This document shows, one piece after another, positions 1 through 64,000 of a DNA stretch of 64,000 nt (positions are counted from its first letter, which is position 1; every line of letters starts with the position of its first letter). A program made the position numbers and the translations under genes. The DNA comes from Synechococcus sp. PROS-U-1 (GTDB lineage Bacteria > Cyanobacteriota > Cyanobacteriia > PCC-6307 > Cyanobiaceae): the NCBI RefSeq assembly GCF_014279755.1, contig NZ_CP047951.1:1736001-1800000 (forward strand), in the 5' to 3' direction. The notes beneath the pieces are model-generated. The model had not been told where the DNA came from, did not search any database, and saw nothing but the letters and a program-made list of their open reading frames with translations.

Positions 1-715
1 GCGCAACCATCCCTGGCTCGACTTCACTGGGGTGGCGGTAGCGCCCCTGGATCACAGCAACGGGGGTCTCGCCGATGGTGAGAATGTCGCCGGGCTGGAT
101 CAAGTCAGCGGCATAGGTGCGCAAGACCGCAATGGCATCGTCCAAGGGTCCGAGCAAGTGGGTTCGAAGCGGCAGCACACGGCAACCCTCCCCTTGCGTG
201 AAGTGGGCTTGATCGGGCTGCAGCGGCTGTGGACGCCGAAGAGGAACCAGCACACCCTGACGGCGCTGCGTGCGACCGAAGGGTCCGTAATTCACCCAGT
301 GCGCATCGACCCAAAGGCTGTCGACCCGAGCTGAGGGGGATGAACCGGTGATCTCGATCGAAACTCGGGCGCGCGTGCTCTTGCGTCCCTTGACGATGTA
401 AGCCGCCCAGTAGCCATCCGCCCGGGTCTCCTCATCGGGATGATCAGCAATGATCCGCGTTTTCACCTCCAGGCCAGCGGTGTCGGACGAGCCAAGAAGC
501 ACGGGTTCGACCCGCAGTTCCGGCACAAAGACCTCCATCCGGGGGTGGGGGTTGCTGATCTCCAGCACACCTTCGATGCGGAGGCGCCCCCCCAGGTCAT
601 CCACGCGCCAATCCTGGGGAGTCATCCGCAGCGGCGACGCTGGCCGAAGGCGATGGCGGAGCTCCAGCCAGGCCACACCCAGTCCAAGGCCCAGCGGAGC
701 AAACAACAGCGACAC
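1..715 (-). CDS. F420-0:gamma-glutamyl ligase-like protein (3' end beyond window)
   Basis: An open frame runs leftward from a GTG at 715 to the window edge (238 codons seen). The N-terminus is a single hydrophobic segment (SLLFAPLGLGLGVAWLE). The end in view reads GDILTIGETPVAVIQGRYRH, which I recognise from cyanobacterial proteins annotated as coenzyme F420-0:gamma-glutamyl ligase-like. Cyanobacteria of this type are not known for F420-dependent metabolism, so the substrate is unknown. GTG was chosen because an in-frame TGA lies only six codons upstream and the next ATG would remove the hydrophobic segment. It is the last visible gene of the leftward hisA run. Confidence 0.6.
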   Translation of the reverse strand, partial: MSLLFAPLGLGLGVAWLELRHRLRPASPLRMTPQDWRVDDLGGRLRIEGVLEISNPHPRMEVFVPELRVEPVLLGSSDTAGLEVKTRIIADHPDEETRADGYWAAYIVKGRKSTRARVSIEITGSSPSARVDSLWVDAHWVNYGPFGRTQRRQGVLVPLRRPQPLQPDQAHFTQGEGCRVLPLRTHLLGPLDDAIAVLRTYAADLIQPGDILTIGETPVAVIQGRYRHPSEVEPGMVA

Positions 716-779
716 AGCGGATCCGGCTCAGCGACCGGGACAACTGGCCGGCAGCGTAGGCGGCGTGGCGATGGGCGTC

Positions 780-1346
780 TTAGTTCGCCGTGACTTCAAT
801 GTTCACTTCGTTGAAACTGCCTTCCTGATCAATCCGCCCCAAATCAGGAGCCGGAAGGCCTGTGGAGGTGCTGATGGCGTCGTTGATCACCGCCAGAGGA
901 ACCTGGCCGCTCTGATCGAAGACAACCCTGCCATCCGATCCAATCACGACCACCTGAGGAATGGCTCCTGACCAGTAGGTGGCAGGGTCACCAGCCCCGA
1001 GTGCTTCTCGTCCCTGGAGTGGATCGGTCGTGAGAGGCAGCAAATCGATGCTGCGGCCCCAAAGCCGTTGCAACTCCGACACCACTGGAGCGAAACGTTT
1101 GCTGACGGAACTGTCGTCCAGGTAATAGATGATCACTGCAGTGCGTCCCTCAGCGAGGGAGTCCTCCAGGGTGTTGGCGGGAGGAACCAAAGAGCCGTTG
1201 CCGGCATAGAGGGCATAGATGTTGCCGTCGTAGCTATCGCTGTTCAACACAGCGCCCGCTGGGGCGACATAGAGCAGAAGCGCGATCGACACGGTGATCA
1301 AACAGCGCACCAAAGCAAGCATCGAGCCGAAGCAGCGGATCGCCAT
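780..1346 (-). CDS. Exported thioredoxin-fold protein lacking CxxC
   Basis: 188 residues. An N-terminal hydrophobic signal (about residues 8-32) ending AGA suggests export to the periplasm or thylakoid lumen. The middle and C-terminal part (TAVIIYYLDDSSVSKRFAPV, then IPQVVVIGSDGRVVFDQSGQ) has the strand-helix-strand pattern and cis-Pro-like IPQ of a thioredoxin fold. The redox CxxC position is occupied by DDSS, so classical dithiol exchange is unlikely. It lies 15 bp downstream of the DUF3685 gene on the same strand, so the two are probably co-transcribed. The fold call is inference. Confidence 0.65.
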   Translation of the reverse strand: MAIRCFGSMLALVRCLITVSIALLLYVAPAGAVLNSDSYDGNIYALYAGNGSLVPPANTLEDSLAEGRTAVIIYYLDDSSVSKRFAPVVSELQRLWGRSIDLLPLTTDPLQGREALGAGDPATYWSGAIPQVVVIGSDGRVVFDQSGQVPLAVINDAISTSTGLPAPDLGRIDQEGSFNEVNIEVTAN

Positions 1347-1361
1347 TGTGGACCCAGGGGC

Positions 1362-3011
1362 CTAACTGCGGCCGAGGCTGCGACCCATTCCCTGGGCAAT
1401 GCCACGACCAACCAGACCGATGGCCCTGCCGAGCACCTGGGTCAGCAGGATGACGGCAAGATCGCCAATGCGACGGACCACGGCCTGCACCTGGGGTGCA
1501 AGGGCATCTCTGGCTTCCAACAGCAACGCCACCTGCCGCTGCCACCAACCGAGCTGGTTCAACTCGTTGTCCCGGGGCTCCGTCAGCAGCAGCGGTTCGA
1601 TGCGACCAGCTCGCAACTGATACAAGGTGCGCTGACTCTCATAAAGCTGGATTGGACGCTCAACCCAGTCGGCCCAACGCAGCTGGGTGTTCAAACGGTT
1701 TCTCAGGCGATCGAGTTCCCGGGTCGCCAGGAGGGGATCCCGCAGGAGATAACGACGCAGCTCAGGCCAGTCACCACAAGCATCAAGAAGTTCTGCACCA
1801 ATCAGTTCAGCCGTTCTGACCAGCCAATTGCTGACCAAGGTTTCCAATTGCAGGAACGCCCTGGGGTCATCGGCCGGCAACAGCAAGCCGTTCACCAGCA
1901 TCGGCTGATCCGCCACCAAGGGAGCCAGCATTCCCGTTGGATCCGGAAGCTCTCCATCCTCACCGGTGAGATCAGCGCGCCCCAGCAATGAAGCCACGAC
2001 CGGCTGCAGGTCACCATTGCAGGGGATCTGGACATAGCTGCCCGCCAGCGCAGTCAGTGCCTGCTGCCGTAACTCGGGCTGCAGAGCATTCCATGCCTGC
2101 GCCATCGCCGTTCCGTCCTGGCGGGTACGCAGGCGTTGCAAGACCTGGTCGAGCTGTTGCAACAAGGCCAGAAGCAACTCCCGGCGGCGCTCCGGGTGCA
2201 AGCCCTCAATCGCTAGAAGACGGCCGGTGGAATTGGTTAGTCCAGCCTGAACCGAGTCATCAATGCGGTCGCGGATGGCATCCCAAACAGCAATGGCATT
2301 GCGTTCTCTGAGACTGATCGCCGTGGTGCTTGGTGACCCAGGGGAAGGAGGCGCAGTGGGCTTCAGGGGTTCTGCATCCTCGAGACCCAGTTGGAGTGGC
2401 CCCCAGAGCCAGAGCAGCAACCCTTTGGCGAACTGAAGTTCGCGGCGACGACCCTGCAGCAGAGCGAAGAGCAACGGCTGCTCCGGCGGCGGATTCAGCA
2501 TGGCTTCTACCAGCTGGAGATCGCGACTCACCTGCTGCAACCCACTGACCAAAAGCCATTGCCCCAAGCCCATGGTCTGGTCTTGGCTCGCGGCCTCCGA
2601 GGGAGCCTCCAGACGGATGTCCCGCCCCCCCTGCAGGAGGGTTTCAATGGCGTTCTGCAGGCTTTGCCAATCAGCATTTTGCAGCAAGCCAGCCGCTGGC
2701 AAACCCAGCAGCTGCTCCCGCGACAAGCGGATCTCGCTGGGGAGCAGCAGCAGGACCGGAGCAGGTTGCCAACGCTCCTGCAACGCGAAAAGCTCCTGCT
2801 GAATCGCCGCCAACGAAGCGACGCGATCGATCGACCAGATCACCAGAGCCGGAGAACCCTTCAACCGATCAGGGCGAAGAAGCACCTCCCAATCGTCGCG
2901 GGCGGACGTGAGTTTCAGCGCCAACGACTCTCCGAGCAGATCCGGAGCGAGCAGCAACATCCGCACCGGCGAAGGAGAGGCCAAACGATGAACCCAAGCA
3001 ATTGGGCTCAA
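1362..3011 (-). CDS. DUF3685 family protein
   Basis: 549 residues. The first ~125 residues have alternating strand/helix spacing reminiscent of a response-regulator receiver fold (VRMLLLAPDLLGESL, then VIWSIDR), without an obvious phosphoacceptor set. The remainder is Leu/Arg/Gln-rich helix and ends in an amphipathic segment rich in Gly and Arg (LAVILLTQVLGRAIGLVGRG) that could touch membrane. I match it to DUF3685, a cyanobacterial and plastid family without an assigned reaction. It follows the Fur-like gene by 16 bp. No function is claimed. Confidence 0.65.
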   Translation of the reverse strand: MSPIAWVHRLASPSPVRMLLLAPDLLGESLALKLTSARDDWEVLLRPDRLKGSPALVIWSIDRVASLAAIQQELFALQERWQPAPVLLLLPSEIRLSREQLLGLPAAGLLQNADWQSLQNAIETLLQGGRDIRLEAPSEAASQDQTMGLGQWLLVSGLQQVSRDLQLVEAMLNPPPEQPLLFALLQGRRRELQFAKGLLLWLWGPLQLGLEDAEPLKPTAPPSPGSPSTTAISLRERNAIAVWDAIRDRIDDSVQAGLTNSTGRLLAIEGLHPERRRELLLALLQQLDQVLQRLRTRQDGTAMAQAWNALQPELRQQALTALAGSYVQIPCNGDLQPVVASLLGRADLTGEDGELPDPTGMLAPLVADQPMLVNGLLLPADDPRAFLQLETLVSNWLVRTAELIGAELLDACGDWPELRRYLLRDPLLATRELDRLRNRLNTQLRWADWVERPIQLYESQRTLYQLRAGRIEPLLLTEPRDNELNQLGWWQRQVALLLEARDALAPQVQAVVRRIGDLAVILLTQVLGRAIGLVGRGIAQGMGRSLGRS

Positions 3012-3027
3012 GGTAACGAGCTTCTGC

Positions 3028-3503
3028 TCAATCCTCCAGGGTGCGCCGGCCGTTCAATTGCAGCGTGTACGACTCGATATGGAAGCCGGTGTGCCGTTCG
3101 ATCTGACGCAACAAGTCGTCGGGAAGAACCACGTCGATTCTTCGATCGAACCGCTGTCCAAACAGGTGAGATGGCTGTGGGGATCGCTCCTGTAGCCATA
3201 CAAGCGACCACTCGCGCGGTCGAGACACTCGATCACGCCTGCGGACTGAAGGGCTTCGAGGTTTTGATAGACCGACGTATGGCCGATGCTCCGGCCCCTC
3301 AGGTTCAGCTGTTCAAAGATGTCTCGAGCACTGAGGTGGCTCTTTTCACTCCAGAGCAGGTCGAGCACCATGCGTCTCTGGCGGCTGAGCCGCATCCCCA
3401 GCCGACGACATTGCTCAAACACCTCCTGCAAGCTGCCCGGAGGGGACGGCGTGCTGGTCTTGGTGGCGGCTGCTCTTAGCACAAGGGTTGCCTGCTGTTT
3501 CAA
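3028..3503 (-). pseudogene. Fur-family metalloregulator with a single-base frameshift
   Basis: The N-terminal frame encodes a Fur winged helix (GMRLSRQRRMVLDLLW, AFUR-like HTSVYQNLEALQSAGVIE) and the HSHLTCLDSG metal-site region. At about 3138 it continues out of frame as ESTWFF and stops at 3054. The overlapping frame carries the expected C-terminus, IDVVLPDDLLRQIERHTGF..ESYTLQL, ending at 3028. Restoring one base (GAAGA?ATCGAC on the minus strand) joins the two. Either a sequencing error, a genuine inactivating deletion or a -1 recoding event explains it. The start is probably the TTG at 3503 or the GTG at 3482. Lies between hisA and the DUF3685 gene, same strand. Confidence 0.75.
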
Positions 3504-3523
3504 CCATAAGGCCCAAGACCAGC

Positions 3524-4291
3524 TCAGGCGATGTCTGCAGCCACGGTGGTGACGTCCTGAAGCCTTGCCGCACCGATTGCAGCGATGGCTTCGCTCAGGA
3601 CAACACGACCGTCGTACAACGCTCTGCCCACGATCACCCCTGAAACACCGAGGGGTTCCAGCGGCAAAAGCGCCAGAAGGTCAGCCATGCAACCGATGCC
3701 ACCTGAGGCAATCACAGGAACAGCGCTGCATTGCGCCATGGTCCTCAAGGCATCCAGATTGGGGCCGGCAAGGGTTCCATCGGTGGCGATGTCGGTGGTG
3801 ATGATCGCCGCAATTCCGGCAGCACTGAACTGCTGGGCCAGATCCGTTGCCAGAACATCGCTCTGCTCGATCCAACCCCGGGTCGCCACCCGGCCATCGT
3901 TGGCATCAATTCCCACAACGATTCGACCGGGATGGCGTTGGGCCAACTCCTGCACCAGAGCCGGCTGTTCAATAGCCACCGTGCCAAGGATGACCCGATC
4001 CAAGCCACAGGCGATTAAGTCCTCCGCACGTTCGAGCGAGCGGACACCACCTCCAAGCTGAACAGGAATGTCGAGGGCTTCGGTAATGGCCCGCACCGCA
4101 GCGTCGTTCACCGGCTCGCCACGTTTGGCACCATCGAGATCCACCAGATGCAACCGGCTCGCCCCTTGGCTTTGCCAGCTGAGGGCCTGAGCGACGGGAT
4201 CTTCACTAAAGCGGGTGACCTGGTCGTAATCCCCCTGATGAAGCCTGACGCAGGCTCCATCGAGCAAATCAATGGCGGGAATGATCTCCAT
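3524..4291 (-). CDS. hisA: HisA, ProFAR isomerase
   Basis: 255 residues, the usual length. It isomerises the aminoaldose ProFAR to the ketose PRFAR in histidine biosynthesis, in the cytoplasm. The (beta/alpha)8 signature is intact: MEIIPAIDLLDG with the catalytic Asp, VQLGGGVRS, VVGIDANDG, the second catalytic Asp in TTDIATDG, and VIASGGIG / GVIVGRALY phosphate loops. The ATG at 4291 was chosen because homologues start MEIIPAIDL; the frame stays open for 50 more codons upstream. First gene of the leftward run that includes the Fur-like gene. Confidence 0.95.
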   Translation of the reverse strand: MEIIPAIDLLDGACVRLHQGDYDQVTRFSEDPVAQALSWQSQGASRLHLVDLDGAKRGEPVNDAAVRAITEALDIPVQLGGGVRSLERAEDLIACGLDRVILGTVAIEQPALVQELAQRHPGRIVVGIDANDGRVATRGWIEQSDVLATDLAQQFSAAGIAAIITTDIATDGTLAGPNLDALRTMAQCSAVPVIASGGIGCMADLLALLPLEPLGVSGVIVGRALYDGRVVLSEAIAAIGAARLQDVTTVAADIA

Positions 4292-4362
4292 TGTGATCGG
4301 ACCAGAGACCCTCCATCCTGCAGCGCCACGCTTCAATAGCTGCGCTTTTCGGGCCCAAATGC

Positions 4363-5283
4363 ATGAAGATCCTGGTGATGGGGGGAACCCGCTTCGTGGG
4401 CAAGCCCCTGGTGGCCCGTCTACAGGCCCAGGGCCATGCACTCACCCTGTTCACCCGCGGCAAGAACGCTGTACCCGCGGGTGTGGAACACCTCTGTGGC
4501 GATCGCAGCAGCGATGACGGTCTGAGCGCGCTGCAGGGCCGAAGCTTCGATGTGATCGTCGACAGTTCCGGACGCAAACAAGAGGACAGCAGCCGGGTGG
4601 TGGCCATCACCGGGGCCCCCAGCCATCGCTTTGTCTATGTGAGTTCGGCCGGGGTCTATGCCGACTCAGAGCAGTGGCCCCTGGATGAATCCAGCCCCAC
4701 CGACCCACAGAGCCGTCATGCCGGCAAGGCCGAGACCGAAGCGTGGCTACGGCATGAAGGCATTGCTTTCACCAGCTTCCGGCCGACCTACATCTATGGC
4801 CCTGGCAACTACAACCCCGTCGAGCGCTGGTTTTTCGATCGCATCGTTCACAACCGACCGATTCCGCTCCCCGGCGACGGCAGCACCATCACCCAACTGG
4901 GCCATGTGGAGGATCTGGCTGAAGCGATGGCCCGTTGCATCGAGGTGGATGCTGCAGCCAACCGCATCTACAACTGCTCCGGGAAACAGGGCATCACCTT
5001 CAAGGGACTGATCCGCGCAGCTGCAGTGGCTTGCGATCGCGATCCTGACAGCCTTGAGCTGCGCAGCTTCAACCCCAGTGATCTCGACCCCAAGGCCCGC
5101 AAAGCCTTCCCTCTGCGGCTCAATCACTTCCTCACCGACATCACCCGGGTGGAACGCGAACTGGCCTGGCAGCCCAGCTTCGACCTGGCCAAAGGCCTGG
5201 CCGACAGCTACACCAACGACTACGCCCTGAACCCAACCGCTGCGCCGGACTTCAGTGCTGACGTGGCGCTGATCGGGGAGTGA
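4363..5283 (+). CDS. CSP41-like NAD-dependent epimerase/dehydratase family protein
   Basis: 306 residues. The N-terminal Rossmann motif GGTRFVGKPL and the atypical SDR elements (FVYVSSAGVY, RPTYIYGPGNY) match the extended SDR family of chloroplast stem-loop-binding protein CSP41b and its cyanobacterial homologues. YxxxK is not canonical: the Ser/Tyr pair SSAGVYAD is present but the Lys is displaced (HAGKAETE). Plant relatives bind RNA and ribosomes, so a role in RNA metabolism is possible but inferred. Its 3' end overlaps the convergent pgsA by 32 bp. Confidence 0.8.
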   Translation: MKILVMGGTRFVGKPLVARLQAQGHALTLFTRGKNAVPAGVEHLCGDRSSDDGLSALQGRSFDVIVDSSGRKQEDSSRVVAITGAPSHRFVYVSSAGVYADSEQWPLDESSPTDPQSRHAGKAETEAWLRHEGIAFTSFRPTYIYGPGNYNPVERWFFDRIVHNRPIPLPGDGSTITQLGHVEDLAEAMARCIEVDAAANRIYNCSGKQGITFKGLIRAAAVACDRDPDSLELRSFNPSDLDPKARKAFPLRLNHFLTDITRVERELAWQPSFDLAKGLADSYTNDYALNPTAAPDFSADVALIGE

Positions 5284-5788
5284 TGTAACCCAGAGCTGAA
5301 CTCAGAGCCAGGGCGAGGGAGGGCCAGAACAGCCACCAGCCCAGGCTCTGCAGCCCGGGAGAACCGATCCAGACGGACGGCCAGAGCATCAACAGCAAGC
5401 TGACGAACTGCAGGATCGTCTTGGCTTTTCCCGACAACGACGCCGGCGCCCCATCACTGGCCTCGGCCCGCCATCCCGAAATCATCAATTCACGGGCGAG
5501 CAGCAACCAGATGGCCCAGAGCGGGAGCACAGCAGACGACGCCAGCCAGAGCAACGGTGCCGCGATCAGCACCTTGTCGGTCAGGGGGTCCAGACGCGCT
5601 CCCCAGCTGCTTCCGCCACCGGCACGGCGCGCCAACCAGCCATCTGCTGCATCACTGAGACCGGCCAACAGCAGCAACCACCAGGCCCAGCCCTGCCAGC
5701 CCAGCTGCAACGCGATGACGAGAGGTAGACCGGCAACCGCTCGCGCCACGGTGAGTCCGTTGGCGATCGAGCGCAAAGGCAGAGACAA
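5252..5788 (-). CDS. pgsA: CDP-alcohol phosphatidyltransferase, probable phosphatidylglycerophosphate synthase
   Basis: 178 residues with four to five membrane segments. The CDP-alcohol phosphotransferase signature is complete: DAADGWLARRAGGGSSWGAR followed by LDPLTDK, giving the DGxxAR...G...D...D metal ligands. It would condense CDP-diacylglycerol with glycerol-3-phosphate, the committed step to phosphatidylglycerol, an essential thylakoid lipid. The size and the sequence GARLDPLTDK favour PgsA over cardiolipin or phosphatidylserine synthases. Convergent with and overlapping the CSP41-like gene. Confidence 0.85.
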   Translation of the reverse strand: MSLPLRSIANGLTVARAVAGLPLVIALQLGWQGWAWWLLLLAGLSDAADGWLARRAGGGSSWGARLDPLTDKVLIAAPLLWLASSAVLPLWAIWLLLARELMISGWRAEASDGAPASLSGKAKTILQFVSLLLMLWPSVWIGSPGLQSLGWWLFWPSLALALSSALGYITPRSAPRQH

Positions 5789-5819
5789 CGCTCAGAATGC
5801 GGACAGCTGAACCCTGATC

Positions 5820-6293
5820 ATGGTCCTGCAGCTCACGGTGGCTGATGTGATGACCCAACCCGTTCTGACGGTCACGCCGGACACCCCGTTGCAGCAAGCC
5901 GTCCAGATGATCAGCGACCACCACGTCAGCGGCTTGCCGGTGGTGGATCCCGAAGGGCGTCTGATCGGCGAACTGACGGAACAGGATCTGATGGTGCGGG
6001 AGAGCGGTGTTGATGCCGGCCCCTACGTGATGCTGCTGGACAGCGTGATCTACCTGCGCAATCCCTTGAACTGGGACAAGCAGGTGCACCAGGTGCTCGG
6101 CACCAACGTGAGCGATCTCATGCGCAAGGATTCCCACAGTTGTGGCACGGATCTACCGCTCCCCAAGGCGGCATCCCAGCTGCATGAACGGGGAACGCAG
6201 CGCCTGTTCGTTCTCGACGGGAACCAATGTCCCGTCGGCGTGATCACCCGAGGAGATGTGGTGCGCGCCCTCGCCTCCCATCAAGACGGCTGA
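5820..6293 (+). CDS. CBS-domain pair protein
   Basis: 157 residues made of two CBS motifs: residues ~8-62 (VADVMTQPVLTVTPDTPLQQ ... GLPVVDPEGRLIGELTEQDL) and ~98-152 (VSDLMRKDS ... RLFVLDGNQCPVGVITRGDV). CBS pairs bind adenine nucleotides and act as energy sensors, in cyanobacteria sometimes as stand-alone regulators of thioredoxin. No catalytic domain is attached. The ATG is 31 bp from the divergent pgsA start, so the two share a short promoter region. The partner is unknown. Confidence 0.85.
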   Translation: MVLQLTVADVMTQPVLTVTPDTPLQQAVQMISDHHVSGLPVVDPEGRLIGELTEQDLMVRESGVDAGPYVMLLDSVIYLRNPLNWDKQVHQVLGTNVSDLMRKDSHSCGTDLPLPKAASQLHERGTQRLFVLDGNQCPVGVITRGDVVRALASHQDG

Positions 6294-6294
6294 T

Positions 6295-7458
6295 TCAGCC
6301 GGCCGGTCGAATCCCGATAGCGATCGGTTGAATCGACCGGAAGCGGACGAAGTCACCCACCTTGAGCTGGGCGAGCGGGTCTCCGTTGAGACCAGGACGA
6401 ACGTCGAGGTTGTGGATCCCTCCGAAAGGACCGCGCAGGCTGAGTTCGTGGTCTTTCTCGGAGACCTTCACCACCTCAGCAGTTCCGGTCCCCATCGCCA
6501 CCCGGGCTCCCTTGCGCACTTCACCAAAATCCTCGGAGAGGATCACGTCGTCACGGGTGAAGCTGAGGCTGCTCGCGGAGCTTTTGCTTAGGTCCACCAC
6601 GAGGCCATCGAGGATGTCGATGATCACTTCATCACCGTTGCTGACCCCCGCTGTTTTGAGCCCGCCACCCATGGTGATCAACAGGGTGTGGCCGTAGGGA
6701 CTCTTCAGCTCCATCACCTGTTGATCGGGCTTGAACTGCAGCAGCGTTCCCGTCACCTGCGAAAGCTCGAACGCCTCCAGCAGCTCGGCTTTCAAGCTGG
6801 TGCGGCGATCAGCGACAGCACTGAGCAACGGTTGTTTCTGCGACGCACCCGACGTCTCAGCAGGAGTGGAAACACGGTCAATGTCCACCGCCACCGGCTG
6901 AATCAAGCGGAAATCCACCAGATCCCCTGCCTTGAGAGCAGGGAAGAGATCACTGCCACTGGGCATCACAACATCCAGGTTGTGGATGCCTCCCAGCGGT
7001 CCCATCAGGCTGAGGCTGCGGTCGGTCGCCGACACCTTCAACACCCTTGCTGTACCTGAAGCCAGGGCAACACGCATCCCTTTCTTCAAGGGACCCATGT
7101 CCATCGGCATGTAGATGTCTTCGCGATCGAAGCTCAGCGTTGTCGCCTTGCTGCGCTCCAGATCAACCACCAAGCCATCCAACAGCGAAACGTCCACGCG
7201 ATCTCCTTTGCGGAGGCGCAGTGGAGCCATGTCGATGCCAACCGTGACGATTTCCTTGTGACCTTCCGGATCGATCACTTCGATCACCTTCTGCTTCGGC
7301 AGCACGGCATTAACCACACCTCTCAGGTGGGTGACTTCAAAACCGGCCAGCTGCTCGGGCGTGAATCCTGCCCTGGAGGGCATGCTGAACGCCAGGGTCG
7401 ACACCACAGCAGCCGCCCCAGCGGCCAAGACACGGCTGATTCCGAAACAGCGGGTCAT
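6295..7458 (-). CDS. Secreted protein of two tandem ~150-residue repeats, unknown function
   Basis: 387 residues with a signal-like N-terminus (VLAAGAAAVVSTLAFSMPSR). The rest is an internal duplication. Repeat 1 has LDGLVVDLERSKATTLSF, MGPLKKGMRVALASGTARVL, LMGPLGGIHNLDV and DLVDFRLIQPVAVDI. Repeat 2 has LDGLVVDLSKSSASSLSF, GEVRKGARVAMGTGTAEVVK, LRGPFGGIHNLDV and DFVRFRSIQPIAIGI. The beta-rich pattern with KGxRV and KxGDxVxFR phrases suggests OB-like or SH3-like barrels outside the cytoplasmic membrane. I do not recognise a named family. Its stop is 1 bp from the end of the convergent CBS gene. Confidence 0.75.
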   Translation of the reverse strand: MTRCFGISRVLAAGAAAVVSTLAFSMPSRAGFTPEQLAGFEVTHLRGVVNAVLPKQKVIEVIDPEGHKEIVTVGIDMAPLRLRKGDRVDVSLLDGLVVDLERSKATTLSFDREDIYMPMDMGPLKKGMRVALASGTARVLKVSATDRSLSLMGPLGGIHNLDVVMPSGSDLFPALKAGDLVDFRLIQPVAVDIDRVSTPAETSGASQKQPLLSAVADRRTSLKAELLEAFELSQVTGTLLQFKPDQQVMELKSPYGHTLLITMGGGLKTAGVSNGDEVIIDILDGLVVDLSKSSASSLSFTRDDVILSEDFGEVRKGARVAMGTGTAEVVKVSEKDHELSLRGPFGGIHNLDVRPGLNGDPLAQLKVGDFVRFRSIQPIAIGIRPAG

Positions 7459-7543
7459 GGTTCGGGCGTATGCAAAGCGACGCGCTGACGCTAGCCCCTT
7501 TCGGATAGGTCAAAATGCCTGCGGTCGCCTGTTGCGCAAACCG

Positions 7544-8005
7544 ATGCAGCTTCGTTCACTCCTCTTGACGGCGGCGTTGGGCCTGGGCGCAATGGCCGCG
7601 GTTCCGGCGCAAGCCGAAACCACCATTCAGATCAGCCTCAAGAGCAGATATCTCACCCTCCTCGATGACGGAAAGGTGATTGGGAAGTACCCGGTTGCCA
7701 TCGGCGCACCGGAATCACCGACGCCAGCGGGCAGCTACGCCGTGACAAAAATGGATCCCCAGCCCGTGTATCACAAGAAGGGCAAGGTGATCGCGCCTGG
7801 CCCGAAGAATCCCGTCGGGGTGCGCTATGTGGCCTACGTGCAGATCGGAACAGGCGAGTACGCCATCCACGGAACGGCCTGGCCCAACTGGGTGAAGATG
7901 CGAGCAGCTGTGAGCCTTGGCTGCATCCGCATGCTGAACACCGACGTGATTCAGGTGTACAACCGCATCAAGGTGGGCACACCGGTGGTCGTCACCAGCA
8001 ACTGA
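7544..8005 (+). CDS. L,D-transpeptidase (YkuD family), exported
   Basis: 153 residues. Signal peptide at residues 1-22 ending AQA; then TTIQISLKSRYLTLLDDGK, typical of the YkuD N-terminal strand, TPAGSYAVT, and the catalytic block YAIHGTAWP ... SLGCIRM with His, Ser, Cys and Arg of the HXX..[ST]HGChN-like motif. The family makes 3-3 cross-links in peptidoglycan or anchors proteins to it. The start was placed at 7544 because upstream in-frame codons do not resemble protein and the signal peptide begins here. Upstream DNA is shared with the divergent duplicated-repeat protein. Confidence 0.85.
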   Translation: MQLRSLLLTAALGLGAMAAVPAQAETTIQISLKSRYLTLLDDGKVIGKYPVAIGAPESPTPAGSYAVTKMDPQPVYHKKGKVIAPGPKNPVGVRYVAYVQIGTGEYAIHGTAWPNWVKMRAAVSLGCIRMLNTDVIQVYNRIKVGTPVVVTSN

Positions 8006-8037
8006 TTCCTGATTCCTCATTCTCCATTTCAAGTCCG

Positions 8038-8307
8038 ATGCTGCGCTTCCTACTGATCGCTTGTGTGGTTGCTGTTTCTCCCGTCATGGTGCAGGCCAAC
8101 CCAACAGCCGAAATCCAGGAAAATAACTTTCTTGATCTCGTTGATGGCGACGGAAACGTGCTGATCCAGGCTCGAGGTGTTGATGCTGTCAATGCAGAAG
8201 CACGTGCTCAAGGCCTGGCGTTCCCGGCACTTGGCTATTGGTCTCCTGAAGGCCACTGCTTTGTGAGGCCTGCTCCAGGCGACTGCAACGGGGTGTTCAA
8301 GCGCTGA
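8038..8307 (+). CDS. Small exported protein, unknown
   Basis: 89 residues. A clear signal peptide (LLIACVVAVSPVMVQA) precedes a ~70-residue acidic mature part with two cysteines close to the C-terminus (HCFVRPAPGDCNGVFKR), which could form a disulphide. It follows the L,D-transpeptidase by 32 bp on the same strand, so the two may be co-transcribed. No family recognised. Confidence 0.6.
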   Translation: MLRFLLIACVVAVSPVMVQANPTAEIQENNFLDLVDGDGNVLIQARGVDAVNAEARAQGLAFPALGYWSPEGHCFVRPAPGDCNGVFKR

Positions 8308-8642
8308 TCGCTTTTCCAAAACAACGGACAAGCAGAGCTCAGATTTTGCAGAGAGCTGAAAGGCTGACAAAAAGTTAGCGCCTGAGATCTTGCCCAAACA
8401 CAATCTGTTGAGCCAGGGCCGACGCAACTCAGTATTCCGCCTCAACGCAAAGATTATCAGAGGCCATAAACAACAGCATTGCTTTAACGAATCGATTAGT
8501 TTGTTAGTTTTTTAGAGGGCAATCCATATCTCAGGAGTAGATTTTCTTGACTCACTCCCTCAACACATAGGAAACAATGTTGAGAGTGAGCCCCTGAACA
8601 CTGGAGCTGATGTGATGGCAGACAACCAAAATCAGATTGGAA
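8308..8642. other. Intergenic region with an inverted repeat, otherwise no gene seen
   Basis: AT-richer than its surroundings. The only structure I see is an inverted repeat at 8551-8590. No convincing reading frame on either strand. Confidence 0.5.
8551..8590 (-). terminator. Stem-loop downstream of the 52-residue gene
   Basis: CTCACTCCCTCAACA (8551-8565) pairs with TGTTGAGAGTGAG (8578-8590), a 13-bp stem with one or two bulged bases. It lies ~50 bp beyond the stop of the leftward small gene at 8643. There is no strong U-run, so termination is only a guess; mRNA stabilisation is equally possible. Confidence 0.4.
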
Positions 8643-8801
8643 TTACTGCGATGAGGATTCAATCTTTTGGGCTGCAGAGGCAGGTTGTATACGGTTATCA
8701 ACGCGCAACGGCGAGAACAAAAAGAGGTTGCCTGCCACCAAGCCGGCGGTAACAACGACAGCCACGAGAACCTCTAAACCTTCTGACGTTTTGGCTTGCA
8801 T
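8643..8801 (-). CDS. 52-residue single-span membrane protein, unknown
   Basis: Reading from the ATG at 8801 gives MQAKTSEGLEVLVAVVVTAG followed by LVAGNLFLFSP, then a polar tail ending IESSSQ. It has one transmembrane helix of ~20 residues in the first half, N-terminal charges KTSEGLE, and sensible codon use. The start is followed by a complete in-frame 52 codons and a TAA. No family named, but the composition is typical of the small membrane proteins of marine Synechococcus. Confidence 0.6.
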   Translation of the reverse strand: MQAKTSEGLEVLVAVVVTAGLVAGNLFLFSPLRVDNRIQPASAAQKIESSSQ

Positions 8802-8878
8802 CGTTCAAGCATGCGCCTTTGCATTGCCGGTGGCGAGGCATTATCTGCTTTTCAACTTGACACAGGGAATGGGGTCCG

Positions 8879-9148
8879 TTGATACGTCATCTGAAAAGTG
8901 AAGAGGGTTACGACAAAGCAACAGCTGCGGCCCACCTCGTGACGTTGACCACACAGTTCCACGACGACACAGGCGATGTGCCTCCGATCAAGTTCGAAAC
9001 CGGGCATCAGGGGAAGGAAGCAGAGCGCTTGACCCAGTTCATTTGGAACCGGGTGATGCGACTGCTCCTAACCGGCAAGGAGCTGGAAGCCAATTCCCTG
9101 TTAGAAGAATTTGACGAGCCACCTCTTTGGGACGACCCACTCGACTAA
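8879..9148 (+). CDS. Small cytoplasmic protein, unknown
   Basis: 89 residues, acidic, with no membrane segment. The N-terminal half (SEEGYDKATAAAHLVTLTTQ) and C-terminal half (LLTGKELEANSLLEEFDEPP) are predicted helical. The start is a TTG at 8879: an in-frame TGA at 8858 excludes anything further upstream and no ATG or GTG lies between. I do not recognise it. Confidence 0.5.
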   Translation: MIRHLKSEEGYDKATAAAHLVTLTTQFHDDTGDVPPIKFETGHQGKEAERLTQFIWNRVMRLLLTGKELEANSLLEEFDEPPLWDDPLD

Positions 9149-9151
9149 GCC

Positions 9152-9244
9152 ATGGGAACTCCACTAACGCAGTGGCTGCAGTTGGTTGTCTGGGTCTTGC
9201 TAGCAACAACGTTGATTTGCCTGAGCGCAACGGGCGTTTTCTGA
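9152..9244 (+). CDS. 30-residue hydrophobic peptide, possible gene
   Basis: ATG 3 bp after the preceding stop; the product is MGTPLTQWLQLVVWVLLATT followed by LICLSATGVF, a single membrane span with almost no soluble part. The tight spacing suggests coupling to the upstream gene. The size resembles small photosystem subunits, but the sequence is not one I recognise. Confidence 0.4.
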   Translation: MGTPLTQWLQLVVWVLLATTLICLSATGVF

Positions 9245-9370
9245 GTTAGGCCACTGAATACGCAGCCTTAACAGCAACTCTCCGTCATTGTGGTTCGGCC
9301 TGCAGGCGGCTATCCACCTCACAGCTGGGCAAAGCTCTTGCGAGATTTACATCGTCGATATTCATCAAAA

Positions 9371-9535
9371 ATGACAACCGAAATCCGAAATTGGGCCGTC
9401 GTTGCTGCAGCGATGGAGACCCGGGGTGCAACCAACAGCGATATGTATCGCCGCGCCAAAGCCCTTGCTGCCGGAGAGGCCGACCCAATGCCAACGAGCG
9501 ATCCCGCGGCACCTTTCAGCATCTCTGCAGCCTGA
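9371..9535 (+). CDS. 54-residue conserved-looking protein, unknown
   Basis: Starts MTTEIRNWAVVAAAMETRG and ends TSDPAAPFSISAA; middle MYRRAKALAAGEADPMP. The pattern of a helix, a Pro-rich linker and an Ala/Ser tail looks like a small cyanobacterial hypothetical I have seen before, but I cannot give a function. The frame is open 27 codons further upstream, with poor protein character. Confidence 0.55.
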   Translation: MTTEIRNWAVVAAAMETRGATNSDMYRRAKALAAGEADPMPTSDPAAPFSISAA

Positions 9536-9599
9536 TCAGCCGCTAACGCACAACAGCCCTGACTTGAATCCAGGGCTGTATCGACACTTACATTTTCCA

Positions 9600-9812
9600 A
9601 TGACCAACCACCACTTATCTATGGAACAACGGTTCCATCTCGAAGCAGCATTCAGGGAGATCGACAGCTGTGACAATATTGAAAAGCTTCGATCACTCAC
9701 GAAGCAGATCATTACGGCGCAGGAGAACGAGAAGGCATTTACCCGCGAGGCGGTGCAACAAATCCGGAAGGAGATGGAGACTGTCGCCAAGAAGCGATTC
9801 GGCTTCAACTAG
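9600..9812 (+). CDS. 70-residue helical protein, weakly NblA-like
   Basis: Product begins MTNHHLSMEQRFHLEAAFRE and continues with heptad-like helices (IEKLRSLTKQIITAQENEKA). The SMEQRF..EAAF start followed by a helix with E/Q spacing is faintly like NblA, the phycobilisome-degradation adaptor, but the similarity is too weak for a call. A second possible start is the ATG at 9621. No neighbour gives a clue. Confidence 0.55.
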   Translation: MTNHHLSMEQRFHLEAAFREIDSCDNIEKLRSLTKQIITAQENEKAFTREAVQQIRKEMETVAKKRFGFN

Positions 9813-10320
9813 GGGCAGCATTGAACACCTGGATTGGCTCGATCAAGTGAGTGTCTATCGCAAGCTTCCGTGGTGGACGTTGTAAAAAACAAATAGTTTC
9901 ACACCGTGAGTTCTCATCAACATCTCGGTGCTGGTCATGATCTGGATGCGGACCTCGCTTGATGCAGGTCTCGCCTGATCCCCGTCGACAAGGTGCTGAC
10001 ATCGACTGAGAGGCAGAGCCAAAGCCACGCAAAAGAGATGCGTTCAGCATCAGTTCGTTGCCTGAGACGATGACAAGCTGGCAACCATTGAAGGCGTGTG
10101 GCTGGAGCAGGTGCAGTTGTCATGCTTGAGGACATGAATGACAGACATGAACAGAACGGCCAAGCAGTGGCCGTTCGTCCAGCATCAACAGGGTCCTAGC
10201 CTTCCAAATGTTCATGAAGATACCGAGATCGGGTATCACCCGGAACCTACTTAAACAAGTATGTAAACAAGCGGGGCGAGAACAAATAGGTCCTTAATCT
10301 CCATCGTCCAAGCGGTTCGA
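9813..10320. other. Long intergenic region, no gene supported
   Basis: Contains two small inverted repeats, ACGGCCA-N5-TGGCCGT near 10155-10173 and a CGGGT-N3-ACCCGG hairpin near 10228-10242. Neither has a U-run. Short leftward frames read poorly as protein. Confidence 0.45.
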
Positions 10321-10515
10321 ATGAATCCAGCTCATTACCTGCCACCCAAGGGCTCCATCATGATTGTCAATCAGAAGCCGAAGAGGAGGTGGCAAACCGC
10401 GATCAAAGCAAGAGAGCAGCAGCTCATTCGATTAGCCGAAGAAGCACTTGCCTCAAGACAGGAGAGGAAAGTGGTTAATTTTTTGGGTTACAACGACGTC
10501 GATGTCGCAGCTTGA
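10321..10515 (+). CDS. Small basic protein, unknown
   Basis: 64 residues if started at 10321, 51 if started at the ATG at 10360 (MIVNQKPKRRWQTAIKAREQ). The core is a Lys/Arg-rich helix (AEEALASRQERK). Possibly nucleic-acid binding from charge alone; no family recognised. Confidence 0.4.
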   Translation: MNPAHYLPPKGSIMIVNQKPKRRWQTAIKAREQQLIRLAEEALASRQERKVVNFLGYNDVDVAA

Positions 10516-10793
10516 ATCGATTAACAGCCCAAAGAGAGTGAAAGTGCACTCGAGTCGATCCTTGTTCATCACTGCGTCCACGCCAGAACAAACAACGGTT
10601 TTGCGATTGGCGGGCAACAAGGAAGGTCGCCCCTGTCAGCGCGGTGACTTCACGTTGGCGCTCTTTGCAGATGATCGAAGCATCTGGCTATTGGGCTGAC
10701 GAGACCATCCAGGGATCTCTCAACGCTTGCTCGGCTGGACCGTCGTCAGCCGACATCAGCATTTCGACTCAAAAGCGTCGCAAGAGATACCAA

Positions 10794-10973
10794 ATGGACT
10801 ACGTTGCCCCCACGCGAAGGGCTTCATTGAACGAATCCAAATTTGACTTGGCAATTGGTGAAAAGAACCGTCAGCTAGCCATGGGGATTTCGTTCAGCAC
10901 AGCAGCCATCGGTGTCTTCATCCTCCTGGCATACCGCGTTGGGACCTGTTGCTCCTGGTTTGCCTCGGCTTAA
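10794..10973 (+). CDS. 59-residue single-span membrane protein, unknown
   Basis: Begins MDYVAPTRRASLNESKFDLA with a polar N-terminus, then one membrane helix (MGISFSTAAIGVFILLAYRV) and a short Cys-containing tail. The chosen ATG is where protein-like sequence starts; the frame is open upstream but reads as noise. Its stop overlaps the convergent gene at 10970 by a few bases. Confidence 0.45.
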   Translation: MDYVAPTRRASLNESKFDLAIGEKNRQLAMGISFSTAAIGVFILLAYRVGTCCSWFASA

Positions 10974-11152
10974 AAACCCAAGACCTGCAGGGCAGCCTCC
11001 AAAGCTCCGAGACCTAAAAGGAAGACCCCGGCAAGCAGGGCGACGTCTTTTTTTGAGTTAGCCACTGAGAAAACCGAAGCTCCCACTGATGCCCACACGG
11101 CAAATCTAAAGACAATTGAAAGGACGGATATTGCGAACGATGTAGTTCTCAA
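10970..11152 (-). CDS. Small membrane protein, paralogue of the one at 27534-27695
   Basis: Up to 60 residues from a TTG at 11152; the true start may be a few codons further in. Two hydrophobic helices separated by a polar turn (SVANSKKDV), ending FLLGLGALEAALQVLGF. The C-terminal LLGLGALEAAL is shared exactly with the small leftward gene at 27534, and the FRF, SVA/TSMA and K-rich turn align too. Two copies in one window argue for real coding. Function unknown. Confidence 0.6.
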   Translation of the reverse strand: MRTTSFAISVLSIVFRFAVWASVGASVFSVANSKKDVALLAGVFLLGLGALEAALQVLGF

Positions 11153-11726
11153 CTTCGTTCTGTAAACCCACTGCAGCGCAGGGCAGGCCCGCCGCTATGC
11201 CGACTTTGGCTTTCTTTATTCCTACCAAGAAAGACAACCAACAAAGCCGCTCAAACCTTATTTTCAGCTCCTTAGAGAATCCGCTAACAGCAGCAGCGTC
11301 GTCGCCCCCATCAGCCATCCGAAAGAGCGCATGGGCGATCGACCCTTTGGCAATGAGCTGTTGAACCGATTTCTTTTGTACCGAGCGGATACACAGTGAA
11401 AAGGTGGCAGTTCATAGGCCTGCCTCATGCGTCGTGAGAAGGAGAGGCAGGGGTGGGACCTTGCCTTTTTACTGACCATCTCATGGAGCATGACCAGATG
11501 ACATTTCAGTGGCTCATGGCAGGCTGCAGGATCGCCAAACGCCTGACAGCTGCTGACGAACCAGCCTTAAACCGCGCAGCAAGAAAACTCCCGACGTGAT
11601 CTGCGGCTTCTCATCACCATCTTCCAGGCCACACGTCTCGGATACCGTCGTCGACTCCAGTGCACGGTGTTGGGTCAAGCCGGTGCTCAGGTCTCCTTGA
11701 AGCTGTTCTCCAGGAGAGCACTGGAG
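11153..11726. other. Intergenic region with one GTGGGA-loop hairpin
   Basis: No convincing gene. It holds one member of the hairpin repeat described separately (11446-11470). A 22-codon leftward frame reading MRSFGWLMGATTLLLLADSL lies at about 11265-11333 and could be a micropeptide, but support is weak. Confidence 0.45.
11426..11470 (+). repeat. GTGGGA-loop terminator-like repeat, copy C
   Basis: ATGCGTCG at 11427-11434 is followed by stem GGCAGGG (11446-11452), loop GTGGGA, stem CCTTGCC (11459-11465, one G-T pair) and five T. The two copies near 22.35 and 22.49 kb share the ATGCGTCG box, the loop and the T-run. Confidence 0.6.
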
Positions 11727-11879
11727 CTAGACGCCTGGGTGCTCAAACAAAACAGTTGCTAGCTCCGTCTCGGATAGTTCAGCGGGCTCACGCGGCTGGA
11801 TCTCCCTGAGGGCTGGCGCATCTGGGAGTCGGAACGCTTTCTCTAGATCCTTCTTCGTGGCACCAAATGGGTAGGTCAT
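11727..11879 (-). CDS. 50-residue protein, unknown
   Basis: Starts MTYPFGATKKDLEKAFRLPD and ends ELATVLFEHPGV. Soluble, acidic, likely two helices. The ATG at 11879 is used because the in-frame upstream bases encode a GC-rich hairpin followed by TTTTTT rather than protein. No family recognised. Confidence 0.45.
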   Translation of the reverse strand: MTYPFGATKKDLEKAFRLPDAPALREIQPREPAELSETELATVLFEHPGV

Positions 11880-11908
11880 AAAAAAGAGGACCGCCCACGG
11901 CCCCCTCG
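11880..11908 (-). terminator. Hairpin plus U-run, leftward
   Basis: Read leftward: GAGGGGGCC, loop, GGTCCTC, then TTTTTT (with a bulged GG). Immediately upstream of the 50-residue gene; it may end a leftward transcript starting beyond 11.9 kb or attenuate the small gene. Confidence 0.35.
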
Positions 11909-11974
11909 GAACGACTGGATGACGCATCCCTGCGCCTCCGTTACATTAGTCAACAAAGCTTTGTAACGAGAGTC

Positions 11975-12076
11975 ATGGTCATCACCACCCAAGACCTGCT
12001 TGTCCTGTTCGGCAGCTTCGGAATGGCCCTTTTCGCCTTAAACATCTACAAGCTGACGAAGCCTGCCAACGGCTGA
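11975..12076 (+). CDS. 33-residue single-span membrane peptide, possible gene
   Basis: Product MVITTQDLLVLFGSFGMALF followed by ALNIYKLTKPANG. A membrane helix with a basic C-terminal tail; AACGAGAG a few bases upstream could serve as ribosome-binding site. The length is that of small cytochrome b6f or photosystem subunits, but it matches none that I know (PetM, PetN and PsbM were considered). Confidence 0.45.
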   Translation: MVITTQDLLVLFGSFGMALFALNIYKLTKPANG

Positions 12077-12107
12077 TCAGCCGCAGGAGTTGCAACACCA
12101 GGGAGTT

Positions 12108-12350
12108 TCACCTGCGGGGCAGGCTGACCTGATACATCGTGTGGTCGGAGTGTTTCCACTGCACGAGATGAAGACGATTGATTTGACTGTTTTCCAAACA
12201 ATCCCAGATTGTTGTCCCGGATAGTGTTGCCATCGACCAGACATCTCCCTGACTCTTCATCTGCTTGCGATTGCGATCTTTCCATTCAGTCCAATTAATT
12301 TTTGGATACGACCCAACATGCTCACTCAGAATCACCACAGTGAATTCCAC
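12108..12350 (-). CDS. 80-residue hypothetical protein
   Basis: GTG start at 12350. The product is rich in Trp, Lys and polar residues (INWTEWKDRNRKQMKSQGDV) and soluble, with an irregular, protein-like composition. An overlapping leftward frame at 12046-12285 is less protein-like. No family recognised. Confidence 0.4.
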   Translation of the reverse strand: MEFTVVILSEHVGSYPKINWTEWKDRNRKQMKSQGDVWSMATLSGTTIWDCLENSQINRLHLVQWKHSDHTMYQVSLPRR

Positions 12351-12400
12351 TGAATCTGAACCAAAATTGCCCTGAATTATAAGTTATTGAAGCCCAATTC

Positions 12401-12661
12401 TTAGCTACAGGAAGCTGGTTTACGCCAGATCCGCCAAACGAGCCAGCCCGTCACCCCGAGCCAGAGGAACGCTACGGCCGAAAGGATCGGAACGACGATC
12501 AGATAGCTCCAGACCCCCAGGGCCATCCAGGCGAGCAGGGACGTGAGCAATGCCTTCTGGAAGTTGTTGGCCTCGGCAAGACGTTGCTGAAAACGTGATC
12601 TCACACTGCTGCCGGATGCTCCACCCCTTTCTTTAGCCACGGATGCACTCAGCGACAGCAA
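12401..12661 (-). CDS. Small two-span membrane protein, unknown
   Basis: 86 residues: a polar, basic N-terminus (RSRFQQRLAEANNFQK), then two membrane helices (LLAWMALGVWSYLIVVPI and LSAVAFLWLGVTGWLVWRI). It overlaps the end of the phosphopantetheinyl transferase gene by 29 bp; a GTG at 12640 would reduce the overlap to 8 bp. Translational coupling with that gene is likely. Confidence 0.65.
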   Translation of the reverse strand: MLSLSASVAKERGGASGSSVRSRFQQRLAEANNFQKALLTSLLAWMALGVWSYLIVVPILSAVAFLWLGVTGWLVWRIWRKPASCS

Positions 12662-13202
12662 TGCTGAAGCCCTCCTGCGTCCACAGGCTCAGGGCATAGC
12701 TCGCTCCATGCAGCCATGCCGCGGCCCCGTTCGGCGCAATGATCACATTGGCGAGTCCGCCGCCAAGCCCGAGACCCGCAGCCTTCAATACGGCTTCCTT
12801 GGCCGTCCACGCCTGAATCAGCGTCCAGTGCTGCAGACACACCGTCGCTTCCGAGGCGGAGGCAAACAACCGTTGGGTCAGGAGCTCGGAGGCCACTCGC
12901 AAGGGCCGGTCGAGCGCTTCCACGTCAATGCCAATCGGATCTGGCCCCACCACACCGATGCTGAGAGAGCGGGTGTTGGAAATACTGTGATGAAGCTGGT
13001 GAGCACGAACCTGAGGCTTGCCATAGATCGTGCGGCCGATGTCATCCAGGCCGACGACATGACCGGCATCAGCGAACAACCGGCAAGTGAGCGAGTCGCT
13101 CAAGGCCCTCTGCTCAACACGCGTCGGGAGATTGGGGTAACGAGCCACCAAGACACGGCGTTGGGTGTCGGGGATGGGCCACCAGGACCAAGCGGCTTCC
13201 AA
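12633..13202 (-). CDS. 4'-phosphopantetheinyl transferase (Sfp/AcpT-like)
   Basis: 189 residues. It would transfer the phosphopantetheine arm of CoA onto acyl or peptidyl carrier proteins. The family motifs are clear: LSIGVVGPDPIGIDVEALDR with the Mg-binding Asp, then WTLIQAWTAKEAVLKAAGLG with the W-x-x-K-E-A-x-x-K signature. The single-domain length is close to Sfp/HetI types. No polyketide or peptide synthetase lies in the window, so the substrate is probably the fatty-acid ACP. The gene starts 3 bp left of the end of the next leftward gene. Confidence 0.85.
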   Translation of the reverse strand: MEAAWSWWPIPDTQRRVLVARYPNLPTRVEQRALSDSLTCRLFADAGHVVGLDDIGRTIYGKPQVRAHQLHHSISNTRSLSIGVVGPDPIGIDVEALDRPLRVASELLTQRLFASASEATVCLQHWTLIQAWTAKEAVLKAAGLGLGGGLANVIIAPNGAAAWLHGASYALSLWTQEGFSIAVAECIRG

Positions 13203-13205
13203 AAC

Positions 13206-14696
13206 TCAATCCGGCACGACCGGGAGGGGCGCCGGCGGGAGGGGTGGAAGATCCGGTGGCGGCGGCGCCCCCTCCAGGAGATCAGAGGCCACTGCATCCG
13301 CCGGCTCCGCCAGGAGAACCTCGGCGGGATTGACCGTTGGCTCATCAAGGACGACTGGCGGTGGCAGATCGGGGGGTAACGGGGCAAAAGGCTGCGGATC
13401 GATCCAGCTGTCATTCGGATCGGGCTCCACAGGATCTAGCTCCCTGATCAATGCCGGCTGCTCCCGCAAGACCAAGGGATCCGCCGTGATGGGTGGTTCT
13501 CGTAAAGGTGCTCGATCCACATCGACCCCGCCGTCTCTGGCATCGGCTGGGGCCCTGAGCTTGGAAGGGGTTGATGGAGCCCAAATCATCCGAGCCAGTG
13601 GTTCGATGCCCTGTTCCATCACCCTGTTCAACCCTGCCAAGGCTCGATCGGCGAGATGGTTCCCAAAAGACGTCACGCAGTCGGCAGGGCCATTGCAGGC
13701 CTCATCCATCACCAGTTTTGGCGTCAAACCGGCGATCAGATTGCCCTGCAGAGGGATCTGGCGGGAGCTCAACCGGAGCATGTAGGGGACGTGCACAAAA
13801 CTGGTCGCCCCGCCACTAATCCAGTTCGCGTCCTCTTCGGTGAATCCCTTGACCCCTGGAATGATGAACCGACTCTTCGAGGCATGGTCTGGCATGTAGG
13901 CCGCGAGGTACCCCCTACGACGGGCCAGCTCTTTGCTTTGCTCCAGAGTCAGGCCATCACGACTCATCAGAACTTCCATGTGGCCGTCCTGACGCAGGCC
14001 CATCACCATGCGGATGCGCGGCAGGTAATAGCGGATCCGCTGGCCCATGCTGATGCTGTAGGCACCCTTGTAGCTATCGGGCGGAGCCTCGATGTCGTTG
14101 TAGAGGCTGTGCAGGCCGCCGATAAAGGTGTCATAGGTGCGGCTGCGGGCATCGGTCAGCTCCCCGTAGCCGAAATCAATGCTGCCGTCGTGGCGGATGC
14201 CGACGTAGGCCCGTTGGCGGGAAGCCGTGCGGTTCCGGCCACGCCAGACCTTGCCGCCAAATTTGAGGTCACCAAGGGGAACAGTGATCTCACGTCCGGC
14301 GTTATCGACATGGCGCTCATACATCGGACCGGACACATAGGCCAGAGCTGCGCTGTCCTCGTAGGCGTCCTGTTCGCGATCCCAGCCTTCCAGCAACCCG
14401 AACCGCACCCGCCTTGGATCGAGATCCAGGGCGTAAACCTCATCATCGGGGATGTAGCGGAACGGCTCGGCATCAAGCAGTCTCTGCTGAGCTGAGCTGA
14501 CGGCCCGGGCTTCGCGATCGGACCGCTCGGGGGCGACAGGGGCCAGAGCGATCAATCCGCCAAACACCACAAACGGCATCAGCAGCAGCAGCCAGCGCTT
14601 GCGGAGCCGCCTGCTCCGCTTGGGTCGGGTCCGCAGCTCAGCAGGCTGAGTCACGCGATCCTTCGCTCTCGGTTTTGGGGGAGTGGATCGAACCAA
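13206..14696 (-). CDS. Membrane-anchored protein with Pro-rich tail, unknown
   Basis: 496 residues. A very basic N-terminus (RTRPKRSRRLRKRW) precedes one membrane helix (LLLLMPFVVFGGLIALAPVA), an anchored type II topology. The ~300-residue external part carries WRGRNRTASRQRAYVGIRHD, YSISMGQRIRYYLPRIRMVM and a G/T-rich stretch (WISGGATSFVHVPYMLRLSS). The last ~110 residues are Pro/Asp-rich (GAPPPPDLPPLPPAPLP), a likely flexible linker or wall-spanning region. I do not recognise a family. It overlaps the upstream PdeM-like gene by 46 bp; a later start would remove that. Confidence 0.7.
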   Translation of the reverse strand: MVRSTPPKPRAKDRVTQPAELRTRPKRSRRLRKRWLLLLMPFVVFGGLIALAPVAPERSDREARAVSSAQQRLLDAEPFRYIPDDEVYALDLDPRRVRFGLLEGWDREQDAYEDSAALAYVSGPMYERHVDNAGREITVPLGDLKFGGKVWRGRNRTASRQRAYVGIRHDGSIDFGYGELTDARSRTYDTFIGGLHSLYNDIEAPPDSYKGAYSISMGQRIRYYLPRIRMVMGLRQDGHMEVLMSRDGLTLEQSKELARRRGYLAAYMPDHASKSRFIIPGVKGFTEEDANWISGGATSFVHVPYMLRLSSRQIPLQGNLIAGLTPKLVMDEACNGPADCVTSFGNHLADRALAGLNRVMEQGIEPLARMIWAPSTPSKLRAPADARDGGVDVDRAPLREPPITADPLVLREQPALIRELDPVEPDPNDSWIDPQPFAPLPPDLPPPVVLDEPTVNPAEVLLAEPADAVASDLLEGAPPPPDLPPLPPAPLPVVPD

Positions 14697-15328
14697 GGAA
14701 CGATGGAGCCTTCAGCAACCAGCCATTGCCGGTAACGCTCGCCGCAGTCATGGCCTCCCGTCAACTGCCCGAACGCGGGAATCACCAGACGCGGACCATG
14801 CGGATCAAAGGCGAAACACGGCAAACGCAACTGATCCGACCGGCTACGAAGCCTTGTCATGGGATGCAAATGGCCACACACATTCAACAAACCTGGCTCC
14901 GGAACCCGTTCAGGGGCATGACTTAACCAGAGATCGCCAAGTCGCTGTGATGGCTGCTGGGGCAGGCCTTCTATCCAGCTGCCGCAGTCATGGTTCCCAC
15001 CAATGAGCACGACCGGACAACCACAGAGATCAGGCAATGCCAGCAACGTGTCGCGCAGCGGAGCTGTGATGCCAATCCTGGCGTGAACAAGATCACCCAG
15101 AACAAACAATCGCTCAGGCGACCAGGCATGGCACAGGGCCAGCAATGGATTCAGGGTTCCTTGATCACCGTCACTGGGGATGGGAACGCCATGGGCCTGG
15201 AACACCTCGGCCTTGCCGAGATGCAGATCGGCCACAAACAGCTCACGCCCTTCAGCCCGCCATAACGCTCGCTGGGGCAGAAACGTCAGCGGGCTCTTGC
15301 CCCAGAACCACTCCAGTGAGGTCATCAA
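14651..15328 (-). CDS. pdeM: PdeM-like metallophosphoesterase (ligase-associated DNA damage response endonuclease)
   Basis: 225 residues. All calcineurin-type metal motifs are present: FVADLHLGK, VLGDLVH, GGNHD and VCGHLHP. The order and size match PdeM, a single-domain phosphoesterase that in other bacteria sits with an ATP-dependent DNA ligase and a Lhr helicase. Neither partner is in this window. The N-terminal LTFLPQRALW is typical of the family. A general phosphoesterase is the alternative. Confidence 0.8.
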   Translation of the reverse strand: MMTSLEWFWGKSPLTFLPQRALWRAEGRELFVADLHLGKAEVFQAHGVPIPSDGDQGTLNPLLALCHAWSPERLFVLGDLVHARIGITAPLRDTLLALPDLCGCPVVLIGGNHDCGSWIEGLPQQPSQRLGDLWLSHAPERVPEPGLLNVCGHLHPMTRLRSRSDQLRLPCFAFDPHGPRLVIPAFGQLTGGHDCGERYRQWLVAEGSIVPWFDPLPQNRERRIA

Positions 15329-15378
15329 CAGGTCAGATCGCGGATGTGTAGCGCTGGCTGCATCTGATTCACGCCGTC

Positions 15379-15594
15379 GTGCCTCAATCTTTAGAGACTC
15401 CCAAGAAACTCATTGTGGCGCGGAGCGAGAGTCCACACCAGCTCGCGATCGCAACCCTGCGAACGCTGGAACAACGGTTAAGACTTCTCGAAGCACAAGG
15501 GCGTTATGAATGCGCCTATGCCCTGAGGATGGAAATCGCCGACTGGTTGCTCGGTAACAGGGATGCCAATCTGGCTGTACCACTCCTTCCCTGA
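15379..15594 (+). CDS. Small helical protein, unknown
   Basis: 71 residues from a GTG at 15379. Predicted two-helix protein (LAIATLRTLEQRLRLLEAQG and YALRMEIADWLLGN). It is followed by the tiny ORF and the GluR0-like channel gene on the same strand. No family recognised. Confidence 0.55.
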   Translation: MPQSLETPKKLIVARSESPHQLAIATLRTLEQRLRLLEAQGRYECAYALRMEIADWLLGNRDANLAVPLLP

Positions 15595-15601
15595 CCTTTC
15601 C

Positions 15602-15682
15602 ATGACCATTGCCCTGCTGATCGCGCTGGCGGGTTCCCTGGCTGCAATGGCCGTGATCGTGCGTCGCCTGGAACAGCGCTGA
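15602..15682 (+). CDS. 26-residue membrane peptide coupled to the channel gene
   Basis: The product is MTIALLIALAGSLAAMAVIV followed by RRLEQR: one membrane span with a positive C-terminal stop-transfer signal. Its TGA shares the A with the ATG of the potassium-channel gene (TGATG), the arrangement used for coupled translation. It could be a channel-associated peptide or merely a leader ORF. Confidence 0.5.
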   Translation: MTIALLIALAGSLAAMAVIVRRLEQR

Positions 15683-16755
15683 TGCCAACCGCTCGACGCT
15701 GGTCCTTCGTACTAGCGCTCGCCTGTTTCAGCAGCGCACTTCCTGCGCAGGCCGACCAGCTGAAGGTCGGGGTCAGTGGATCGCCTCCCTTCGTGATCAG
15801 GAACGGCGACCACATCAGCGGCATCAGCCTCGAGATCTGGCGGCGCGTCGCCGAAGACAGCAACCTCAACTATGAGCTAATACAGCAGCCGACTCCCAAA
15901 GCCGGCATCGAAGCGGTGGAGATCGGAGATATCGACGTGCTCGTCGGCCCGATCAGCATCACCTCCCGTCGCCTTGCCATCCCAGGGATTGACTTCACCC
16001 AGCCCTACTTCCTGAGCAAGGAGGGCATTCTTCTTCCCCTCAAGACCCCATCCATTTTCAGTCGCTTCCAGGTGTTCTTCGGCTGGGCCGTTATCTCCTC
16101 GGTTTTGGTGCTGGTCAGCGTGCTGTTGGTGGTCGGCAGCCTGATCTGGATGGCCGAGCGGCAAAAAAACAGTGAACAGTTTCCCCGCGACTGGCTTCCC
16201 GGCATCAGCAGTGGCATGTGGTTTGCCCTGGTGACCTTGACGACGGTGGGCTACGGCGACAAGGCACCCATCACGCGAACCGGCCGTGGCATTACAGGAG
16301 CCTGGATGGTGATCTCGCTGATCGCGGTCTCATCCCTCACCGCCAGCCTTGCGTCAGCGTTCACGCTGTTCCTTTCAGGAGCCACCGAAACAGCGATCGA
16401 TAGTCCTAAACAACTCAGCAGCCGCCGGATCGCCGTCGTGGAAGGCACCGATGGCATGGAGCTGGCTGAAAACCGGGAGATGCGCGTCGTGCCAGCTCCC
16501 AACCTCGACCACGCCGTTCAGCTGGTGCTGGATCGAAAGGCCGATGCCTTGATCTTCGATCGACACTCCCTTCGCTACCACCTCAAACAACATCCCAACC
16601 TTGCCGTTCGGATCGCACCGTTCACCTTGTCGGATGAGACCTACGGATTCGTGCTCAAGCCCACCAGCCCGCTGCGCACGCCGATGGGAGTTTCGATCCT
16701 GAAACTTCAACAGAATGGAGAGGCGGAAGCCATCGCTAACAAGTTTCTGGATTGA
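15682..16755 (+). CDS. GluR0-type prokaryotic ionotropic glutamate receptor / potassium channel
   Basis: 357 residues. Signal peptide (1-24, ending AQA), then a periplasmic-binding-protein lobe (LKVGVSGSPPFVI ... VEIGDIDVLVGPISITSRR) interrupted at ~131-232 by a two-helix pore module, then the second lobe (SSRRIAVVEGTDGMEL ... ADALIFDRHSLRY ... YGFVLKPTSPLR). The pore carries the K+-selective filter TTVGYGD at residues 187-193. This S1-P-loop-S2 insertion is the architecture of Synechocystis GluR0, a ligand-gated potassium channel. The ligand is probably an amino acid; potassium selectivity follows from the filter. Coupled to the 26-codon ORF upstream. Confidence 0.85.
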   Translation: MPTARRWSFVLALACFSSALPAQADQLKVGVSGSPPFVIRNGDHISGISLEIWRRVAEDSNLNYELIQQPTPKAGIEAVEIGDIDVLVGPISITSRRLAIPGIDFTQPYFLSKEGILLPLKTPSIFSRFQVFFGWAVISSVLVLVSVLLVVGSLIWMAERQKNSEQFPRDWLPGISSGMWFALVTLTTVGYGDKAPITRTGRGITGAWMVISLIAVSSLTASLASAFTLFLSGATETAIDSPKQLSSRRIAVVEGTDGMELAENREMRVVPAPNLDHAVQLVLDRKADALIFDRHSLRYHLKQHPNLAVRIAPFTLSDETYGFVLKPTSPLRTPMGVSILKLQQNGEAEAIANKFLD

Positions 16756-16764
16756 TTCGAGCCA

Positions 16765-17001
16765 CTAGCCCAGCGGGCGATGACGACGCAGGGCTTCTTC
16801 GAGCAGATAAGCGGCCAAATTGCCGCAACTGCGCCCCTCGGCGAGGGCATGCCGCTTGAGGTCATCCATCACCCCTCGGGGCAGGGTGACGTTGATGCGC
16901 TCTGAACCGGCCGCATCCGCCACCGCAGCCGTGCTTGGGGCCATGGCCTGACCCTCGATCCGCTGCTGCAACTCCTGAACCAGGTCTTGAAGGAGGGGCA
17001 C
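16765..17001 (-). CDS. Ribbon-helix-helix (CopG-like) regulator
   Basis: 78 residues from a GTG at 17001; an alternative ATG lies 19 codons later. The C-terminal part RINVTLPRGVMDDLKRHALA ... GNLAAYLLEEALRRH has the RHH pattern: a short DNA-contacting strand, then two helices. The N-terminal helix (LLQDLVQELQQRIEG) may add dimer contacts. Such proteins act as repressors or antitoxins; no toxin gene is adjacent. Divergent from the PPC-glutaredoxin gene, with two operator-like palindromes between them. Confidence 0.6.
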   Translation of the reverse strand: MPLLQDLVQELQQRIEGQAMAPSTAAVADAAGSERINVTLPRGVMDDLKRHALAEGRSCGNLAAYLLEEALRRHRPLG

Positions 17002-17044
17002 GATAACGTGAACATATCCACCCAATAAAAGCACAATATCGTGC
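16999..17044. promoter_or_regulatory. Two copies of a 12-bp operator-like palindrome
   Basis: CACGATAACGTG at 16999-17010 and CACAATATCGTG at 17032-17043 agree at 10 of 12 bases and each is an inverted repeat with CAC..GTG ends. Their starts are 33 bp apart, about three helical turns. The first overlaps the start codon of the RHH gene; the second lies ~43 bp before the PPC-glutaredoxin start. Binding by the RHH protein is inference. Confidence 0.45.
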
Positions 17045-17085
17045 GAAACAGGATTGCGTAATCTTGAGCACCCTTTTGAGGCGCC

Positions 17086-17688
17086 ATGCGTTCCCTGCCG
17101 CTGAAGCTTGCTCCCGGCAGTGATCTGCGCCTCAGCCTTGAAGAGCTGGCCCAGCGGGACGGCATCAGCGGCTTTGTTCTCGGCGTGGTCGGCAACCTCA
17201 CAAAGGCGTCGTTTCAATGCCCCGGCCAGGCCAACCCCACCGTGCTGGAGGGAGACCTCGAAGTCATCACCCTCAATGGAACCCTCTCTCCTGAGGGCGT
17301 TCATCTGCACCTGAGCCTGTCGGATGGGGCCTGTCAGGTTTGGGGAGGCCACCTGGAGCCCGGCACCATCGTTCAAAAAGGAGTGGATCTCCTCATTGGT
17401 GTTCTGGAGCAACGCGACGGCAGCCCCGAGCAACAGTCGTCGACACCACGCCTGGAGATTGCGGTTCTTCCCGGATGCCCGTGGTGCAGCCGCGCACTTC
17501 GCATCCTGAGAACGCTTGATCTGCCCCACACCGTCACAACCATCAACGACGACGCAGCCTTCCAGGCCGTGCAACAACGCAGTGGGATGACCACCTTCCC
17601 GCAGGTGTTCATCGACGGATCAGTCATCGGTGGCTACGACGATCTCGCCGCCATGCAAGCCGCCGGTGAACTCAACGCCCTCCGCTGA
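17086..17688 (+). CDS. PPC/DUF296 domain fused to glutaredoxin
   Basis: 200 residues. Residues 1-~110 are a PPC (DUF296) domain: FVLGVVGNLTKA and the conserved HLHLSLSDGACQVWGGHL. Residues ~122-200 are a glutaredoxin: IAVLPGCPWCSRALRILRTL with active site C131-P-W-C134, the cis-Pro motif TTFPQVF and GGYDDL. Stand-alone PPC domains occur in archaea and bacteria and in plant AT-hook proteins; the glutaredoxin half should reduce disulphides or bind an iron-sulphur cluster. The pairing suggests redox control of whatever the PPC domain binds. Both halves look intact. Confidence 0.8.
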   Translation: MRSLPLKLAPGSDLRLSLEELAQRDGISGFVLGVVGNLTKASFQCPGQANPTVLEGDLEVITLNGTLSPEGVHLHLSLSDGACQVWGGHLEPGTIVQKGVDLLIGVLEQRDGSPEQQSSTPRLEIAVLPGCPWCSRALRILRTLDLPHTVTTINDDAAFQAVQQRSGMTTFPQVFIDGSVIGGYDDLAAMQAAGELNALR

Positions 17689-17920
17689 ACCTGCGAAACA
17701 GCCACCCCCGGAGCAGCCGCCGTTCTGGTCTCTGAAACCCTGGTGGTGCCAGCCATGGTCCATCGTCTCGACAGGAGTGCTGGTCGTGGGAGGGTCCTGG
17801 GGTCTGCTGCATCGCCTCTGGATCAGCCTTCCAGTGGCGGTTGGAGTGTTGGTGTGGTGGCTCCTGTTTCTGGTGCTCGTCCCCGCCGCCTACCGATCCG
17901 CTGCCGAACAAAACGGATGA
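17666..17920 (+). CDS. Small two-span membrane protein with PWWCQPW motif
   Basis: About 84 residues from a GTG at 17666 (overlapping the previous gene by 23 bp). A Pro-rich start (KQPPPEQPPF) leads to FWSLKPWWCQPWSIVSTGVL and two membrane helices (GVLVVGGSWGLLHRLW, LPVAVGVLVWWLLFLVLV). I associate the LKPWWCQPWSI stretch with a cyanobacterial DUF family but cannot name it with certainty. Its stop overlaps the next start (ATGA). Confidence 0.6.
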   Translation: MNSTPSAEPAKQPPPEQPPFWSLKPWWCQPWSIVSTGVLVVGGSWGLLHRLWISLPVAVGVLVWWLLFLVLVPAAYRSAAEQNG

Positions 17921-18420
17921 CGTCCTCGCCCTTTCGCTGCATCAACCAGCAGCTGTTCGCCCGGGTTGCCGCCGAAGCCCGGCAGCATCCCCGTCTGCGC
18001 CTGAACCACAATTTTCACCAGGAGCAGGATCCGGTTCAGCGTTTCCTGAACGTGCTTCAGCCCGGCACCTATGTGCGTCCCCACCGCCACCGGCGCAACG
18101 GTTCAGGCACAGGCTTTGAATGCTTCCTGGTGCTGCAGGGAGCCATCGGCTTGCTGCTGTTCAACGGGGAGGGCGACATCCAGCAGCAGCTTCATCTCAG
18201 CGCCGCTGGGCCCACCCATGGGATCGAGGTTGAAGAAGATCAGTTCCACACCCTGGTGGCCCTGGAGGCCGACAGCGTGATTTTTGAGCTGAAGCAGGGG
18301 CCCTATCAGCCCGCTCAAGACAAGAACTTCCTCAACCACTTCCCCCTAGAGGGCACACCGGAGGCGGCCCTGCAGGAGGCGCAGTGGCGCGACTTGCTCT
18401 CAAAATCAAGCGTGCCGTGA
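17917..18420 (+). CDS. WbuC-like cupin-fold metalloprotein
   Basis: 167 residues. Cupin 1 motif PGTYVRPHRHRRNGSGTGFE with the His ligands, cupin 2 motif GPTHGIEVEEDQFHTLVALE. The start CINQQLFARVAAEARQHPRL and RLNHNFHQ..DPVQRFLNVL are typical of the WbuC family, found in surface-polysaccharide clusters elsewhere. No sugar genes surround it here, so the reaction is unknown. Start codon overlaps the upstream stop by 4 bp. The 3' end overlaps the convergent gene by 15 bp. Confidence 0.75.
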   Translation: MTSSPFRCINQQLFARVAAEARQHPRLRLNHNFHQEQDPVQRFLNVLQPGTYVRPHRHRRNGSGTGFECFLVLQGAIGLLLFNGEGDIQQQLHLSAAGPTHGIEVEEDQFHTLVALEADSVIFELKQGPYQPAQDKNFLNHFPLEGTPEAALQEAQWRDLLSKSSVP

Positions 18421-18618
18421 CGCTTGGCGGAAGCGCTGCTTCTCCTCGAGCAGTTCCCCCTCCAGCTGCTCAATCAAACGACTGACCAACGCCTGAAATT
18501 CCGGTTGGCAGCCCCGAAACGCCGCCTTGTGACGGATCGGTTCGTTGCGCATGCGCAGATCGGTCAGCATCAGCTGCAGCGAATCAATCCGGGCGTTGGA
18601 ATTCATGGACTGCGACAA
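18406..18618 (-). CDS. Small helical protein, unknown
   Basis: 70 residues, no membrane span. Contains a coiled-coil-like C-terminal helix (LIEQLEGELLEEKQRFRQAS) and a conserved-looking start (ARIDSLQLMLTDLRMRNEPI). Located between the cupin and CrtISO-like genes, leftward. No family recognised. Confidence 0.6.
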   Translation of the reverse strand: MSQSMNSNARIDSLQLMLTDLRMRNEPIRHKAAFRGCQPEFQALVSRLIEQLEGELLEEKQRFRQASRHA

Positions 18619-18649
18619 CTTTCCGAAGGGAGGTTATGACGCAGCTGTT

Positions 18650-20185
18650 TCAAAGCTCCAGCTCACGCAGTAGATCGTTCTGCGTGTCCCGGCCGAGAAC
18701 GGCATGGGCCGCCATGGCACCACTCGCCGCTACGGGAGGGATTCCGATGCCGGGGAAGGTACTGGCCCCACAAAGCCAGAAATTGGCAAGGGGCGTCGTC
18801 ACCCCAGGGAACAACCCTTCAGCGGCTGAAAGCGCAGGGCCATAACTGCCTTGATGCACGTTGAGGAAATGGCTGTGGGTCAGCGGCGTTCCCTCCATGA
18901 TCAACTCACAGCGCTCGCGGATGTCGGGGATACGGCGCTCCAGCACGCGCCAGAACACAGCGCATCGCTCCTGTTTCATCCGCTGATACGCCGCGCTGCC
19001 GCGATCAAGGTCAGCCCAGAACTCCCACGGTTCGCTAGCGGGGGTGTAGGCATGCAGCACATGGCGACCCGGCGGCGCCATGGTGGGATCCAACACCGAC
19101 GGAATCGACAACACCACGGCATTGCGCTCGGCGTCGATCCCCCGCTCCCAGTCGTCGACCCAAACGGTATGGATTGGCAGATCCTCCAGACCGGTGGCAT
19201 CAAAGCCCAGATGCAGGTGCAGAAACCCGTTGCAAGCCGGCGTGGCCTGGCGCTGACGCTGCCACTTCGGCGCAACAGACGCCGGCAACAGAGCCAGGGT
19301 GGACCAGATGTCGGCATTACAGATCACCTGCCGCGCCGCAATCTGCGTGCCATTGGTGAGCGTCACGCCCACGACGCGATCCCCCTCCGTATGCAGCTGT
19401 TGCACAGCGACTCCCGTGTGCAGACTGCCGCCATGGGCCTTCACTCCACGCACCAAGGCCTCAACCACCGCAGCACTGCCGCCAACGGGATAGTCGAGAT
19501 GGGCCTCCGGTTCAAACCATTCGCCGAACAGCGTGGCCATGGCCGCGGCATTGGTGTCTCCCATCGGCATGCCGCTGATCAGGAAGGCGAGGAGATCCAC
19601 CCAATGGCGCAGGAAGGGATCACGCAGGTGACGATCCACCAGAGGCCCGAAGGAACCGGAGAGATGACGCATCGCCGCGAGGTGCGGCAACAAGCGCCCC
19701 CCGCGCTTCAGCAGTTGCGCCATGCCATCCACCCCGGGGCGCAGGGCCAGCAGAGGCAGAGCATCGGCGGCGGCGGCGATCGGCCGAAGCGACTCCACAA
19801 AACGCCGCCATTCGGAAGCCACTTCGGGGCCGCGCAAGTCGCGGACCACGGCCTCGAAATCGTCGTGCCCCACGGCGATGCGCAGGTCCCCTTCCGGCAA
19901 GAGCACATCCCAGGTGCGATAGGGGATCACCTCCACGGTCTGGTCCAGCGCACGCAGCACCTGCGCTAGGGGATTGCTGCTGGGCCAACGCCCCAGACCA
20001 CTCCAAAGAGACGGCCCGGACTCGAAGTGATAGCCCTGGCGCTGAAATCCATGAGCGGCCCCTCCTGGCTGGTGATGGGCTTCCAGCACCAGCACGTCGC
20101 GGCCAGCACGGGCACAGAGGCCAGCGGCACACAGTCCGCCGATGCCGCTTCCGATCACGAGGACGTCGACGTCGCTTCTGAGCAT
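18650..20185 (-). CDS. CrtISO/phytoene-desaturase-like FAD oxidoreductase
   Basis: 511 residues. N-terminal dinucleotide-binding motif VLVIGSGIGGLCAAGLCARA followed by VLEAHHQPGGAAHGF, and a C-terminal FAD-contacting stretch WLCGASTFPGIGIPPVAASG. This order and length are typical of the carotenoid isomerase / all-trans-retinol saturase branch of the amine-oxidase-like superfamily. Cyanobacterial relatives isomerise prolycopene to lycopene (CrtH) or act on other carotenoids. This one is shorter in the middle than I expect for CrtH, so a paralogue is possible. Confidence 0.75.
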   Translation of the reverse strand: MLRSDVDVLVIGSGIGGLCAAGLCARAGRDVLVLEAHHQPGGAAHGFQRQGYHFESGPSLWSGLGRWPSSNPLAQVLRALDQTVEVIPYRTWDVLLPEGDLRIAVGHDDFEAVVRDLRGPEVASEWRRFVESLRPIAAAADALPLLALRPGVDGMAQLLKRGGRLLPHLAAMRHLSGSFGPLVDRHLRDPFLRHWVDLLAFLISGMPMGDTNAAAMATLFGEWFEPEAHLDYPVGGSAAVVEALVRGVKAHGGSLHTGVAVQQLHTEGDRVVGVTLTNGTQIAARQVICNADIWSTLALLPASVAPKWQRQRQATPACNGFLHLHLGFDATGLEDLPIHTVWVDDWERGIDAERNAVVLSIPSVLDPTMAPPGRHVLHAYTPASEPWEFWADLDRGSAAYQRMKQERCAVFWRVLERRIPDIRERCELIMEGTPLTHSHFLNVHQGSYGPALSAAEGLFPGVTTPLANFWLCGASTFPGIGIPPVAASGAMAAHAVLGRDTQNDLLRELEL

Positions 20186-20229
20186 TCGTGCAGCACGAGC
20201 GTCATCATTGTGGTCATTGGTGCTGGACG

Positions 20230-20781
20230 ATGCGCGGTCGACTGCTGCTTCCCGTGCTGATCCTGGCGGTGGCCTGGGGACAGGAGCTGATCGACCAGCT
20301 GATCTTTGCGGGGCAGTGGAACCTGCCGATGGGCCCGGATCAACCCTGGTGGGGGGTCCTGACCTCCCCCATCAGTCACGCTGGTTTTGGGCATCTCATC
20401 TCAAACAGCCTGGCGTTTCTTCCCCTGAGTTGGCTGGTACTCAGCCGGGGAATGCGCGATTACCTGAGCGTCTGGCTGTCGGTGCTGCTGATCAACATTC
20501 CTGTCGCGCTGTTCTGGCCCGCCCGCAGCCATGGACTGTCGGGGGTGGTCTATGGATTGCTGGGCTACCTGCTGCTGATCGGCTGGCTGGAACGTCGCAT
20601 CCTGTCCATCGTCCTGGGGCTTGTGGCGTTCTGGCTCTATGGCTCAGCACTGATCGCCCTGATCCCCGGCGTTTCACCCGCCGGCGTGAGCTGGATCGGC
20701 CACAGCGCAGGCTTCATCGGCGGGTTGGTGGCGGCCCTTGCGGTGTATCGCGAGCCCTCCACCGATGGCGGTCAGCTCTGA
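20230..20781 (+). CDS. Rhomboid-family intramembrane serine protease
   Basis: 183 residues, about six membrane helices. The catalytic Ser is S104 in GLSGVVYGLLGY and the catalytic His is H158 in WIGHSAGFIGG. SHAGFGHLISN (50-60) is the conserved HxxxN oxyanion region. It should cleave single-span substrates within the membrane. The start at 20230 is used because upstream codons (HERHHCGHWCW) do not look like protein. The 3' end overlaps the convergent thioredoxin-fold gene by 10 bp. Confidence 0.85.
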   Translation: MRGRLLLPVLILAVAWGQELIDQLIFAGQWNLPMGPDQPWWGVLTSPISHAGFGHLISNSLAFLPLSWLVLSRGMRDYLSVWLSVLLINIPVALFWPARSHGLSGVVYGLLGYLLLIGWLERRILSIVLGLVAFWLYGSALIALIPGVSPAGVSWIGHSAGFIGGLVAALAVYREPSTDGGQL

Positions 20782-21503
20782 GACAAGACCGCGTCGAGAA
20801 ACGCCAATGGGCGATCCATGGTGGCGGAATAGCCCAGCAGGCTTTGATCACGATGGCTGTAGATCACGCTGTCATCCCCATCGAGCAGCACAGTGGCACC
20901 GCGCTGGGTGATGTAGTCGTCACAGGGCACGTAGGTGCGCCAATTCCGGAGCACTTCGTTCATGTTTCGCAGTCGTTTGGTGGCGAGCTCAAATGGTCGC
21001 TGAAACCCTTCACCACCGGCCCGGCGGAACAGAGCGCCACGGAAGCGCGGCAACGGAAACGCCTCGACCCACTCCTCATCGTCGAAAATCTGGGCGGCAG
21101 AGCGATCACCGATGTAACCACGCAGCACTTCGCCCAGCGTGCCCGGTGAGCCCACACCAGCGCACATCAGCAGAAAGCCAGGCCAGGGCCCACCGGGCAG
21201 CTGCAACCCGGATTCCAAACCCAGAGATTCATGCAACAGCGGTGATGCGTCGGCGATCAGCTGCTGAAAGGGAAAGCCCGTGAAAGCAGCGAACCGCTCG
21301 GCGCTGGCGCCGTTGCCAATGCCAAACAGCTGAACCTTGACCCCAGCCGCCGCCAACTCGGGAAGCCTCGGCACCAATGCCTGGGCGTATTCGATCGAGT
21401 CGAAATCTCCCAACTGGCCCAAGACAACAACAAGGCGCTTAGAACCCGTTGCCATATCTGGGATTTCAGCAAGACGGTCAAGCAGTGGCTGAACTGGAAT
21501 CAT
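20772..21503 (-). CDS. AhpC/TSA-related thioredoxin-fold protein (PRXL2-like)
   Basis: 243 residues from the ATG at 21503; a second ATG six bases upstream is equally possible. The thioredoxin fold is visible: SKRLVVVLGQLGDFDSIEYA replaces the peroxiredoxin Cys segment, followed by GVKVQLFGIGNGASAERFAA, and the C-terminal VLLDGDDSVIYSHRDQSLLG reads as the last strand pair. The peroxidatic Cys is not obvious, so activity as a peroxidase is doubtful. I place it with the AhpC/TSA-like antioxidant proteins of cyanobacteria. Overlaps the next leftward gene by 26 bp. Confidence 0.65.
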   Translation of the reverse strand: MIPVQPLLDRLAEIPDMATGSKRLVVVLGQLGDFDSIEYAQALVPRLPELAAAGVKVQLFGIGNGASAERFAAFTGFPFQQLIADASPLLHESLGLESGLQLPGGPWPGFLLMCAGVGSPGTLGEVLRGYIGDRSAAQIFDDEEWVEAFPLPRFRGALFRRAGGEGFQRPFELATKRLRNMNEVLRNWRTYVPCDDYITQRGATVLLDGDDSVIYSHRDQSLLGYSATMDRPLAFLDAVLSQS

Positions 21504-21675
21504 GGCCATGTTGACAAAAAGGGCTGTTGTCAACGGCAGCGTGGCAAACATCGACATCCAGCCGTGTGATGACCAGCTCCACGTCCATGCGATCCAGCAC
21601 CATCGCCTCCAGCAGTCGCTTGTTGTTCCGCGCCGCCCGCCTGAGCCGATGACTCGCAGGCGAATGCTTCGCCAT
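21478..21675 (-). CDS. Small protein upstream of the thioredoxin-fold gene
   Basis: 65 residues. The basic N-terminal helix (SHRLRRAARNNKRLLEAM) and a hydrophobic/acidic patch (DVELVITRLDVD) are protein-like, and the ATG is well placed. Its end overlaps the start of the thioredoxin-fold gene in another frame, suggesting coupled translation. Unknown family. Confidence 0.5.
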   Translation of the reverse strand: MAKHSPASHRLRRAARNNKRLLEAMVLDRMDVELVITRLDVDVCHAAVDNSPFCQHGHDSSSATA

Positions 21676-21744
21676 AACGCCATCGAGGTGTTGGACAAGA
21701 TGCTGAAAACAGGCTGGCGACGGTGCAGGCCGCCGGTGCGGTGA

Positions 21745-21888
21745 TCAGCGAATAACTACCTTCTGAATAGGGCAGTATTCATTCGCCATCTGGCGTAAGA
21801 CTGCAGCGACTCCATGAGTGTTGCGGAATGCTTGGTAGATAGCCAATTGATTGTTTAGGTCTTGGCAGCTCTTGCTTTTGAAATCCAT
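21745..21888 (-). CDS. 47-residue soluble protein, unknown
   Basis: The ATG at 21888 opens a complete frame beginning MDFKSKSCQDLNNQLAIYQA and ending CPIQKVVIR before a TGA. The central RNTHGVAAVLRQMANEY reads as a helix. The balanced composition, with Cys at both ends, argues for real coding. No family recognised. Confidence 0.55.
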   Translation of the reverse strand: MDFKSKSCQDLNNQLAIYQAFRNTHGVAAVLRQMANEYCPIQKVVIR

Positions 21889-22095
21889 GTGAACAGTTCA
21901 GAGAACTGACTTAACGCTGGCCTTGGTTAGCTATGGATTGAAGTGTGATCTGGCACCAATTAACGACGCCTGATCACGCCACCCAATCAATCGGGCCCCA
22001 TCCACCGTCGAGGAACTCACGGCAGTCCCACCTCATCGGTGATGGTGGTGGTCGCTTGGCGTCGTCCCGCCCAGCGGCACTTTCAGTTTCCGGAG

Positions 22096-22122
22096 GAGCG
22101 ATAGGGATACCGCTCTTTTTTT
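22096..22122 (+). terminator. Rho-independent terminator
   Basis: GAGCG, 10-base loop, CGCTC, then seven T. No protein gene precedes it on this strand within 1.3 kb, so it may end a small RNA. Confidence 0.6.
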
Positions 22123-22237
22123 GTGTCTTGCTGATACAGAAAGCGGTAATTCCGCTCATGACCCGCTGCCCTGATCCGCCTTAGAACTGGGATGAGGTCA
22201 GAGACCGATGAGCAGTAACCAGGTCTCAATGACCTTC

Positions 22238-22258
22238 AGGGGGGCGCGACGCCCCCCT
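22238..22258. repeat. Strong 9-bp GC hairpin
   Basis: AGGGGGGCG, loop CGA, CGCCCCCCT: a perfect inverted repeat without T-run on either side. Confidence 0.7.
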
Positions 22259-22333
22259 TCTCAATGCGCGCTTCTACGGATGGCGGCATAGGCGTGGATA
22301 GAGAGTATTAGGTCAACCCTCCGTAAGGGGGTC

Positions 22334-22374
22334 CAATGCGTCGAACAGAGCAGAGGGTGGGACCTCTGCTTTTT
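22334..22374 (+). repeat. GTGGGA-loop terminator-like repeat, copy A
   Basis: CAATGCGTCGAAC at 22334-22346, stem GCAGAGG (22350-22356), loop GTGGGA, stem CCTCTGC (22363-22369), then five T. The stem is perfect. Compare copies at 22470 and 11426. Confidence 0.7.
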
Positions 22375-22469
22375 CTTGGGTTGCTGACCCCATTAGTCGT
22401 TTGGTCGTAATGGCGACGACCAGTAGGTGAACCCCGCGTAATTCTTTGGGTGCTTCTTCGGTGAAGGGG

Positions 22470-22510
22470 CAATGCGTCGAACTGGGAGGGGGTGGGACCT
22501 CTCCTTTTTT
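22470..22510 (+). repeat. GTGGGA-loop terminator-like repeat, copy B
   Basis: CAATGCGTCGAAC at 22470-22482, stem GGAGGGG (22485-22491), loop GTGGGA, stem CCTCTCC (22498-22504, one G-T pair), then six T. Copies A and B are 136 bp apart and share the 13-base upstream box exactly. Confidence 0.7.
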
Positions 22511-22611
22511 CGCAGTATGTAAAGCGCACCCACGGCACCCCTGACCGCCTGAAGAGGGTGGTGCCGCTGGAGAGAGTCCAGCGTTTTCGACGCGTTCGAC
22601 CCCTTGTTGCT

Positions 22612-22637
22612 GGCGGCACTCCCTGCCGCCCTTTTTT
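22612..22637 (+). terminator. Rho-independent terminator
   Basis: GGCGGCA, loop CTCCC, TGCCGCC, then C and six T. It sits directly before the first of the two 60-bp direct repeats. Confidence 0.65.
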
Positions 22638-22697
22638 ATTGCTTGAGCAGAGCGGGGAACACTCAAGTCAGTCACGACTGATCCATGACCAGCGACA
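22638..22697 (+). repeat. 60-bp direct repeat, left copy, with gene remnant
   Basis: Matches 24135-24194 at 56 of 60 bases. The repeat spans the leader and the first codons of the gene at 24182. Here the corresponding frame (MTSDTRLFPWIH, ATG at 22685) stops after 12 codons, so this copy is a truncated remnant. The TerB/Coq4-like gene lies between the two copies. Confidence 0.75.
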
Positions 22698-22975
22698 CCC
22701 GCCTTTTCCCATGGATTCACTAGTTCTTTACTGCAATAGGGAGCCAATTAAATGCCTACTAAAATATATTTATATGTTTAAATCAGATATTTCTTTCAAT
22801 ACCAAGTTTCACTTGTTGATTATAGTAATTAATCCGGTTCCGAGAGGGTGCTATGAAAAATTTTCCATCATCGCACCCATTGCCAGGCTTATCGTATTTT
22901 GGAACATAGACTGTAATTCATGATACCGCTTTTTGGGCCGCCCCTTCTACATTGAGATTTCCTGTCACTGGCTAA
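22698..22975 (+). other. AT-rich leader of the Coq4-like gene
   Basis: Strikingly AT-rich compared with the flanks, without any gene; a short frame MKNFPSSHPLPGLSYFGT at about 22854 is probably not expressed. Homology to the right-hand repeat decays within ~20 bp of its left edge, marking the island boundary. Confidence 0.5.
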
Positions 22976-23953
22976 ATGAAAAATCTTCCTAAGTGGAACG
23001 CGCGTGAAGCGCAAATCTTTTTACAGGCTATGAATTCAGTCGGCAGCCTTGATGCCAATGGGAGTCCAGAAGCTATTATTCTTGAATTCATAAAATCAGT
23101 CCAAAGTCATGTTCTCCATAGCGATATTGATATTCAATACTTAGAGTCAATGACACCAGCCGCATGCGCAGCACTTATTAAGGACGAAGATAAAAGGTTT
23201 CAATTAATACAGATACTGATCTTGATGCCCTACGTAGATATGAGCCTAAATTCACAAATGATTGACATGGTTGATGAGTATGCAAATGCATTTGGGCTTA
23301 ATCCAAATACTTTAAGAGACTTGCACAAGGTCAAAGATAATCATCTAAAGCGTCTTTTATGGGACTATGGACGTCGCTCAATGGATGAATTTCTTGGTTT
23401 GAACTCAGCGCCAAAGCTTGTCAAGGGATTTGTCGATGCTATTCATCAATCAGTTGGCGACCCAATATTAGCAAGCAAGTATAAGGGTCTCGTAAATTAT
23501 CCCGAGGGGAGCCTTGGGCATTCAATTTTTTTTTGGTATCGAGATAGGGAATGGCCGTTACCTGGCGAACATAAAAGCATGTCAGAACTCTTGATAAAGC
23601 ATGACTGCTGTCACATTCTTGGAGGATTCAATACCGATACATATGGCGAAATAAATGTAGCCGCATTTCAAGCAGGACTCTTTAGCGACGGGTTTGGATT
23701 TGAATCTTTGCTAGAGGTAATTTTGGATTTTCATCTAGGGAAGAAGTTTTCGACTGTAGGCGATATTATTCCACCATCAACTGGTTCCTTTGTTCCCGAT
23801 GATGCAATGGCTGGCTATGAAAAAGGGTTATGTTGTAATGTCAATATCATCCAGGACCTTGACTTCTGGTCTGTTGCCAATGTGCAAGTATCTGCTATCA
23901 GAGAAAACCTCGGAATTCCGAGAATAGATGGCCCTATTTTGATTAAGCCTTGA
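22976..23953 (+). CDS. TerB-like plus Coq4-like zinc-motif protein
   Basis: 325 residues, AT-rich coding. Residues ~60-125 (KDEDKRFQLIQILILMPYVD ... ANAFGLNPNTLRDLH) have the helical pattern of TerB-like domains. Residues ~145-280 resemble Coq4: NYPEGSLGHSIFFWY, then H209-D-C-C-H213 followed 12 residues later by E225, exactly the Coq4 metal motif HDxxH-x11-E (HDCCHILGGFNTDTYGE), then AAFQAGL and LDFHLG. Coq4 works in ubiquinone synthesis, which cyanobacteria lack, so the substrate must differ; a plastoquinone-like or lipid ligand is possible. Base composition and flanking repeats indicate acquisition by transfer. Confidence 0.7.
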   Translation: MKNLPKWNAREAQIFLQAMNSVGSLDANGSPEAIILEFIKSVQSHVLHSDIDIQYLESMTPAACAALIKDEDKRFQLIQILILMPYVDMSLNSQMIDMVDEYANAFGLNPNTLRDLHKVKDNHLKRLLWDYGRRSMDEFLGLNSAPKLVKGFVDAIHQSVGDPILASKYKGLVNYPEGSLGHSIFFWYRDREWPLPGEHKSMSELLIKHDCCHILGGFNTDTYGEINVAAFQAGLFSDGFGFESLLEVILDFHLGKKFSTVGDIIPPSTGSFVPDDAMAGYEKGLCCNVNIIQDLDFWSVANVQVSAIRENLGIPRIDGPILIKP

Positions 23954-24134
23954 TTACCGTATCACCATCTCGTGATTATTAAATATCGAACCCAAAATCT
24001 CATGAAAATGTGACCATCCGCCAAAACCCATTGAAATCAAGGTTGTTGCTTTATTCACATCCATAGTCCCGAGAATTTCAATTTTATACCTTGCAGTACT
24101 TTTCCTTTAGCTCGCTTGCAAGGCATGGTGCGTC

Positions 24135-24194
24135 ATTGCTTGTGCAGAGCGGGGAACACTCAAGGCAGTCACGACTGACCCATGACCCGCGACA
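24135..24194 (+). repeat. 60-bp direct repeat, right copy
   Basis: Right partner of 22638-22697. Includes the leader CAGAGCGGGGAACACTCAAG and the first codons of the intact small gene starting at 24182. Confidence 0.75.
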
Positions 24195-24430
24195 ACCGCA
24201 TTGCCCTTTTCCTCATGGAGGAGCTGGTTGCTGCCCTACGCGTCAATGACCCTGATGCCTTCCGAGGCTTGCTGTCCGAGGGCATTCAGAAGCTTGGAGT
24301 GACAGAGGTGGAGGAGATGCTGCTGGTCTGGCTCTATTCGTTCCTGACTGCGGAAGAGCAGAACAGGCTGCTGGGTTGGCAAGGGCGTGGTCTTCAGATG
24401 ACGCGGAGACGCGGGTCGAATGAGCTTTAG
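24182..24430 (+). CDS. 82-residue helical protein, unknown
   Basis: Acidic helices (LMEELVAALRVNDPDAFRGL, LGVTEVEEMLLVWLYSFLT) with a basic C-terminal tail (GRGLQMTRRRGSNEL). GC content returns to that of the chromosome here. Its 5' end is the intact version of the remnant at 22685. No family recognised. Confidence 0.6.
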   Translation: MTRDNRIALFLMEELVAALRVNDPDAFRGLLSEGIQKLGVTEVEEMLLVWLYSFLTAEEQNRLLGWQGRGLQMTRRRGSNEL

Positions 24431-24490
24431 TGATGTTGTGGCAATGCTCATCACCAGTGCAGTAGAGGCAGAAACCGATATCTGATCCGT

Positions 24491-24736
24491 TTACTGCCAG
24501 TCGCCCTTCACAATTTTGAACTGAATGGGAATCTTCGAGTACACCTCAATCGGGGAATCCAGCAGATGCTTTTCTAGAAATTCGTTGAGTGCGCCGTCTA
24601 TCAAATCAAAGGCCCTTTTCAATCTCACCTGCTCCACGTCATCCGCCTTGGACACGCTGGCGTCCTCCAGAACCCGCACGACTGACTCCCAGTTCTCCCT
24701 CGAAAGCTCAAGCGTCAATTTGATATCTGCGGTCAT
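24491..24736 (-). CDS. 81-residue acidic protein, unknown
   Basis: ATG at 24736 (MTADIKLTLELSRENWESVV); the frame is open further up, but that part is Cys- and Leu-rich and unlike protein. The structure looks like strand-helix-helix (VEQVRLKRAFDLIDGALNEF, ending KIPIQFKIVKGDWQ). Divergent from the next gene with 114 bp between starts. Unknown. Confidence 0.55.
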   Translation of the reverse strand: MTADIKLTLELSRENWESVVRVLEDASVSKADDVEQVRLKRAFDLIDGALNEFLEKHLLDSPIEVYSKIPIQFKIVKGDWQ

Positions 24737-24850
24737 GTGAGTTGGAGGAACCATTGGCGAAGAACTGCAGCAGCAGTGCTCTTGAATGCATAAGCAGTGC
24801 TCCCCAAGAGAATAGCCTGATAGGCTCTGAGAATCCAATAGGAAAATAGC

Positions 24851-25093
24851 ATGGAAGAGCAAAAGAAGTTGACTTCTGAGCGATTAATGCAAGCCAAGGC
24901 ATTTCTTGATAATGGCGTTATTACGGAAGAGCAGTTTATTGAAATGACTCACGGACAGGTGGAGCCGGAATCGACAGGCGACTCTCAAGTCTTGGGCATG
25001 ATTTTTGATAGAATCAATAAAATTGAGCAAAGATTGATAGGAATCGAGTCATCGATAAGCCTTCTGACTCAAAAAATTCATCCTCACGAGTAG
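24851..25093 (+). CDS. SHOCT-like small protein
   Basis: 80 residues. The first half, KKLTSERLMQAKAFLDNGVI followed by TEEQFIEMT, resembles the SHOCT motif (a short helix pair with a conserved turn in the phrase L..G.IT.eEF). The second half is a coiled coil (IFDRINKIEQRLIGIESSIS). Cytoplasmic; possibly an oligomerisation module. AT-richer than the core genome. Confidence 0.5.
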   Translation: MEEQKKLTSERLMQAKAFLDNGVITEEQFIEMTHGQVEPESTGDSQVLGMIFDRINKIEQRLIGIESSISLLTQKIHPHE

Positions 25094-25237
25094 ACAAAAA
25101 ATTGGGCCAGCCTGTCTTCGTTTAACGCTTAGTTCTTTGGCAAACACCTCGAAATGCCTTTCGCGAAAATCGATGCAACATTGACTTCGATTTTACTTAC
25201 CAATCAATGGCGAAACTCTTGCAAATATTAACCAAGG

Positions 25238-25576
25238 CTAGGTGTTCAGCTTCTTTATTGATTCATTCGCCGTTTGGGTTATTGACTCCTTATTCTTATC
25301 GAATAATTCTTGGACGGACTTTGCAGCTGTAGCGGAGCTTGCGAACGGCAGGAAGAGGTCAAACTCTGGACAATAAGCGAAGCAAGTATCAACAACGCGA
25401 TATCCATTCTCTTTGGATATCGTTTCTGCCAGTATGTGTATTAAGTGGATCTTTGACAAAGTTGATGAAATGTTTACCGCAACTGTTACTTTCCCTCCTT
25501 TCCAGCTGCCATCCAGGAGTCCTGCGGCAAACCAGTTCGATGCAGGTACATAAGAGTCAACTTGTTTGGGATCCAT
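25238..25576 (-). CDS. 112-residue hypothetical protein
   Basis: No signal peptide or clear membrane span. Contains SWKGGKVTVAVNISSTLSKI and an amphipathic C-terminal helix (ELFDKNKESITQTANESIKK). Low GC, within the island. No family recognised. Confidence 0.5.
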   Translation of the reverse strand: MDPKQVDSYVPASNWFAAGLLDGSWKGGKVTVAVNISSTLSKIHLIHILAETISKENGYRVVDTCFAYCPEFDLFLPFASSATAAKSVQELFDKNKESITQTANESIKKLNT

Positions 25577-25960
25577 GGTATTAGAAAATCTAAGTAGATC
25601 CGTATGTTCCCTGTATTGTATTTAAAATTTTCTTGCTCGCAACTCGCTCGACACAACTAATAGCTTGGTCTTGCTGCCCACTGCAACCCGCCTTCTATCG
25701 GATCCCCAATCGCTATTGTTTTTGATTCGAACAAATAGTGGTTTTTCTTGCATAGAGGGTTGTCTTTGTTACAGCGTTGTTGTCGCTATCCATCTCCCGA
25801 AAGAACATTAACCCCGTCAGCAATGGCGGTTTTTTTGCTGAGAAGTTGTTTATTAGCGCCACCTAGAATTGTGAGGTTTATCCGGGACATTGAAGCCCGC
25901 AAAAAGGGTATCCAAAACCTAGGCCCTTTCGACAACCTCGATGAGTCAGAGAATAATCTT
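25577..25960. other. Intergenic region with a T-run hairpin
   Basis: No gene supported. At 25811-25837 lies CCCCGTCAGCAATGGCGG followed by seven T; a near copy occurs at 27971-27997. Confidence 0.45.
25811..25837 (+). terminator. Terminator-like repeat (CAGCAAT loop), copy 1
   Basis: A short CCG/CGG stem around TCAGCAATGG and a run of seven T. The loop sequence is shared with the hairpin at 27972. The stem is weak, so function is uncertain. Confidence 0.4.
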
Positions 25961-26209
25961 CTAAGGCTCAACCTCAGCACCCCAAGCCGGGGCAGTGGGA
26001 GCCCAACCCAGCCGCAGAAGCTCTTTCCAGCGTTGCTCGGCAGCATCGCGGCGCAGGTATTCCCGCCGCTTGAGCAGGGCGGGCTCACCGTTGGGCATCT
26101 CCCGGCCGTGATCGACGAACACCCGTAGATCGCGGATCCAAGCCTTCTTGTCACGGTGAAACCGGCAGATCCAATAGCCCTCCCGGTCGACGAGCCAGCC
26201 CTCCCGCAC
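25961..26209 (-). CDS. DUF1651 family protein
   Basis: 82 residues from a GTG at 26209. The sequence follows the DUF1651 pattern of marine picocyanobacteria: EGWLVDREGYWICRFHRDKK, VFVDHGREMPNGEPALLKRR and RDAAEQRWKELLRLGW. Function unknown; members are often multicopy and located in islands. Confidence 0.75.
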   Translation of the reverse strand: MREGWLVDREGYWICRFHRDKKAWIRDLRVFVDHGREMPNGEPALLKRREYLRRDAAEQRWKELLRLGWAPTAPAWGAEVEP

Positions 26210-26822
26210 TGCAACCTTTGCTAGTACTTATGTACTGGACGCATTGCGGTGAAGTGGTCAGCAGTGGAGCCAGCTGCGAGGGCAGCCAGGCACGCCACCC
26301 CAAAGATCGATCGCTCAGGCCATTGAGGCAATGCGCCTTAATGCCGATGACTTTGTGCCTTCAAGGCACAAAACTGAGTGCATCGAGATCGGAGGCGTTC
26401 ATGAGAGACGACGGTCCAACCGAGCAGATCCAAGAAGCAGAATGACTTTCTGGCCCCTGCTCCAACAGTCTCAAAAATGACCTGGGTTGGTCGTTTGGCT
26501 AGGTACACATCAGATACGTCACGCCAATCGACGCTCCACTTGCACCGTCTCAGGTGCCCTCGGAGAAAACGACCCAACACCTAGAGCAAATGGCCCCAGG
26601 GCGCCTCTAGCCAGAAGCTTCGACCCTCTCTCTTTTCGGCAGTGATGGGTTGAACCATGCGCAAACGAGCGAGCTAGGCCGTCTCTCCACCGGGAGGGGC
26701 GGCCTTCCTTTTGTGAATCGTGAATCATTCAACATCATTCCTAGAGTGAATAATTTTTATATTGATAATTTGATTAAATAGCCTAGAGCATTAATCTTCA
26801 AGCCTATTAGCACATCCTACTC
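26210..26822. other. Intergenic stretch, no gene supported
   Basis: About 600 bp. The clearest element is the stem-loop at 26677-26704. Frames on both strands read as noise (Arg/Ser/Pro-rich). Confidence 0.45.
26677..26714 (+). terminator. Rho-independent terminator-like stem-loop
   Basis: GGCCGTCTCTCC, short loop, GGAGGGGCGGCC, then TTCCTTTTG. Twelve pairs including two G-T. It may end a non-coding transcript from the stretch to its left. Confidence 0.5.
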
Positions 26823-27554
26823 GTGCCTTCCTCTCTGCTGCCTGAAAATGAAGCGGAAAGGATTAATGCGCTCAATGAATACAGGATTTTAGGCACAAGC
26901 CCTGAGCAGTCATATGACGATATAACGAAAATAGCTGCAACTGTATGCTCTGCACCCATTGCTCTTATGAGCCTGGTTGATGTAGATAGGCAGTGGTTCA
27001 AGTCAAAAGTAGGAGTTGATATTCAGGAGACACCAAGGGATTGGTCTTTTTGCGCTCACGCAATTCATTCCTCCGATCCCCTTGTCGTTCCCGATGCAAC
27101 GATGGACTCACGCTTTATTGACAATCCTCTTGTTTGCGGCGACCCTCAGATAAGACTTTATGCAGGTTTTCCGCTGGAAAACAGTGCTTCATTAAGAGTA
27201 GGAACTTTATGCGTGATAGATCGAAGACCTCGTTATTTAACTGATAGAGAATGCGATGTCATGAAAGCTCTTGCAAGGCAAGTCGTTGCTTTTCTCGAGT
27301 TGCGAAAAAAATCTATCAACCTAATTGAATCCTTTTGCACACATAGCGGTGGAAATAGAATGATTTCTACGTGCTCTTATTGCAGGAAGGCTCAAGACCA
27401 GAATGGAGAATGGATGCATCTTGATAAATATCTTTCACAAAGATCAAGCCTGAAATTCACACATGGCATCTGCGATTCCTGTATCGAGCAGCATTTCCCA
27501 GAGGTCTTGGACGTTTGGCGATCAGAGGACGAGCTAAAAGCCTCCGAACCTTAG
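26823..27554 (+). CDS. GAF-domain protein with C-terminal cysteine cluster
   Basis: 243 residues, GTG start. GAF domain at ~15-165: ITKIAATVCSAPIALMSLVD, WFKSKVGVDIQETPRDWSFC, RLYAGFPLENSASLRVGTLC. The C-terminal ~50 residues carry CSYCRKAQDQNGEWMHLDKY and HGICDSCIEQHFPEV, the two CxxC pairs seen at the ends of many two-component and GAF signalling proteins, probably a metal or structural site. No kinase or cyclase follows, so it would act as a sensor for a separate partner. AT-rich. Its 3' end overlaps a small convergent gene by 21 bp. Confidence 0.75.
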   Translation: MPSSLLPENEAERINALNEYRILGTSPEQSYDDITKIAATVCSAPIALMSLVDVDRQWFKSKVGVDIQETPRDWSFCAHAIHSSDPLVVPDATMDSRFIDNPLVCGDPQIRLYAGFPLENSASLRVGTLCVIDRRPRYLTDRECDVMKALARQVVAFLELRKKSINLIESFCTHSGGNRMISTCSYCRKAQDQNGEWMHLDKYLSQRSSLKFTHGICDSCIEQHFPEVLDVWRSEDELKASEP

Positions 27555-27695
27555 CGCTGCCTCAAGTGCCCCTAGGCCGAGAAGGAAGGTGCCACCCAGC
27601 AAAATCAACTCCTTGGGATTTTGAGCCATTGACGTAAGGGCAGAGCCCACGAGTAGCGCTCCAAAAAACCTAAAGGGAATCTGCAGATCCAACAT
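27534..27695 (-). CDS. 53-residue membrane protein, paralogue of 10970-11152
   Basis: ATG at 27695; starts MLDLQIPFRFFGALLVGSAL, then SMAQNPKEL, then a second hydrophobic helix with LLGLGALEAAL and a GGF end. It shares this C-terminal motif and the two-helix hairpin layout with the gene at 10970. Too short for routine gene finders, but the conservation between the two supports it. Confidence 0.6.
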   Translation of the reverse strand: MLDLQIPFRFFGALLVGSALTSMAQNPKELILLGGTFLLGLGALEAALRFGGF

Positions 27696-27717
27696 TTAGA
27701 TGAATTACGTCTTTTGA

Positions 27718-27942
27718 TTGTCGCACTCCGTATTTACACAAATTCATGAAATAGGCTTAATAACTCAGCGCCTTGGCCATTCTCTTTACAAAAGTCAATA
27801 CTTTGAGGCTGCAGGAGTCCCTGATGGACTCGATCCAAACGGCGTGAAGATTGCTCTTGGCGGAGGCTGGGGAGATACAGACCAAGCTCGTTATGACGAT
27901 TGGGTTGATCTCTTCTCCACTGACTCCACAGTTTTGGCTTAG
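27718..27942 (+). CDS. 74-residue hypothetical protein
   Basis: TTG start at 27718, no ATG in frame near it. Product has a helical first half (HEIGLITQRLGHSLYKSQYF) and GGGWGDTDQARYDDWVDLFS in the second. Codon use is reasonable, but start choice is weak. Confidence 0.4.
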   Translation: MSHSVFTQIHEIGLITQRLGHSLYKSQYFEAAGVPDGLDPNGVKIALGGGWGDTDQARYDDWVDLFSTDSTVLA

Positions 27943-27971
27943 ACAAACATCAATTCGAAGAGCAATTCTCA

Positions 27972-27997
27972 CCCCATCAGCAATAGCGGGGTTTTTT
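27972..27997 (+). terminator. Rho-independent terminator (CAGCAAT loop), copy 2
   Basis: CCCC, loop ATCAGCAATAGC, GGGG, then six T. About 30 bp after the 74-residue gene, so it plausibly ends that transcript. Confidence 0.6.
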
Positions 27998-28099
27998 ATT
28001 GCTCATCCAGCATGGCGGCGGCACCGTGGTGGCCTGAATTAAAGGGGGGTCGACATAGCACACACATAAGCTTTGATTGGCTCAGCTTTCCCGTGAGCT

Positions 28100-28222
28100 A
28101 TGGCTTTGACCAAAGCGTTCCGCAACTGGCTGGATTCTTGGAAGCATCAGCCTCTATCCAAGCCAATCGAATCCAGCTCCAGCAGTGAGGAGCAAGATGG
28201 CGAGATGACCATCTTGGGTTGA
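28100..28222 (+). CDS. 40-residue protein, possible gene
   Basis: Reads MALTKAFRNWLDSWKHQPLS then a Ser/Glu-rich tail ending GEMTILG. An amphipathic basic helix followed by an acidic tail. The ATG follows CCGTGAGC, a weak ribosome-binding context. No family recognised. Confidence 0.4.
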   Translation: MALTKAFRNWLDSWKHQPLSKPIESSSSSEEQDGEMTILG

Positions 28223-28459
28223 CTCACATCGTTCCCCGCTGCTGAAAACTCTCAGCGGAGCCTCAGAACAAATCTGACGAAGGCGCTTTAACTGGCGTAG
28301 CAACGAGGGCACGTACAACCGAACCCAGGCGGTCCCCTTCCTTCGGCCAGCACGACAGCACGGTGGAGCCTTGGGACCGGACATCCTCCCCAGCAATCCC
28401 GGCCCAGTCCTGGTTTGTATGCATCACCCTTGCCCATGACCTGAGAGACTCAAAGCAAC
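28223..28459. other. Intergenic stretch
   Basis: No gene supported. Contains a CCGCTGCTGAAAACTCTCAGCGG inverted repeat near 28235-28257, without a T-run. Confidence 0.4.
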
Positions 28460-28840
28460 GTGAGGAAGCAGATGGGCAAGAAGTCTGGTTTCACAAGCGC
28501 CGAGATCGAAGAGATCAAGCGTCTGTATCTGAAGGAGGGACGATCCATCCTCCAGATCCCCAAAATTCTTGGCAAAGGGAGTGAAAACTCCGTCCGTAAT
28601 GCGCTTTACAAAGCGAAGGTCAAAAATGCCTCGGAAGAACGTACAAAGCTTGATCGATTCAAGCCAGAACAAACTTACGGAAATATCACCCTAATCAAAA
28701 AACTAACCAAATCAAAAAAGCTGAGGTACCACGTTAGGTGTTCATGTGGCTACGAGTTTGACATCGACCCCTTTCGACTGACACTACCTGAAAACCACAA
28801 AGACAGAGTTACTGCATGCCAACGGTGTAATGAGAGCTAA
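28460..28840 (+). CDS. HTH plus zinc-ribbon protein, phage-like
   Basis: 126 residues from a GTG at 28460 (or an ATG at 28472). N-terminal half FTSAEIEEIKRLYLKEGRSI and NSVRNALYKAKV has the spacing of a helix-turn-helix. The C-terminal half YGNITLIKKLTK ... YHVRCSCGYEFDIDPFRLTL ... VTACQRCNES is like the zinc-ribbon modules seen next to HNH homing endonucleases and in phage proteins, with four Cys as ligands. No HNH nuclease motif is present. A DNA-binding role is inferred. AT-rich. Confidence 0.55.
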   Translation: MRKQMGKKSGFTSAEIEEIKRLYLKEGRSILQIPKILGKGSENSVRNALYKAKVKNASEERTKLDRFKPEQTYGNITLIKKLTKSKKLRYHVRCSCGYEFDIDPFRLTLPENHKDRVTACQRCNES

Positions 28841-28904
28841 ATCGAGAAGATCTTGCCCCTGTTGACCGGGTCTTTTGATCATCAATAGTGGAGAACTTAC
28901 AATT

Positions 28905-30341
28905 TCAATCCATCAGGCTTTCCTGAAGAACTCGCATCAACATCCTGACACCATCGTCAGTTTTCAATGTTGAATAATCTGGCTCACCGGCAAGATGAAA
29001 TTCTCTCAGGTCATCCAAAAGTTCCGGATGGAACTGAAAACTGAATGAACGGCGCACTTCACTGGATTCATCATCGACATAGCTGATACAGGTCGCAGCA
29101 ACTTCCGTGCAGGTCTTGCCGTCGGAGCTAGTAGAGCAGAGAATTTCAACTGACGAGGGAAGATCGAGCAACCATGACAATTCAGAAAGAGCGATCGTTC
29201 TTCTCGCAGAACGCAGAGTTTCATGCAATCTCGAATATGCCCAATTGACGAAAAGAATCGCTTCTTCATTCACCTCATCGCTATGGAACATCACGATATT
29301 GAGGTTCTTCTCATAGGAAATTGACTGCTCAACAATTCCGTTATAGCGATCACAGGTTTCATCATGCTTCACAAGAAGACGCTTGAAGCTCTCGGATGGA
29401 TGCGTTCCATCATGGGCATAATGCTGAAGCTCACAATGACCAACCTCTGGCTGTTCGTTGAGGGCGACTGCAAAAAGAGGATCGTTCCATCCATTCGCAA
29501 TAACACGACCATCCTTGACAACTTTCAAATCAACACCGACCGACTCAATCTCAGCACAGATCTCCATCAGTGACTGGTACTGATAAGACTCAGCATCAAG
29601 AATACTGGCCAACTTAAGCCGAACATCAACAACGGCTTTCTTCAGTAAATTCACATGTGATTGAGCTACCAATTGATGACCAATGCAAATATAAATGTGT
29701 GGGGAACTTTTATGACATCGGGCGAGAAGCAAAGATTCAACAACCTCATGCAGGCCCTCCAACCCAATCGCCTGATGATCAAAGCTGGATGCATCCTTTG
29801 CAGTTGGGTAACCACCTTCAACAAAAACCGCGAGCGAAGACTCGAGAACATGACCCAACATCTCTTGATTCAACCCACCTGTTTGCCAAAGCGGGAAAAG
29901 GACAGAATCGCAATCAGCAATCATGCGACACAAGTGGGCAATATTGCTAGAAGCACGCACATTTTCTTGAATTATATTTTGACCAACATGCTCAGCCGGC
30001 TCAAGGATACACACCGCATTTCGATACGATTCGGGATGACGTATTAACCATTCAAGATCTTCATTACCACCAACCACCTTTTCAAATGGCGGCTCACCCC
30101 ATGTTTGACCAGAAAGTGTCAACGGTCTGAGTTGAGGCGCTGCTTCAAGCAAATTAGAAGAAATTCGATCAAGAAGAAAGTGGCCAATCAAGGTCACAAC
30201 TGTTGCATGACTATTCGCATAACAGTTGAACCAATGCGTGGTCTTCCGCCAATCCATTTTCTCAACCAGCATCGATAAAGCCGAGGATACACACAGCGAG
30301 TCCCAGCTCGATGTAACAACGATATCTCCAACTAAAACCAT
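28905..30341 (-). CDS. Class I glutamine amidotransferase-like protein, large and atypical
   Basis: 478 residues from the ATG at 30341. The middle carries FVEGGYPTAKDASSFDHQAI and HIYICIGHQLVAQ, with Cys219 placed as the nucleophile of the CxGHQ elbow. Near the C-terminus RRSFSFQFHPELLDD supplies His438 and Glu440 of the triad. Class I amidotransferase domains have ~80-100 residues between elbow and HPE; here there are ~219, so an insertion of ~120 residues splits the fold. The ~190-residue N-terminus is unlike any partner domain I know. It may hydrolyse glutamine or a gamma-glutamyl compound. AT-rich, no partner synthetase nearby. Confidence 0.6.
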   Translation of the reverse strand: MVLVGDIVVTSSWDSLCVSSALSMLVEKMDWRKTTHWFNCYANSHATVVTLIGHFLLDRISSNLLEAAPQLRPLTLSGQTWGEPPFEKVVGGNEDLEWLIRHPESYRNAVCILEPAEHVGQNIIQENVRASSNIAHLCRMIADCDSVLFPLWQTGGLNQEMLGHVLESSLAVFVEGGYPTAKDASSFDHQAIGLEGLHEVVESLLLARCHKSSPHIYICIGHQLVAQSHVNLLKKAVVDVRLKLASILDAESYQYQSLMEICAEIESVGVDLKVVKDGRVIANGWNDPLFAVALNEQPEVGHCELQHYAHDGTHPSESFKRLLVKHDETCDRYNGIVEQSISYEKNLNIVMFHSDEVNEEAILFVNWAYSRLHETLRSARRTIALSELSWLLDLPSSVEILCSTSSDGKTCTEVAATCISYVDDESSEVRRSFSFQFHPELLDDLREFHLAGEPDYSTLKTDDGVRMLMRVLQESLMD

Positions 30342-30529
30342 GGAGAGCAATTGCCTTCGCAATCAGAAAGACAATAACTGTTTATTTCAACCAACAACCT
30401 CAACAAACCCAAAGCCTCAATCAAGCAAAACGGACCAACGCCCCTGGGAGCACAAGCCAGGGCAATGAAAAATGTATCAACCTAACGCGATTTTCACAAT
30501 GGCTAAAGAATGAGGTATCCAGTGGAACC

Positions 30530-30757
30530 TTGCAAGGCTTCAGCCACCATGTAGAACTCGAAAAGATTTTATTCACCCCTAAACTCACCGTGGAACTTAC
30601 TTTCTTAGGGAACAAATATGCAAAGTCAGAAAAGACATCTTCCAAGCCTACGATTCAACTCAAATATATGGGGAAAACCTATCGATCCGAACCAAACAAA
30701 GCTGTTCGGAATTCTGTTGTTCTGACCTATCGAGGCGTCTCCTATTCGAGAGCCTGA
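30530..30757 (+). CDS. DUF4278 triple-repeat protein
   Basis: 75 residues from a TTG at 30530; the frame is open upstream without ATG. Three copies of the DUF4278 unit, L-x-Y/F-x-G-x-x-Y: VELTFLGNKYAKS, IQLKYMGKTYRSE and VVLTYRGVSYSRA, spaced ~22-24 residues. The family is cyanobacterial, beta-strand rich, with no assigned role. Followed by a terminator. Confidence 0.65.
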   Translation: MQGFSHHVELEKILFTPKLTVELTFLGNKYAKSEKTSSKPTIQLKYMGKTYRSEPNKAVRNSVVLTYRGVSYSRA

Positions 30758-30786
30758 ACAGGCTTCTGCCATCCCTGCTCTCCCGC

Positions 30787-30812
30787 AAGCGGTTGTTGAG
30801 GCCGCTTTTTTT
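30787..30812 (+). terminator. Rho-independent terminator
   Basis: AAGCGG, loop, CCGCTT running into seven T; 30 bp after the DUF4278 gene. Confidence 0.65.
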
Positions 30813-30880
30813 ATGGTCTGAGCTCTGACGGGGCAGCAGGGGCTACGGCATCACGGTCCAAGATCGGCAAAGATGGTCGG

Positions 30881-31117
30881 ATGAGACTTCTGATCACCGT
30901 TCTGGTCGCGTCATGTGCGCTGTCATTTCCGGTTCGAAGTGCGGAGCCAATTCGCCTTGTGATCGTTCCATTTGATGCCAAATGGGGAACGCGACGTCTG
31001 CCTATCCAGCCTGCAACGCTTCTGCCTCCACCTCCGCTGCCCGGACTGAATCCGGAAACCGGCGCCAGCACTGAAGCAAAACCGCAGAACCAGCGCTGGT
31101 GTCGCGGCGGCTGCTGA
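30881..31117 (+). CDS. Small secreted Pro-rich protein
   Basis: 78 residues. Signal peptide LLITVLVASCALSFPVRSAE, then a Pro-rich mature part (QPATLLPPPPLPGLNPETGA) and a terminal WCRGGC with two Cys. First of three consecutive rightward genes for small exported proteins. Unknown function. Confidence 0.6.
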   Translation: MRLLITVLVASCALSFPVRSAEPIRLVIVPFDAKWGTRRLPIQPATLLPPPPLPGLNPETGASTEAKPQNQRWCRGGC

Positions 31118-31183
31118 ACCCCACCGCAGCTGTCATACAGGCGCGCTCTGTGTAAACCGAAGACATCACGACAGGATCTCGTC

Positions 31184-31402
31184 ATGCGACATGCGGCTCT
31201 GTTGATGGCCACAATCCTGTGGAGCACCACGGCACTGGCAGGCGGGAATCGGGCCACAGCCCAGGGGGCGTCGGAGCAATTCGCCACAGGGGAAGCCATG
31301 CGCGCGATCCCGAAAGGGGCGACGATCACCGACACAACCTGCAAGAGCATTGATGTGGGGTTCAGCAGCCGCTATCAGTGCACGATCATCTACAGCCCCT
31401 GA
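31184..31402 (+). CDS. Small secreted protein, unknown
   Basis: 72 residues. Signal peptide LLMATILWSTTALAGG; mature part with KGATITDTTCKSIDVGFSSR and CTIIYSP, two Cys that could pair. Second of the cluster of small exported proteins. Confidence 0.6.
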   Translation: MRHAALLMATILWSTTALAGGNRATAQGASEQFATGEAMRAIPKGATITDTTCKSIDVGFSSRYQCTIIYSP

Positions 31403-31410
31403 GCGAATCA

Positions 31411-31680
31411 ATGAAAGGCTTGCTTGCTCCATCCTTGGCCTTGGTGCTGCTGGGGTTACCAGCTGCGGTGCACGCCGAATTTGATGAATGTCAGTTGATG
31501 GATCAGGTGCTCAATCGACTTGGCAACGCCATGGCGATCAATCGGGCCTTCATTGCTGGAAGCGACGACAGCACAGCCGTTGCTGCTGCCAGCGAGGCTC
31601 TTGCCAAACAGACCGACAGTTACCGACGCACAAAGCGACAGCGCTCGAAAGCAGGCTGCGATGGCTGGGAACGAGACTGA
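31411..31680 (+). CDS. Small secreted helical protein, unknown
   Basis: 89 residues from the ATG at 31411. Signal peptide LLAPSLALVLLGLPAAVHAE, then a helical mature part (LNRLGNAMAINRAFIAGSDD) with one Cys at each end. Third of the cluster; 8 bp after the previous stop. Confidence 0.6.
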   Translation: MKGLLAPSLALVLLGLPAAVHAEFDECQLMDQVLNRLGNAMAINRAFIAGSDDSTAVAAASEALAKQTDSYRRTKRQRSKAGCDGWERD

Positions 31681-31719
31681 CGAAGCCAGGCAAGCTGGTG
31701 GAACGCTGATTGAAAGACC

Positions 31720-31929
31720 TTGGCCGTCAACGTCTGCCAGAACTGCGGAAGCCGTCGGTTTCGTGCCGACCGATCCATGGCCGGTCGGCTGGTCTGTCAA
31801 AACTGCGGTCTCGCGGCAGGAACTCGACCCACGCGGCCAACGCCCCGGAGCAGCGGGCGCAGCCATCGACGCCGCTGGCTGGTGATCGTGCTACTGGCCG
31901 TCATCATGCTTGTCGTGATCACGTCATGA
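31720..31929 (+). CDS. Zinc-ribbon membrane-anchored small protein
   Basis: 69 residues, TTG start. VCQNCGSRRFRADRSMAGRL then VCQNCG: two CxxC pairs 16 residues apart form a zinc ribbon like those of TFIIB or RNA polymerase subunits. A basic linker (RSSGRSHRRRW) leads to a C-terminal membrane helix (LVIVLLAVIMLVVITS), so the ribbon would face the cytoplasm. The 3' end overlaps pepN by 11 bp, convergent. Confidence 0.65.
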   Translation: MAVNVCQNCGSRRFRADRSMAGRLVCQNCGLAAGTRPTRPTPRSSGRSHRRRWLVIVLLAVIMLVVITS

Positions 31930-34522
31930 GCAACTGAACCACCTCCGCCGTATTGGCTGAGAGCGGCTGGCACGCCAGCTGGTCGATGGCCTGACGCATG
32001 ACCCTCTGGCGTTCGGGACCGTAACTGCTGCAACGACTGAACACCTTGGCCATCCGTGAGGCCGTGATCGGATTCCGGGAATCGACCGCAGCAATCTGCC
32101 CAGCCATGAACCGGTAACCACTGCCATCGGTGGCATGAAAGGCCGGCACATTGGAGGTGAATCCGCCCAGAACGGCGCGCAGGGAATTGGGGGCAAGCGG
32201 ATCAAAGCGTGGGTGCTCCAAAAGCTGCTGAACCCGCTCAAGAGCATTCGGCCGTGGGGCCGACGCTTCCATCGCAAACCAGGCGTCAAGGATGACGGGT
32301 TTGTCCTGCCAACGGTCGTAAAACAGGGCCATCGCTTGCTCACGCTCAGCGCTCTCGTGGGGCAGCAAAGCGCGCAATGCTCCCCGCGCGAGGGTCATCG
32401 AAGGGCCGGAGACCGCCGCCAGCGCTTCAGCCTGAACCGAGGCATCCCCAGCAGCTGCAAGCCAACGCCAAGCCAACGCTGTCAGTGCACGGCCTCCCTG
32501 GCCGGCTGGCCAGGCCAGAGCCCAGTCAGCCCGCGCCAGGTCCAGGAGTCGTCGCAGAGACGGTTGCAACCGGACACCCATCTCCTGGGTCCAATCCCGG
32601 AACGCCTGATCGAGCAACAACGGATCCACCGGCGATTGCAACGCCTCCAGTTCTGCCAGTCCGGGAAGCGCAAGCAGCACCGCCAGGTCCATGCCATCAC
32701 CACCGACATAGGCGGTGATCCTCTGTTCCAGGGCCTGAATCAGAGCCTCCTCCACGGCATGATTCGGCTGGTTTTCAGCCCGCGCCAGAAGCACCTGACG
32801 CGCCAAACGCTGGGCCGCATCCCAACGGCAGAAGGGGTCATCATCCGAAGACAACAATTGCAGGCACTCCTCCAGTGACTGGTCCAGACGCACATGGACC
32901 GGCGCCGAGAACCGCCGCAGCATGGATAGTGCAGGGGCATTATCACCAGGCTGGCCCTGCAGAGTGATGCTGGCGTGCTCGCCCTCCATCACGAGCAGCT
33001 CTTCCTCACCAACACGGCCCTGATCTCCGACCAGCGCCATGGCGATCGGCAGTACGAGCGGCAACTTTTCAGCCTGTCCCGGCGTGGGGGGCGTCGACTG
33101 GCGCAAGTCGACGGTCAACTGGCCAAGTGAGGAATTCCAGTGCCGTTCAACCCTGAGTTCCGGCGTTCCGGCCTGGTGGTACCAGCGCTGAAACCGCTCC
33201 AGATCAAATCCCAGGGGTTCTCCCTGTCTGGTGGCTCCATCGGCGATCGCCTGAACAAAGTCTTCCGTTGTGGCAGCCGTGCCATCAAAACGTTGCACGT
33301 ACACCTCCATTCCCTGCATGAACCGCTCAGGACCAAGCAGGGTGTGGAGCATGCGGATCAATTCCGCGCCTTTTTCATAAATGGTTGTTGTGTAGAAGTT
33401 ATCGATCGCCTGGTATTCCGATGGCTTCACCGGATGGGCAGTGGGGCCTGCATCCTCTCGGAATTGGGTGTTGCGCAGCATCGCAACATCTTCAATGCGC
33501 TTCACCGCTTCAGAATGCAGATCTGCAGTAAAACATTGATCACGAAAGACGGTCAGCCCTTCTTTGAGCGAAAGCTGAAACCAATCCCTACATGTAATGC
33601 GATTGCCACTCCAGTTATGAAAATATTCGTGGGCAATCACACTTTCAATTCGTTCGAGCTCGGCGTCGGTTGCCGTTACCGCGTCGGCGAGAACAAGCTT
33701 TGAATTGAAGATATTCAGACTTTTGTTTTCCATCGCTCCCATATTGAAGTGACGGACGGCAACAATGTTGTACTCATCAAGGTCGTACTCGAGGTTGTAA
33801 ACAGACTCATCCCAGCCCATGGATCGCTTCAACGACGCCATGGCGTGGGCCGTGAACGGTTCATCTCCCTCCTCCACATGCAATCGCAGGGTGACCTGCC
33901 GGCCCGACGCCGTTGTGTAGTGATCACGAATCTCCCTGAGGTCTCCTGCCACCAGGGCAAACAGATAGGAGGGTTTGGGGAACGGATCGTCCCAGGTCAC
34001 AGCATGACGATCAGTGCCGACGCGCTCGTCCTGAACGGCATTGCCATTGCTGAGAAGCACAGGACACGTGCTGCTGTTGGCCTCAATCCGCACCTGCCAA
34101 CGGCTCAGCACATCCGGACGATCGGGGTGCAGGCTGATGCGCCGGAATCCCTCGGCCTCGCACTGGGTGCTCAGCAGACCACCACTGGCATACAAACCTT
34201 CAAGCGAACTGTTGGAGTAGGGATCAAGACGACAACAGGTCTCCAGCACAAACGGCTGGCCTGGCACGTTGGGGATGGTGAGACGTCCCTCAGCGAAGCA
34301 GTAATCCTCAGACTGCAAAGGCGTCTGGTCGATCGCAAGCGATTGAATCTCAAGATCGACTCCGCACAGCACCAGAGGCTCTCCGGACCGGCGCGGTTCA
34401 AGGCTGAGCCTGGACCTAACGACGACATGGTCGCTCTGAATGTTCACATCCAAGGAAATGTCGGGGAGATCAAAGGCCCATGGCGTGTAGTCCGCCAGAC
34501 GGATCGAAGCAGCTGCAGTCAT
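31919..34522 (-). CDS. pepN: Aminopeptidase N (M1 family)
   Basis: 867 residues, the usual size for bacterial PepN. It is a zinc metallopeptidase releasing N-terminal residues from peptides. GAMENKSLNIF (from 262) is the exopeptidase substrate motif; H298-E-Y-F-H302-NWSGNRIT is the HExxH zinc site, with the third ligand Glu expected ~19 residues on (LKEGLTVFRDQ). The C-terminal helical domain carries LLPHESAEREQAMALFYDRW. All motifs intact. Start at the ATG at 34522 preceding MTAAASIRLADYTPW, as in homologues. Confidence 0.95.
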   Translation of the reverse strand: MTAAASIRLADYTPWAFDLPDISLDVNIQSDHVVVRSRLSLEPRRSGEPLVLCGVDLEIQSLAIDQTPLQSEDYCFAEGRLTIPNVPGQPFVLETCCRLDPYSNSSLEGLYASGGLLSTQCEAEGFRRISLHPDRPDVLSRWQVRIEANSSTCPVLLSNGNAVQDERVGTDRHAVTWDDPFPKPSYLFALVAGDLREIRDHYTTASGRQVTLRLHVEEGDEPFTAHAMASLKRSMGWDESVYNLEYDLDEYNIVAVRHFNMGAMENKSLNIFNSKLVLADAVTATDAELERIESVIAHEYFHNWSGNRITCRDWFQLSLKEGLTVFRDQCFTADLHSEAVKRIEDVAMLRNTQFREDAGPTAHPVKPSEYQAIDNFYTTTIYEKGAELIRMLHTLLGPERFMQGMEVYVQRFDGTAATTEDFVQAIADGATRQGEPLGFDLERFQRWYHQAGTPELRVERHWNSSLGQLTVDLRQSTPPTPGQAEKLPLVLPIAMALVGDQGRVGEEELLVMEGEHASITLQGQPGDNAPALSMLRRFSAPVHVRLDQSLEECLQLLSSDDDPFCRWDAAQRLARQVLLARAENQPNHAVEEALIQALEQRITAYVGGDGMDLAVLLALPGLAELEALQSPVDPLLLDQAFRDWTQEMGVRLQPSLRRLLDLARADWALAWPAGQGGRALTALAWRWLAAAGDASVQAEALAAVSGPSMTLARGALRALLPHESAEREQAMALFYDRWQDKPVILDAWFAMEASAPRPNALERVQQLLEHPRFDPLAPNSLRAVLGGFTSNVPAFHATDGSGYRFMAGQIAAVDSRNPITASRMAKVFSRCSSYGPERQRVMRQAIDQLACQPLSANTAEVVQLLMT

Positions 34523-34695
34523 GGCCTAACGACGCAAGGACAAAACAATCCTGACGGACAAAGATCTGAAGTGAGGCTTATCAGCTAAAACCTAAAAATC
34601 CAAGCCAAAATAAATATCACAAAACACAGATATTTTTTCAAAGTGGTCTCACACCAAAGGCTAATACTTTTAAGCTTTTCCCAATTGACGAAAAA

Positions 34696-35127
34696 TTATT
34701 TTTTAGCCGGCTTCAAGGATGCTGCAGCTTTTTCAAAACGTGCTTTTTCAGCGGAGGGAACAGATTTAGGACAGAACTTTAAAGCACCACCAACAATCAT
34801 AAAACCGGCATTGTTCAGAAACTGCTTTTCAGGCAAGGGCTTCGTGGAGCCGGGGAGCAGACCTCCATGCTTGCCATAGATCACATGCAACTGACCCGCG
34901 AGAGCCACTGCCAAGGACTTGTTGAAATCAATCTTCTGAGCTCGCGCTTCGCAAAATGTGGCGATCGACATCACTCCGTAAGTGTTGACTTCCATGGCCG
35001 TAGCTGGAGTGGTCTTTACCTTTGACGCCTGGGCCAGAGCTGTGGAGGGACATAGCAATGGAGCTGTAATCAATAGAGCTGCGGCGGCTAAGGAATGACG
35101 AATCACCGAGTACTTAGACAACTTCAC
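34696..35127 (-). CDS. Secreted cyanobacterial protein, unknown
   Basis: 143 residues. Signal peptide (LAAAALLITAPLLCPSTALA), mature part with TYGVMSIATFCEARAQKIDF and LKFCPKSVPSAEKARFEKAA, two Cys. The FCEARAQ/KSLAVAL phrases look conserved among Synechococcus hypothetical proteins. A role is not known. AT-rich DNA surrounds its 3' end. Confidence 0.65.
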   Translation of the reverse strand: MKLSKYSVIRHSLAAAALLITAPLLCPSTALAQASKVKTTPATAMEVNTYGVMSIATFCEARAQKIDFNKSLAVALAGQLHVIYGKHGGLLPGSTKPLPEKQFLNNAGFMIVGGALKFCPKSVPSAEKARFEKAAASLKPAKK

Positions 35128-35210
35128 TTTTCGTCAACTTACCGCCCGTGGACAGCGTTCACGACAGTTTGGCGCGCTTTATGAACTGGGACATCACAGG
35201 AGCGAAAGGC

Positions 35211-35798
35211 TCAGTCCTCCTCGATCGGCGGAAGAGGGTCGGACATTCGAATCTCGTGATGGTGCTCAACGATTGAGAGATCGCCGTTTTCCCAGCTGTA
35301 GATGGCGCGGTAGCGGTAGCGGTCCTGATCCACAAGCCGTATGTGTTCGAGGATGTCCCATTGCTGATAGTGGGATTCGAGGATGGTTTCGTGCTCATCC
35401 ACTTGACGTAGACGGGTTCGCACAGGATCCCCTGTGAGGTAACCGCGACTCCTTTGAAGCTGATGCCCCCAGAGGGTGGCTTCCATCACGCCACTGCGCT
35501 CAAACCAAGGCTTCCGCGCGAAGAATTCGTCGGAATGCTGGTCATCCTGGTCGGACCACCAGCTGAAGCGGTAGCGACTCTCGCCCGCCTGGGGGTGCGC
35601 AAAGACCTCCATCTTCAGGTTCATATCCAAATGAAGAACCTGGTCATCACTGAAGGTGTATTGACGCCGGGAACGCCATAAACCCAAATTGCGGCTGAAC
35701 CAGCGGCGCAGGTTGCTGTCGACCTGGATCGTCGGCTGATCGGCCACTCCGCCGGGAACGGTCAGAGGAACACGGTTTTGCGCGGAGAAAAGCGACAT
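35211..35798 (-). CDS. CpcS/CpeS-like lipocalin-fold protein, possible phycobiliprotein lyase relative
   Basis: 195 residues. RRWFSRNLGLWRSRRQYTF matches the S-x-G-x-W-x-S-x-R signature of the CpcS/CpeS bilin lyases. The rest is beta-strand rich with many charged and aromatic residues (FSWWSDQDDQHSDEFF, YRYRAIYSWENGDLSIVEHH), as in the lipocalin barrel. It does not sit in a phycobilisome gene cluster, so attachment of bilin to phycobiliproteins is only a possibility. An alternative is a related DUF of unknown ligand. Confidence 0.5.
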   Translation of the reverse strand: MSLFSAQNRVPLTVPGGVADQPTIQVDSNLRRWFSRNLGLWRSRRQYTFSDDQVLHLDMNLKMEVFAHPQAGESRYRFSWWSDQDDQHSDEFFARKPWFERSGVMEATLWGHQLQRSRGYLTGDPVRTRLRQVDEHETILESHYQQWDILEHIRLVDQDRYRYRAIYSWENGDLSIVEHHHEIRMSDPLPPIEED

Positions 35799-35905
35799 GG
35801 ACCGCGTCGATGACGCAACGGAGTGTTCTTGATCGTCTTAGCGCCGATGGCGGTTCAGTCAAAAACCCATAAGGTAAGCATCGTTTTTTGCTGTCTTGAG
35901 TCCGC

Positions 35906-37057
35906 GTGGTGAAGGACGGTCCCAAGACACGTCAACCGTTGAAGCTGTTGCTGGTTGCAGCTCGGCATCACCTGTCTGGCCAGGATCTCCGATCACTGGT
36001 GCAGTTCCTGGAACGGGAGGACCTGGGATTCGAAGTCACCCTGCAGGTTGCTGATCCCTCACAGCAACCCGAACTCCTGGAATTGCACCGCCTCGTGGTG
36101 ACGCCAGCACTGATCAAACTTGCTCCCAACCCGAAACAGGTCTTTGCAGGAAGCAACATCCTGCAGCAACTCAAAGGATGGGTGCCGCGCTGGAAGCAGG
36201 AAGGGGTGGTGAGCGGTCTTGGCCTCAGCCTCAGACCCACCGAGCTTGATGGAAGTCGAACCCAGAAGGAACTCCAACTAGAGGATCAACTCCTGGTGCT
36301 GCGGCAAGAGAACGAGACATTGATCGATCGCGTTCATGCCCAAGAACGCTTGTTGAGGATGGTGGCCCACGAACTCCGCACACCCCTTACGGCAGCGGCC
36401 TTGGCCCTGCAAAGCCAGCGACTGGGACAGATCGATATGAACCGTTTTCAGGATGTGATCACCCGCCGCCTTGAGGAGATGGAGGCGCTGTCGAAGGATT
36501 TGCTCGAAGTGGGGACCACCCGCTGGGAAACGCTGTTCAACCCTCAGCGCCTCGACCTTGCCAGCGTTTCAGCAGAAGTGATTCTCGAGCTTGAAAAATT
36601 ATGGTTGGGTCGAAATGTCGAAATACAAACTGATATTCCTGCTGACCTGCCCAAGGTGTTTGCCGACCAGCGCCGCATGCGTCAGGTGCTGCTGAATCTC
36701 CTGGAAAATGCCCTGAAGTACACCGGGGATGGAGGTCATATCTCGCTCACCATGCTGCACCGCACCAGTCAGCGGGTGGAGGTGAGTGTTTGTGACAGTG
36801 GACCCGGCATTCCGGAAGCGGAACAACAGCGGATTTTCTTGGATCGGGTGCGCCTGCCGCAAACCTCCGACCAAACCACCGGGTATGGCGTGGGACTGGC
36901 CGTCTGTCGCCGCATCGTCGAGGTGCACGGTGGCAAGATCTGGGTTGTCTCCGACCCTGGAGAGGGAGCCTGCTTCACCTTCACGGTGCCGATCTGGCAA
37001 GGGCAAGGTGTCGAATGGGGACAGGCCGTCTTGACGGAGGGTCCGACCAAGCCCTAG
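35906..37057 (+). CDS. sasA: Circadian clock output histidine kinase SasA
   Basis: 383 residues, GTG start. Residues ~10-95 are a KaiB-like thioredoxin fold ([20 protein letters not shown] ... [19 protein letters not shown]), which binds KaiC. The kinase core follows: H155 in [17 protein letters not shown] box [15 protein letters not shown]1 [14 protein letters not shown]2 [18 protein letters not shown]. SasA autophosphorylates on KaiC stimulation and passes phosphate to RpaA, driving daily transcription. KaiC and RpaA genes are not in this window. Upstream is divergent from the CpcS-like gene. Confidence 0.9.
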
Positions 37058-37104
37058 TGTTCACAAGTGATCAGGAGCACCGACAGCTCACTCATCACGG
37101 CCTC

Positions 37105-37177
37105 GCCCCCATCGTCTAGAGGCCTAGGACACCTCCCTTTCACGGAGGCGACAGGGGTTCGAATCCCCTTGGGGGTA
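37105..37177 (+). tRNA. trnE: tRNA-Glu (TTC anticodon)
   Basis: Acceptor GCCCCCA pairs with TGGGGGT; D arm with GTCTAGAGGCCTAGGAC; anticodon loop CCTTTCACG with TTC; T arm CAGGGGTTCGAATCCCCTT. 73 bases including the discriminator A, no encoded CCA. Besides translation, Glu-tRNA is the precursor of tetrapyrroles (haem and chlorophyll). Between sasA and a SRPBCC gene. Confidence 0.95.
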
Positions 37178-37184
37178 TAGACAA

Positions 37185-37207
37185 CATCGCGAATTCAATT
37201 CGCGATG
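37185..37207. terminator. Perfect inverted repeat downstream of tRNA-Glu
   Basis: CATCGCGAATT, single C, AATTCGCGATG. In RNA it would form an 8-9 bp stem. It lies 8 bp after the tRNA and ~15 bp before the end of the convergent SRPBCC gene; no T-run, so it may be a bidirectional terminator or 3' processing signal. Confidence 0.5.
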
Positions 37208-37222
37208 AGTTGAGCTGCGACT

Positions 37223-37744
37223 TCAGCCGTTTCTTCGTTGCGCTTCCTTCACCACAGCGCTCAGATTGCTGGAAAGATCATCGCGCAGTCGCTCTTCAAT
37301 CAATCCAATCGGCATGCCTAGGCAGCCTTGAACCGTCAGCTCGTAGAGCAGTGAGCTGCCGTCTGGACGTTGACGGATCTGCCACGACCCTTCAAACCGC
37401 CTGAAATCCCCTTTCACCATGCGGAACTGCAGCAGTCCGTCGTGGCGATACTCCGTCAACTCCAACTGAACCTGGGCGGAGAACCGAAGCCCCAGGAGCT
37501 GCTGACTGCCCACCTGCTGAAGCCGTACCGTCTGGCCTTGGCGCTGGATCAGCTCGCTGGAGCTGAGGTTGGGGATAAACCGGGACAAATTCTCGTAATC
37601 CGTCAGCACATCCCAGAGGAGCTGAACAGGCATCGAAGATTTCAGTTCCGCAGCGAGACGACGAGCACCCTGGGGCAGCCGCTCCATGGTCTGCTCAATC
37701 GCAGTCGCTGAATCGCTGGAGGTTTGAAGCCCACGTCCAAACAT
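37223..37744 (-). CDS. SRPBCC / polyketide cyclase-like (START-fold) protein
   Basis: 173 residues from the ATG at 37744. The helix-grip fold pattern is visible: SSMPVQLLWDVLTDYENLSR, FIPNLSSSELIQRQGQTVRL, WQIRQRPDGSSLLYELTV and the closing helix IEERLRDDLSSNLSAVVKEA. Such proteins bind hydrophobic ligands in a pocket. Cyanobacterial members are widespread and their ligand is unknown. A TTG six codons upstream is a possible alternative start. Confidence 0.75.
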   Translation of the reverse strand: MFGRGLQTSSDSATAIEQTMERLPQGARRLAAELKSSMPVQLLWDVLTDYENLSRFIPNLSSSELIQRQGQTVRLQQVGSQQLLGLRFSAQVQLELTEYRHDGLLQFRMVKGDFRRFEGSWQIRQRPDGSSLLYELTVQGCLGMPIGLIEERLRDDLSSNLSAVVKEAQRRNG

Positions 37745-37849
37745 TGTCTGGGGGAGAACCAAAAGAGGCGCCGAAGCGAGAGACCGAACCTGGGGATCTT
37801 AAGGAGGTCGCCTGAATCACATCGAATTCTGTTCCAAAGAGCAACCTTT

Positions 37850-39096
<1,247 letters not shown>

Positions 39097-39120
39097 TCGA
39101 TCGCCTGCAGATGGTTTCCG

Positions 39121-39149
39121 GTCCACCCCTCGGGGTGGACTTTTTTTTT
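39121..39149 (+). terminator. petH rho-independent terminator
   Basis: GTCCACCCC, TC loop, GGGGTGGAC, then nine T. 25 bp after the petH stop. Confidence 0.9.
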
Positions 39150-39250
39150 CGGTTGAAAACAAAAGCTGAGCCCAACACGGAAACAAAGCAGCAAGTCCAT
39201 GTCTGTTGCCACTTCCGTGCCTAAACCAGCGTCAGAAGCCTGGATGCTCC

Positions 39251-40774
39251 ATGGTCGCCACGATGACAAACCCACTACGGGTTGGACTGCGACAGGAGCG
39301 CGTGATCGCGCCGCAGTGTCTGGTGATTTTCGGAGCCAGCGGTGATCTGACGCATCGCAAGCTGGTTCCAGCTCTTTTCGAGCTGTTCAAGCAACGGCGA
39401 CTGCCCAGTGAGTTCGCCCTTCTGGGCTGTGCAAGGCGGCCGTGGAGTGATGAGGAGTTCCGCGGAAAGATGGCGGAAGCACTCTCCAGCACGATCCAGG
39501 ACGATCCCCAGGCCTGGGAGCAGTTCGTCAGCAAACTCTTCTACGAGCCGGTCGATCTTCAGAAACCTGAGGATGTTGTTCGGCTGGGCGGACGGCTCGA
39601 GCAGATCGATCAACAGTGCGCCACCCGCGGCAACCGAACCTTTTATCTCTCCGTCTCCCCCAAGTTTTATGGCAGTGGCTGCCGCTCCCTCGCCGATGCC
39701 GGCCTGCTGAAGGACCCCAAACGCAGCCGGGTGGTAATCGAGAAACCGTTCGGTCGCGACTACGGCAGTGCCCAGGCCCTCAATCGTGTGGTTCAGGCCT
39801 GCGGTCAGGAGAACCAGATCTTTCGCATCGACCACTACCTGGGCAAGGAAACCGTCCAGAACATCATGGTTCTGCGCTTTGCGAACACGATCTTCGAGCC
39901 GATCTGGAACCGCAATTACATCTCCAGTGTTCAGATCACCGCCGCTGAAACCGTTGGGGTAGAAGAGCGCGCCGGGTACTACGAATCGGCCGGTGCTCTG
40001 CGGGACATGGTGCAGAACCACCTGACCCAGATGCTGGCGATCACCGCCATGGAACCTCCAGGGCGCTTTGATCCGGAAGCCATCCGCAACGAAAAAGCCA
40101 AGGTGCTCCAGGCGGCCCGCCTGGCTGATGAGCTCGAACCCTGGAACTGCTGCATCCGTGGCCAGTACGGCCCCGGTGGTTCAGCGGACTCCCCCCTAGC
40201 TGGGTACCGCCATGAACCTGGTGTGGATCCCAACAGCACCACCGAGACCTACGTCGCGATGAAACTGTTCATCGACAACTGGCGCTGGCAGGGCGTTCCG
40301 TTCTATGTCCGCACTGGAAAACGGCTGGCCAAGCGCATGAGTGAGGTGGTCCTCACCTTCCGCGAGGCGCCGGTGCATCTGTTTGATGCGGCCACAGGAG
40401 GACCCACCGCCAATCAGCTGATCCTGCGCATCCAGCCTGATGAAGGTGCTGAATTCCGCTTCGAAGTGAAATCACCCGGGTCTGGGATGCGGAGCCGCCC
40501 CATCGACATGGAGTTCTCCTATGACGAATCCTTCGGTGAACCCTCTGATGAGGGCTATGTGCGGCTGCTCGCTGACGCCATGCTCAGCGACCCCACCCTG
40601 TTCACCCGCAGCGATGAAGTGGAAGCCGCCTGGCGTCTCTATACCCCTCTGCTGGAGCTAATTGAAGACAGTCCCTGGCAGCTGCCGGTCCATCCCTACG
40701 AATCACGGACCTGGGGGCCTGCCGCAGCGGATGCCCTGTTAGCGAAAGACGGACTGCTCTGGCGACGCCCCTGA
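39251..40774 (+). CDS. zwf: Glucose-6-phosphate 1-dehydrogenase
   Basis: 507 residues from the ATG at 39251. First enzyme of the oxidative pentose phosphate pathway, making NADPH in the dark. Nucleotide-binding VIFGASGDLTHRKLVPALFE; active site RIDHYLGKETVQNIM with catalytic His; VIEKPFGRD and FYVRTGKRLAKRM are standard. Start MVATMTNPLRVGLRQERVIA is where homologues begin; an ATG lies four codons later and the frame runs 15 codons further upstream. Directly followed by opcA, its redox-control partner. Confidence 0.95.
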   Translation: MVATMTNPLRVGLRQERVIAPQCLVIFGASGDLTHRKLVPALFELFKQRRLPSEFALLGCARRPWSDEEFRGKMAEALSSTIQDDPQAWEQFVSKLFYEPVDLQKPEDVVRLGGRLEQIDQQCATRGNRTFYLSVSPKFYGSGCRSLADAGLLKDPKRSRVVIEKPFGRDYGSAQALNRVVQACGQENQIFRIDHYLGKETVQNIMVLRFANTIFEPIWNRNYISSVQITAAETVGVEERAGYYESAGALRDMVQNHLTQMLAITAMEPPGRFDPEAIRNEKAKVLQAARLADELEPWNCCIRGQYGPGGSADSPLAGYRHEPGVDPNSTTETYVAMKLFIDNWRWQGVPFYVRTGKRLAKRMSEVVLTFREAPVHLFDAATGGPTANQLILRIQPDEGAEFRFEVKSPGSGMRSRPIDMEFSYDESFGEPSDEGYVRLLADAMLSDPTLFTRSDEVEAAWRLYTPLLELIEDSPWQLPVHPYESRTWGPAAADALLAKDGLLWRRP

Positions 40775-40818
40775 CGCCCCCTGTCTCCTCGCTCTCTACC
40801 CCTCGCTCATCCGCCACC

Positions 40819-42105
40819 ATGTCACCTCAGCTCACCCTGCAAACCCCGCTGGAACTGGCACCAGCGGAGGTGCCCCACTACCTCGAACAGCTCTGGTCTC
40901 CGGAGCAGCAGGGCAGCACAGGCACCGGTGCAAACACCTTCTGCCTGCTGATCTGGCAACCCGCCTGGGCCGAGCAGCAATTGACCCGCAGTGGTCGCCT
41001 GCCTGGGCCCATCACCGGACAGCAGTCCGCTCCATTAATCGCTGCAGGCCGCCAGGCAGTGCTGGATGCTGACCTCCCCCTCAGTACGCCTCCTCTCGAT
41101 GGCACTGTCGTCCAGGCGGTGGGCGATTTTGAGGGACAGGCCAGCGCAGAAGACTTGCGTGGGCAGTACATCGATCCGGCCCTGAGTGCGCTGATGCCTC
41201 GGCGCCTGATCACCCTGGCGCCGACGATCGATGCTGCACAGTCGTTGGAAACGCTCGTGGCCGCCTACTGCCCCCTGCCTGAGGAAGGGGGTGGCACCAC
41301 AGCCTGTGGGGACGTTGTGGTTCTGCGGGGCGGCCATGACGCCCTGAGCGAGGGGCTGTCGATTCTCGAACCGCTTCTGCCGACATCGATGCCGGCCTGG
41401 GTCTGGTGGAACGGATGCATGGACGAAGCACCGCAACTGATGCAACGGCTGACCAGTGCGCCCCGACGTCTGATCATCGATACAGCCATGGGTGATCCGC
41501 ATCAGTGCCTTGCACTGCTGCGCAGCCGCGTGGAGAGCGGCCAGGCGGTGAATGATCTCAACTGGCTGCGACTGCGCAGCTGGCGCGAGACCCTCGCGAT
41601 GGTGTTCGATCCGCCACAACGGCGTGATGCCTTGAGCCACATCACACGCCTGGACATCGATGTTGAGGGGCATCACCCCGCTCAAGGGGTCCTGCTTGCG
41701 GCCTGGATCGCCGATCGCCTTGGCTGGACGTTGATCTCGTCCACCGCAGTCGACAACGGCACGACGGCTCTGTTCAAGCGCTCCGATGGCACAGACGTGA
41801 TCTTCCAACTGATGGCTGTGCCGACGGGGCAGCCCAACGTGCATGCGGGCCAGATGGTGGGGCTTCGACTGATTGCCGAACCGGAGAACAGGCAAGGCAT
41901 GTGTGTGATTCTCTGCGCCGAATCCGGAGGCTGCATGCGTTTGGAAGGCGGCGGCATGGCGAACCTCGAGCTCCATGAGGAAGTCGTTCCCGTGCAGCAC
42001 GACAGCCCCGAAATGGATGTTGCCCGACTGCTCGGCGGCGGTCACGACAGCACCAACCCCCTCCTGGCCGCAGCTGCTCCGCTAGCTGCCAGGCTGCTCG
42101 GCTGA
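40819..42105 (+). CDS. opcA: Glucose-6-phosphate dehydrogenase assembly protein OpcA
   Basis: 428 residues, 44 bp after zwf. OpcA activates and assembles G6PDH in cyanobacteria and links it to thioredoxin redox state. The recognisable parts are RLITLAPTIDAAQSLETLVA, WVWWNGCMDEAPQLMQRLTS, RLIIDTAMGDP and the C-terminal EVVPVQHDSPEMDVARLLGG. The Cys residues (e.g. CGDVVVLRGG, CVILCAESGGCM) are candidate redox switches. No truncation. The zwf-opcA pair is a hallmark of cyanobacteria. Confidence 0.9.
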   Translation: MSPQLTLQTPLELAPAEVPHYLEQLWSPEQQGSTGTGANTFCLLIWQPAWAEQQLTRSGRLPGPITGQQSAPLIAAGRQAVLDADLPLSTPPLDGTVVQAVGDFEGQASAEDLRGQYIDPALSALMPRRLITLAPTIDAAQSLETLVAAYCPLPEEGGGTTACGDVVVLRGGHDALSEGLSILEPLLPTSMPAWVWWNGCMDEAPQLMQRLTSAPRRLIIDTAMGDPHQCLALLRSRVESGQAVNDLNWLRLRSWRETLAMVFDPPQRRDALSHITRLDIDVEGHHPAQGVLLAAWIADRLGWTLISSTAVDNGTTALFKRSDGTDVIFQLMAVPTGQPNVHAGQMVGLRLIAEPENRQGMCVILCAESGGCMRLEGGGMANLELHEEVVPVQHDSPEMDVARLLGGGHDSTNPLLAAAAPLAARLLG

Positions 42106-42119
42106 GCCGCGTCTGAGCC

Positions 42120-43547
42120 ATGGCCGCCGTCATTGCTGCACCAGCCAGTGGCAGCGGGAAGACCCTGTTGAGCCTGGCGCTACTGAGCTGGGCGCAGCAA
42201 AACGGGCGACGGATCCAACCCTTCAAGGTCGGACCGGACTATCTCGATGCCCAACTGCTCAGCCAAGCCTCCGGCCAGGCCTGTCGCAATCTCGATCTCA
42301 ATCTTTGCGGAGAAGCCTGGGTTCGGCGGGCATTTCACGGTTACGGCGGAGCCTCAGACCTCACCCTCGTGGAGGGGGTGATGGGGTTGTTCGACGGCAT
42401 CGGCAGCGGTGAAACGGGAAGCACCGCCGATGTGGCCCGCCTGCTGGGATTACCGGTGGTTCTGGTGCTGGATGCTGGCGGTCAGGCCGCCTCCCTTGGC
42501 GCCCTCGTTCGCGGATTCCGTGATCACGACCCCCATCTGGCCATCGCCGGAGTGGTGCTCAACAAGGTCAGCAGCCCCAGGCACAGGGAGCTCCTCAGCG
42601 AGGTGCTGGACCGCATGGAGATGCCTTTGCTGGGCTGCCTGCCGCGCACCGAGGTCCTTGCTCTGCCGGCCCGTCATCTCGGCTTGGCTCCCGCCCATGA
42701 AATGGAGGCTCCCGACCAGCGACGCCAAGCTTGGGCCGCTCTGGCCAACCAGCATCTGAACATGGAACGCCTGGAGCCCCTGCTTCAGGCACCCCGCCCA
42801 GAGCCGGCCCCTCTGGCCGACATCCCAACGGTGGAGGGGCACCCCCTACCGGTGGCACTCGCGAGTGATGCCGCCTTTCACTTCCGCTACCAAGAGACCA
42901 GTGAACTGCTCGAGCACATGGGCATGCCCGTGCTCCGCTGGAGCCCCCTGGCCGATGAGACCATCCCCGCCGAAGCGAAGGGAGTGATCCTCCCTGGTGG
43001 CTTTCCAGAGCAGCACGCAGCCCAGCTCAGCGGATGTGAACAAAGCCTGAGGTCACTCCGACAGTTCGTGCAGCATCGGCCGGTCTACGCCGAATGCGGC
43101 GGGATGCTCATGCTCGGAGAGAGGCTTCAGGACCTCGATGGCAACAGCCACAGCATGACGGGCATTCTTCCGTTCACAGCCCAGCGCGGCCGTCTGCACG
43201 TTGGCTACCGCCATCTGCAGGCTCGGCGGGACAGCCCTGTGGTGCATAGCGGTGAACAGCTCATTGGTCACGAATTTCACCGTTGGGAACTGCACACCAG
43301 TCGACAGCCCTCCGACCGATCAGTGCTGTGGGACATTGAGGGGTGGAAAGTCCATCGACATTCGGAAGGATGGGTCGATCAGACGGTTCACGCGAGCTGG
43401 GTACACCTGCACTGGGCCAGCTCTACGACGATCTGCTCCCGATGGCGCGCCGCGCTCGAAGCCGGGGAGAAGCGATCGCCAACCGGTTTGTCAACCGCCA
43501 GCAGCCCCAACGGATCCAGCGTTTCGTCGAACGCTGGCGCTGGGTGA
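42120..43547 (+). CDS. cbiA: Cobyrinate a,c-diamide synthase
   Basis: 475 residues, 14 bp after opcA. It amidates the a and c side chains of cobyrinic acid with glutamine and ATP in cobalamin synthesis. N-terminal P-loop-like APASGSGKTLLSLALLSWAQ and VEGVMGLFDGIGSG; C-terminal class I-like amidotransferase, VILPGGFPEQHAAQLSG, YAECGGMLMLGE (Cys nucleophile), and the HASWVHLHWAS end with the catalytic His. The last ~25 residues are Ser/Gly-rich (SPTGLSTASSPNGSSVSSNA) and lie entirely over the acylphosphatase frame; homologues as I recall end soon after HLHW. Confidence 0.9.
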   Translation: MAAVIAAPASGSGKTLLSLALLSWAQQNGRRIQPFKVGPDYLDAQLLSQASGQACRNLDLNLCGEAWVRRAFHGYGGASDLTLVEGVMGLFDGIGSGETGSTADVARLLGLPVVLVLDAGGQAASLGALVRGFRDHDPHLAIAGVVLNKVSSPRHRELLSEVLDRMEMPLLGCLPRTEVLALPARHLGLAPAHEMEAPDQRRQAWAALANQHLNMERLEPLLQAPRPEPAPLADIPTVEGHPLPVALASDAAFHFRYQETSELLEHMGMPVLRWSPLADETIPAEAKGVILPGGFPEQHAAQLSGCEQSLRSLRQFVQHRPVYAECGGMLMLGERLQDLDGNSHSMTGILPFTAQRGRLHVGYRHLQARRDSPVVHSGEQLIGHEFHRWELHTSRQPSDRSVLWDIEGWKVHRHSEGWVDQTVHASWVHLHWASSTTICSRWRAALEAGEKRSPTGLSTASSPNGSSVSSNAGAG

Positions 43548-43795
43548 TTGAGGGCCGCGTCCAACAGGTGGGGTTCCGCGCCAGCTGCAGTCGGCGCGCC
43601 CTGGATCTCGGCATCAGCGGATGGGTTCGCAACCAAAGCGATGGCAGTGTCGAGGTGCAAGCCGAAGGGCCGCCACTCGCCTTGTCTGAACTGCGGGCCT
43701 GGTGTGAGGTCGGACCGCCGGGAGCCCGGGTGCTACGGGTGAAACCAAGCCAGCTCCCCGTTACAGGCGATGACTGGTTCGAAGTGCGGTATTGA
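43442..43795 (+). CDS. Acylphosphatase
   Basis: Conserved core WVIEGRVQQVGFRASCSRRA (catalytic Arg in VGFR) and LGISGWVRNQSDGSVEVQAE (catalytic Asn), ending DDWFEVRY: an intact single-domain acylphosphatase hydrolysing acyl phosphates such as 1,3-bisphosphoglycerate. The start is unresolved. An ATG at 43442 gives 117 residues but overlaps cbiA by 106 bp; a GTG at 43544 gives a classical GTGA overlap but leaves only four residues before GRVQ. Confidence 0.8.
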   Translation: MARRARSRGEAIANRFVNRQQPQRIQRFVERWRWVIEGRVQQVGFRASCSRRALDLGISGWVRNQSDGSVEVQAEGPPLALSELRAWCEVGPPGARVLRVKPSQLPVTGDDWFEVRY

Positions 43796-43880
43796 AATGC
43801 GCACACGAAAACATTGGGAAGGACGCTGCCACGCTGAGCACACCTAGCTACGGCTGAAGCAGGACCTTCGCGCTCGTGGC

Positions 43881-44255
43881 ATGCTCCGCTTTGGATTTGT
43901 CCTCTTGATCACGGCGCTGCCCCTGCTCGGCATGGAGGCGATGAGCACACGACGGGAAACGCCGAAGCAGGTCTTCAATTCGGCGAAAGAAGCCCTCGAT
44001 GCTTGTCAGAGCTGGAGGCACAGGGAAGGCCAATTTTCGGCCTTGATTCCGGCTGCTGAACCGGTTTCAACCCAGGCACGACCCGTCCAGACCGACATTC
44101 GCAACTGTGAAGCCGATTTGGACCATGCTCTGATTCTGGGGCGCCGCTACAGCGTGGTGGCCGACGTGCACTACAACAAAACGCTGCGGTCGCTGCACCG
44201 CCCGATCAACCGCACCTTTCCCTATCTGCTTTCAGATGGCAAAACTGACGACTGA
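43881..44255 (+). CDS. Secreted protein, unknown
   Basis: 124 residues. Signal sequence (FGFVLLITALPLLGMEA), then a soluble part: RRETPKQVFNSAKEALDACQ, CQSW and IRNCEADLDHA, with two Cys likely paired. Follows the acylphosphatase rightward. No family recognised. Confidence 0.6.
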   Translation: MLRFGFVLLITALPLLGMEAMSTRRETPKQVFNSAKEALDACQSWRHREGQFSALIPAAEPVSTQARPVQTDIRNCEADLDHALILGRRYSVVADVHYNKTLRSLHRPINRTFPYLLSDGKTDD

Positions 44256-44270
44256 AGAACCTGGCATACC

Positions 44271-44378
44271 TTGAGCAACTTCCTCAATACCAAAGACAAA
44301 GCCTTCTGGAGAGCCCTTCTCGGCATTGTGAGTCTGGGGATGAGCATTGGCCTGGCCGCCTTGATCCTGCGACTCTGA
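44271..44378 (+). CDS. 35-residue single-span membrane protein
   Basis: TTG start, 15 bp after the previous stop. Reads SNFLNTKDKAFWRALLGIVS then LGMSIGLAALILRL: a basic amphipathic start and one membrane helix. Size, charge distribution and tight spacing make a real gene likely. Unknown partner. Confidence 0.55.
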   Translation: MSNFLNTKDKAFWRALLGIVSLGMSIGLAALILRL

Positions 44379-44426
44379 GCAAGGCCCTTGTCGAACATCC
44401 ACGATCGAGGTTCTTAACCTGAATGA

Positions 44427-45113
44427 ATGGCGGAGCCCAGGATCTGGACGGAGCTACTGACCTACGGGCTTGGCGTGGCACTCTCCCCCATTCATATCGT
44501 TCTGATGCTGCTGCTGCTGCTCGGTGCGTCGCCACTGCGGCGAGGTGGCTTGTTTCTGGGTGGGTGGCTGCTGACCAGCGCCCTGGCAGTCATCGGTCTG
44601 CTCACGCTGGGGCATGGACTGCTCCTGGACATGACCCAGGGATCCGACCACCGCACTGGCCTGGATCTCATTGGCGGAGGAGCCTTGATCGCCCTGGGTG
44701 GGCGAGAACTGATTCGGGGCGTGCTGGAAAACGGAACAGCCCCAGCCTGGAGCGACGCCGTGGATCGTTTCGCAGCAATGCCGCTGCCCTTGCTGTTGCT
44801 GATTAGCAGCATCACAGAAGTCATCAGTCCTGACGACCTGCTGCTCTTCGCCAAGAGCGCAGCCGTGATTCTCTCCGCGCAATTGCCGTTGCGTGAGGAA
44901 ATCATCTGCAGCGCAGGGTTCAGCGCCTCCGCCAGTGCCTTCCTTTTGATGCCGTTCTTGGCTGTATTTGTCGGACGTCAGCGGGTCCTGCCGCTGCTGC
45001 AAAGCGGCAAAGCCGCCCTTCTCCAACGAGGGGAACTGGTGGTGGGAAGCCTGAGTTTCGGGCTAGGGGCCTATCTGGGCTGGCAAGGCATCAGTGGGCT
45101 GATGATCAGCTGA
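44427..45113 (+). CDS. GAP/LysE-like six-span membrane protein
   Basis: 228 residues with about six membrane helices. The start LLTYGLGVALSPIHIVLMLL and the middle break with SSITEVISPDDLLLFAKSAA follow the pattern of the GAP (Sap) family, related to LysE-type exporters and also described as sulpholipid-addressing proteins. The two halves appear to be inverted repeats with SP-[I/D] at comparable places. The substrate is unknown. Convergent with the helicase gene, 1 bp apart. Confidence 0.65.
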   Translation: MAEPRIWTELLTYGLGVALSPIHIVLMLLLLLGASPLRRGGLFLGGWLLTSALAVIGLLTLGHGLLLDMTQGSDHRTGLDLIGGGALIALGGRELIRGVLENGTAPAWSDAVDRFAAMPLPLLLLISSITEVISPDDLLLFAKSAAVILSAQLPLREEIICSAGFSASASAFLLMPFLAVFVGRQRVLPLLQSGKAALLQRGELVVGSLSFGLGAYLGWQGISGLMIS

Positions 45114-45114
45114 A

Positions 45115-46566
45115 TCAATTGCGTTCTTTCCCGTTGTCAAATTCGCGCTGCCAGGAGGAGCGAAGCTCAGACGACGTCTCCCCACCAAGCAACCAGACTC
45201 CCGTGCGGGCACGGGACACAGCGACGTAACAAAGCTGCTGCCGTATCGAAGGATCAGCCCGAAACACATCAGGAGCGACAAAGACATCTCCGAAACTGCT
45301 GCCCTGACTGCGGTGGACCGTGAGCACCGCCGCCGGCCCCAGTGAAGCGAAAGCATCGCGAATCAAGAAGTACTGCCGCCAGATCGCGCGACCGTTTTTC
45401 TTGCCGGCATCCCTGGCCTGCTTGCGCAAGCGCTGCATCACCGCATCGAGCTCCTGACGACCGACACTTCCAAGAGGCGGCTGCAGCCGCAAGGTGAGGT
45501 CGAGATCACCACTGCTAACTGATGCTGACAGTGTCTCGATCACCGGCACCGGCCCATCCGCTTCCGACAAGCCGAAATCGGCCAGATCACAGGATTCCGG
45601 TGTCACATCACGCACGGTGACTTCGCGGTTCGAGCCCAACACCATGTCGGGCTCCTCGCCGGCCTCATCACCATCTCTGGAGGCCGGTGCCATCACTGCA
45701 GTACGGGTGATCAGCACCTCACCCGGCAGAACCGGCATCTGATCGGCCATCTCCCCATGAATGGCTCGGCGCGCATGGGGCACCAAACGATCCAAGGTGC
45801 GGTTTGTGTAGCAGAGGATGCGTGCGGCGTCGGGGTTGTCTTGCACCGAAGCCTCCCGCAAGGCACGCCGGGCCTGATCCAGCCACTCCCGTTGGATCAA
45901 GCTGCGCACCTGCCCTTGCGGGGAACGAATCGGCGGCAGCAGCGGTGGCATCTGGCATGGCAAACGCCCCTCCCGGAGGCCAGCGGCCAACTGGAGAACA
46001 GGGCCTTGGTGACGCACCACTTGGGTCAATGTGGCGGAACAAGACCGTTGCATTGCAAAGACGGGGCTGTTCGGCTCACCAACCGGTGGCAATTGGGCTG
46101 GGTCACCAACGAACACCAGCCGGGTCTTGAACGGATGAGCGCACTGCAGAGCAATTCCAAGCAGGGTGCTGTCGACCATGGAGGCTTCATCAATCAGCAC
46201 CAAACCCAGGTTCTCAAGGGCGAAGGCCGTCTGCTCCGTGGGTTCACAGAGTTCAGCGTCTGCAGATCGTTTGAGCTTGAGACGCAGCAAACGATGAATT
46301 GTTGATGGATACCAGGTGGGTTGGAGACCCTCCAACTCCAGTGCTTGGCGCAAGACGCCCACCGCTTTGTGGGTGGGGGCCACGACGGTCCAACACAGAC
46401 CGCTGGCCTCCACCTGGCGCAGCAAGCGCATGGAGAGGAAGGTCTTGCCGCTGCCGGCAAAACCACTGAGCACGAAGGGGGTGCCATCAACGGGCTGTTG
46501 GAGCCAGGCCGCAAAGGCCTCGGCCGCTGCCTGCTGATCAGCGGTGAGATCCGCGGCGGCGGTCAC
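45115..46566 (-). CDS. RecD/Dda-like SF1 DNA helicase
   Basis: 483 residues. Motif I VLSGFAGSGKTFLSMRLLRQ; motif II LVLIDEASMVDSTLLG; motif III LVFVGDPAQLPPVGEPNS; C-terminal UvrD-like motifs AVLTVHRSQGSSFGDVFVAP and LCYVAVSRARTGVWLLGG. This is the compact SF1B type (as T4 Dda), a 5'-3' helicase with a role in repair or replication restart. It overlaps the DUF212 gene by 4 bp (ATGA) and ends the leftward folD-crtE cluster. Confidence 0.85.
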   Translation of the reverse strand: MTAAADLTADQQAAAEAFAAWLQQPVDGTPFVLSGFAGSGKTFLSMRLLRQVEASGLCWTVVAPTHKAVGVLRQALELEGLQPTWYPSTIHRLLRLKLKRSADAELCEPTEQTAFALENLGLVLIDEASMVDSTLLGIALQCAHPFKTRLVFVGDPAQLPPVGEPNSPVFAMQRSCSATLTQVVRHQGPVLQLAAGLREGRLPCQMPPLLPPIRSPQGQVRSLIQREWLDQARRALREASVQDNPDAARILCYTNRTLDRLVPHARRAIHGEMADQMPVLPGEVLITRTAVMAPASRDGDEAGEEPDMVLGSNREVTVRDVTPESCDLADFGLSEADGPVPVIETLSASVSSGDLDLTLRLQPPLGSVGRQELDAVMQRLRKQARDAGKKNGRAIWRQYFLIRDAFASLGPAAVLTVHRSQGSSFGDVFVAPDVFRADPSIRQQLCYVAVSRARTGVWLLGGETSSELRSSWQREFDNGKERN

Positions 46567-47075
46567 CCCAGCCCAGCTCCAAGACGGACCACCAGATGCA
46601 GCGGTGATCCCACAAACTCCAAGCCCGGCAGAGCAATGGCGGGCCCCATCAGGCTGCCCACCAGCACCTGCAGCCGGCTGTGGCCAAGGCTTTCCTTGAG
46701 GGGTCTCTCCAGAGCGTCCGGCCAGAGCGAATCAGGCAGGCCATTGACCCGTTCCGCCGTCAGCCCGGCAGCACGCCGAATGCCACTGGCGTCGTACATC
46801 ACGACGAACGCCACTATCGCCGCAAGGGCGAAGAGGGGGTGATCAAAGCCCAGGGTCCAGCCCACACAGGCCGCCGTGCCTGTGACCAGGGCGGAGTGGC
46901 TCGACGGCATGCCGCCGGTTTCGATCAGCACCTCCGGACGCCAACGGCGGTGCAGGAGCAACTCAAGGACCAGCTTCGACAGCTGGGCGACGCCACAAGC
47001 CATCAAGCCCCAGGTGAGCGAACTGTTGTCGAAAAACTCCCGCAGAACCGCATGGGAGGGCGTGGCGTCGATCAT
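46563..47075 (-). CDS. DUF212 / divergent PAP2 membrane protein
   Basis: 170 residues, about four membrane helices. [20 protein letters not shown] is the divergent PAP2-like SGxxSSHSA element, with the flanking [14 protein letters not shown]. It suggests a membrane phosphatase, possibly for isoprenoid or phosphatidic acid substrates; that role would fit its position next to crtE. No activity is established for cyanobacterial members. Start and upstream stop of crtE overlap by 4 bp. Confidence 0.8.
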
Positions 47076-47962
47076 CGGTCGCGGCTGGTGATGAAGTCGG
47101 CCAAGGCGAGCAGGGGAATGGCCTTCTCAGCCCAGGGTTGAAGGGCCGCTTTTGCTTCGTTGACCAACGCGTCAGCCCTGTGGCGGGATTCTTCTAACCC
47201 CAGAAGCTTGGGATAGGTGGTCTTATCGGCGATGAGATCTTTGCCGGCGGTTTTGCCCAACACCTCGCTGCTGGCGGTGATATCGAGAATGTCGTCAATG
47301 ATCTGGAACGCCAAGCCGATGCCCCGCGCGTAGATGCGTAGGGCCTTGATCAGCGCATCATCGGCGCCGCCAATCATGGCCCCAGTAATGACACAAGCGC
47401 TCAACAGGGCGCCCGTTTTGTGGAGGTGGATGTACTCGAGGGTTTCAAGATCCACCTCCTTTCCTTCGCTTTCCAGATCCACCACCTGGCCGCCCACCAG
47501 ACCTGGCGCACCGGCCACCAACGACAGTTCTCCCACCACCTTGAGCAGACGCTCAGCCGGAACATCCGGACTGCGCAGAGCCACCATTTCAAAGGCTCGG
47601 GTCAGCAGTGCATCACCCGCAAGGATGGCAACGGCTTCGCCGTACACCTTGTGATTGGTGGGACGACCACGCCGCAGGTCGTCGTCATCCATGGCCGGCA
47701 GGTCGTCATGGATCAACGACATGGTGTGGATCATTTCCAGCGCCACCGCCGTGGGCAGAGCCTGCTTCGCCTCGCCCCCGGCCAAGTCGCAGGCGGCGAG
47801 GCAGAGGATGGGACGCAATCGCTTTCCACCAGCAAGCAGCGAATAGCGCATCGCTTCCCTGAGGGACTCCGGCCTTTCAGGACCTAGGGATCCATCAAGT
47901 GCCGTTTCCACCAGCTCTTTGGCCTTGCCGAGATAGGCCTTGAAATCAAACTCGGCGCTCAT
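47072..47962 (-). CDS. crtE: Geranylgeranyl diphosphate synthase
   Basis: 296 residues. Condenses IPP units to C20-PP for carotenoids, phytol and plastoquinone side chains. First Asp-rich motif [20 protein letters not shown]; second motif [19 protein letters not shown]; the chain-length region upstream of the first motif (ALEMIHTMS) has small/Met residues as in type II GGPPS of cyanobacteria. Central to pigment synthesis together with crtL (59.2 kb) and the CrtISO-like gene (18.7 kb). Confidence 0.9.
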
Positions 47963-47989
47963 GGGTGGACCCTGGCTGGCGGGATTCTC

Positions 47990-48679
47990 TCAGGCCGAGT
48001 TCTTCATACCGAGAGGGACCCAGTCCATGGGATGGGGTGTTCGCATCTCACGTCCCTTCCCCGGCGCCGTGGTGATGGCCAGGTCGTAGGAGACCGAATA
48101 GCGGGGGCCACTTCCCTCATAGGGGAGCACCCGATGGCGCAAATCCGAAGGAAAAACCAACAGCCGGTGGGGCATCGGCGCGAACACACCGCCGGAGACG
48201 GCAGCGTCGCGGTAAGGAATCGCCATCACATGGCTGAAGTAATCGTCCGGCGCCTCAAATTCCAACTCGCCACTCTCGTTCGCCGGATCTGTCAACACAT
48301 AGAACACGGCACTCAACTGAGCATTGCGATGGCTGTGCAGATCAACCGTTCCGCCGTTCCTCGCACACACCACGGGCCAGGCCTTTTGAATGTGGGCGAC
48401 GAGGCCGTGATCGTTCCCTAGGAGCGCACAGAGATAGTCAGACACGCGCTCGGCCAACTGCCCGTTCAGCCACTGGAACGCATCCATCCGATGCAACTGA
48501 TCCAGGCCGGCATGGCCCAACAAATCTCCGGTGAGGTTGTTGCGATCGCTGAACTCAGGGTGCTGATACACCTGTGCATCGAACTGTTCAAGCTGCTGCT
48601 GCATGGCTGCGGCCGTCGCGGCATCCGGTTCAAGATCCACCTGCAAAACAGGTGTTGGGAACAGCCAGTGCAGCGCCAT
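47990..48679 (-). CDS. 2OG-Fe(II) oxygenase-like protein (TIGR02466 type)
   Basis: 229 residues. LFPTPVLQVDL opens the protein as in the TIGR02466/PF13759 group; HSHRNAQLSAVFYVLTDPA supplies the HxH iron pair near the middle and FPSDLRHRVLPYEGSGPRYS the distal His and the Arg for 2-oxoglutarate. It would hydroxylate an unknown protein or small molecule. It sits 8 bp after folD and 27 bp before crtE, so it is probably in their operon. Confidence 0.7.
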   Translation of the reverse strand: MALHWLFPTPVLQVDLEPDAATAAAMQQQLEQFDAQVYQHPEFSDRNNLTGDLLGHAGLDQLHRMDAFQWLNGQLAERVSDYLCALLGNDHGLVAHIQKAWPVVCARNGGTVDLHSHRNAQLSAVFYVLTDPANESGELEFEAPDDYFSHVMAIPYRDAAVSGGVFAPMPHRLLVFPSDLRHRVLPYEGSGPRYSVSYDLAITTAPGKGREMRTPHPMDWVPLGMKNSA

Positions 48680-48687
48680 GGAGTCGA

Positions 48688-49569
48688 TCAGGGCACGAGA
48701 TCGCCCAAATCATGGTCAAGGTTGTGGCGTCTGCACCAGGCCACCACGGTGTTCACCAGAAGCATCGTCACCGTCATGGGGCCCACACCCCCTGGAACAG
48801 GGGATAGCGCACCAGCGATCGATTCGATTTCACCGGCGCGAACATCACCGCAGAGGCCGCCTTCAGGCTTGCGGTGGATGCCGACATCCACGACTGCCGC
48901 ACCCGGCCGCACGTGGTCTGCACCGATGAACGCAGGACGCCCAGCCGCCACAACAAGGATGTCGGCCTCCCGAGTGTGGGCCGACAGATCTGCCGTACGG
49001 GAATGGGCAATGGTGACGGTGGCATTGGCGGCCTGAAGCATCAAGGCCATCGGCTGTCCCACAAGAATGCTGCGCCCGATCACCACAGCGCGCTTGCCCG
49101 CCGGATCAATGCCGTTGCTGCGAAGCAACGCCATCACCCCTGCGGGGGTGCAGCTGCGCGGGCCAGGTTCTCCCTTGAGCAGCCGTCCGAGATTGAGCGT
49201 GTGCAGACCATCTGCATCCTTTTCAGGATCAATGGCCATCAGCAACGGCCCCTCATCCAGGCCGGCCGGAAGCGGAAGCTGCAGAAGGATGCCGTCCACT
49301 TCAGAGTTGGCATTCAGCCGTTCGATGGTCTGAAGCACCACCGACGGAGGCGTGTCACCGGGGAGGTGATCGCCAAAGCTGGCCACACCGATCCGTGCAC
49401 AGGCCTTTTCCTTGTTGGCAACGTAGACAGCGCTAGCGGGGTCATCGCCAACACGCAGTACCGCCAAGCCAGGCGGTCGCCCCGCCGCGGCCAGACGCCG
49501 TTCGATCAGGGTTTGAAGACGCTGCTCCACATCCCTTGCCAGCACCTTGCCGTCCAAACGCAGGGCCAT
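48688..49569 (-). CDS. folD: Methylene-THF dehydrogenase / cyclohydrolase
   Basis: 293 residues. Bifunctional NADP-dependent enzyme linking 5,10-methylene- and 10-formyl-tetrahydrofolate. [14 protein letters not shown] carries the catalytic Tyr and Lys; the [14 protein letters not shown] motif and [20 protein letters not shown] (NADP loop) are typical, as are the C-terminal [19 protein letters not shown]. First gene of the leftward folD-oxygenase-crtE-DUF212-helicase run, all with short spacing. Confidence 0.95.
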
Positions 49570-49639
49570 GGCATCTCAATGCACTCCGTCCAGCATGCCC
49601 TCTGGAGAGAGCTAGCGTTAACGCGCTACAGGGTCCTTT

Positions 49640-51730
49640 TTGGTTCGCGTTCCACGGCTGAGCAGCCTCTGGAGGAACTGGCTGCGGCTCGAAGGCCCAG
49701 GGGGACGCCTGCTGCGCTGGACACGGCTGCAGACGCTCGTTGTTCTCCTGCTGTGCCTTTCCGTGGCCGCAGCCTCCAGCCTGCCCTGGCTGATCAAACC
49801 GAAACTCCAACCCGGATCGCTGGCCCCGTTTGAAGCCATCGCTCCAAAAGATGCCCTGGTGCAGGACAGCACCGCCCTCGAGCAGCAGCGCGCCTCCCTG
49901 GTGGCGCGATCGGTGGTGCAGGTCATTGATCCAGAGCAGACCCAACAACTCAAACAACGGCTCGAACAGCAACTGCTGCAGCTCCAGGAGATCACCAACA
50001 CCGGTTCAGGGGCCCGGATCGGGCCGGTGAACCTGTCTGACGCTGAGAAGAGATGGCTGGAGCAACGCAGCGAACAGGACCATCTGGCCTGGGATGAAGC
50101 GGTGCGCAGCACCGCAGAGCGCATGCTCAGTCAAGGACTGGTGAGCAATCTGGCCGTTGAGCAATTGCGCCAGGCCGCTGACCTGCAACTGAACGCCATC
50201 GCAATGCAGGAGCCGGCGTCGCGATCCCTGGCTGGCAAGGTGCTCACCAGCTCCCTACGCGGCAGCAGCAACCTGCGCACTGACCCGAACCTGAGCAAAC
50301 AGCTGATCGAGGAACAGCTGACCAAACAGGCCATCCCCACCATTCAAGTGCGCAAGGGGGATCTGATCACCCGGAAGGGCGAACCGATCAGTCCCCAGGC
50401 CTATGACGTGCTCGATTATTTCGGCCGCGTGCGCCGCGAACCCCAACCGTTGATTTGGTTTCAGCGGTTCGTCGAAGCCGCTGCAGGCTGCGCGGTGATG
50501 CTGTTGGTGATGCGTCGCGAACGACCTGGCCTTGAGGTACGCCACGCCCTGCTGGCTGTGGGACTGCTTCTCCTGGTGCAGGTCGCCAAGCTCTGGTTCA
50601 AGGGAACCGTCAGCCCTCTTGCCGTTCTGGTTCCACCCACCCTGGTGCTGGCTGAGGGCCTCGGCACCGGCTGCGGGTTGGTCTGGATGGGTGTTGCCGC
50701 GCTGCTCTGGCCTGAACCCGTGCAGGGTCTGGGCGACGGTCGCCTCCTCGTGGCAGCAACAGTCGCTGCAACTGGGGCCTTGATTGCAGGGCGTCAGCGC
50801 AGCCGCGGACAGCTCCTACAACTGACGGTGCTGCTTCCAATCAGCGCGCTTGTTGGACAGTGGCTGCTGCTGCAACTGCAGCCCTTCACTGGTCTGCGTC
50901 TCTGGGGAAGCCTCAATCCCAGCCTGGATGAACTGGCCACCGACGCCCTTTTGCTCGGGATTCTGCTGATGCTCAGCCTGCTGCTGATCCCGATACTCGA
51001 AGGGTCCTTTGGACTGCTGACCCGGGCGCGGCTGCTTGAGCTGGCGGATCAAGAACGGCCTCTGCTGCGCCGCCTCTCCTGCGAAGCCCCAGGAACGTTT
51101 GAACACACCCTGATGATCTGCGGCCTTGCCGAGGAAGGGGCACGGGCCATCGGTGCGGATGTGGATCTGATCCGAACCGGATCGCTCTATCACGACGTAG
51201 GCAAACTGCACGCGCCGGACTGGTTCATCGAAAACCAGAAAGATGGCCCCAATCCCCATGACGCGCTCGACGACCCCCAGGCAAGCGCAGCGGTTCTTCA
51301 AGCCCATGTGGATGAAGGTCTCAAGCTGGCGCGGCGCCACCGCCTACCCAGGCCCATCGCCGATTTCATCCCTGAACATCAGGGCACGTTGAAGATGGGG
51401 TACTTCTTTCACAAGGCCCAGGAGCGCGGTGAGGCGGTTGAGGAACGCCGCTTCCGATACAAGGGCCCCGAACCCCGATCCAAAGAGACCGCCATCTTGA
51501 TGCTGGCGGACGGATGTGAGGCAGCGTTGCGATCACTTCCTCCCGACACGTCAGATGCGCAGGCGGTGGACACGGTGCGTCGAATCGTGGAGTCACGGCA
51601 GCGGGATGGACAACTGCGCAAAAGCAGCCTCGACCGCGGCGAAGTGGAATTGGTGATCCGTGCCTTCGTGCAAGTGTGGCGACGGATGCGCCATCGCCGC
51701 ATTCCTTATCCAATCCCGGCCCGGCGTTGA
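49640..51730 (+). CDS. 7TM-HD domain phosphohydrolase, PgpH-like
   Basis: 696 residues, TTG start. An N-terminal membrane helix precedes a large extracytoplasmic part (~60-265, Gln-rich helices then KVLTSSLRGSSNLRTDPN), then about seven membrane helices (~285-455) and a cytoplasmic HD domain: TFEHTLMICGLAEEGARAIG, TGSLYHDVGKLHAPDWF, VLQAHVDEGLKLARRHRLPR and ILMLADGCEAALRSLPP. This is the PgpH architecture, whose known members hydrolyse c-di-AMP. Divergent from folD, 70 bp apart. Activity on c-di-AMP is inferred from the family. Confidence 0.85.
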   Translation: MVRVPRLSSLWRNWLRLEGPGGRLLRWTRLQTLVVLLLCLSVAAASSLPWLIKPKLQPGSLAPFEAIAPKDALVQDSTALEQQRASLVARSVVQVIDPEQTQQLKQRLEQQLLQLQEITNTGSGARIGPVNLSDAEKRWLEQRSEQDHLAWDEAVRSTAERMLSQGLVSNLAVEQLRQAADLQLNAIAMQEPASRSLAGKVLTSSLRGSSNLRTDPNLSKQLIEEQLTKQAIPTIQVRKGDLITRKGEPISPQAYDVLDYFGRVRREPQPLIWFQRFVEAAAGCAVMLLVMRRERPGLEVRHALLAVGLLLLVQVAKLWFKGTVSPLAVLVPPTLVLAEGLGTGCGLVWMGVAALLWPEPVQGLGDGRLLVAATVAATGALIAGRQRSRGQLLQLTVLLPISALVGQWLLLQLQPFTGLRLWGSLNPSLDELATDALLLGILLMLSLLLIPILEGSFGLLTRARLLELADQERPLLRRLSCEAPGTFEHTLMICGLAEEGARAIGADVDLIRTGSLYHDVGKLHAPDWFIENQKDGPNPHDALDDPQASAAVLQAHVDEGLKLARRHRLPRPIADFIPEHQGTLKMGYFFHKAQERGEAVEERRFRYKGPEPRSKETAILMLADGCEAALRSLPPDTSDAQAVDTVRRIVESRQRDGQLRKSSLDRGEVELVIRAFVQVWRRMRHRRIPYPIPARR

Positions 51731-51745
51731 TCAGCGAACCGTTGA

Positions 51746-52003
51746 TCAGCGCGCAACAATTTTGCGCTGGAGCACAACGGCCGCGGGAAGAAGGGTGATC
51801 AAGTTGGCGACCAGCACCGGGCCATCCTTGACCAGCAAGCCGTAAAGCGACCAAAGCGCAACGCCACTGGTGAACAGGGCGTACATCCCCAACGAGATCG
51901 CCTTCGTGTCACCACTGCGCAGCGTCTTGAGGGCCTGCGGAAAGAAGCTGGCCGTTGTGAGGCCAGCGGCCAGGTAGCCAACGAGTTCAGAACTCAGTCG
52001 CAA
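51746..52003 (-). CDS. SemiSWEET-type sugar transporter
   Basis: 85 residues, three membrane helices, the size of a SemiSWEET half-transporter that works as a dimer. GYLAAGLTTASFFPQALKTL carries the conserved Pro-Gln hinge; DTKAISLGMYALFTSGVALW and the loop to the third helix (PVLVANLITLLPAAVVLQRK, with the pocket Asn) match the MtN3/saliva family. Sugar export or exchange is inferred. Overlaps the pseudouridine synthase gene by 17 bp. Confidence 0.8.
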   Translation of the reverse strand: MRLSSELVGYLAAGLTTASFFPQALKTLRSGDTKAISLGMYALFTSGVALWSLYGLLVKDGPVLVANLITLLPAAVVLQRKIVAR

Positions 52004-52604
52004 AGGGAACCTCCTGAGAAATCAAACGGACGCGTCGGTGAGTGAAGGGATGCCGAAAGCTCAACGCCTGGGCATGGAGATGCAACCTGCACGAACGAAC
52101 AGCATCCCCATAGATGGGATCACCAACGATGGGATGTCCCAGTTCGGCCAAATGGGCCCGCAGCTGATGGGAGCGCCCCGTGAGCGGGCGCAGCCAGACC
52201 CGCGTGCCGTGGGTACAAGCAGCGCAGACTCTCCAAAGGGTTAACGCCAGACGTCCCTCGGGATGGCTGCCGTAGCGCGGGGGGTGGCGTGACAGTCGTG
52301 CCAAAGGGCTGGCAATACAGCCGCGGCCATGGAGATCCCCCTCAACATCGGCCAAGTACAACTTGTTGATCCGACGTTCGGCAAACAGGGCACTGAGCCG
52401 CCGTAGAGCATCGGCACTCCTGGCCAGCAACAGCACACCCGAGGTGTCGCGATCCAAGCGGTGGACCAGTCGCAGGCCTTGCTCCTTGCGCTGCAACCGG
52501 GTGATCACGGAGTCGTGTTGATCTGGCCCGAGGCCCGGCTGCGTCAGAAGGCCGGAGGGCTTATCAACCACCATCAGCCAGCGGTCCAGCATCAGCAGCT
52601 TCAA
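51987..52604 (-). CDS. RluA-family pseudouridine synthase
   Basis: 205 residues. HRLDRDTSGVLLLARSADAL contains the catalytic Asp in the RLD motif; PLTGRSHQLRAHLAELGHPI and GDPIYGD are the RluA-family signatures. No S4 domain is present; the short length is like RluA/RluE-type single-domain enzymes, probably targeting rRNA or tRNA. The start overlaps the stop of the upstream leftward gene by 4 bp. Confidence 0.8.
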   Translation of the reverse strand: MKLLMLDRWLMVVDKPSGLLTQPGLGPDQHDSVITRLQRKEQGLRLVHRLDRDTSGVLLLARSADALRRLSALFAERRINKLYLADVEGDLHGRGCIASPLARLSRHPPRYGSHPEGRLALTLWRVCAACTHGTRVWLRPLTGRSHQLRAHLAELGHPIVGDPIYGDAVRSCRLHLHAQALSFRHPFTHRRVRLISQEVPFATEF

Positions 52605-53089
52605 GGGGACAGTCGCTTGGCACAGTGTTTTTCAAACAAGGCGACCACCTGGCTGGGCGGCAGAACCTGAATCAGCCGGGCTTCTGCCTCAACGTGATGC
52701 TCGCTGGTGTGATACAGCTGCAACTCATGAAAAATACCCGGCTCAAGGCGTCGGGCCTCCGCCATGTTTTTGTTCAGCAACGCCGCGGGCATTAGGTTTC
52801 CGCCCTTGCACGACTGCATCACATGGGCTGATTCATGGGCCAGAACAATCCAAACAACAGAAGGATCGTCGGGAAGGTTGTTGCCACACATCAAGAGGGC
52901 CTGCTTGCCCTCATGAAAGGCCCCCAATAAACCCCCAGGACAGTCGCGCGCCACCAGCGCATTGACACCCGCCCGCTGCAGAAGCCGCAGGTAACTGGAG
53001 ATGCGATCCCACGTTGATGCCTGAACCGCACCACCCGTCAGGTGCATGACCAACAAAGCCAACAACACACCCCCGAAACCTCGACGCAT
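52601..53089 (-). CDS. Exported HExxH-type protein, possible metallopeptidase
   Basis: 162 residues. Signal peptide (VLLALLVMHLTGGAVQAS); WIVLAHESAHVMQSCKGGNL carries HESAH, a zinc-peptidase-like HExxH, with a third acidic ligand candidate in HHVEAEARLIQV. Cys in the motif region (CPGG, CGNN, SCKGG, HCAK) suggests disulphides. The minimal size is odd for a peptidase. Peptidase function is inferred. Confidence 0.6.
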   Translation of the reverse strand: MRRGFGGVLLALLVMHLTGGAVQASTWDRISSYLRLLQRAGVNALVARDCPGGLLGAFHEGKQALLMCGNNLPDDPSVVWIVLAHESAHVMQSCKGGNLMPAALLNKNMAEARRLEPGIFHELQLYHTSEHHVEAEARLIQVLPPSQVVALFEKHCAKRLSP

Positions 53090-53171
53090 GGGGCAGGGCA
53101 GCGCTGAACAATCTCATTGATCCCAAAAGCGACTCAATTCGAGTCAAAACCCACCGGGGATCTATAGATTT

Positions 53172-53474
53172 TCAATCACCGAGGAGCTTCTCGACGGACG
53201 TGACCTTCTCCGCGAACGACTGCTGCCGATCAGTGCGGGTGTTGAGCTTGAGGGTTGTGTAGAGCCGTGGGGCTCCCATGCCGTGCAACTCAACGTGACA
53301 GGCACGCACACAGGCCATGACCTCTTCCCATGGCCCTTCGATCGCGGTCCCATTGGGACCCAGCTGATGCGCAAGGCCCGCGGCAGCGATCACCCGTTCA
53401 CAGGCTGCGACATAGGGGGAAAGACTGACACCAACGCCGATGGGCACAACGCAGAGATCAACGCTGACCCACAT
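53172..53474 (-). CDS. MTH1187/DUF77-type thiamine-binding-like protein
   Basis: 100 residues. VSVDLCVVPIGVGVSLSPYV, GPNGTAIEGPWEEVMACVRA and YTTLKLNTRTDRQQSFAEKV follow the DUF77 (MTH1187/YkoF-like) fold, a ferredoxin-like domain that binds thiamine or its pyrimidine part. It overlaps the next leftward gene by 1 bp. Confidence 0.75.
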   Translation of the reverse strand: MWVSVDLCVVPIGVGVSLSPYVAACERVIAAAGLAHQLGPNGTAIEGPWEEVMACVRACHVELHGMGAPRLYTTLKLNTRTDRQQSFAEKVTSVEKLLGD

Positions 53475-53722
53475 CAGTCCACCATCACGCTGGATTGGCT
53501 CAAACAGCTGACCGGATAGTCAATGGTGCGCCAACTGCCGCTGTCGGTTCGTACTTCAACTGCAATTCCTTGCTGTCCCATCGAACAGCGTGATCCTTGC
53601 CCCGTGCACCAATCGCTGGCCTCGGCGAGGGCCAGTTCCAATGTGTCGTAAGGGGCATCGAGCACCGGATGAGGCTGACCGTCAAGGCCAACCAACCGGT
53701 AGCGGGAGCGATGTTTGGCCAT
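53474..53722 (-). CDS. Small protein, unknown
   Basis: 82 residues. KHRSRYRLVGLDGQPHPVLD, YDTLELALAEASDWCTGQGS, then SWRTIDYP. A beta-alpha-beta character like a small ligand-binding domain, common in Synechococcus as an uncharacterised protein. Co-transcribed with the DUF77 gene. Confidence 0.6.
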   Translation of the reverse strand: MAKHRSRYRLVGLDGQPHPVLDAPYDTLELALAEASDWCTGQGSRCSMGQQGIAVEVRTDSGSWRTIDYPVSCLSQSSVMVD

Positions 53723-53812
53723 CGCGATCCAATCCCGGAAGTGTCACCATTCTCCCATGTTCATGGCCCCGCGTCATCCACACACTGGAGCCAACAACAT
53801 GGCGGCAACGAC

Positions 53813-54265
53813 ATGAGTGAGCAGCTGCAGCAGGCATACAACACCTTGATGGCCAAGGCGCCGGGGGCAGCGTTTCAGAAAGCTCGCGCCCTGTATCTCA
53901 ACAAATATCCACTTCCCCAAGCTGACAGCAAGGGCCCGCTGCGTCTTTACGTCTGCGATGAGCAGCTTCAGGAATCGGTTCAGCCCGCCAACGACGGCCA
54001 CCCGAATCACCGTTTGGCCATTCTCCAGTCACGGCCGGGGCAATTGGCCGTGGTGCACTGGCAACAGCCACATCCTCCTGAGACGGAGCAACTCCGCAGC
54101 TACCTCCAAAACACCTGGGATCTCAACCCGGACGACCTGAAGATCACTCCCCTCAGTGCCCCCTGGTTCCGTGACGGCGGTCATCAGAGCCGCTTTGCAG
54201 CACCCGTTGGACTGGGCTGGCAACAACAAACCCTATTAACTCTTCAGGAGGGAAAAGAAAAGTAA
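53813..54265 (+). CDS. 150-residue hypothetical protein
   Basis: ATG at 53813. The sequence MSEQLQQAYNTLMAKAPGAA ... LRLYVCDEQLQESVQPANDG ... WDLNPDDLKITPLSAPWFRD is soluble, mixed alpha/beta. The frame is open upstream but shadows the leftward gene. No family recognised. Confidence 0.6.
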   Translation: MSEQLQQAYNTLMAKAPGAAFQKARALYLNKYPLPQADSKGPLRLYVCDEQLQESVQPANDGHPNHRLAILQSRPGQLAVVHWQQPHPPETEQLRSYLQNTWDLNPDDLKITPLSAPWFRDGGHQSRFAAPVGLGWQQQTLLTLQEGKEK

Positions 54266-54331
54266 TTCCGCAGATCGCAGCAGGCTGCCAGAACGCACCG
54301 CTAGCGAACAGTTAGAGCCCCTACTCAGCAA

Positions 54332-54541
54332 ATGCTCACCAAGTACGCCGAACGCTACGTGCTGCGGACCTCCTCAGCTGGCGGTTACCTCGGCGTCAAT
54401 GCCGTTGATCAACACATCGAGCAGCAGCCTTCCCTGGACAAGGCCTGGATTTTCCACACCCACGATGGTGCCGTCACCCACGCCCGCTGGATTGGAGAAG
54501 TGCACGGCGAAACACCGGACGTCGTGAAACTGGATCAATGA
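54332..54541 (+). CDS. 69-residue hypothetical protein
   Basis: MLTKYAERYVLRTSSAGGYL then HTHDGAVTHARWIGEVHGET; a soluble small protein with an uneven His content. Follows the 150-residue gene by 66 bp on the same strand. Unknown. Confidence 0.55.
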   Translation: MLTKYAERYVLRTSSAGGYLGVNAVDQHIEQQPSLDKAWIFHTHDGAVTHARWIGEVHGETPDVVKLDQ

Positions 54542-54559
54542 AACGAGAAGTGTTGCCGG

Positions 54560-54805
54560 TCAGCCGTTGATGAAATTGCGGAGCCGACGCGCTTCCGAGG
54601 CCTGATCCTGCTGAAGCTCCGCTGCCGTTCTGACGCGATGTTCACGCTGCTGTGCTGCAAAGACATCAGCCTCGGTCAAGACGTATCCGCGCTCGGCAGC
54701 GAGTGCAAGAAACCGCTCAAGATCCATGGGCTGCGCCAAGGCCTTGGCCAGACCAGGATCGCTGTCCCGAAGGGTCAGAAATTGATCCAGATCGTCGAGA
54801 GACAT
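54560..54805 (-). CDS. Nif11-domain protein
   Basis: 81 residues from the ATG at 54805. SLDDLDQFLTLRDSDPGLAK, DLERFLALAAERGYVLTEAD: the standard Nif11 helix pattern. Nif11 domains are often leader peptides of ribosomal peptide natural products (nitrile hydratase-like or prochlorosin leaders). Here the C-terminal part (LQQDQASEARRLRNFING) lacks Cys and a GG cleavage site, so a precursor role is doubtful. Confidence 0.7.
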   Translation of the reverse strand: MSLDDLDQFLTLRDSDPGLAKALAQPMDLERFLALAAERGYVLTEADVFAAQQREHRVRTAAELQQDQASEARRLRNFING

Positions 54806-54865
54806 CACACAGCTCTTGTTGGAACATCCCATTCAAGTCAGCATCAGCCTGAATCGGGAGGTCGC

Positions 54866-55180
54866 ATGCTGTTGAAACTGATCAGCGGCGGCAGCCTCGC
54901 TCTTGTGAGTGTTCTCGTCGTCACGCTGCTCAAGGGCTTGCAACTGCAGGATCAACGCATCCATGCGCTGCAAGAACGGATCCATCAGCTGGAGCAACAA
55001 ACACCAGACCATGCCCACAGCGACCTGCTCAGCCAACAGATGGGCCTGATGCAGGAACGCATGAATGCCTTTGCAGCCATGCGTTCCTCCCTCAACTCAT
55101 CCCTTCACAGCATCCCCGCTGGCATTGGGCAGGATGAAGCGCTGCAACAGGACGAACAACAACAACACCGGCAGGATTGA
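54866..55180 (+). CDS. Membrane-anchored coiled-coil protein, unknown
   Basis: 104 residues. One N-terminal membrane helix (GGSLALVSVLVVTLLKGLQL) then a Gln/His-rich coiled coil (IHALQERIHQLEQQTPDH). Its 3' end overlaps the ABC permease by 84 bp, convergent, which lowers confidence in the last residues. Unknown. Confidence 0.45.
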   Translation: MLLKLISGGSLALVSVLVVTLLKGLQLQDQRIHALQERIHQLEQQTPDHAHSDLLSQQMGLMQERMNAFAAMRSSLNSSLHSIPAGIGQDEALQQDEQQQHRQD

Positions 55181-55921
55181 CACCACCGATCCGGCGGCAA
55201 CAATCCGCCAATCCAGCGAAAAGCTGCTGGACAGCTGCTGCAGGCCCAAAGGGAGCGTGTACAGCGATGGGTCGTCAAGAATCACCAGTGGCCAGAGGAA
55301 GTCACTCCAGGTGCCGATGAACACGAACATCGCCAGAGTGATGAGATCTGCTTTGGCGGCAGGGATCATTACGTTCCACCATTCCCCCAAGCGACTGCAG
55401 CCATCGATCCGTGCCGCCTCCTCGAGTTCCTTGGGTACACCGAGAAAGCTTTGGCGCAGAAGATAAAGACCGAAGGCTGTGGCCGCCTGCGGGATCACCA
55501 AGGCCAGCAAGGTGTTGCGCAACCCCAACTGAACCATCAGCAGATACAGCGGAATCATCACCACCTGAAAGGGAATCAGGATCGTGGCCACCACGAGGGC
55601 CAGCACGACGCCTCTGCCCGCGAAGCGAAGCCGGGCCAGGGGGTAAGCGGCTAGAGAGCAGAACAACAGGTTGGCCAGCACAGCCAACCCACTCACAACG
55701 GTGCTGTTGAACAGATAGGTGGTGAGGGGATTGTCTTGAAACAGGCGGATGTAGGCATCCACGCTGGGGGCTGAGGGCAGTAACGCAGGCGGACTGCTGA
55801 AGATATCTTCGGCCGGCCCCTTCAAGGAGGTGCTCACCAACCAGAGCAGAGGGGTGAGCACCAGAAGAGCCAGAAGGATCAGCAGCACCAGCTGGAGGGC
55901 CCGTGCGATGGAGGTACGCAT
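55097..55921 (-). CDS. Sugar ABC transporter permease (MalG-type)
   Basis: 274 residues, six membrane helices. The EAA loop is clear: ELEEAARIDGCSRLGEWWNV ... IPAAKADL, and the opening LLWLVSTSLKGPAEDIFSSP is typical of MalG/UgpE proteins. The other permease, binding protein and ATPase are not adjacent. In Synechococcus, such permeases can belong to glucosylglycerol (ggt)-type osmolyte uptake; that assignment is only a suggestion. Start ATG at 55921; 10 bp after the leuA stop. Confidence 0.75.
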   Translation of the reverse strand: MRTSIARALQLVLLILLALLVLTPLLWLVSTSLKGPAEDIFSSPPALLPSAPSVDAYIRLFQDNPLTTYLFNSTVVSGLAVLANLLFCSLAAYPLARLRFAGRGVVLALVVATILIPFQVVMIPLYLLMVQLGLRNTLLALVIPQAATAFGLYLLRQSFLGVPKELEEAARIDGCSRLGEWWNVMIPAAKADLITLAMFVFIGTWSDFLWPLVILDDPSLYTLPLGLQQLSSSFSLDWRIVAAGSVVSILPVLLLFVLLQRFILPNASGDAVKG

Positions 55922-55931
55922 GGCTTCTGCT

Positions 55932-57554
55932 CTAGAGCGTCGGTCGGGCCTCCAGAACAACAGGATCCTTCTGAGGATGCAATGACTGACGTTCCTGACC
56001 GGCCACCAGACGATTGAGGGCATTGACGAAGGCCATCGCCGCAGCCACCACGACATCGGTGTCGGCAGCGTGACCGGAATACAAAGCACCGTCGCGGCGC
56101 AGACGAATGGTCACGTCGCCCATCGCATCGATGCCCTCCGTCACGGACTTAACCGAAAATTCAATCAACTCATTGGGAACACCAGCCAGGTCGTTCAGGG
56201 CACGACACACGGCATCCACCGGACCGGTCCCGACCGCAGAACCTGTTGTCTCACTGCCTTCTTCGTCCAACAGCGTGACGGTGGCGGTGGGGCGGAGGCT
56301 GCTTCCGCAGCTGACCTGAACCAGTTTCAACTGGAAGCGGGCTTCAGGCTGCTGCACCTGTTCGCTGACAATCGCCTCCAAATCACGGTCCGTGATCTCG
56401 CGCTTGCGATCAGCGAGCTCCTTGAAACGGGCAAATGCCTCATCGAGATCGTCGCGGGTGAGGTCATAACCCAGTTCCTCCAGACGGGCGCGGACGGCAC
56501 TGCGACCACTGAGCTTGCCGAGGGAGATGCGGTTGTCAGACAACCCCACGGTCTTGGCATCGATGATTTCGTAGGTCAGCCGGTTCTTGAGCACACCATC
56601 CTGGTGAATGCCGGATTCGTGGGCGAAGGCGTTCGCACCGACGATGGCTTTGTTGGGCTGAACAACCATTCCGGTGAGATTCGAGACCAGCCGTGAGGTC
56701 TTGGTCAGCTCTTCGGTGCGCACAGCCGTCAGCGGCGTGGGACTTTCCTCATCCCGTCCAAAGAACGGGTTGTAGTAGCGCCGCCGCACATGCAATGCCA
56801 TCACCAACTCCTCGAGGGATGCATTGCCGGCGCGTTCACCGATGCCATTGATCGTGCATTCGAGCTGACGGGCGCCGTTCTTGACCGCTTCGAGGAAATT
56901 CGCCACCGCCAGGCCGAGATCGTTGTGGCCATGCACCGAGATCACCGCATCAGCGATGTTGGGCACGTGCTGATTGATGCCCGCGATCAGAGCCCCGAAC
57001 TCCGACGGCGTGGTGTAGCCGACAGTGTCGGGAATGTTGATCGTGGTGGCGCCAGCGGCAATCGCCGCCTCAATCACTTCGTAGAGAAACTCCGGATCAC
57101 TTCGGCCAGCGTCCTCACAGGAGAATTCGACGTCTTCCACCAGCGAGCGGGCATAGCTCACCATCTCGGGAACGATGCCCAGCACATCAGCACGGCTTTT
57201 GCGCAGCTTGTGCTCGAGGTGAATGTCGCTGGTGGCGATAAAGGTGTGAATCCGGCGACGCGGCGCCGGTGCAACGGCATCGGCACAGGCCTTGATGTCT
57301 GCCCTCGAAGCACGGGCCAGACCGCAAATAATCGGACCGTTGTCACCACCCACCTGCTGGGCAATCCGCTGGACAGCGGAAAAATCACCGGGACTGGCGA
57401 AAGGGAATCCAGCCTCGATCACATCCACGCCGAGCCGAGCCAGCTGCTGGGCAATGGCCAGCTTCTCCTCAAGATTGAGGCTTGCCCCCGGAGACTGCTC
57501 ACCATCCCGCAGGGTGGTGTCAAAAATCAGGACGCGACCGGGGTCCTTGGCCAT
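55932..57554 (-). CDS. leuA: 2-Isopropylmalate synthase
   Basis: 540 residues. Condenses acetyl-CoA with 2-ketoisovalerate, first step of leucine synthesis. [20 protein letters not shown] (catalytic Arg/Asp), [20 protein letters not shown] (metal His) and [20 protein letters not shown] are intact. The C-terminal regulatory LeuA dimer domain ([20 protein letters not shown] ... [16 protein letters not shown]) implies feedback inhibition by leucine. Upstream a perfect 14-bp palindrome lies 38 bp from the start codon. Confidence 0.95.
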
Positions 57555-57591
57555 GGAAGGGGCTCCAGTGGAGGTCTTAGTCGGAATGACT

Positions 57592-57605
57592 ATGAGTTAA
57601 CTCAT
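57592..57605. promoter_or_regulatory. Palindrome between leuA and the GH57 gene
   Basis: ATGAGTTAACTCAT, a perfect 14-bp palindrome, 38 bp before the leuA start and 46 bp before the GH57 start. The position would suit an operator for either gene. Confidence 0.4.
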
Positions 57606-57651
57606 CTTAGTTCAGGCATGGAGATGGAATCGGATTAAATTCAGCCACCGT

Positions 57652-59232
57652 TTGGGCTTGTTCGTGACCAAAGGCGCTGTCGCCCTGGTGTTGCATGCCC
57701 ATCTGCCCTACGTGCGATCGGCAAAACCGGGCTCTCTTGAAGAGGACTGGTTTTTCCAGGCACTGATCGAGTGCTATTTGCCCCTTCTCGAAGCACTGGA
57801 AGAGGCCAGCTCAGACCCCAATCAACACCCCAAGCTCACCATCGGTTTATCGCCGACGCTGCTGTCGCTGCTGAGTGATCAAGACCTCAAGCAACGCTTT
57901 CCCCAGTGGCTGAACGACAGACTCGCTCTGCTCCCCAAGGCGGATCCTGCGCTCCGCGATGGTGCCGAGCATCTGGCGGCGGCCATCAAGCGACACAAAA
58001 GGGCATGGCAAGACTGCGATGGTGACCTGATCCAGCGCTTCGCAGCCCTGCAGCGCCAAGAGGTTGTCGATCTGCTCACTTGCGGCGCAACCCATGGCTA
58101 TCTCCCCCTGCTGCGCCATCACCCGGAAGCGGTGCGCGGTCAACTGCGTACCGCGGTGCGGGAACACCAACGTCTTGTGGGGGAACGGCCTCTGGGGATC
58201 TGGTTGCCGGAATGCGCCTACTACGAAGGGCTAGACCGCTGGATGCGCGATGCAGGACTCCGCTACGCCGTACTGGATGCCCATGGGCTGCTGCATGGCC
58301 GGCCCCGACCCCGCTATGGGGTGTACGCGCCGATCTGCAGCCGCAATGGAGTGGCCTTCTTCGGGCGTGACAGTGAAGCCACGCTGCCGGTGTGGTCAGC
58401 CAAGGACGGCTACCCCGGCGATCCCCACTACCGGGAGTTTCATCGCGATCTTGGCTGGGACCTCCCCCTGGCGGACCTCCTGCCCCTCGGGCTCGACCAG
58501 CCGCGTCCCCTCGGGTTGAAGCTGCATCGGGTGACCGACCACAGCGCGCCGTTGGACAGAAAACGCCCCTATGAACCGAGAGTGGCTGCTGAACGGGTAA
58601 AAGAGCACGCGGCGGATTACCTGCAGGGACGTCGGCGGCAACTGGAGCAACTCAGTGGTGCCATGGAAGTGCCGCCGCTGCTGGTGGCCCCCTTCGATGC
58701 CGAACTGTTTGGCCACTGGTGGTTTGAAGGACCAGCCTTTCTCAGCCAGCTGTTCCAGCAGGCGCCCCAGGAGGGGGTGAGCTTCACCCGGCTGCGCGAT
58801 GTGCTGAACAGCGCTGGCCAGCTCCAACTCTGCGATCCCTGCCCCTCCAGCTGGGGGCAAGGCGGCTATCACGACTACTGGCTGAACGACAGCAACGCCT
58901 GGATCATCCCCGAGTGGGAACGGGCCAGCGCCGCGATGGTGCAGCGCTGCAGCCGCGGTGTGGGCAGTGAGCAGGCCATGCAGTGGCTGCAGCAGGCCGC
59001 GCGGGAACTGTTGCTGGCGCAATCATCCGACTGGAGCTTCATCCTCAGGGCCGGCACCACCACCGAACTTGCGAGGGAACGGGTGCAGCGCCATCTGGGG
59101 CGCTTCTGGCAGCTCATGCAGGCGATTGACGGCAGTGCCGAACTGCCTGAAGGCTGGCTTGAGGAGGTGCAGATGGATGACCGCCTGTTCCCGGTGATTC
59201 AACCGTTGGACTGGGCCCAGGTCGGCGATTGA
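57652..59232 (+). CDS. GH57 glycoside hydrolase, probable 1,4-alpha-glucan branching enzyme
   Basis: 526 residues. GH57 motifs in order: VALVLHAHLPYVR, the nucleophile region GIWLPECAYYEGLDRWMRDA (Glu of WLPECAY), and the proton donor region LVAPFDAELFGHWWFEGPAF. The C-terminal helical part (DUF1957-like) ends RLFPVIQPLDWAQ. Such enzymes branch glycogen or act on short glucans. The start is a TTG at 57652; a GTG four codons further in is an alternative. Its 3' end overlaps crtL, convergent, by 34 bp. Confidence 0.85.
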   Translation: MGLFVTKGAVALVLHAHLPYVRSAKPGSLEEDWFFQALIECYLPLLEALEEASSDPNQHPKLTIGLSPTLLSLLSDQDLKQRFPQWLNDRLALLPKADPALRDGAEHLAAAIKRHKRAWQDCDGDLIQRFAALQRQEVVDLLTCGATHGYLPLLRHHPEAVRGQLRTAVREHQRLVGERPLGIWLPECAYYEGLDRWMRDAGLRYAVLDAHGLLHGRPRPRYGVYAPICSRNGVAFFGRDSEATLPVWSAKDGYPGDPHYREFHRDLGWDLPLADLLPLGLDQPRPLGLKLHRVTDHSAPLDRKRPYEPRVAAERVKEHAADYLQGRRRQLEQLSGAMEVPPLLVAPFDAELFGHWWFEGPAFLSQLFQQAPQEGVSFTRLRDVLNSAGQLQLCDPCPSSWGQGGYHDYWLNDSNAWIIPEWERASAAMVQRCSRGVGSEQAMQWLQQAARELLLAQSSDWSFILRAGTTTELARERVQRHLGRFWQLMQAIDGSAELPEGWLEEVQMDDRLFPVIQPLDWAQVGD

Positions 59233-60452
59233 GCTGGGGCCGCCCCCAGCACCAACCCCCGCCGCAACGCCCAGGGGGAAAGAGCGAACAAGCGCAGCAT
59301 CACTGCCATCAAGCGCGGCAATGGAAGTGTGTTGGTGAGAAAACCAAACCACTCCTCCCGTGGCAGCGAAAAGAAGGTGGCGAAGTGGGTGCGCAACAAG
59401 GTTTCGTTGAAGCCCATCAAACGCCCCAAGCCGAACTGATAGAGCTGATGGCGCAGCACCAACTCGATCGGCCAAAGCGCTTGCCAACCCCGTTGCGCCA
59501 AGGCCGCTGATCCCAAACCTGGATTGGCCAGCGCGACCGCCAACGCCTCAGCCAGATCAGGTCCCCGCCGCAGTAGCGAGCCCACCATGTAGCCCGAGGC
59601 GGGATGCACCATGCTCGCCGCACCACCAAAGGCCAGCACCGGTTGGTTGCGATCCGGCAGCGGCAGGTTCATCGGGAAGAGGCAGAGCTCCTCATGGATC
59701 ACCTCATTGATCTCAACGCCGCGCAGATCCAAGCGCTGCTGGAGCCGTTGCTTGAGCACCTCGTAGGGAACAGCTGGCGCCAAAGCGAGCGAGGTTTCTT
59801 CGACAAAGAACACCCCATCGCCCAGATCCATGGCGTAAAGAAAGGTGGGTGGCTCATGACGTTGCGCGTCACTGAGGTGATCACAGCGGTAGTCCATCAA
59901 GACAAAGCGACCCGGCTCGATCGGATGCTTGGAGAAGCGCCCCACCACGCCGTAGGCCGCCTGGCCCGCCACCGGGCCCTGATCGGGACGACAAATGTGA
60001 GGTGTGCGCGAGCCGGAGGCATCAATCACCACCCGCGCCTGCAATGTCGTTCCCGACGCACAGCTCACGCTTGTTGCTGAACCACGCACCTCCACCCTTT
60101 CGGCCATGTCTTGATGCCAGACCACTCCATCGGCGCGCTCCAGCCAGTAGCGCTGCAACGCGGCACGATCAAACAATCCGTAGTCGATCCCATGGGCATG
60201 GCTCTGATCCTGAGCCGTTGTTCCGCCTGCGCCGAAGTAACTGACGGTGTCGCTCCAGCGGTGCTCCAACAGCCGCTCGAGCCCCACTGCTTTGAGTTCA
60301 TCAGCCCAGATGCCGTAGGTGTTCGGCCAGGGATCGTCGACCGGATCGGGAGCGACGCCTGCGACAGCCACACCCCGTTGGTTCAGCTCAGAAGCGATGC
60401 AGAGGGCAGCAGGTCCGCCCCCCAGCACCAACACATCCAACGGCTGGGCCAA
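59199..60452 (-). CDS. crtL: Lycopene cyclase (CrtL type)
   Basis: 417 residues. DVLVLGGGPAALCIASELNQ is the dinucleotide-binding loop; ARVVIDASGSRTPHICRPDQ and the signature LDLRGVEINEVIHEELCLFP, then PVLAFGGAASMVHPASGYMV, are typical of the CrtL/LcyB-LcyE flavoprotein family used by marine Synechococcus. Cyclises lycopene ends to beta (or epsilon) rings. Whether beta or epsilon cannot be told from motifs alone. Start 2 bp after the gyrA stop. Confidence 0.9.
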   Translation of the reverse strand: MAQPLDVLVLGGGPAALCIASELNQRGVAVAGVAPDPVDDPWPNTYGIWADELKAVGLERLLEHRWSDTVSYFGAGGTTAQDQSHAHGIDYGLFDRAALQRYWLERADGVVWHQDMAERVEVRGSATSVSCASGTTLQARVVIDASGSRTPHICRPDQGPVAGQAAYGVVGRFSKHPIEPGRFVLMDYRCDHLSDAQRHEPPTFLYAMDLGDGVFFVEETSLALAPAVPYEVLKQRLQQRLDLRGVEINEVIHEELCLFPMNLPLPDRNQPVLAFGGAASMVHPASGYMVGSLLRRGPDLAEALAVALANPGLGSAALAQRGWQALWPIELVLRHQLYQFGLGRLMGFNETLLRTHFATFFSLPREEWFGFLTNTLPLPRLMAVMLRLFALSPWALRRGLVLGAAPAQSPTWAQSNG

Positions 60453-60454
60453 GG

Positions 60455-63070
60455 TCAGCTGTCCTGATCAGGTGCAGCCTCACCGGCAGCGCTGTTGTCG
60501 TTATCTGCATTGTCGTCGACTTCACTGTCGTCGTCGGCTTCCGGCGGCACCAGCACCACCTTGAGCAGCCGATCACCTTTGTCCAGCTTTTGGAGACGAA
60601 CACCCGTGGCTGCTCGGGATTGCTGGGGAATGGCATCAGCGCTGGTGCGCACGATCACCCCCTTCTCGCTCACCAGCAGCAATTCCTCTCCGGCACCGAG
60701 CACACTCAGCCCCACCAGCTCGTCGGCGTCGGTGCGGAACTTCATCGCCCGCAGGCCCATACCGGCACGCTTCTGCAAACGGAATTGCGTCACCGGCACA
60801 CGCTTGCCCAGACCCGAACCTGAGGCAACCAGAACCCAGGGGCCCTCACTCACCGAATCCTCCTCTTCCTCTGCGCTGGCGGCCACCTGATCGGCGAGTT
60901 CCACCGGCAGCACATCCATGCTCACCAGGGCATCACCATCCCGCAGATTCATCGAACGCACACCGCGTGCTGTGCGTCCCAGGGGCCGCAGCTCCTCATC
61001 GCTGAGGCGGAAGTGGATGGTCATCCCGGCTTTGGAGCCGATCAAAACGCTGTCGCCGGGCACCGCCAGGCGCACCCAGGTGAGGGCATCGCCCTCTTCC
61101 AGGTTGATGGCGATCAGGCCATTGGAGCGGATGTTGCTGAAGGCCGAAAGGCTGGTGCGCTTGATGAAGCCCCCTGTGGTGAGCATCAGCAGATCGGTGT
61201 CGTCGCTGAACTCCGACACGGGAATCAACGATGTAATCGCCTCCTCCCTGGGAATCGGCAGCAGCTGCACCACCGGGGTGCCCTTTGCCGTGCGGCTGCA
61301 CTGGGGCACGCGGTAGGCGGGCAGGGCATACGACACACCGCGGTCGCTAAACAGCACCAAGGTGTCGTGGTCGTTGCAGCTGATGAACAGCTTCACCGCA
61401 TCTTCACCCTGGCTGCGGGTGCCGGCCTTGCCACGGGTGCCGCGACTGGTGGCCTCAAATTCGCTCACCGGCATCCGCTTGAGATAACCGGTCTCGGTGA
61501 GCAGCACCACCGAACGCTCATTGGCGATCAGGTCGATGTCGGAGAGGCCGCCGCCAAGGTCGAGGATTTCGGTGCGGCGTGGTGTCGGGTAGCGCTCCTG
61601 CAGCTGACCGAGCTCGTCCTGGATGATCCCGAACACCCGCTCACGCCGGCCAAGGATGTCCTTGTAATCAGCGATCTTGGTGACAAGATCCTCGTGCTCG
61701 AGCCGGATCTTGTCAGCCTCCAGAGCCGTCAGACGACGCAGCTGCATCTGCAAGATGGCATCGGCCTGGACGTCGGAGAGGCCATGGCGCTCCTGCAGCT
61801 GTTGGCGTGCAGTTGCCGTATCGGGAGCGGCCCGGATCAAGGCAATGATCGGATCCAGCTGATCGAGCGCCAGCAGCAGGCCCAGCAGGATGTGGTCGCG
61901 CTCTTCGGCCTTGCGCAGCAGATAGCGGGTGCGGCGCTCGATCGTCTCGACCCGGAAGTCGAGAAACACCTCGAGCATCTTGCGCAGGGTGAGCAGGATC
62001 GGCTCACCGTTCACCAACGCCAGCATGTAAGCGCTGAAATTGCTCTGCAGCGGGGTGAGCTTGAACAGGTTGTTCAGCACCACCTGCGGGTAGGCGTCAC
62101 GGCGCAGTTCCACCACGATCCGCATGCCATCGCGGTCGCTCTCATCGCGGATGTCGGAGATGCCCTCGAGCTTCTTGTCGTTGACCAGCTCGGCGATGCG
62201 CTCGATCAGCGCCGCTTTGTTGGTCTGATACGGCAACTCAGTGATGATCACGGCATCGCGATCGGGGCGTCCCGGCACCTCAAGCGTTTCAATGTTGGCA
62301 ACCCCGCGCATCGTCACCGAGCCGCGGCCACCCAGGTAGGTCTCGCGGATGCCTTCACGCCCCAGGATCTGACCGCCGGTGGGGAAATCGGGGCCGGGGA
62401 TCAGCTGGATTAACTCCTGATCCGTGATGTCGGGATTGGCGATCAACGCCAGCAACCCGTCAATCAGCTCATTGAGGTTGTGGGGCGGAATGTTGGTGGC
62501 CATCCCCACCGCGATTCCTGCCGAACCATTCAGCAGCAGCTGCGGGATCCGGGCCGGCAGCACCGTGGGCTCCTGCTGGGATCCATCGAAGTTGTCGGCG
62601 AAATCAACCGTCTCCGCCTCGATGTCCTCCAGCAGGCTGTCGGTGGTGAGCGCCCGCAACCGCGATTCGGTGTACCGCATGGCTGCCGGTGGATCGTTGT
62701 CCACGGAGCCGAAATTGCCATGCCCATCAATGAGGGGCATAGACATGGAGAAGTCCTGGGCCATGCGCACCAGGGCGTCGTACACAGCGGTGTCGCCGTG
62801 GGGATGGTATTTACCAAGCACTTCGCCCACCACACGGGCGCATTTGCGATAGGGCCTGTCGCTGGTGAGGCCCAGCTCGTACATCGCATAAAGGATCCGG
62901 CGATGCACGGGCTTGAGGCCATCGCGGGCGTCGGGCAAGGCCCGACCCACGATCACACTCATCGCGTACTCCAAATAGGAGCGCGACATCTCGTTGCGTA
63001 AGTCCGTCTGAATAATCCGATCGTCGGAACCGCCAGGACCGCCGCCGACAGGCCCCACAGAATCCGTCAT
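60455..63070 (-). CDS. gyrA: DNA gyrase subunit A
   Basis: 871 residues. The breakage-reunion domain is standard: [60 protein letters not shown] with the DNA-linking Tyr. The C-terminal beta-pinwheel has six blades (e.g. [20 protein letters not shown]). The first blade lacks a canonical GyrA box QRRGG[KR]G; the same spot reads SRGTRGKAG. The acidic tail ([19 protein letters not shown]) may act in regulation as in other gyrases. Divergent from the CAAD-domain gene. Confidence 0.9.
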
Positions 63071-63162
63071 ACGTGCATCAGACGTCCTTTAACAGTCTAT
63101 CTCGGACAGTGGAACCAACCAGAAAAATCCGGATAAAGTCCCTACCGCTTTGCACTGACGTG

Positions 63163-63696
63163 ATGGGTCCTGTCGACGAGCCTCGCCCTGAAGCCGAAAC
63201 CACAGGCAGCGACCCCACACCAACCCCTGCGCCCCTGCCCACACCGGAGCCAGCACCAACCCCTGCACCGACGCCAGCACCGGCACCAACCCCCGCACCT
63301 ACGCCGGACCCAGTGATCGCGTCCACCGTCTCCATCCCTGCGCAGGACGCTTCAGATCAGGACGACTCAGATCAAGACGGAGGTGAATGGGAGCTGCTGG
63401 TGGGCAAGGCCAAGGCTTGGGTGGAGCAGAACGATCTTGCTCAGCTCTGGACCAAAGCCCAGCTACCGCTGCGGGTGATTGGAGGCTTGATTGCCTTCGC
63501 CCTGGTGGCGAAGGTGTACTCCGGTGTGCTCAACACCATTGACAGCCTTCCTCTGGCTCCAGGCCTTCTTGAGCTCGCCGGCCTGATCTGGTTGATGAAT
63601 TTTGCTGTTCGCAACTTGATCAGGAACAGCGACCGGGACAAATTCATCACGGCCACCCGGTCAACCTGGAGCCGTATTACGGGCCGATCAAGCTGA
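63163..63696 (+). CDS. CAAD-domain thylakoid membrane protein (CurT-like)
   Basis: 177 residues. Residues ~20-60 are a long Pro-Ala-Thr repeat (TPAPTPAPAPTPAPTP). The C-terminal ~90 residues are the CAAD domain, with two membrane helices: PLRVIGGLIAFALVAKVYSG and LLELAGLIWLMNFAVRNLIR. The domain was found appended to cyanobacterial aminoacyl-tRNA synthetases and is homologous to CURT1, which curves thylakoid membranes at grana margins. The ATG at 63163 fits a start directly before the Pro-rich region. Confidence 0.75.
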   Translation: MGPVDEPRPEAETTGSDPTPTPAPLPTPEPAPTPAPTPAPAPTPAPTPDPVIASTVSIPAQDASDQDDSDQDGGEWELLVGKAKAWVEQNDLAQLWTKAQLPLRVIGGLIAFALVAKVYSGVLNTIDSLPLAPGLLELAGLIWLMNFAVRNLIRNSDRDKFITATRSTWSRITGRSS

Positions 63697-63744
63697 AGCG
63701 ATCATCCCGATTGGTAGCTTGATCAGACTTCATTAAGTCGCGCG

Positions 63745-64000
63745 GTGGACATTCAGCTCGGACGCTCAAAGACCGTTCGCCGGGCCTACGGAATCGATGA
63801 AATCGCTCTGGTGCCTGGGGGTCGCACGGTTGACCCCGAGGTGACCAACACCCGTTGGAAACTTGGGGGCATCGAGCGGGACATCCCCATCATCGCCAGC
63901 GCCATGGACGGCGTGGTTGATGTCGACATGGCCGTCCGTCTGTCGCAGCTTGGGGCCCTTGGCGTTCTCAATCTGGAGGGTGTGCAGACCCGATACGAGG
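63745..64000 (+). CDS. GuaB-family IMP dehydrogenase-related protein (GuaB3-like, partial)
   Basis: GTG at 63745 opens MDIQLGRSKTVRRAYGIDEI and continues to IIASAMDGVVDVDMAVRLSQ and LGALGVLNLEGVQ; 85 codons are in the window. The opening resembles cyanobacterial genes annotated guaB, and the phrase GRxxTxRRxYxxxEI also occurs in GuaB3 proteins of actinobacteria. The catalytic Cys loop lies outside the window, so dehydrogenase activity cannot be judged. Confidence 0.8.
   Translation, partial: MDIQLGRSKTVRRAYGIDEIALVPGGRTVDPEVTNTRWKLGGIERDIPIIASAMDGVVDVDMAVRLSQLGALGVLNLEGVQTRYE

Follow-up and report, generated by a model that had tools for sequence, protein, structure and literature searches.

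The window, which is the whole 64,000-nucleotide stretch of DNA analyzed here, comes from a marine Synechococcus. On its forward strand, positions 22976-23953 hold an open reading frame (ORF) that starts with ATG and encodes 325 amino acids. A relative from another genome of the genus (L002), which is 63% identical, has equal length and the same ends, and thus the frame is considered a gene. Its product joins a TerB-like N-terminal half (approximately residues 5-123, positions 22988-23344) to a Coq4-like C-terminal half (approximately residues 125-317, positions 23348-23926). The latter contains a metal motif, H209-D210-xx-H213-x11-E225, at positions 23600-23650. All of these features are on the forward strand.

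The gene was originally described as AT-rich and located between direct repeats, and both descriptions are accurate. Its GC content is 0.41 against 0.58 for the window, and two copies of a 68-nt direct repeat, 91% identical, flank it at 22638-22705 and 24135-24202, both on the forward strand. The right copy consists of the 47 bases upstream of an 82-amino-acid ORF (24182-24430) plus the first 21 bases of that ORF. No Pfam match was found for this small ORF, which belongs to a dispersed small-gene family: when the ORF is taken along with the stretch upstream of it, the genome matches at 13 places, a count that includes the ORF itself and many fragments.

The gene and its repeats are part of a variable stretch of 6.9 kb (approximately 21504-28439), bounded by an AhpC/TSA-type gene at one end and by the side of a PepN-type gene at the other. 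The GC content of this stretch is 0.485 against 0.585 for the window. The gene at the right-hand flank was found in 25 other genomes, and the site was compared in five of them. In three of the five, the corresponding site is only about 50-110 bp long, while in the other two this place is occupied by 4.4 and 8.7 kb, most of which is other DNA. The 8.7-kb version (L153) has two pieces in common with the stretch in the window, of 130 and 116 bases, the 116-base one being part of the 82-amino-acid ORF family. The fusion gene in this variable stretch is accessory, and it was probably acquired horizontally. The genome that contains the window has a second member of the family (L017) and no Coq4 match above the Pfam cut-off.

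Evidence for the two domains

When the protein is scanned alone, neither Pfam nor NCBIfam gives anything above any cut-off, and the NCBIfam scan is empty. The Pfam TerB model (PF05099) reaches 12.4 bits (E 0.2), which is below its gathering cut-off of 24.4; the Coq4 model (PF05019) is not listed even at E 10, and hence does not reach its gathering cut-off. A search of the single protein against PDB sequences finds 3msq at E 0.017. Since the single-protein scans are under the cut-offs, the domain make-up is resolved by profiles only.

A profile from a nine-row alignment (A1) was searched against 291 cyanobacterial genomes, of which 75 matched at E ≤ 0.001. There were 15 strong matches (E < 1e-80) in nine genomes, some of them being rows of A1 itself. 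The weak matches belong mostly to two classes, which cover either profile positions ~7-124 or ~171-325. All four scanned proteins of the first class contain Pfam TerB, with 39.9-41.8 bits (cut-off 24.4), and each also contains Mo-nitro_C. In the second class, four of the six scanned proteins contain Pfam Coq4 above its cut-off of 22.9, and two are below it (L030 with 19 and L033 with 22). Independently of these two classes, a profile from a 78-row alignment (A4; the window and 77 relatives, with L062, L098, and L129 excluded as broken or partial) was searched against PDB. It matches 3msq (E = 1e-9) and 6e12 (E = 2e-6) at profile positions 171-314, whereas positions 5-117 match 2ou3 (E = 1.3e-5), which is annotated as a tellurite-resistance protein of COG3793.

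The profile-profile comparison that the original prediction had proposed points in the same direction, as both halves match by profile, the Coq4-like one included. With hhalign, the family gives 98.8% with a Coq4 alignment (A5) and 98.85% over 118 aligned columns with a TerB–Mo-nitro_C alignment (A6), figures that partly repeat the A1 search, because A1 had already found every one of the four rows in A6 and seven of the 14 in A5. The control comparison of A5 with A6 gives 0.4%, and it is only against this control that the hhalign E-values, which come from single comparisons, are meaningful. At E ≤ 0.01, Pfam recognizes Coq4 in 46 of the 78 family members (best 2.8e-5) and TerB in 33 (best 3.3e-12), leaving 32 members without a Coq4 match and 45 without a TerB match. 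Three NCBIfam models match one or two of the 78 members each, and none of them is named Coq4 or TerB. No Pfam or NCBIfam model specific to the TerB–Coq4 family turned up.

The predicted structure is nearly all helical (pLDDT 91.0, pTM 0.90). In Foldseek, the top match is 6e12 (E 6.6e-4, probability 1.00), but the superposition is loose, with TM 0.34/0.50 and an rmsd of 11.9. The best VIA match is also 6e12 (Z 11.0, rmsd 6.0, 169 aligned, model residues 104-317), with a Z score under the level of approximately 13 below which a match can reflect a common arrangement among helical bundles. It is followed by 3msq (Z 9.9, rmsd 5.2 over 158, within residues 104-317). For the N-terminal half, 2h5n, which we take to be a TerB-like structure, matches with Z 9.3, again in the range common among helical bundles, and an rmsd of 3.3 (110 aligned, residues 4 to 242 from first to last). 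In the fold rows shown, 2ou3 is absent, and unrelated rows with Z 4.7 and below were set aside. The model is thus predicted to have a Coq4 fold, with 6e12 and 3msq as its top matches. The TerB-like helical N-terminus that had been proposed is supported by profiles and less firmly by fold. Altogether, the proposed TerB-like plus Coq4-like architecture is borne out by the A4 search against PDB, by hhalign with its control, and by the best fold match.

In comparison with the Coq4 family (PF05019; Alr8543/6e12 and 3msq), the fusion has the HDxxH-x11-E motif, the preceding LG position, and the C-terminal helical order, and its best fold match is in this family. It differs in the added TerB-like domain, in scoring below the Pfam cut-off, and in forming a separate branch for the C-terminal domain (99 SH-aLRT). 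With TerB (PF05099), the cyanobacterial TerB–Mo-nitro_C proteins, and 2ou3, it has in common an N-terminal helical domain, seen in the 118 aligned columns and in the sequence match to 2ou3. It differs from them in its low TerB score, its partly kept acidic positions, and its partner domain, which is Coq4 instead of Mo-nitro_C. The TerB–Mo-nitro_C proteins that the profile picks up with its N-terminal half are L032, L035, L038, and L039. There are also short cyanobacterial Coq4-like proteins of 172-175 amino acids (L033, L034, L037, and L047), which have the motif and a Coq4-like C-terminal half but no match to the TerB half, and which fall with canonical Coq4 in the C-domain tree. One of these, L033, is just under the Pfam Coq4 cut-off.

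The metal motif and the chemistry it may support

The residues HDCCH-x11-E at 209-225 had been read as the Coq4 signature HDxxH-x11-E, and this reading is correct. In the window, the motif of the fusion is the sole instance among 561 stop-to-stop segments of at least 60 amino acids, and it appears in 106 of 100,000 shuffles of the protein. None of H209, D210, H213, and E225 varies in any of the 22 rows of an alignment (A2, window included) that reaches down to 17% identity to the window, and whose rows were fetched by whole-protein or profile search, without the motif; two broken matches, L018 and L029, were left unaligned. They are also invariant in the 78 rows of A4 (window included), where only E225 is an independent test because the first three residues are in the pattern used for fetching. 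The four residues align with H120, D121, H124, and E136 of the Nostoc Coq4 homologue Alr8543 (6e12), which are reported as Mg2+ ligands (PMC9774615). From this alignment, H209, H213, and E225 would converge in space, and in the model the metal residues are predicted on two neighboring helices (204-216 and 222-233). With these ligands in common, a metal site is very likely and a hydrophobic acid is the likeliest ligand, and the site is very probably occupied by metal.

The other phrases that had been called Coq4-like fared unevenly. PEGSLG has a Coq4 counterpart, LPEGTLG, in 3msq. AAFQAGL is Coq4-like only in part, its F231 lining up with Coq4 F142 when counted from the glutamate. For LDFHLG, no Coq4 counterpart was seen; it is instead conserved within the fusion family, with F252 in 71 and G255 in 77 of the 78 rows. 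Conversely, Coq4 Q146, which is invariant in A5, has no conserved counterpart in the fusions, as position 235 (also counted from the glutamate) varies; consequently, the chemistry of the fusion may differ from that of Coq4. Acidic metal-binding residues are typical of the TerB family, and the positions aligned to them are only partly kept in the fusions (D26 in 27, D88 in 57, and glutamate at 95 in 35 of the 78 rows).

A catalytic role has been assigned to COQ4 only recently (PMC12938788, PMC7615680). In vitro, it is reported to decarboxylate a CoQ intermediate in a Zn-dependent manner, and mutants of a metal site with the same motif were tested (PMC7615680); in human cells, it is described as needed for oxidative decarboxylation (PMC12938788). 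By analogy, H209, D210, H213, and E225 in the C-terminal half of the fusion would bind one or two divalent metal ions next to a hydrophobic ligand pocket. The site would then carry out metal-dependent chemistry, probably a decarboxylation as reported for COQ4, with an amphipathic aromatic or prenyl/lipid acid as its substrate. The TerB-like half may be an accessory helical module with a part in docking, contact with the membrane, or regulation, and the function would be an accessory one, linked to a gene in a variable stretch, instead of a core plastoquinone step. The protein seems somewhat more probably an enzyme than a pure scaffold. Decarboxylase-type chemistry is the first choice among several, albeit a tentative one, and a lipid-binding scaffold is close behind it. 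A context of detoxification or lipid modification is a still more tentative suggestion.

As a scaffold or lipid-binding sensor without catalysis, the protein would bind metal and a prenyl or fatty chain in its Coq4 half, while the TerB half would signal or dock to the membrane. Alr8543 was crystallized with oleic acid and Mg2+ (PMC9774615, PDB 6e12), and COQ4 was at first regarded as a chaperone with a structural role in the CoQ complex (PMC12938788); both observations favor this possibility. So does the joining of TerB-type domains to other domains, as seen here with Mo-nitro_C. Nevertheless, the four metal ligands are kept in all aligned rows, a degree of conservation that seems to exceed what a scaffold alone calls for, and no conserved partner gene was found among the loci compared. 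Such a role is conceivable, if less probable than catalysis.

The fold had also been suggested to be reused, perhaps for plastoquinone, and its presence in a cyanobacterium was implied to be a surprise, given that cyanobacteria are not known to make ubiquinone. However, Coq4 homologues in cyanobacteria are already known, as the two crystal structures, 3msq and 6e12, are cyanobacterial, and a Coq4 match above the cut-off is found in 43 of 194 sampled cyanobacterial genomes. In a core plastoquinone role, the fusion would replace a decarboxylase or hydroxylase step. Cyanobacterial plastoquinone starts from a precursor related to prenylated 4-hydroxybenzoate, which speaks for such a role. It is on C1 of prenylated 4-hydroxybenzoate that COQ4 is reported to act in CoQ synthesis (PMC12938788, PMC7615680). 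By contrast, among the 34 genomes of the genus, only three have a match at E ≤ 1e-25 (identities of 100, 63, and 35%), and 13 have any match at E ≤ 0.001. UbiD, which serves plastoquinone synthesis, is present in 31 of these genomes and in all 19 near-complete ones. The accessory status of the fusion gene, together with so widespread a UbiD, argues against the core role. Additionally, the relatives of the fusion inhabit lineages that use other quinones. Use in core plastoquinone synthesis is thus very improbable. The overall reading, of an all-helical, two-domain accessory metalloprotein with Coq4-type metal chemistry and a TerB-like module and outside core plastoquinone synthesis, is given roughly even credence.

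Family distribution, neighboring genes, and possible roles

A pattern scan of 84,980 species genomes matched 303 stretches, 135 of which encode relatives, and the best 80 were kept. By record titles, which may mislead on taxonomy because many relatives are metagenome-assembled genomes (MAGs), these best 80 of 135 cover five phyla. They include marine Synechococcus (WH7803 among them), freshwater Cyanobium types, and other cyanobacteria; Myxococcota with at best 48-49% identity, and also Nannocystis and Sorangium; Nitrospira and Reyranella with approximately 30% identity; and one Haliea MAG and one Binatia MAG. The TerB–Coq4 fusion therefore extends beyond cyanobacteria. Phage and plasmid records gave no relative at E ≤ 0.01, and viral contigs gave none when searched with the single protein, a query sensitive enough for close relatives alone.

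In a quick tree of the 78 rows, built with a method that warns of long branches, the window groups with six Synechococcus rows (SH-aLRT 100). This group shares a set of 12 rows (99) with four rows from Myxococcota and an unplaced MAG, an arrangement that points to transfer between phyla without proving it. A C-domain tree of 67 rows, also made with a quick method, separates 47 TerB–Coq4 rows from 14 Coq4 rows by a branch with 99 SH-aLRT; it holds 37 of the 77 A4 relatives, hand-picked to thin near-copies, and its Coq4 rows are all cyanobacterial. Of six short proteins, five are on the Coq4 side, and the long-branched L030 is among the fusions.

No neighbor conserved across phyla was found with Pfam on a hand-picked part of the neighbors. 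A shared-neighbor cluster seen in 71 of the 80 loci was dropped, as it is mainly the antisense shadow of the fusion gene itself. In the WH7803-type lineage (L051-L054, L061, and L062), hemC-type and inorganic pyrophosphatase-type clusters, named after the members in L051, are near the gene in six of six loci, a synteny inside one genus that is not independent evidence. In Nitrospirota, a HlyD-type gene on the same strand is found at most 2.2 kb downstream in 13 of the 17 loci with room for it (the 18th, L065, has none), and in 10 loci it follows directly, no more than 300 bp away. In L070, AcrB-type and OEP genes come after the HlyD-type gene, making up an RND system. Of the eight loci with room in the Reyranella-type clade, seven have a MatE-type gene no more than 500 bp after the fusion gene (L102 is the one without). 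The Pfam names of these efflux genes come from one member of each cluster. The scanned neighbors in Myxococcota have no common partner, and no efflux gene was found among the scanned Synechococcus and Myxococcota neighbors; a chromate transporter is near L063.

The proximity to efflux genes in these two lineages hints at, but does not prove, a resistance or detoxification factor tied to efflux, which might, for instance, decarboxylate toxic aromatic acids or act in metal stress. The HlyD-type, AcrB-type and OEP, and MatE-type neighbors fit such a role, as does an accessory gene in a variable stretch. Nonetheless, efflux neighbors are limited to those two lineages, with none for the window or the scanned Myxococcota loci, and the name TerB does not show tellurite resistance, so that this possibility is considered unlikely.

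Broken copies with a split frame or internal stops are found at L062 (8001-8972), G190:C1:1551050, G238:C1:2039018, and G022:C32:13833, and they fit gain and loss. It could be argued from these copies, from the AT-rich composition of the gene, and from its location in a variable stretch with repeat debris that it is an acquired gene that is degraded or inactive and is being lost. The full-length frame, the preserved invariant residues, and the 63% relative with the same ends make this highly improbable.

The accessory metalloprotein with Coq4-type chemistry can be placed in a broader, speculative scenario that we consider improbable at present. TerB–Coq4 proteins would form a metalloenzyme family of their own, independent of quinones, and pass as an accessory trait among cyanobacteria, myxobacteria, and nitrite oxidisers. 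They would decarboxylate, or otherwise disarm, aromatic or lipid acids of amphipathic character, working alongside efflux pumps in some hosts; the Coq4 of CoQ synthesis would then be one specialized branch of an older metal-dependent fold. A bacterial sister family that has the same metal ligands, is fused to another domain, and lives in hosts that do not need it for quinone would show a role of the fold outside CoQ synthesis. The family offers bacterial proteins, and a named strain, WH7803, in which the function of the fold may be tested. No description of the TerB–Coq4 fusion was found in the open-licence literature searched, as far as its text was accessible, and one may be in print elsewhere. 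In Synechococcus MITS9509, a prochlorosin cluster is reported to include a Coq4 gene (PMC10783134).

Finally, some hosts have a second TerB–Coq4-like gene beside or near the first. Such copies are found in Nannocystis, Sorangium, a cyanobacterial MAG, and Enhygromyxa, with loci at L074 (6656-7660), L091 (5116-6108), L095 (6694-7716), and L127 (10657-11760).
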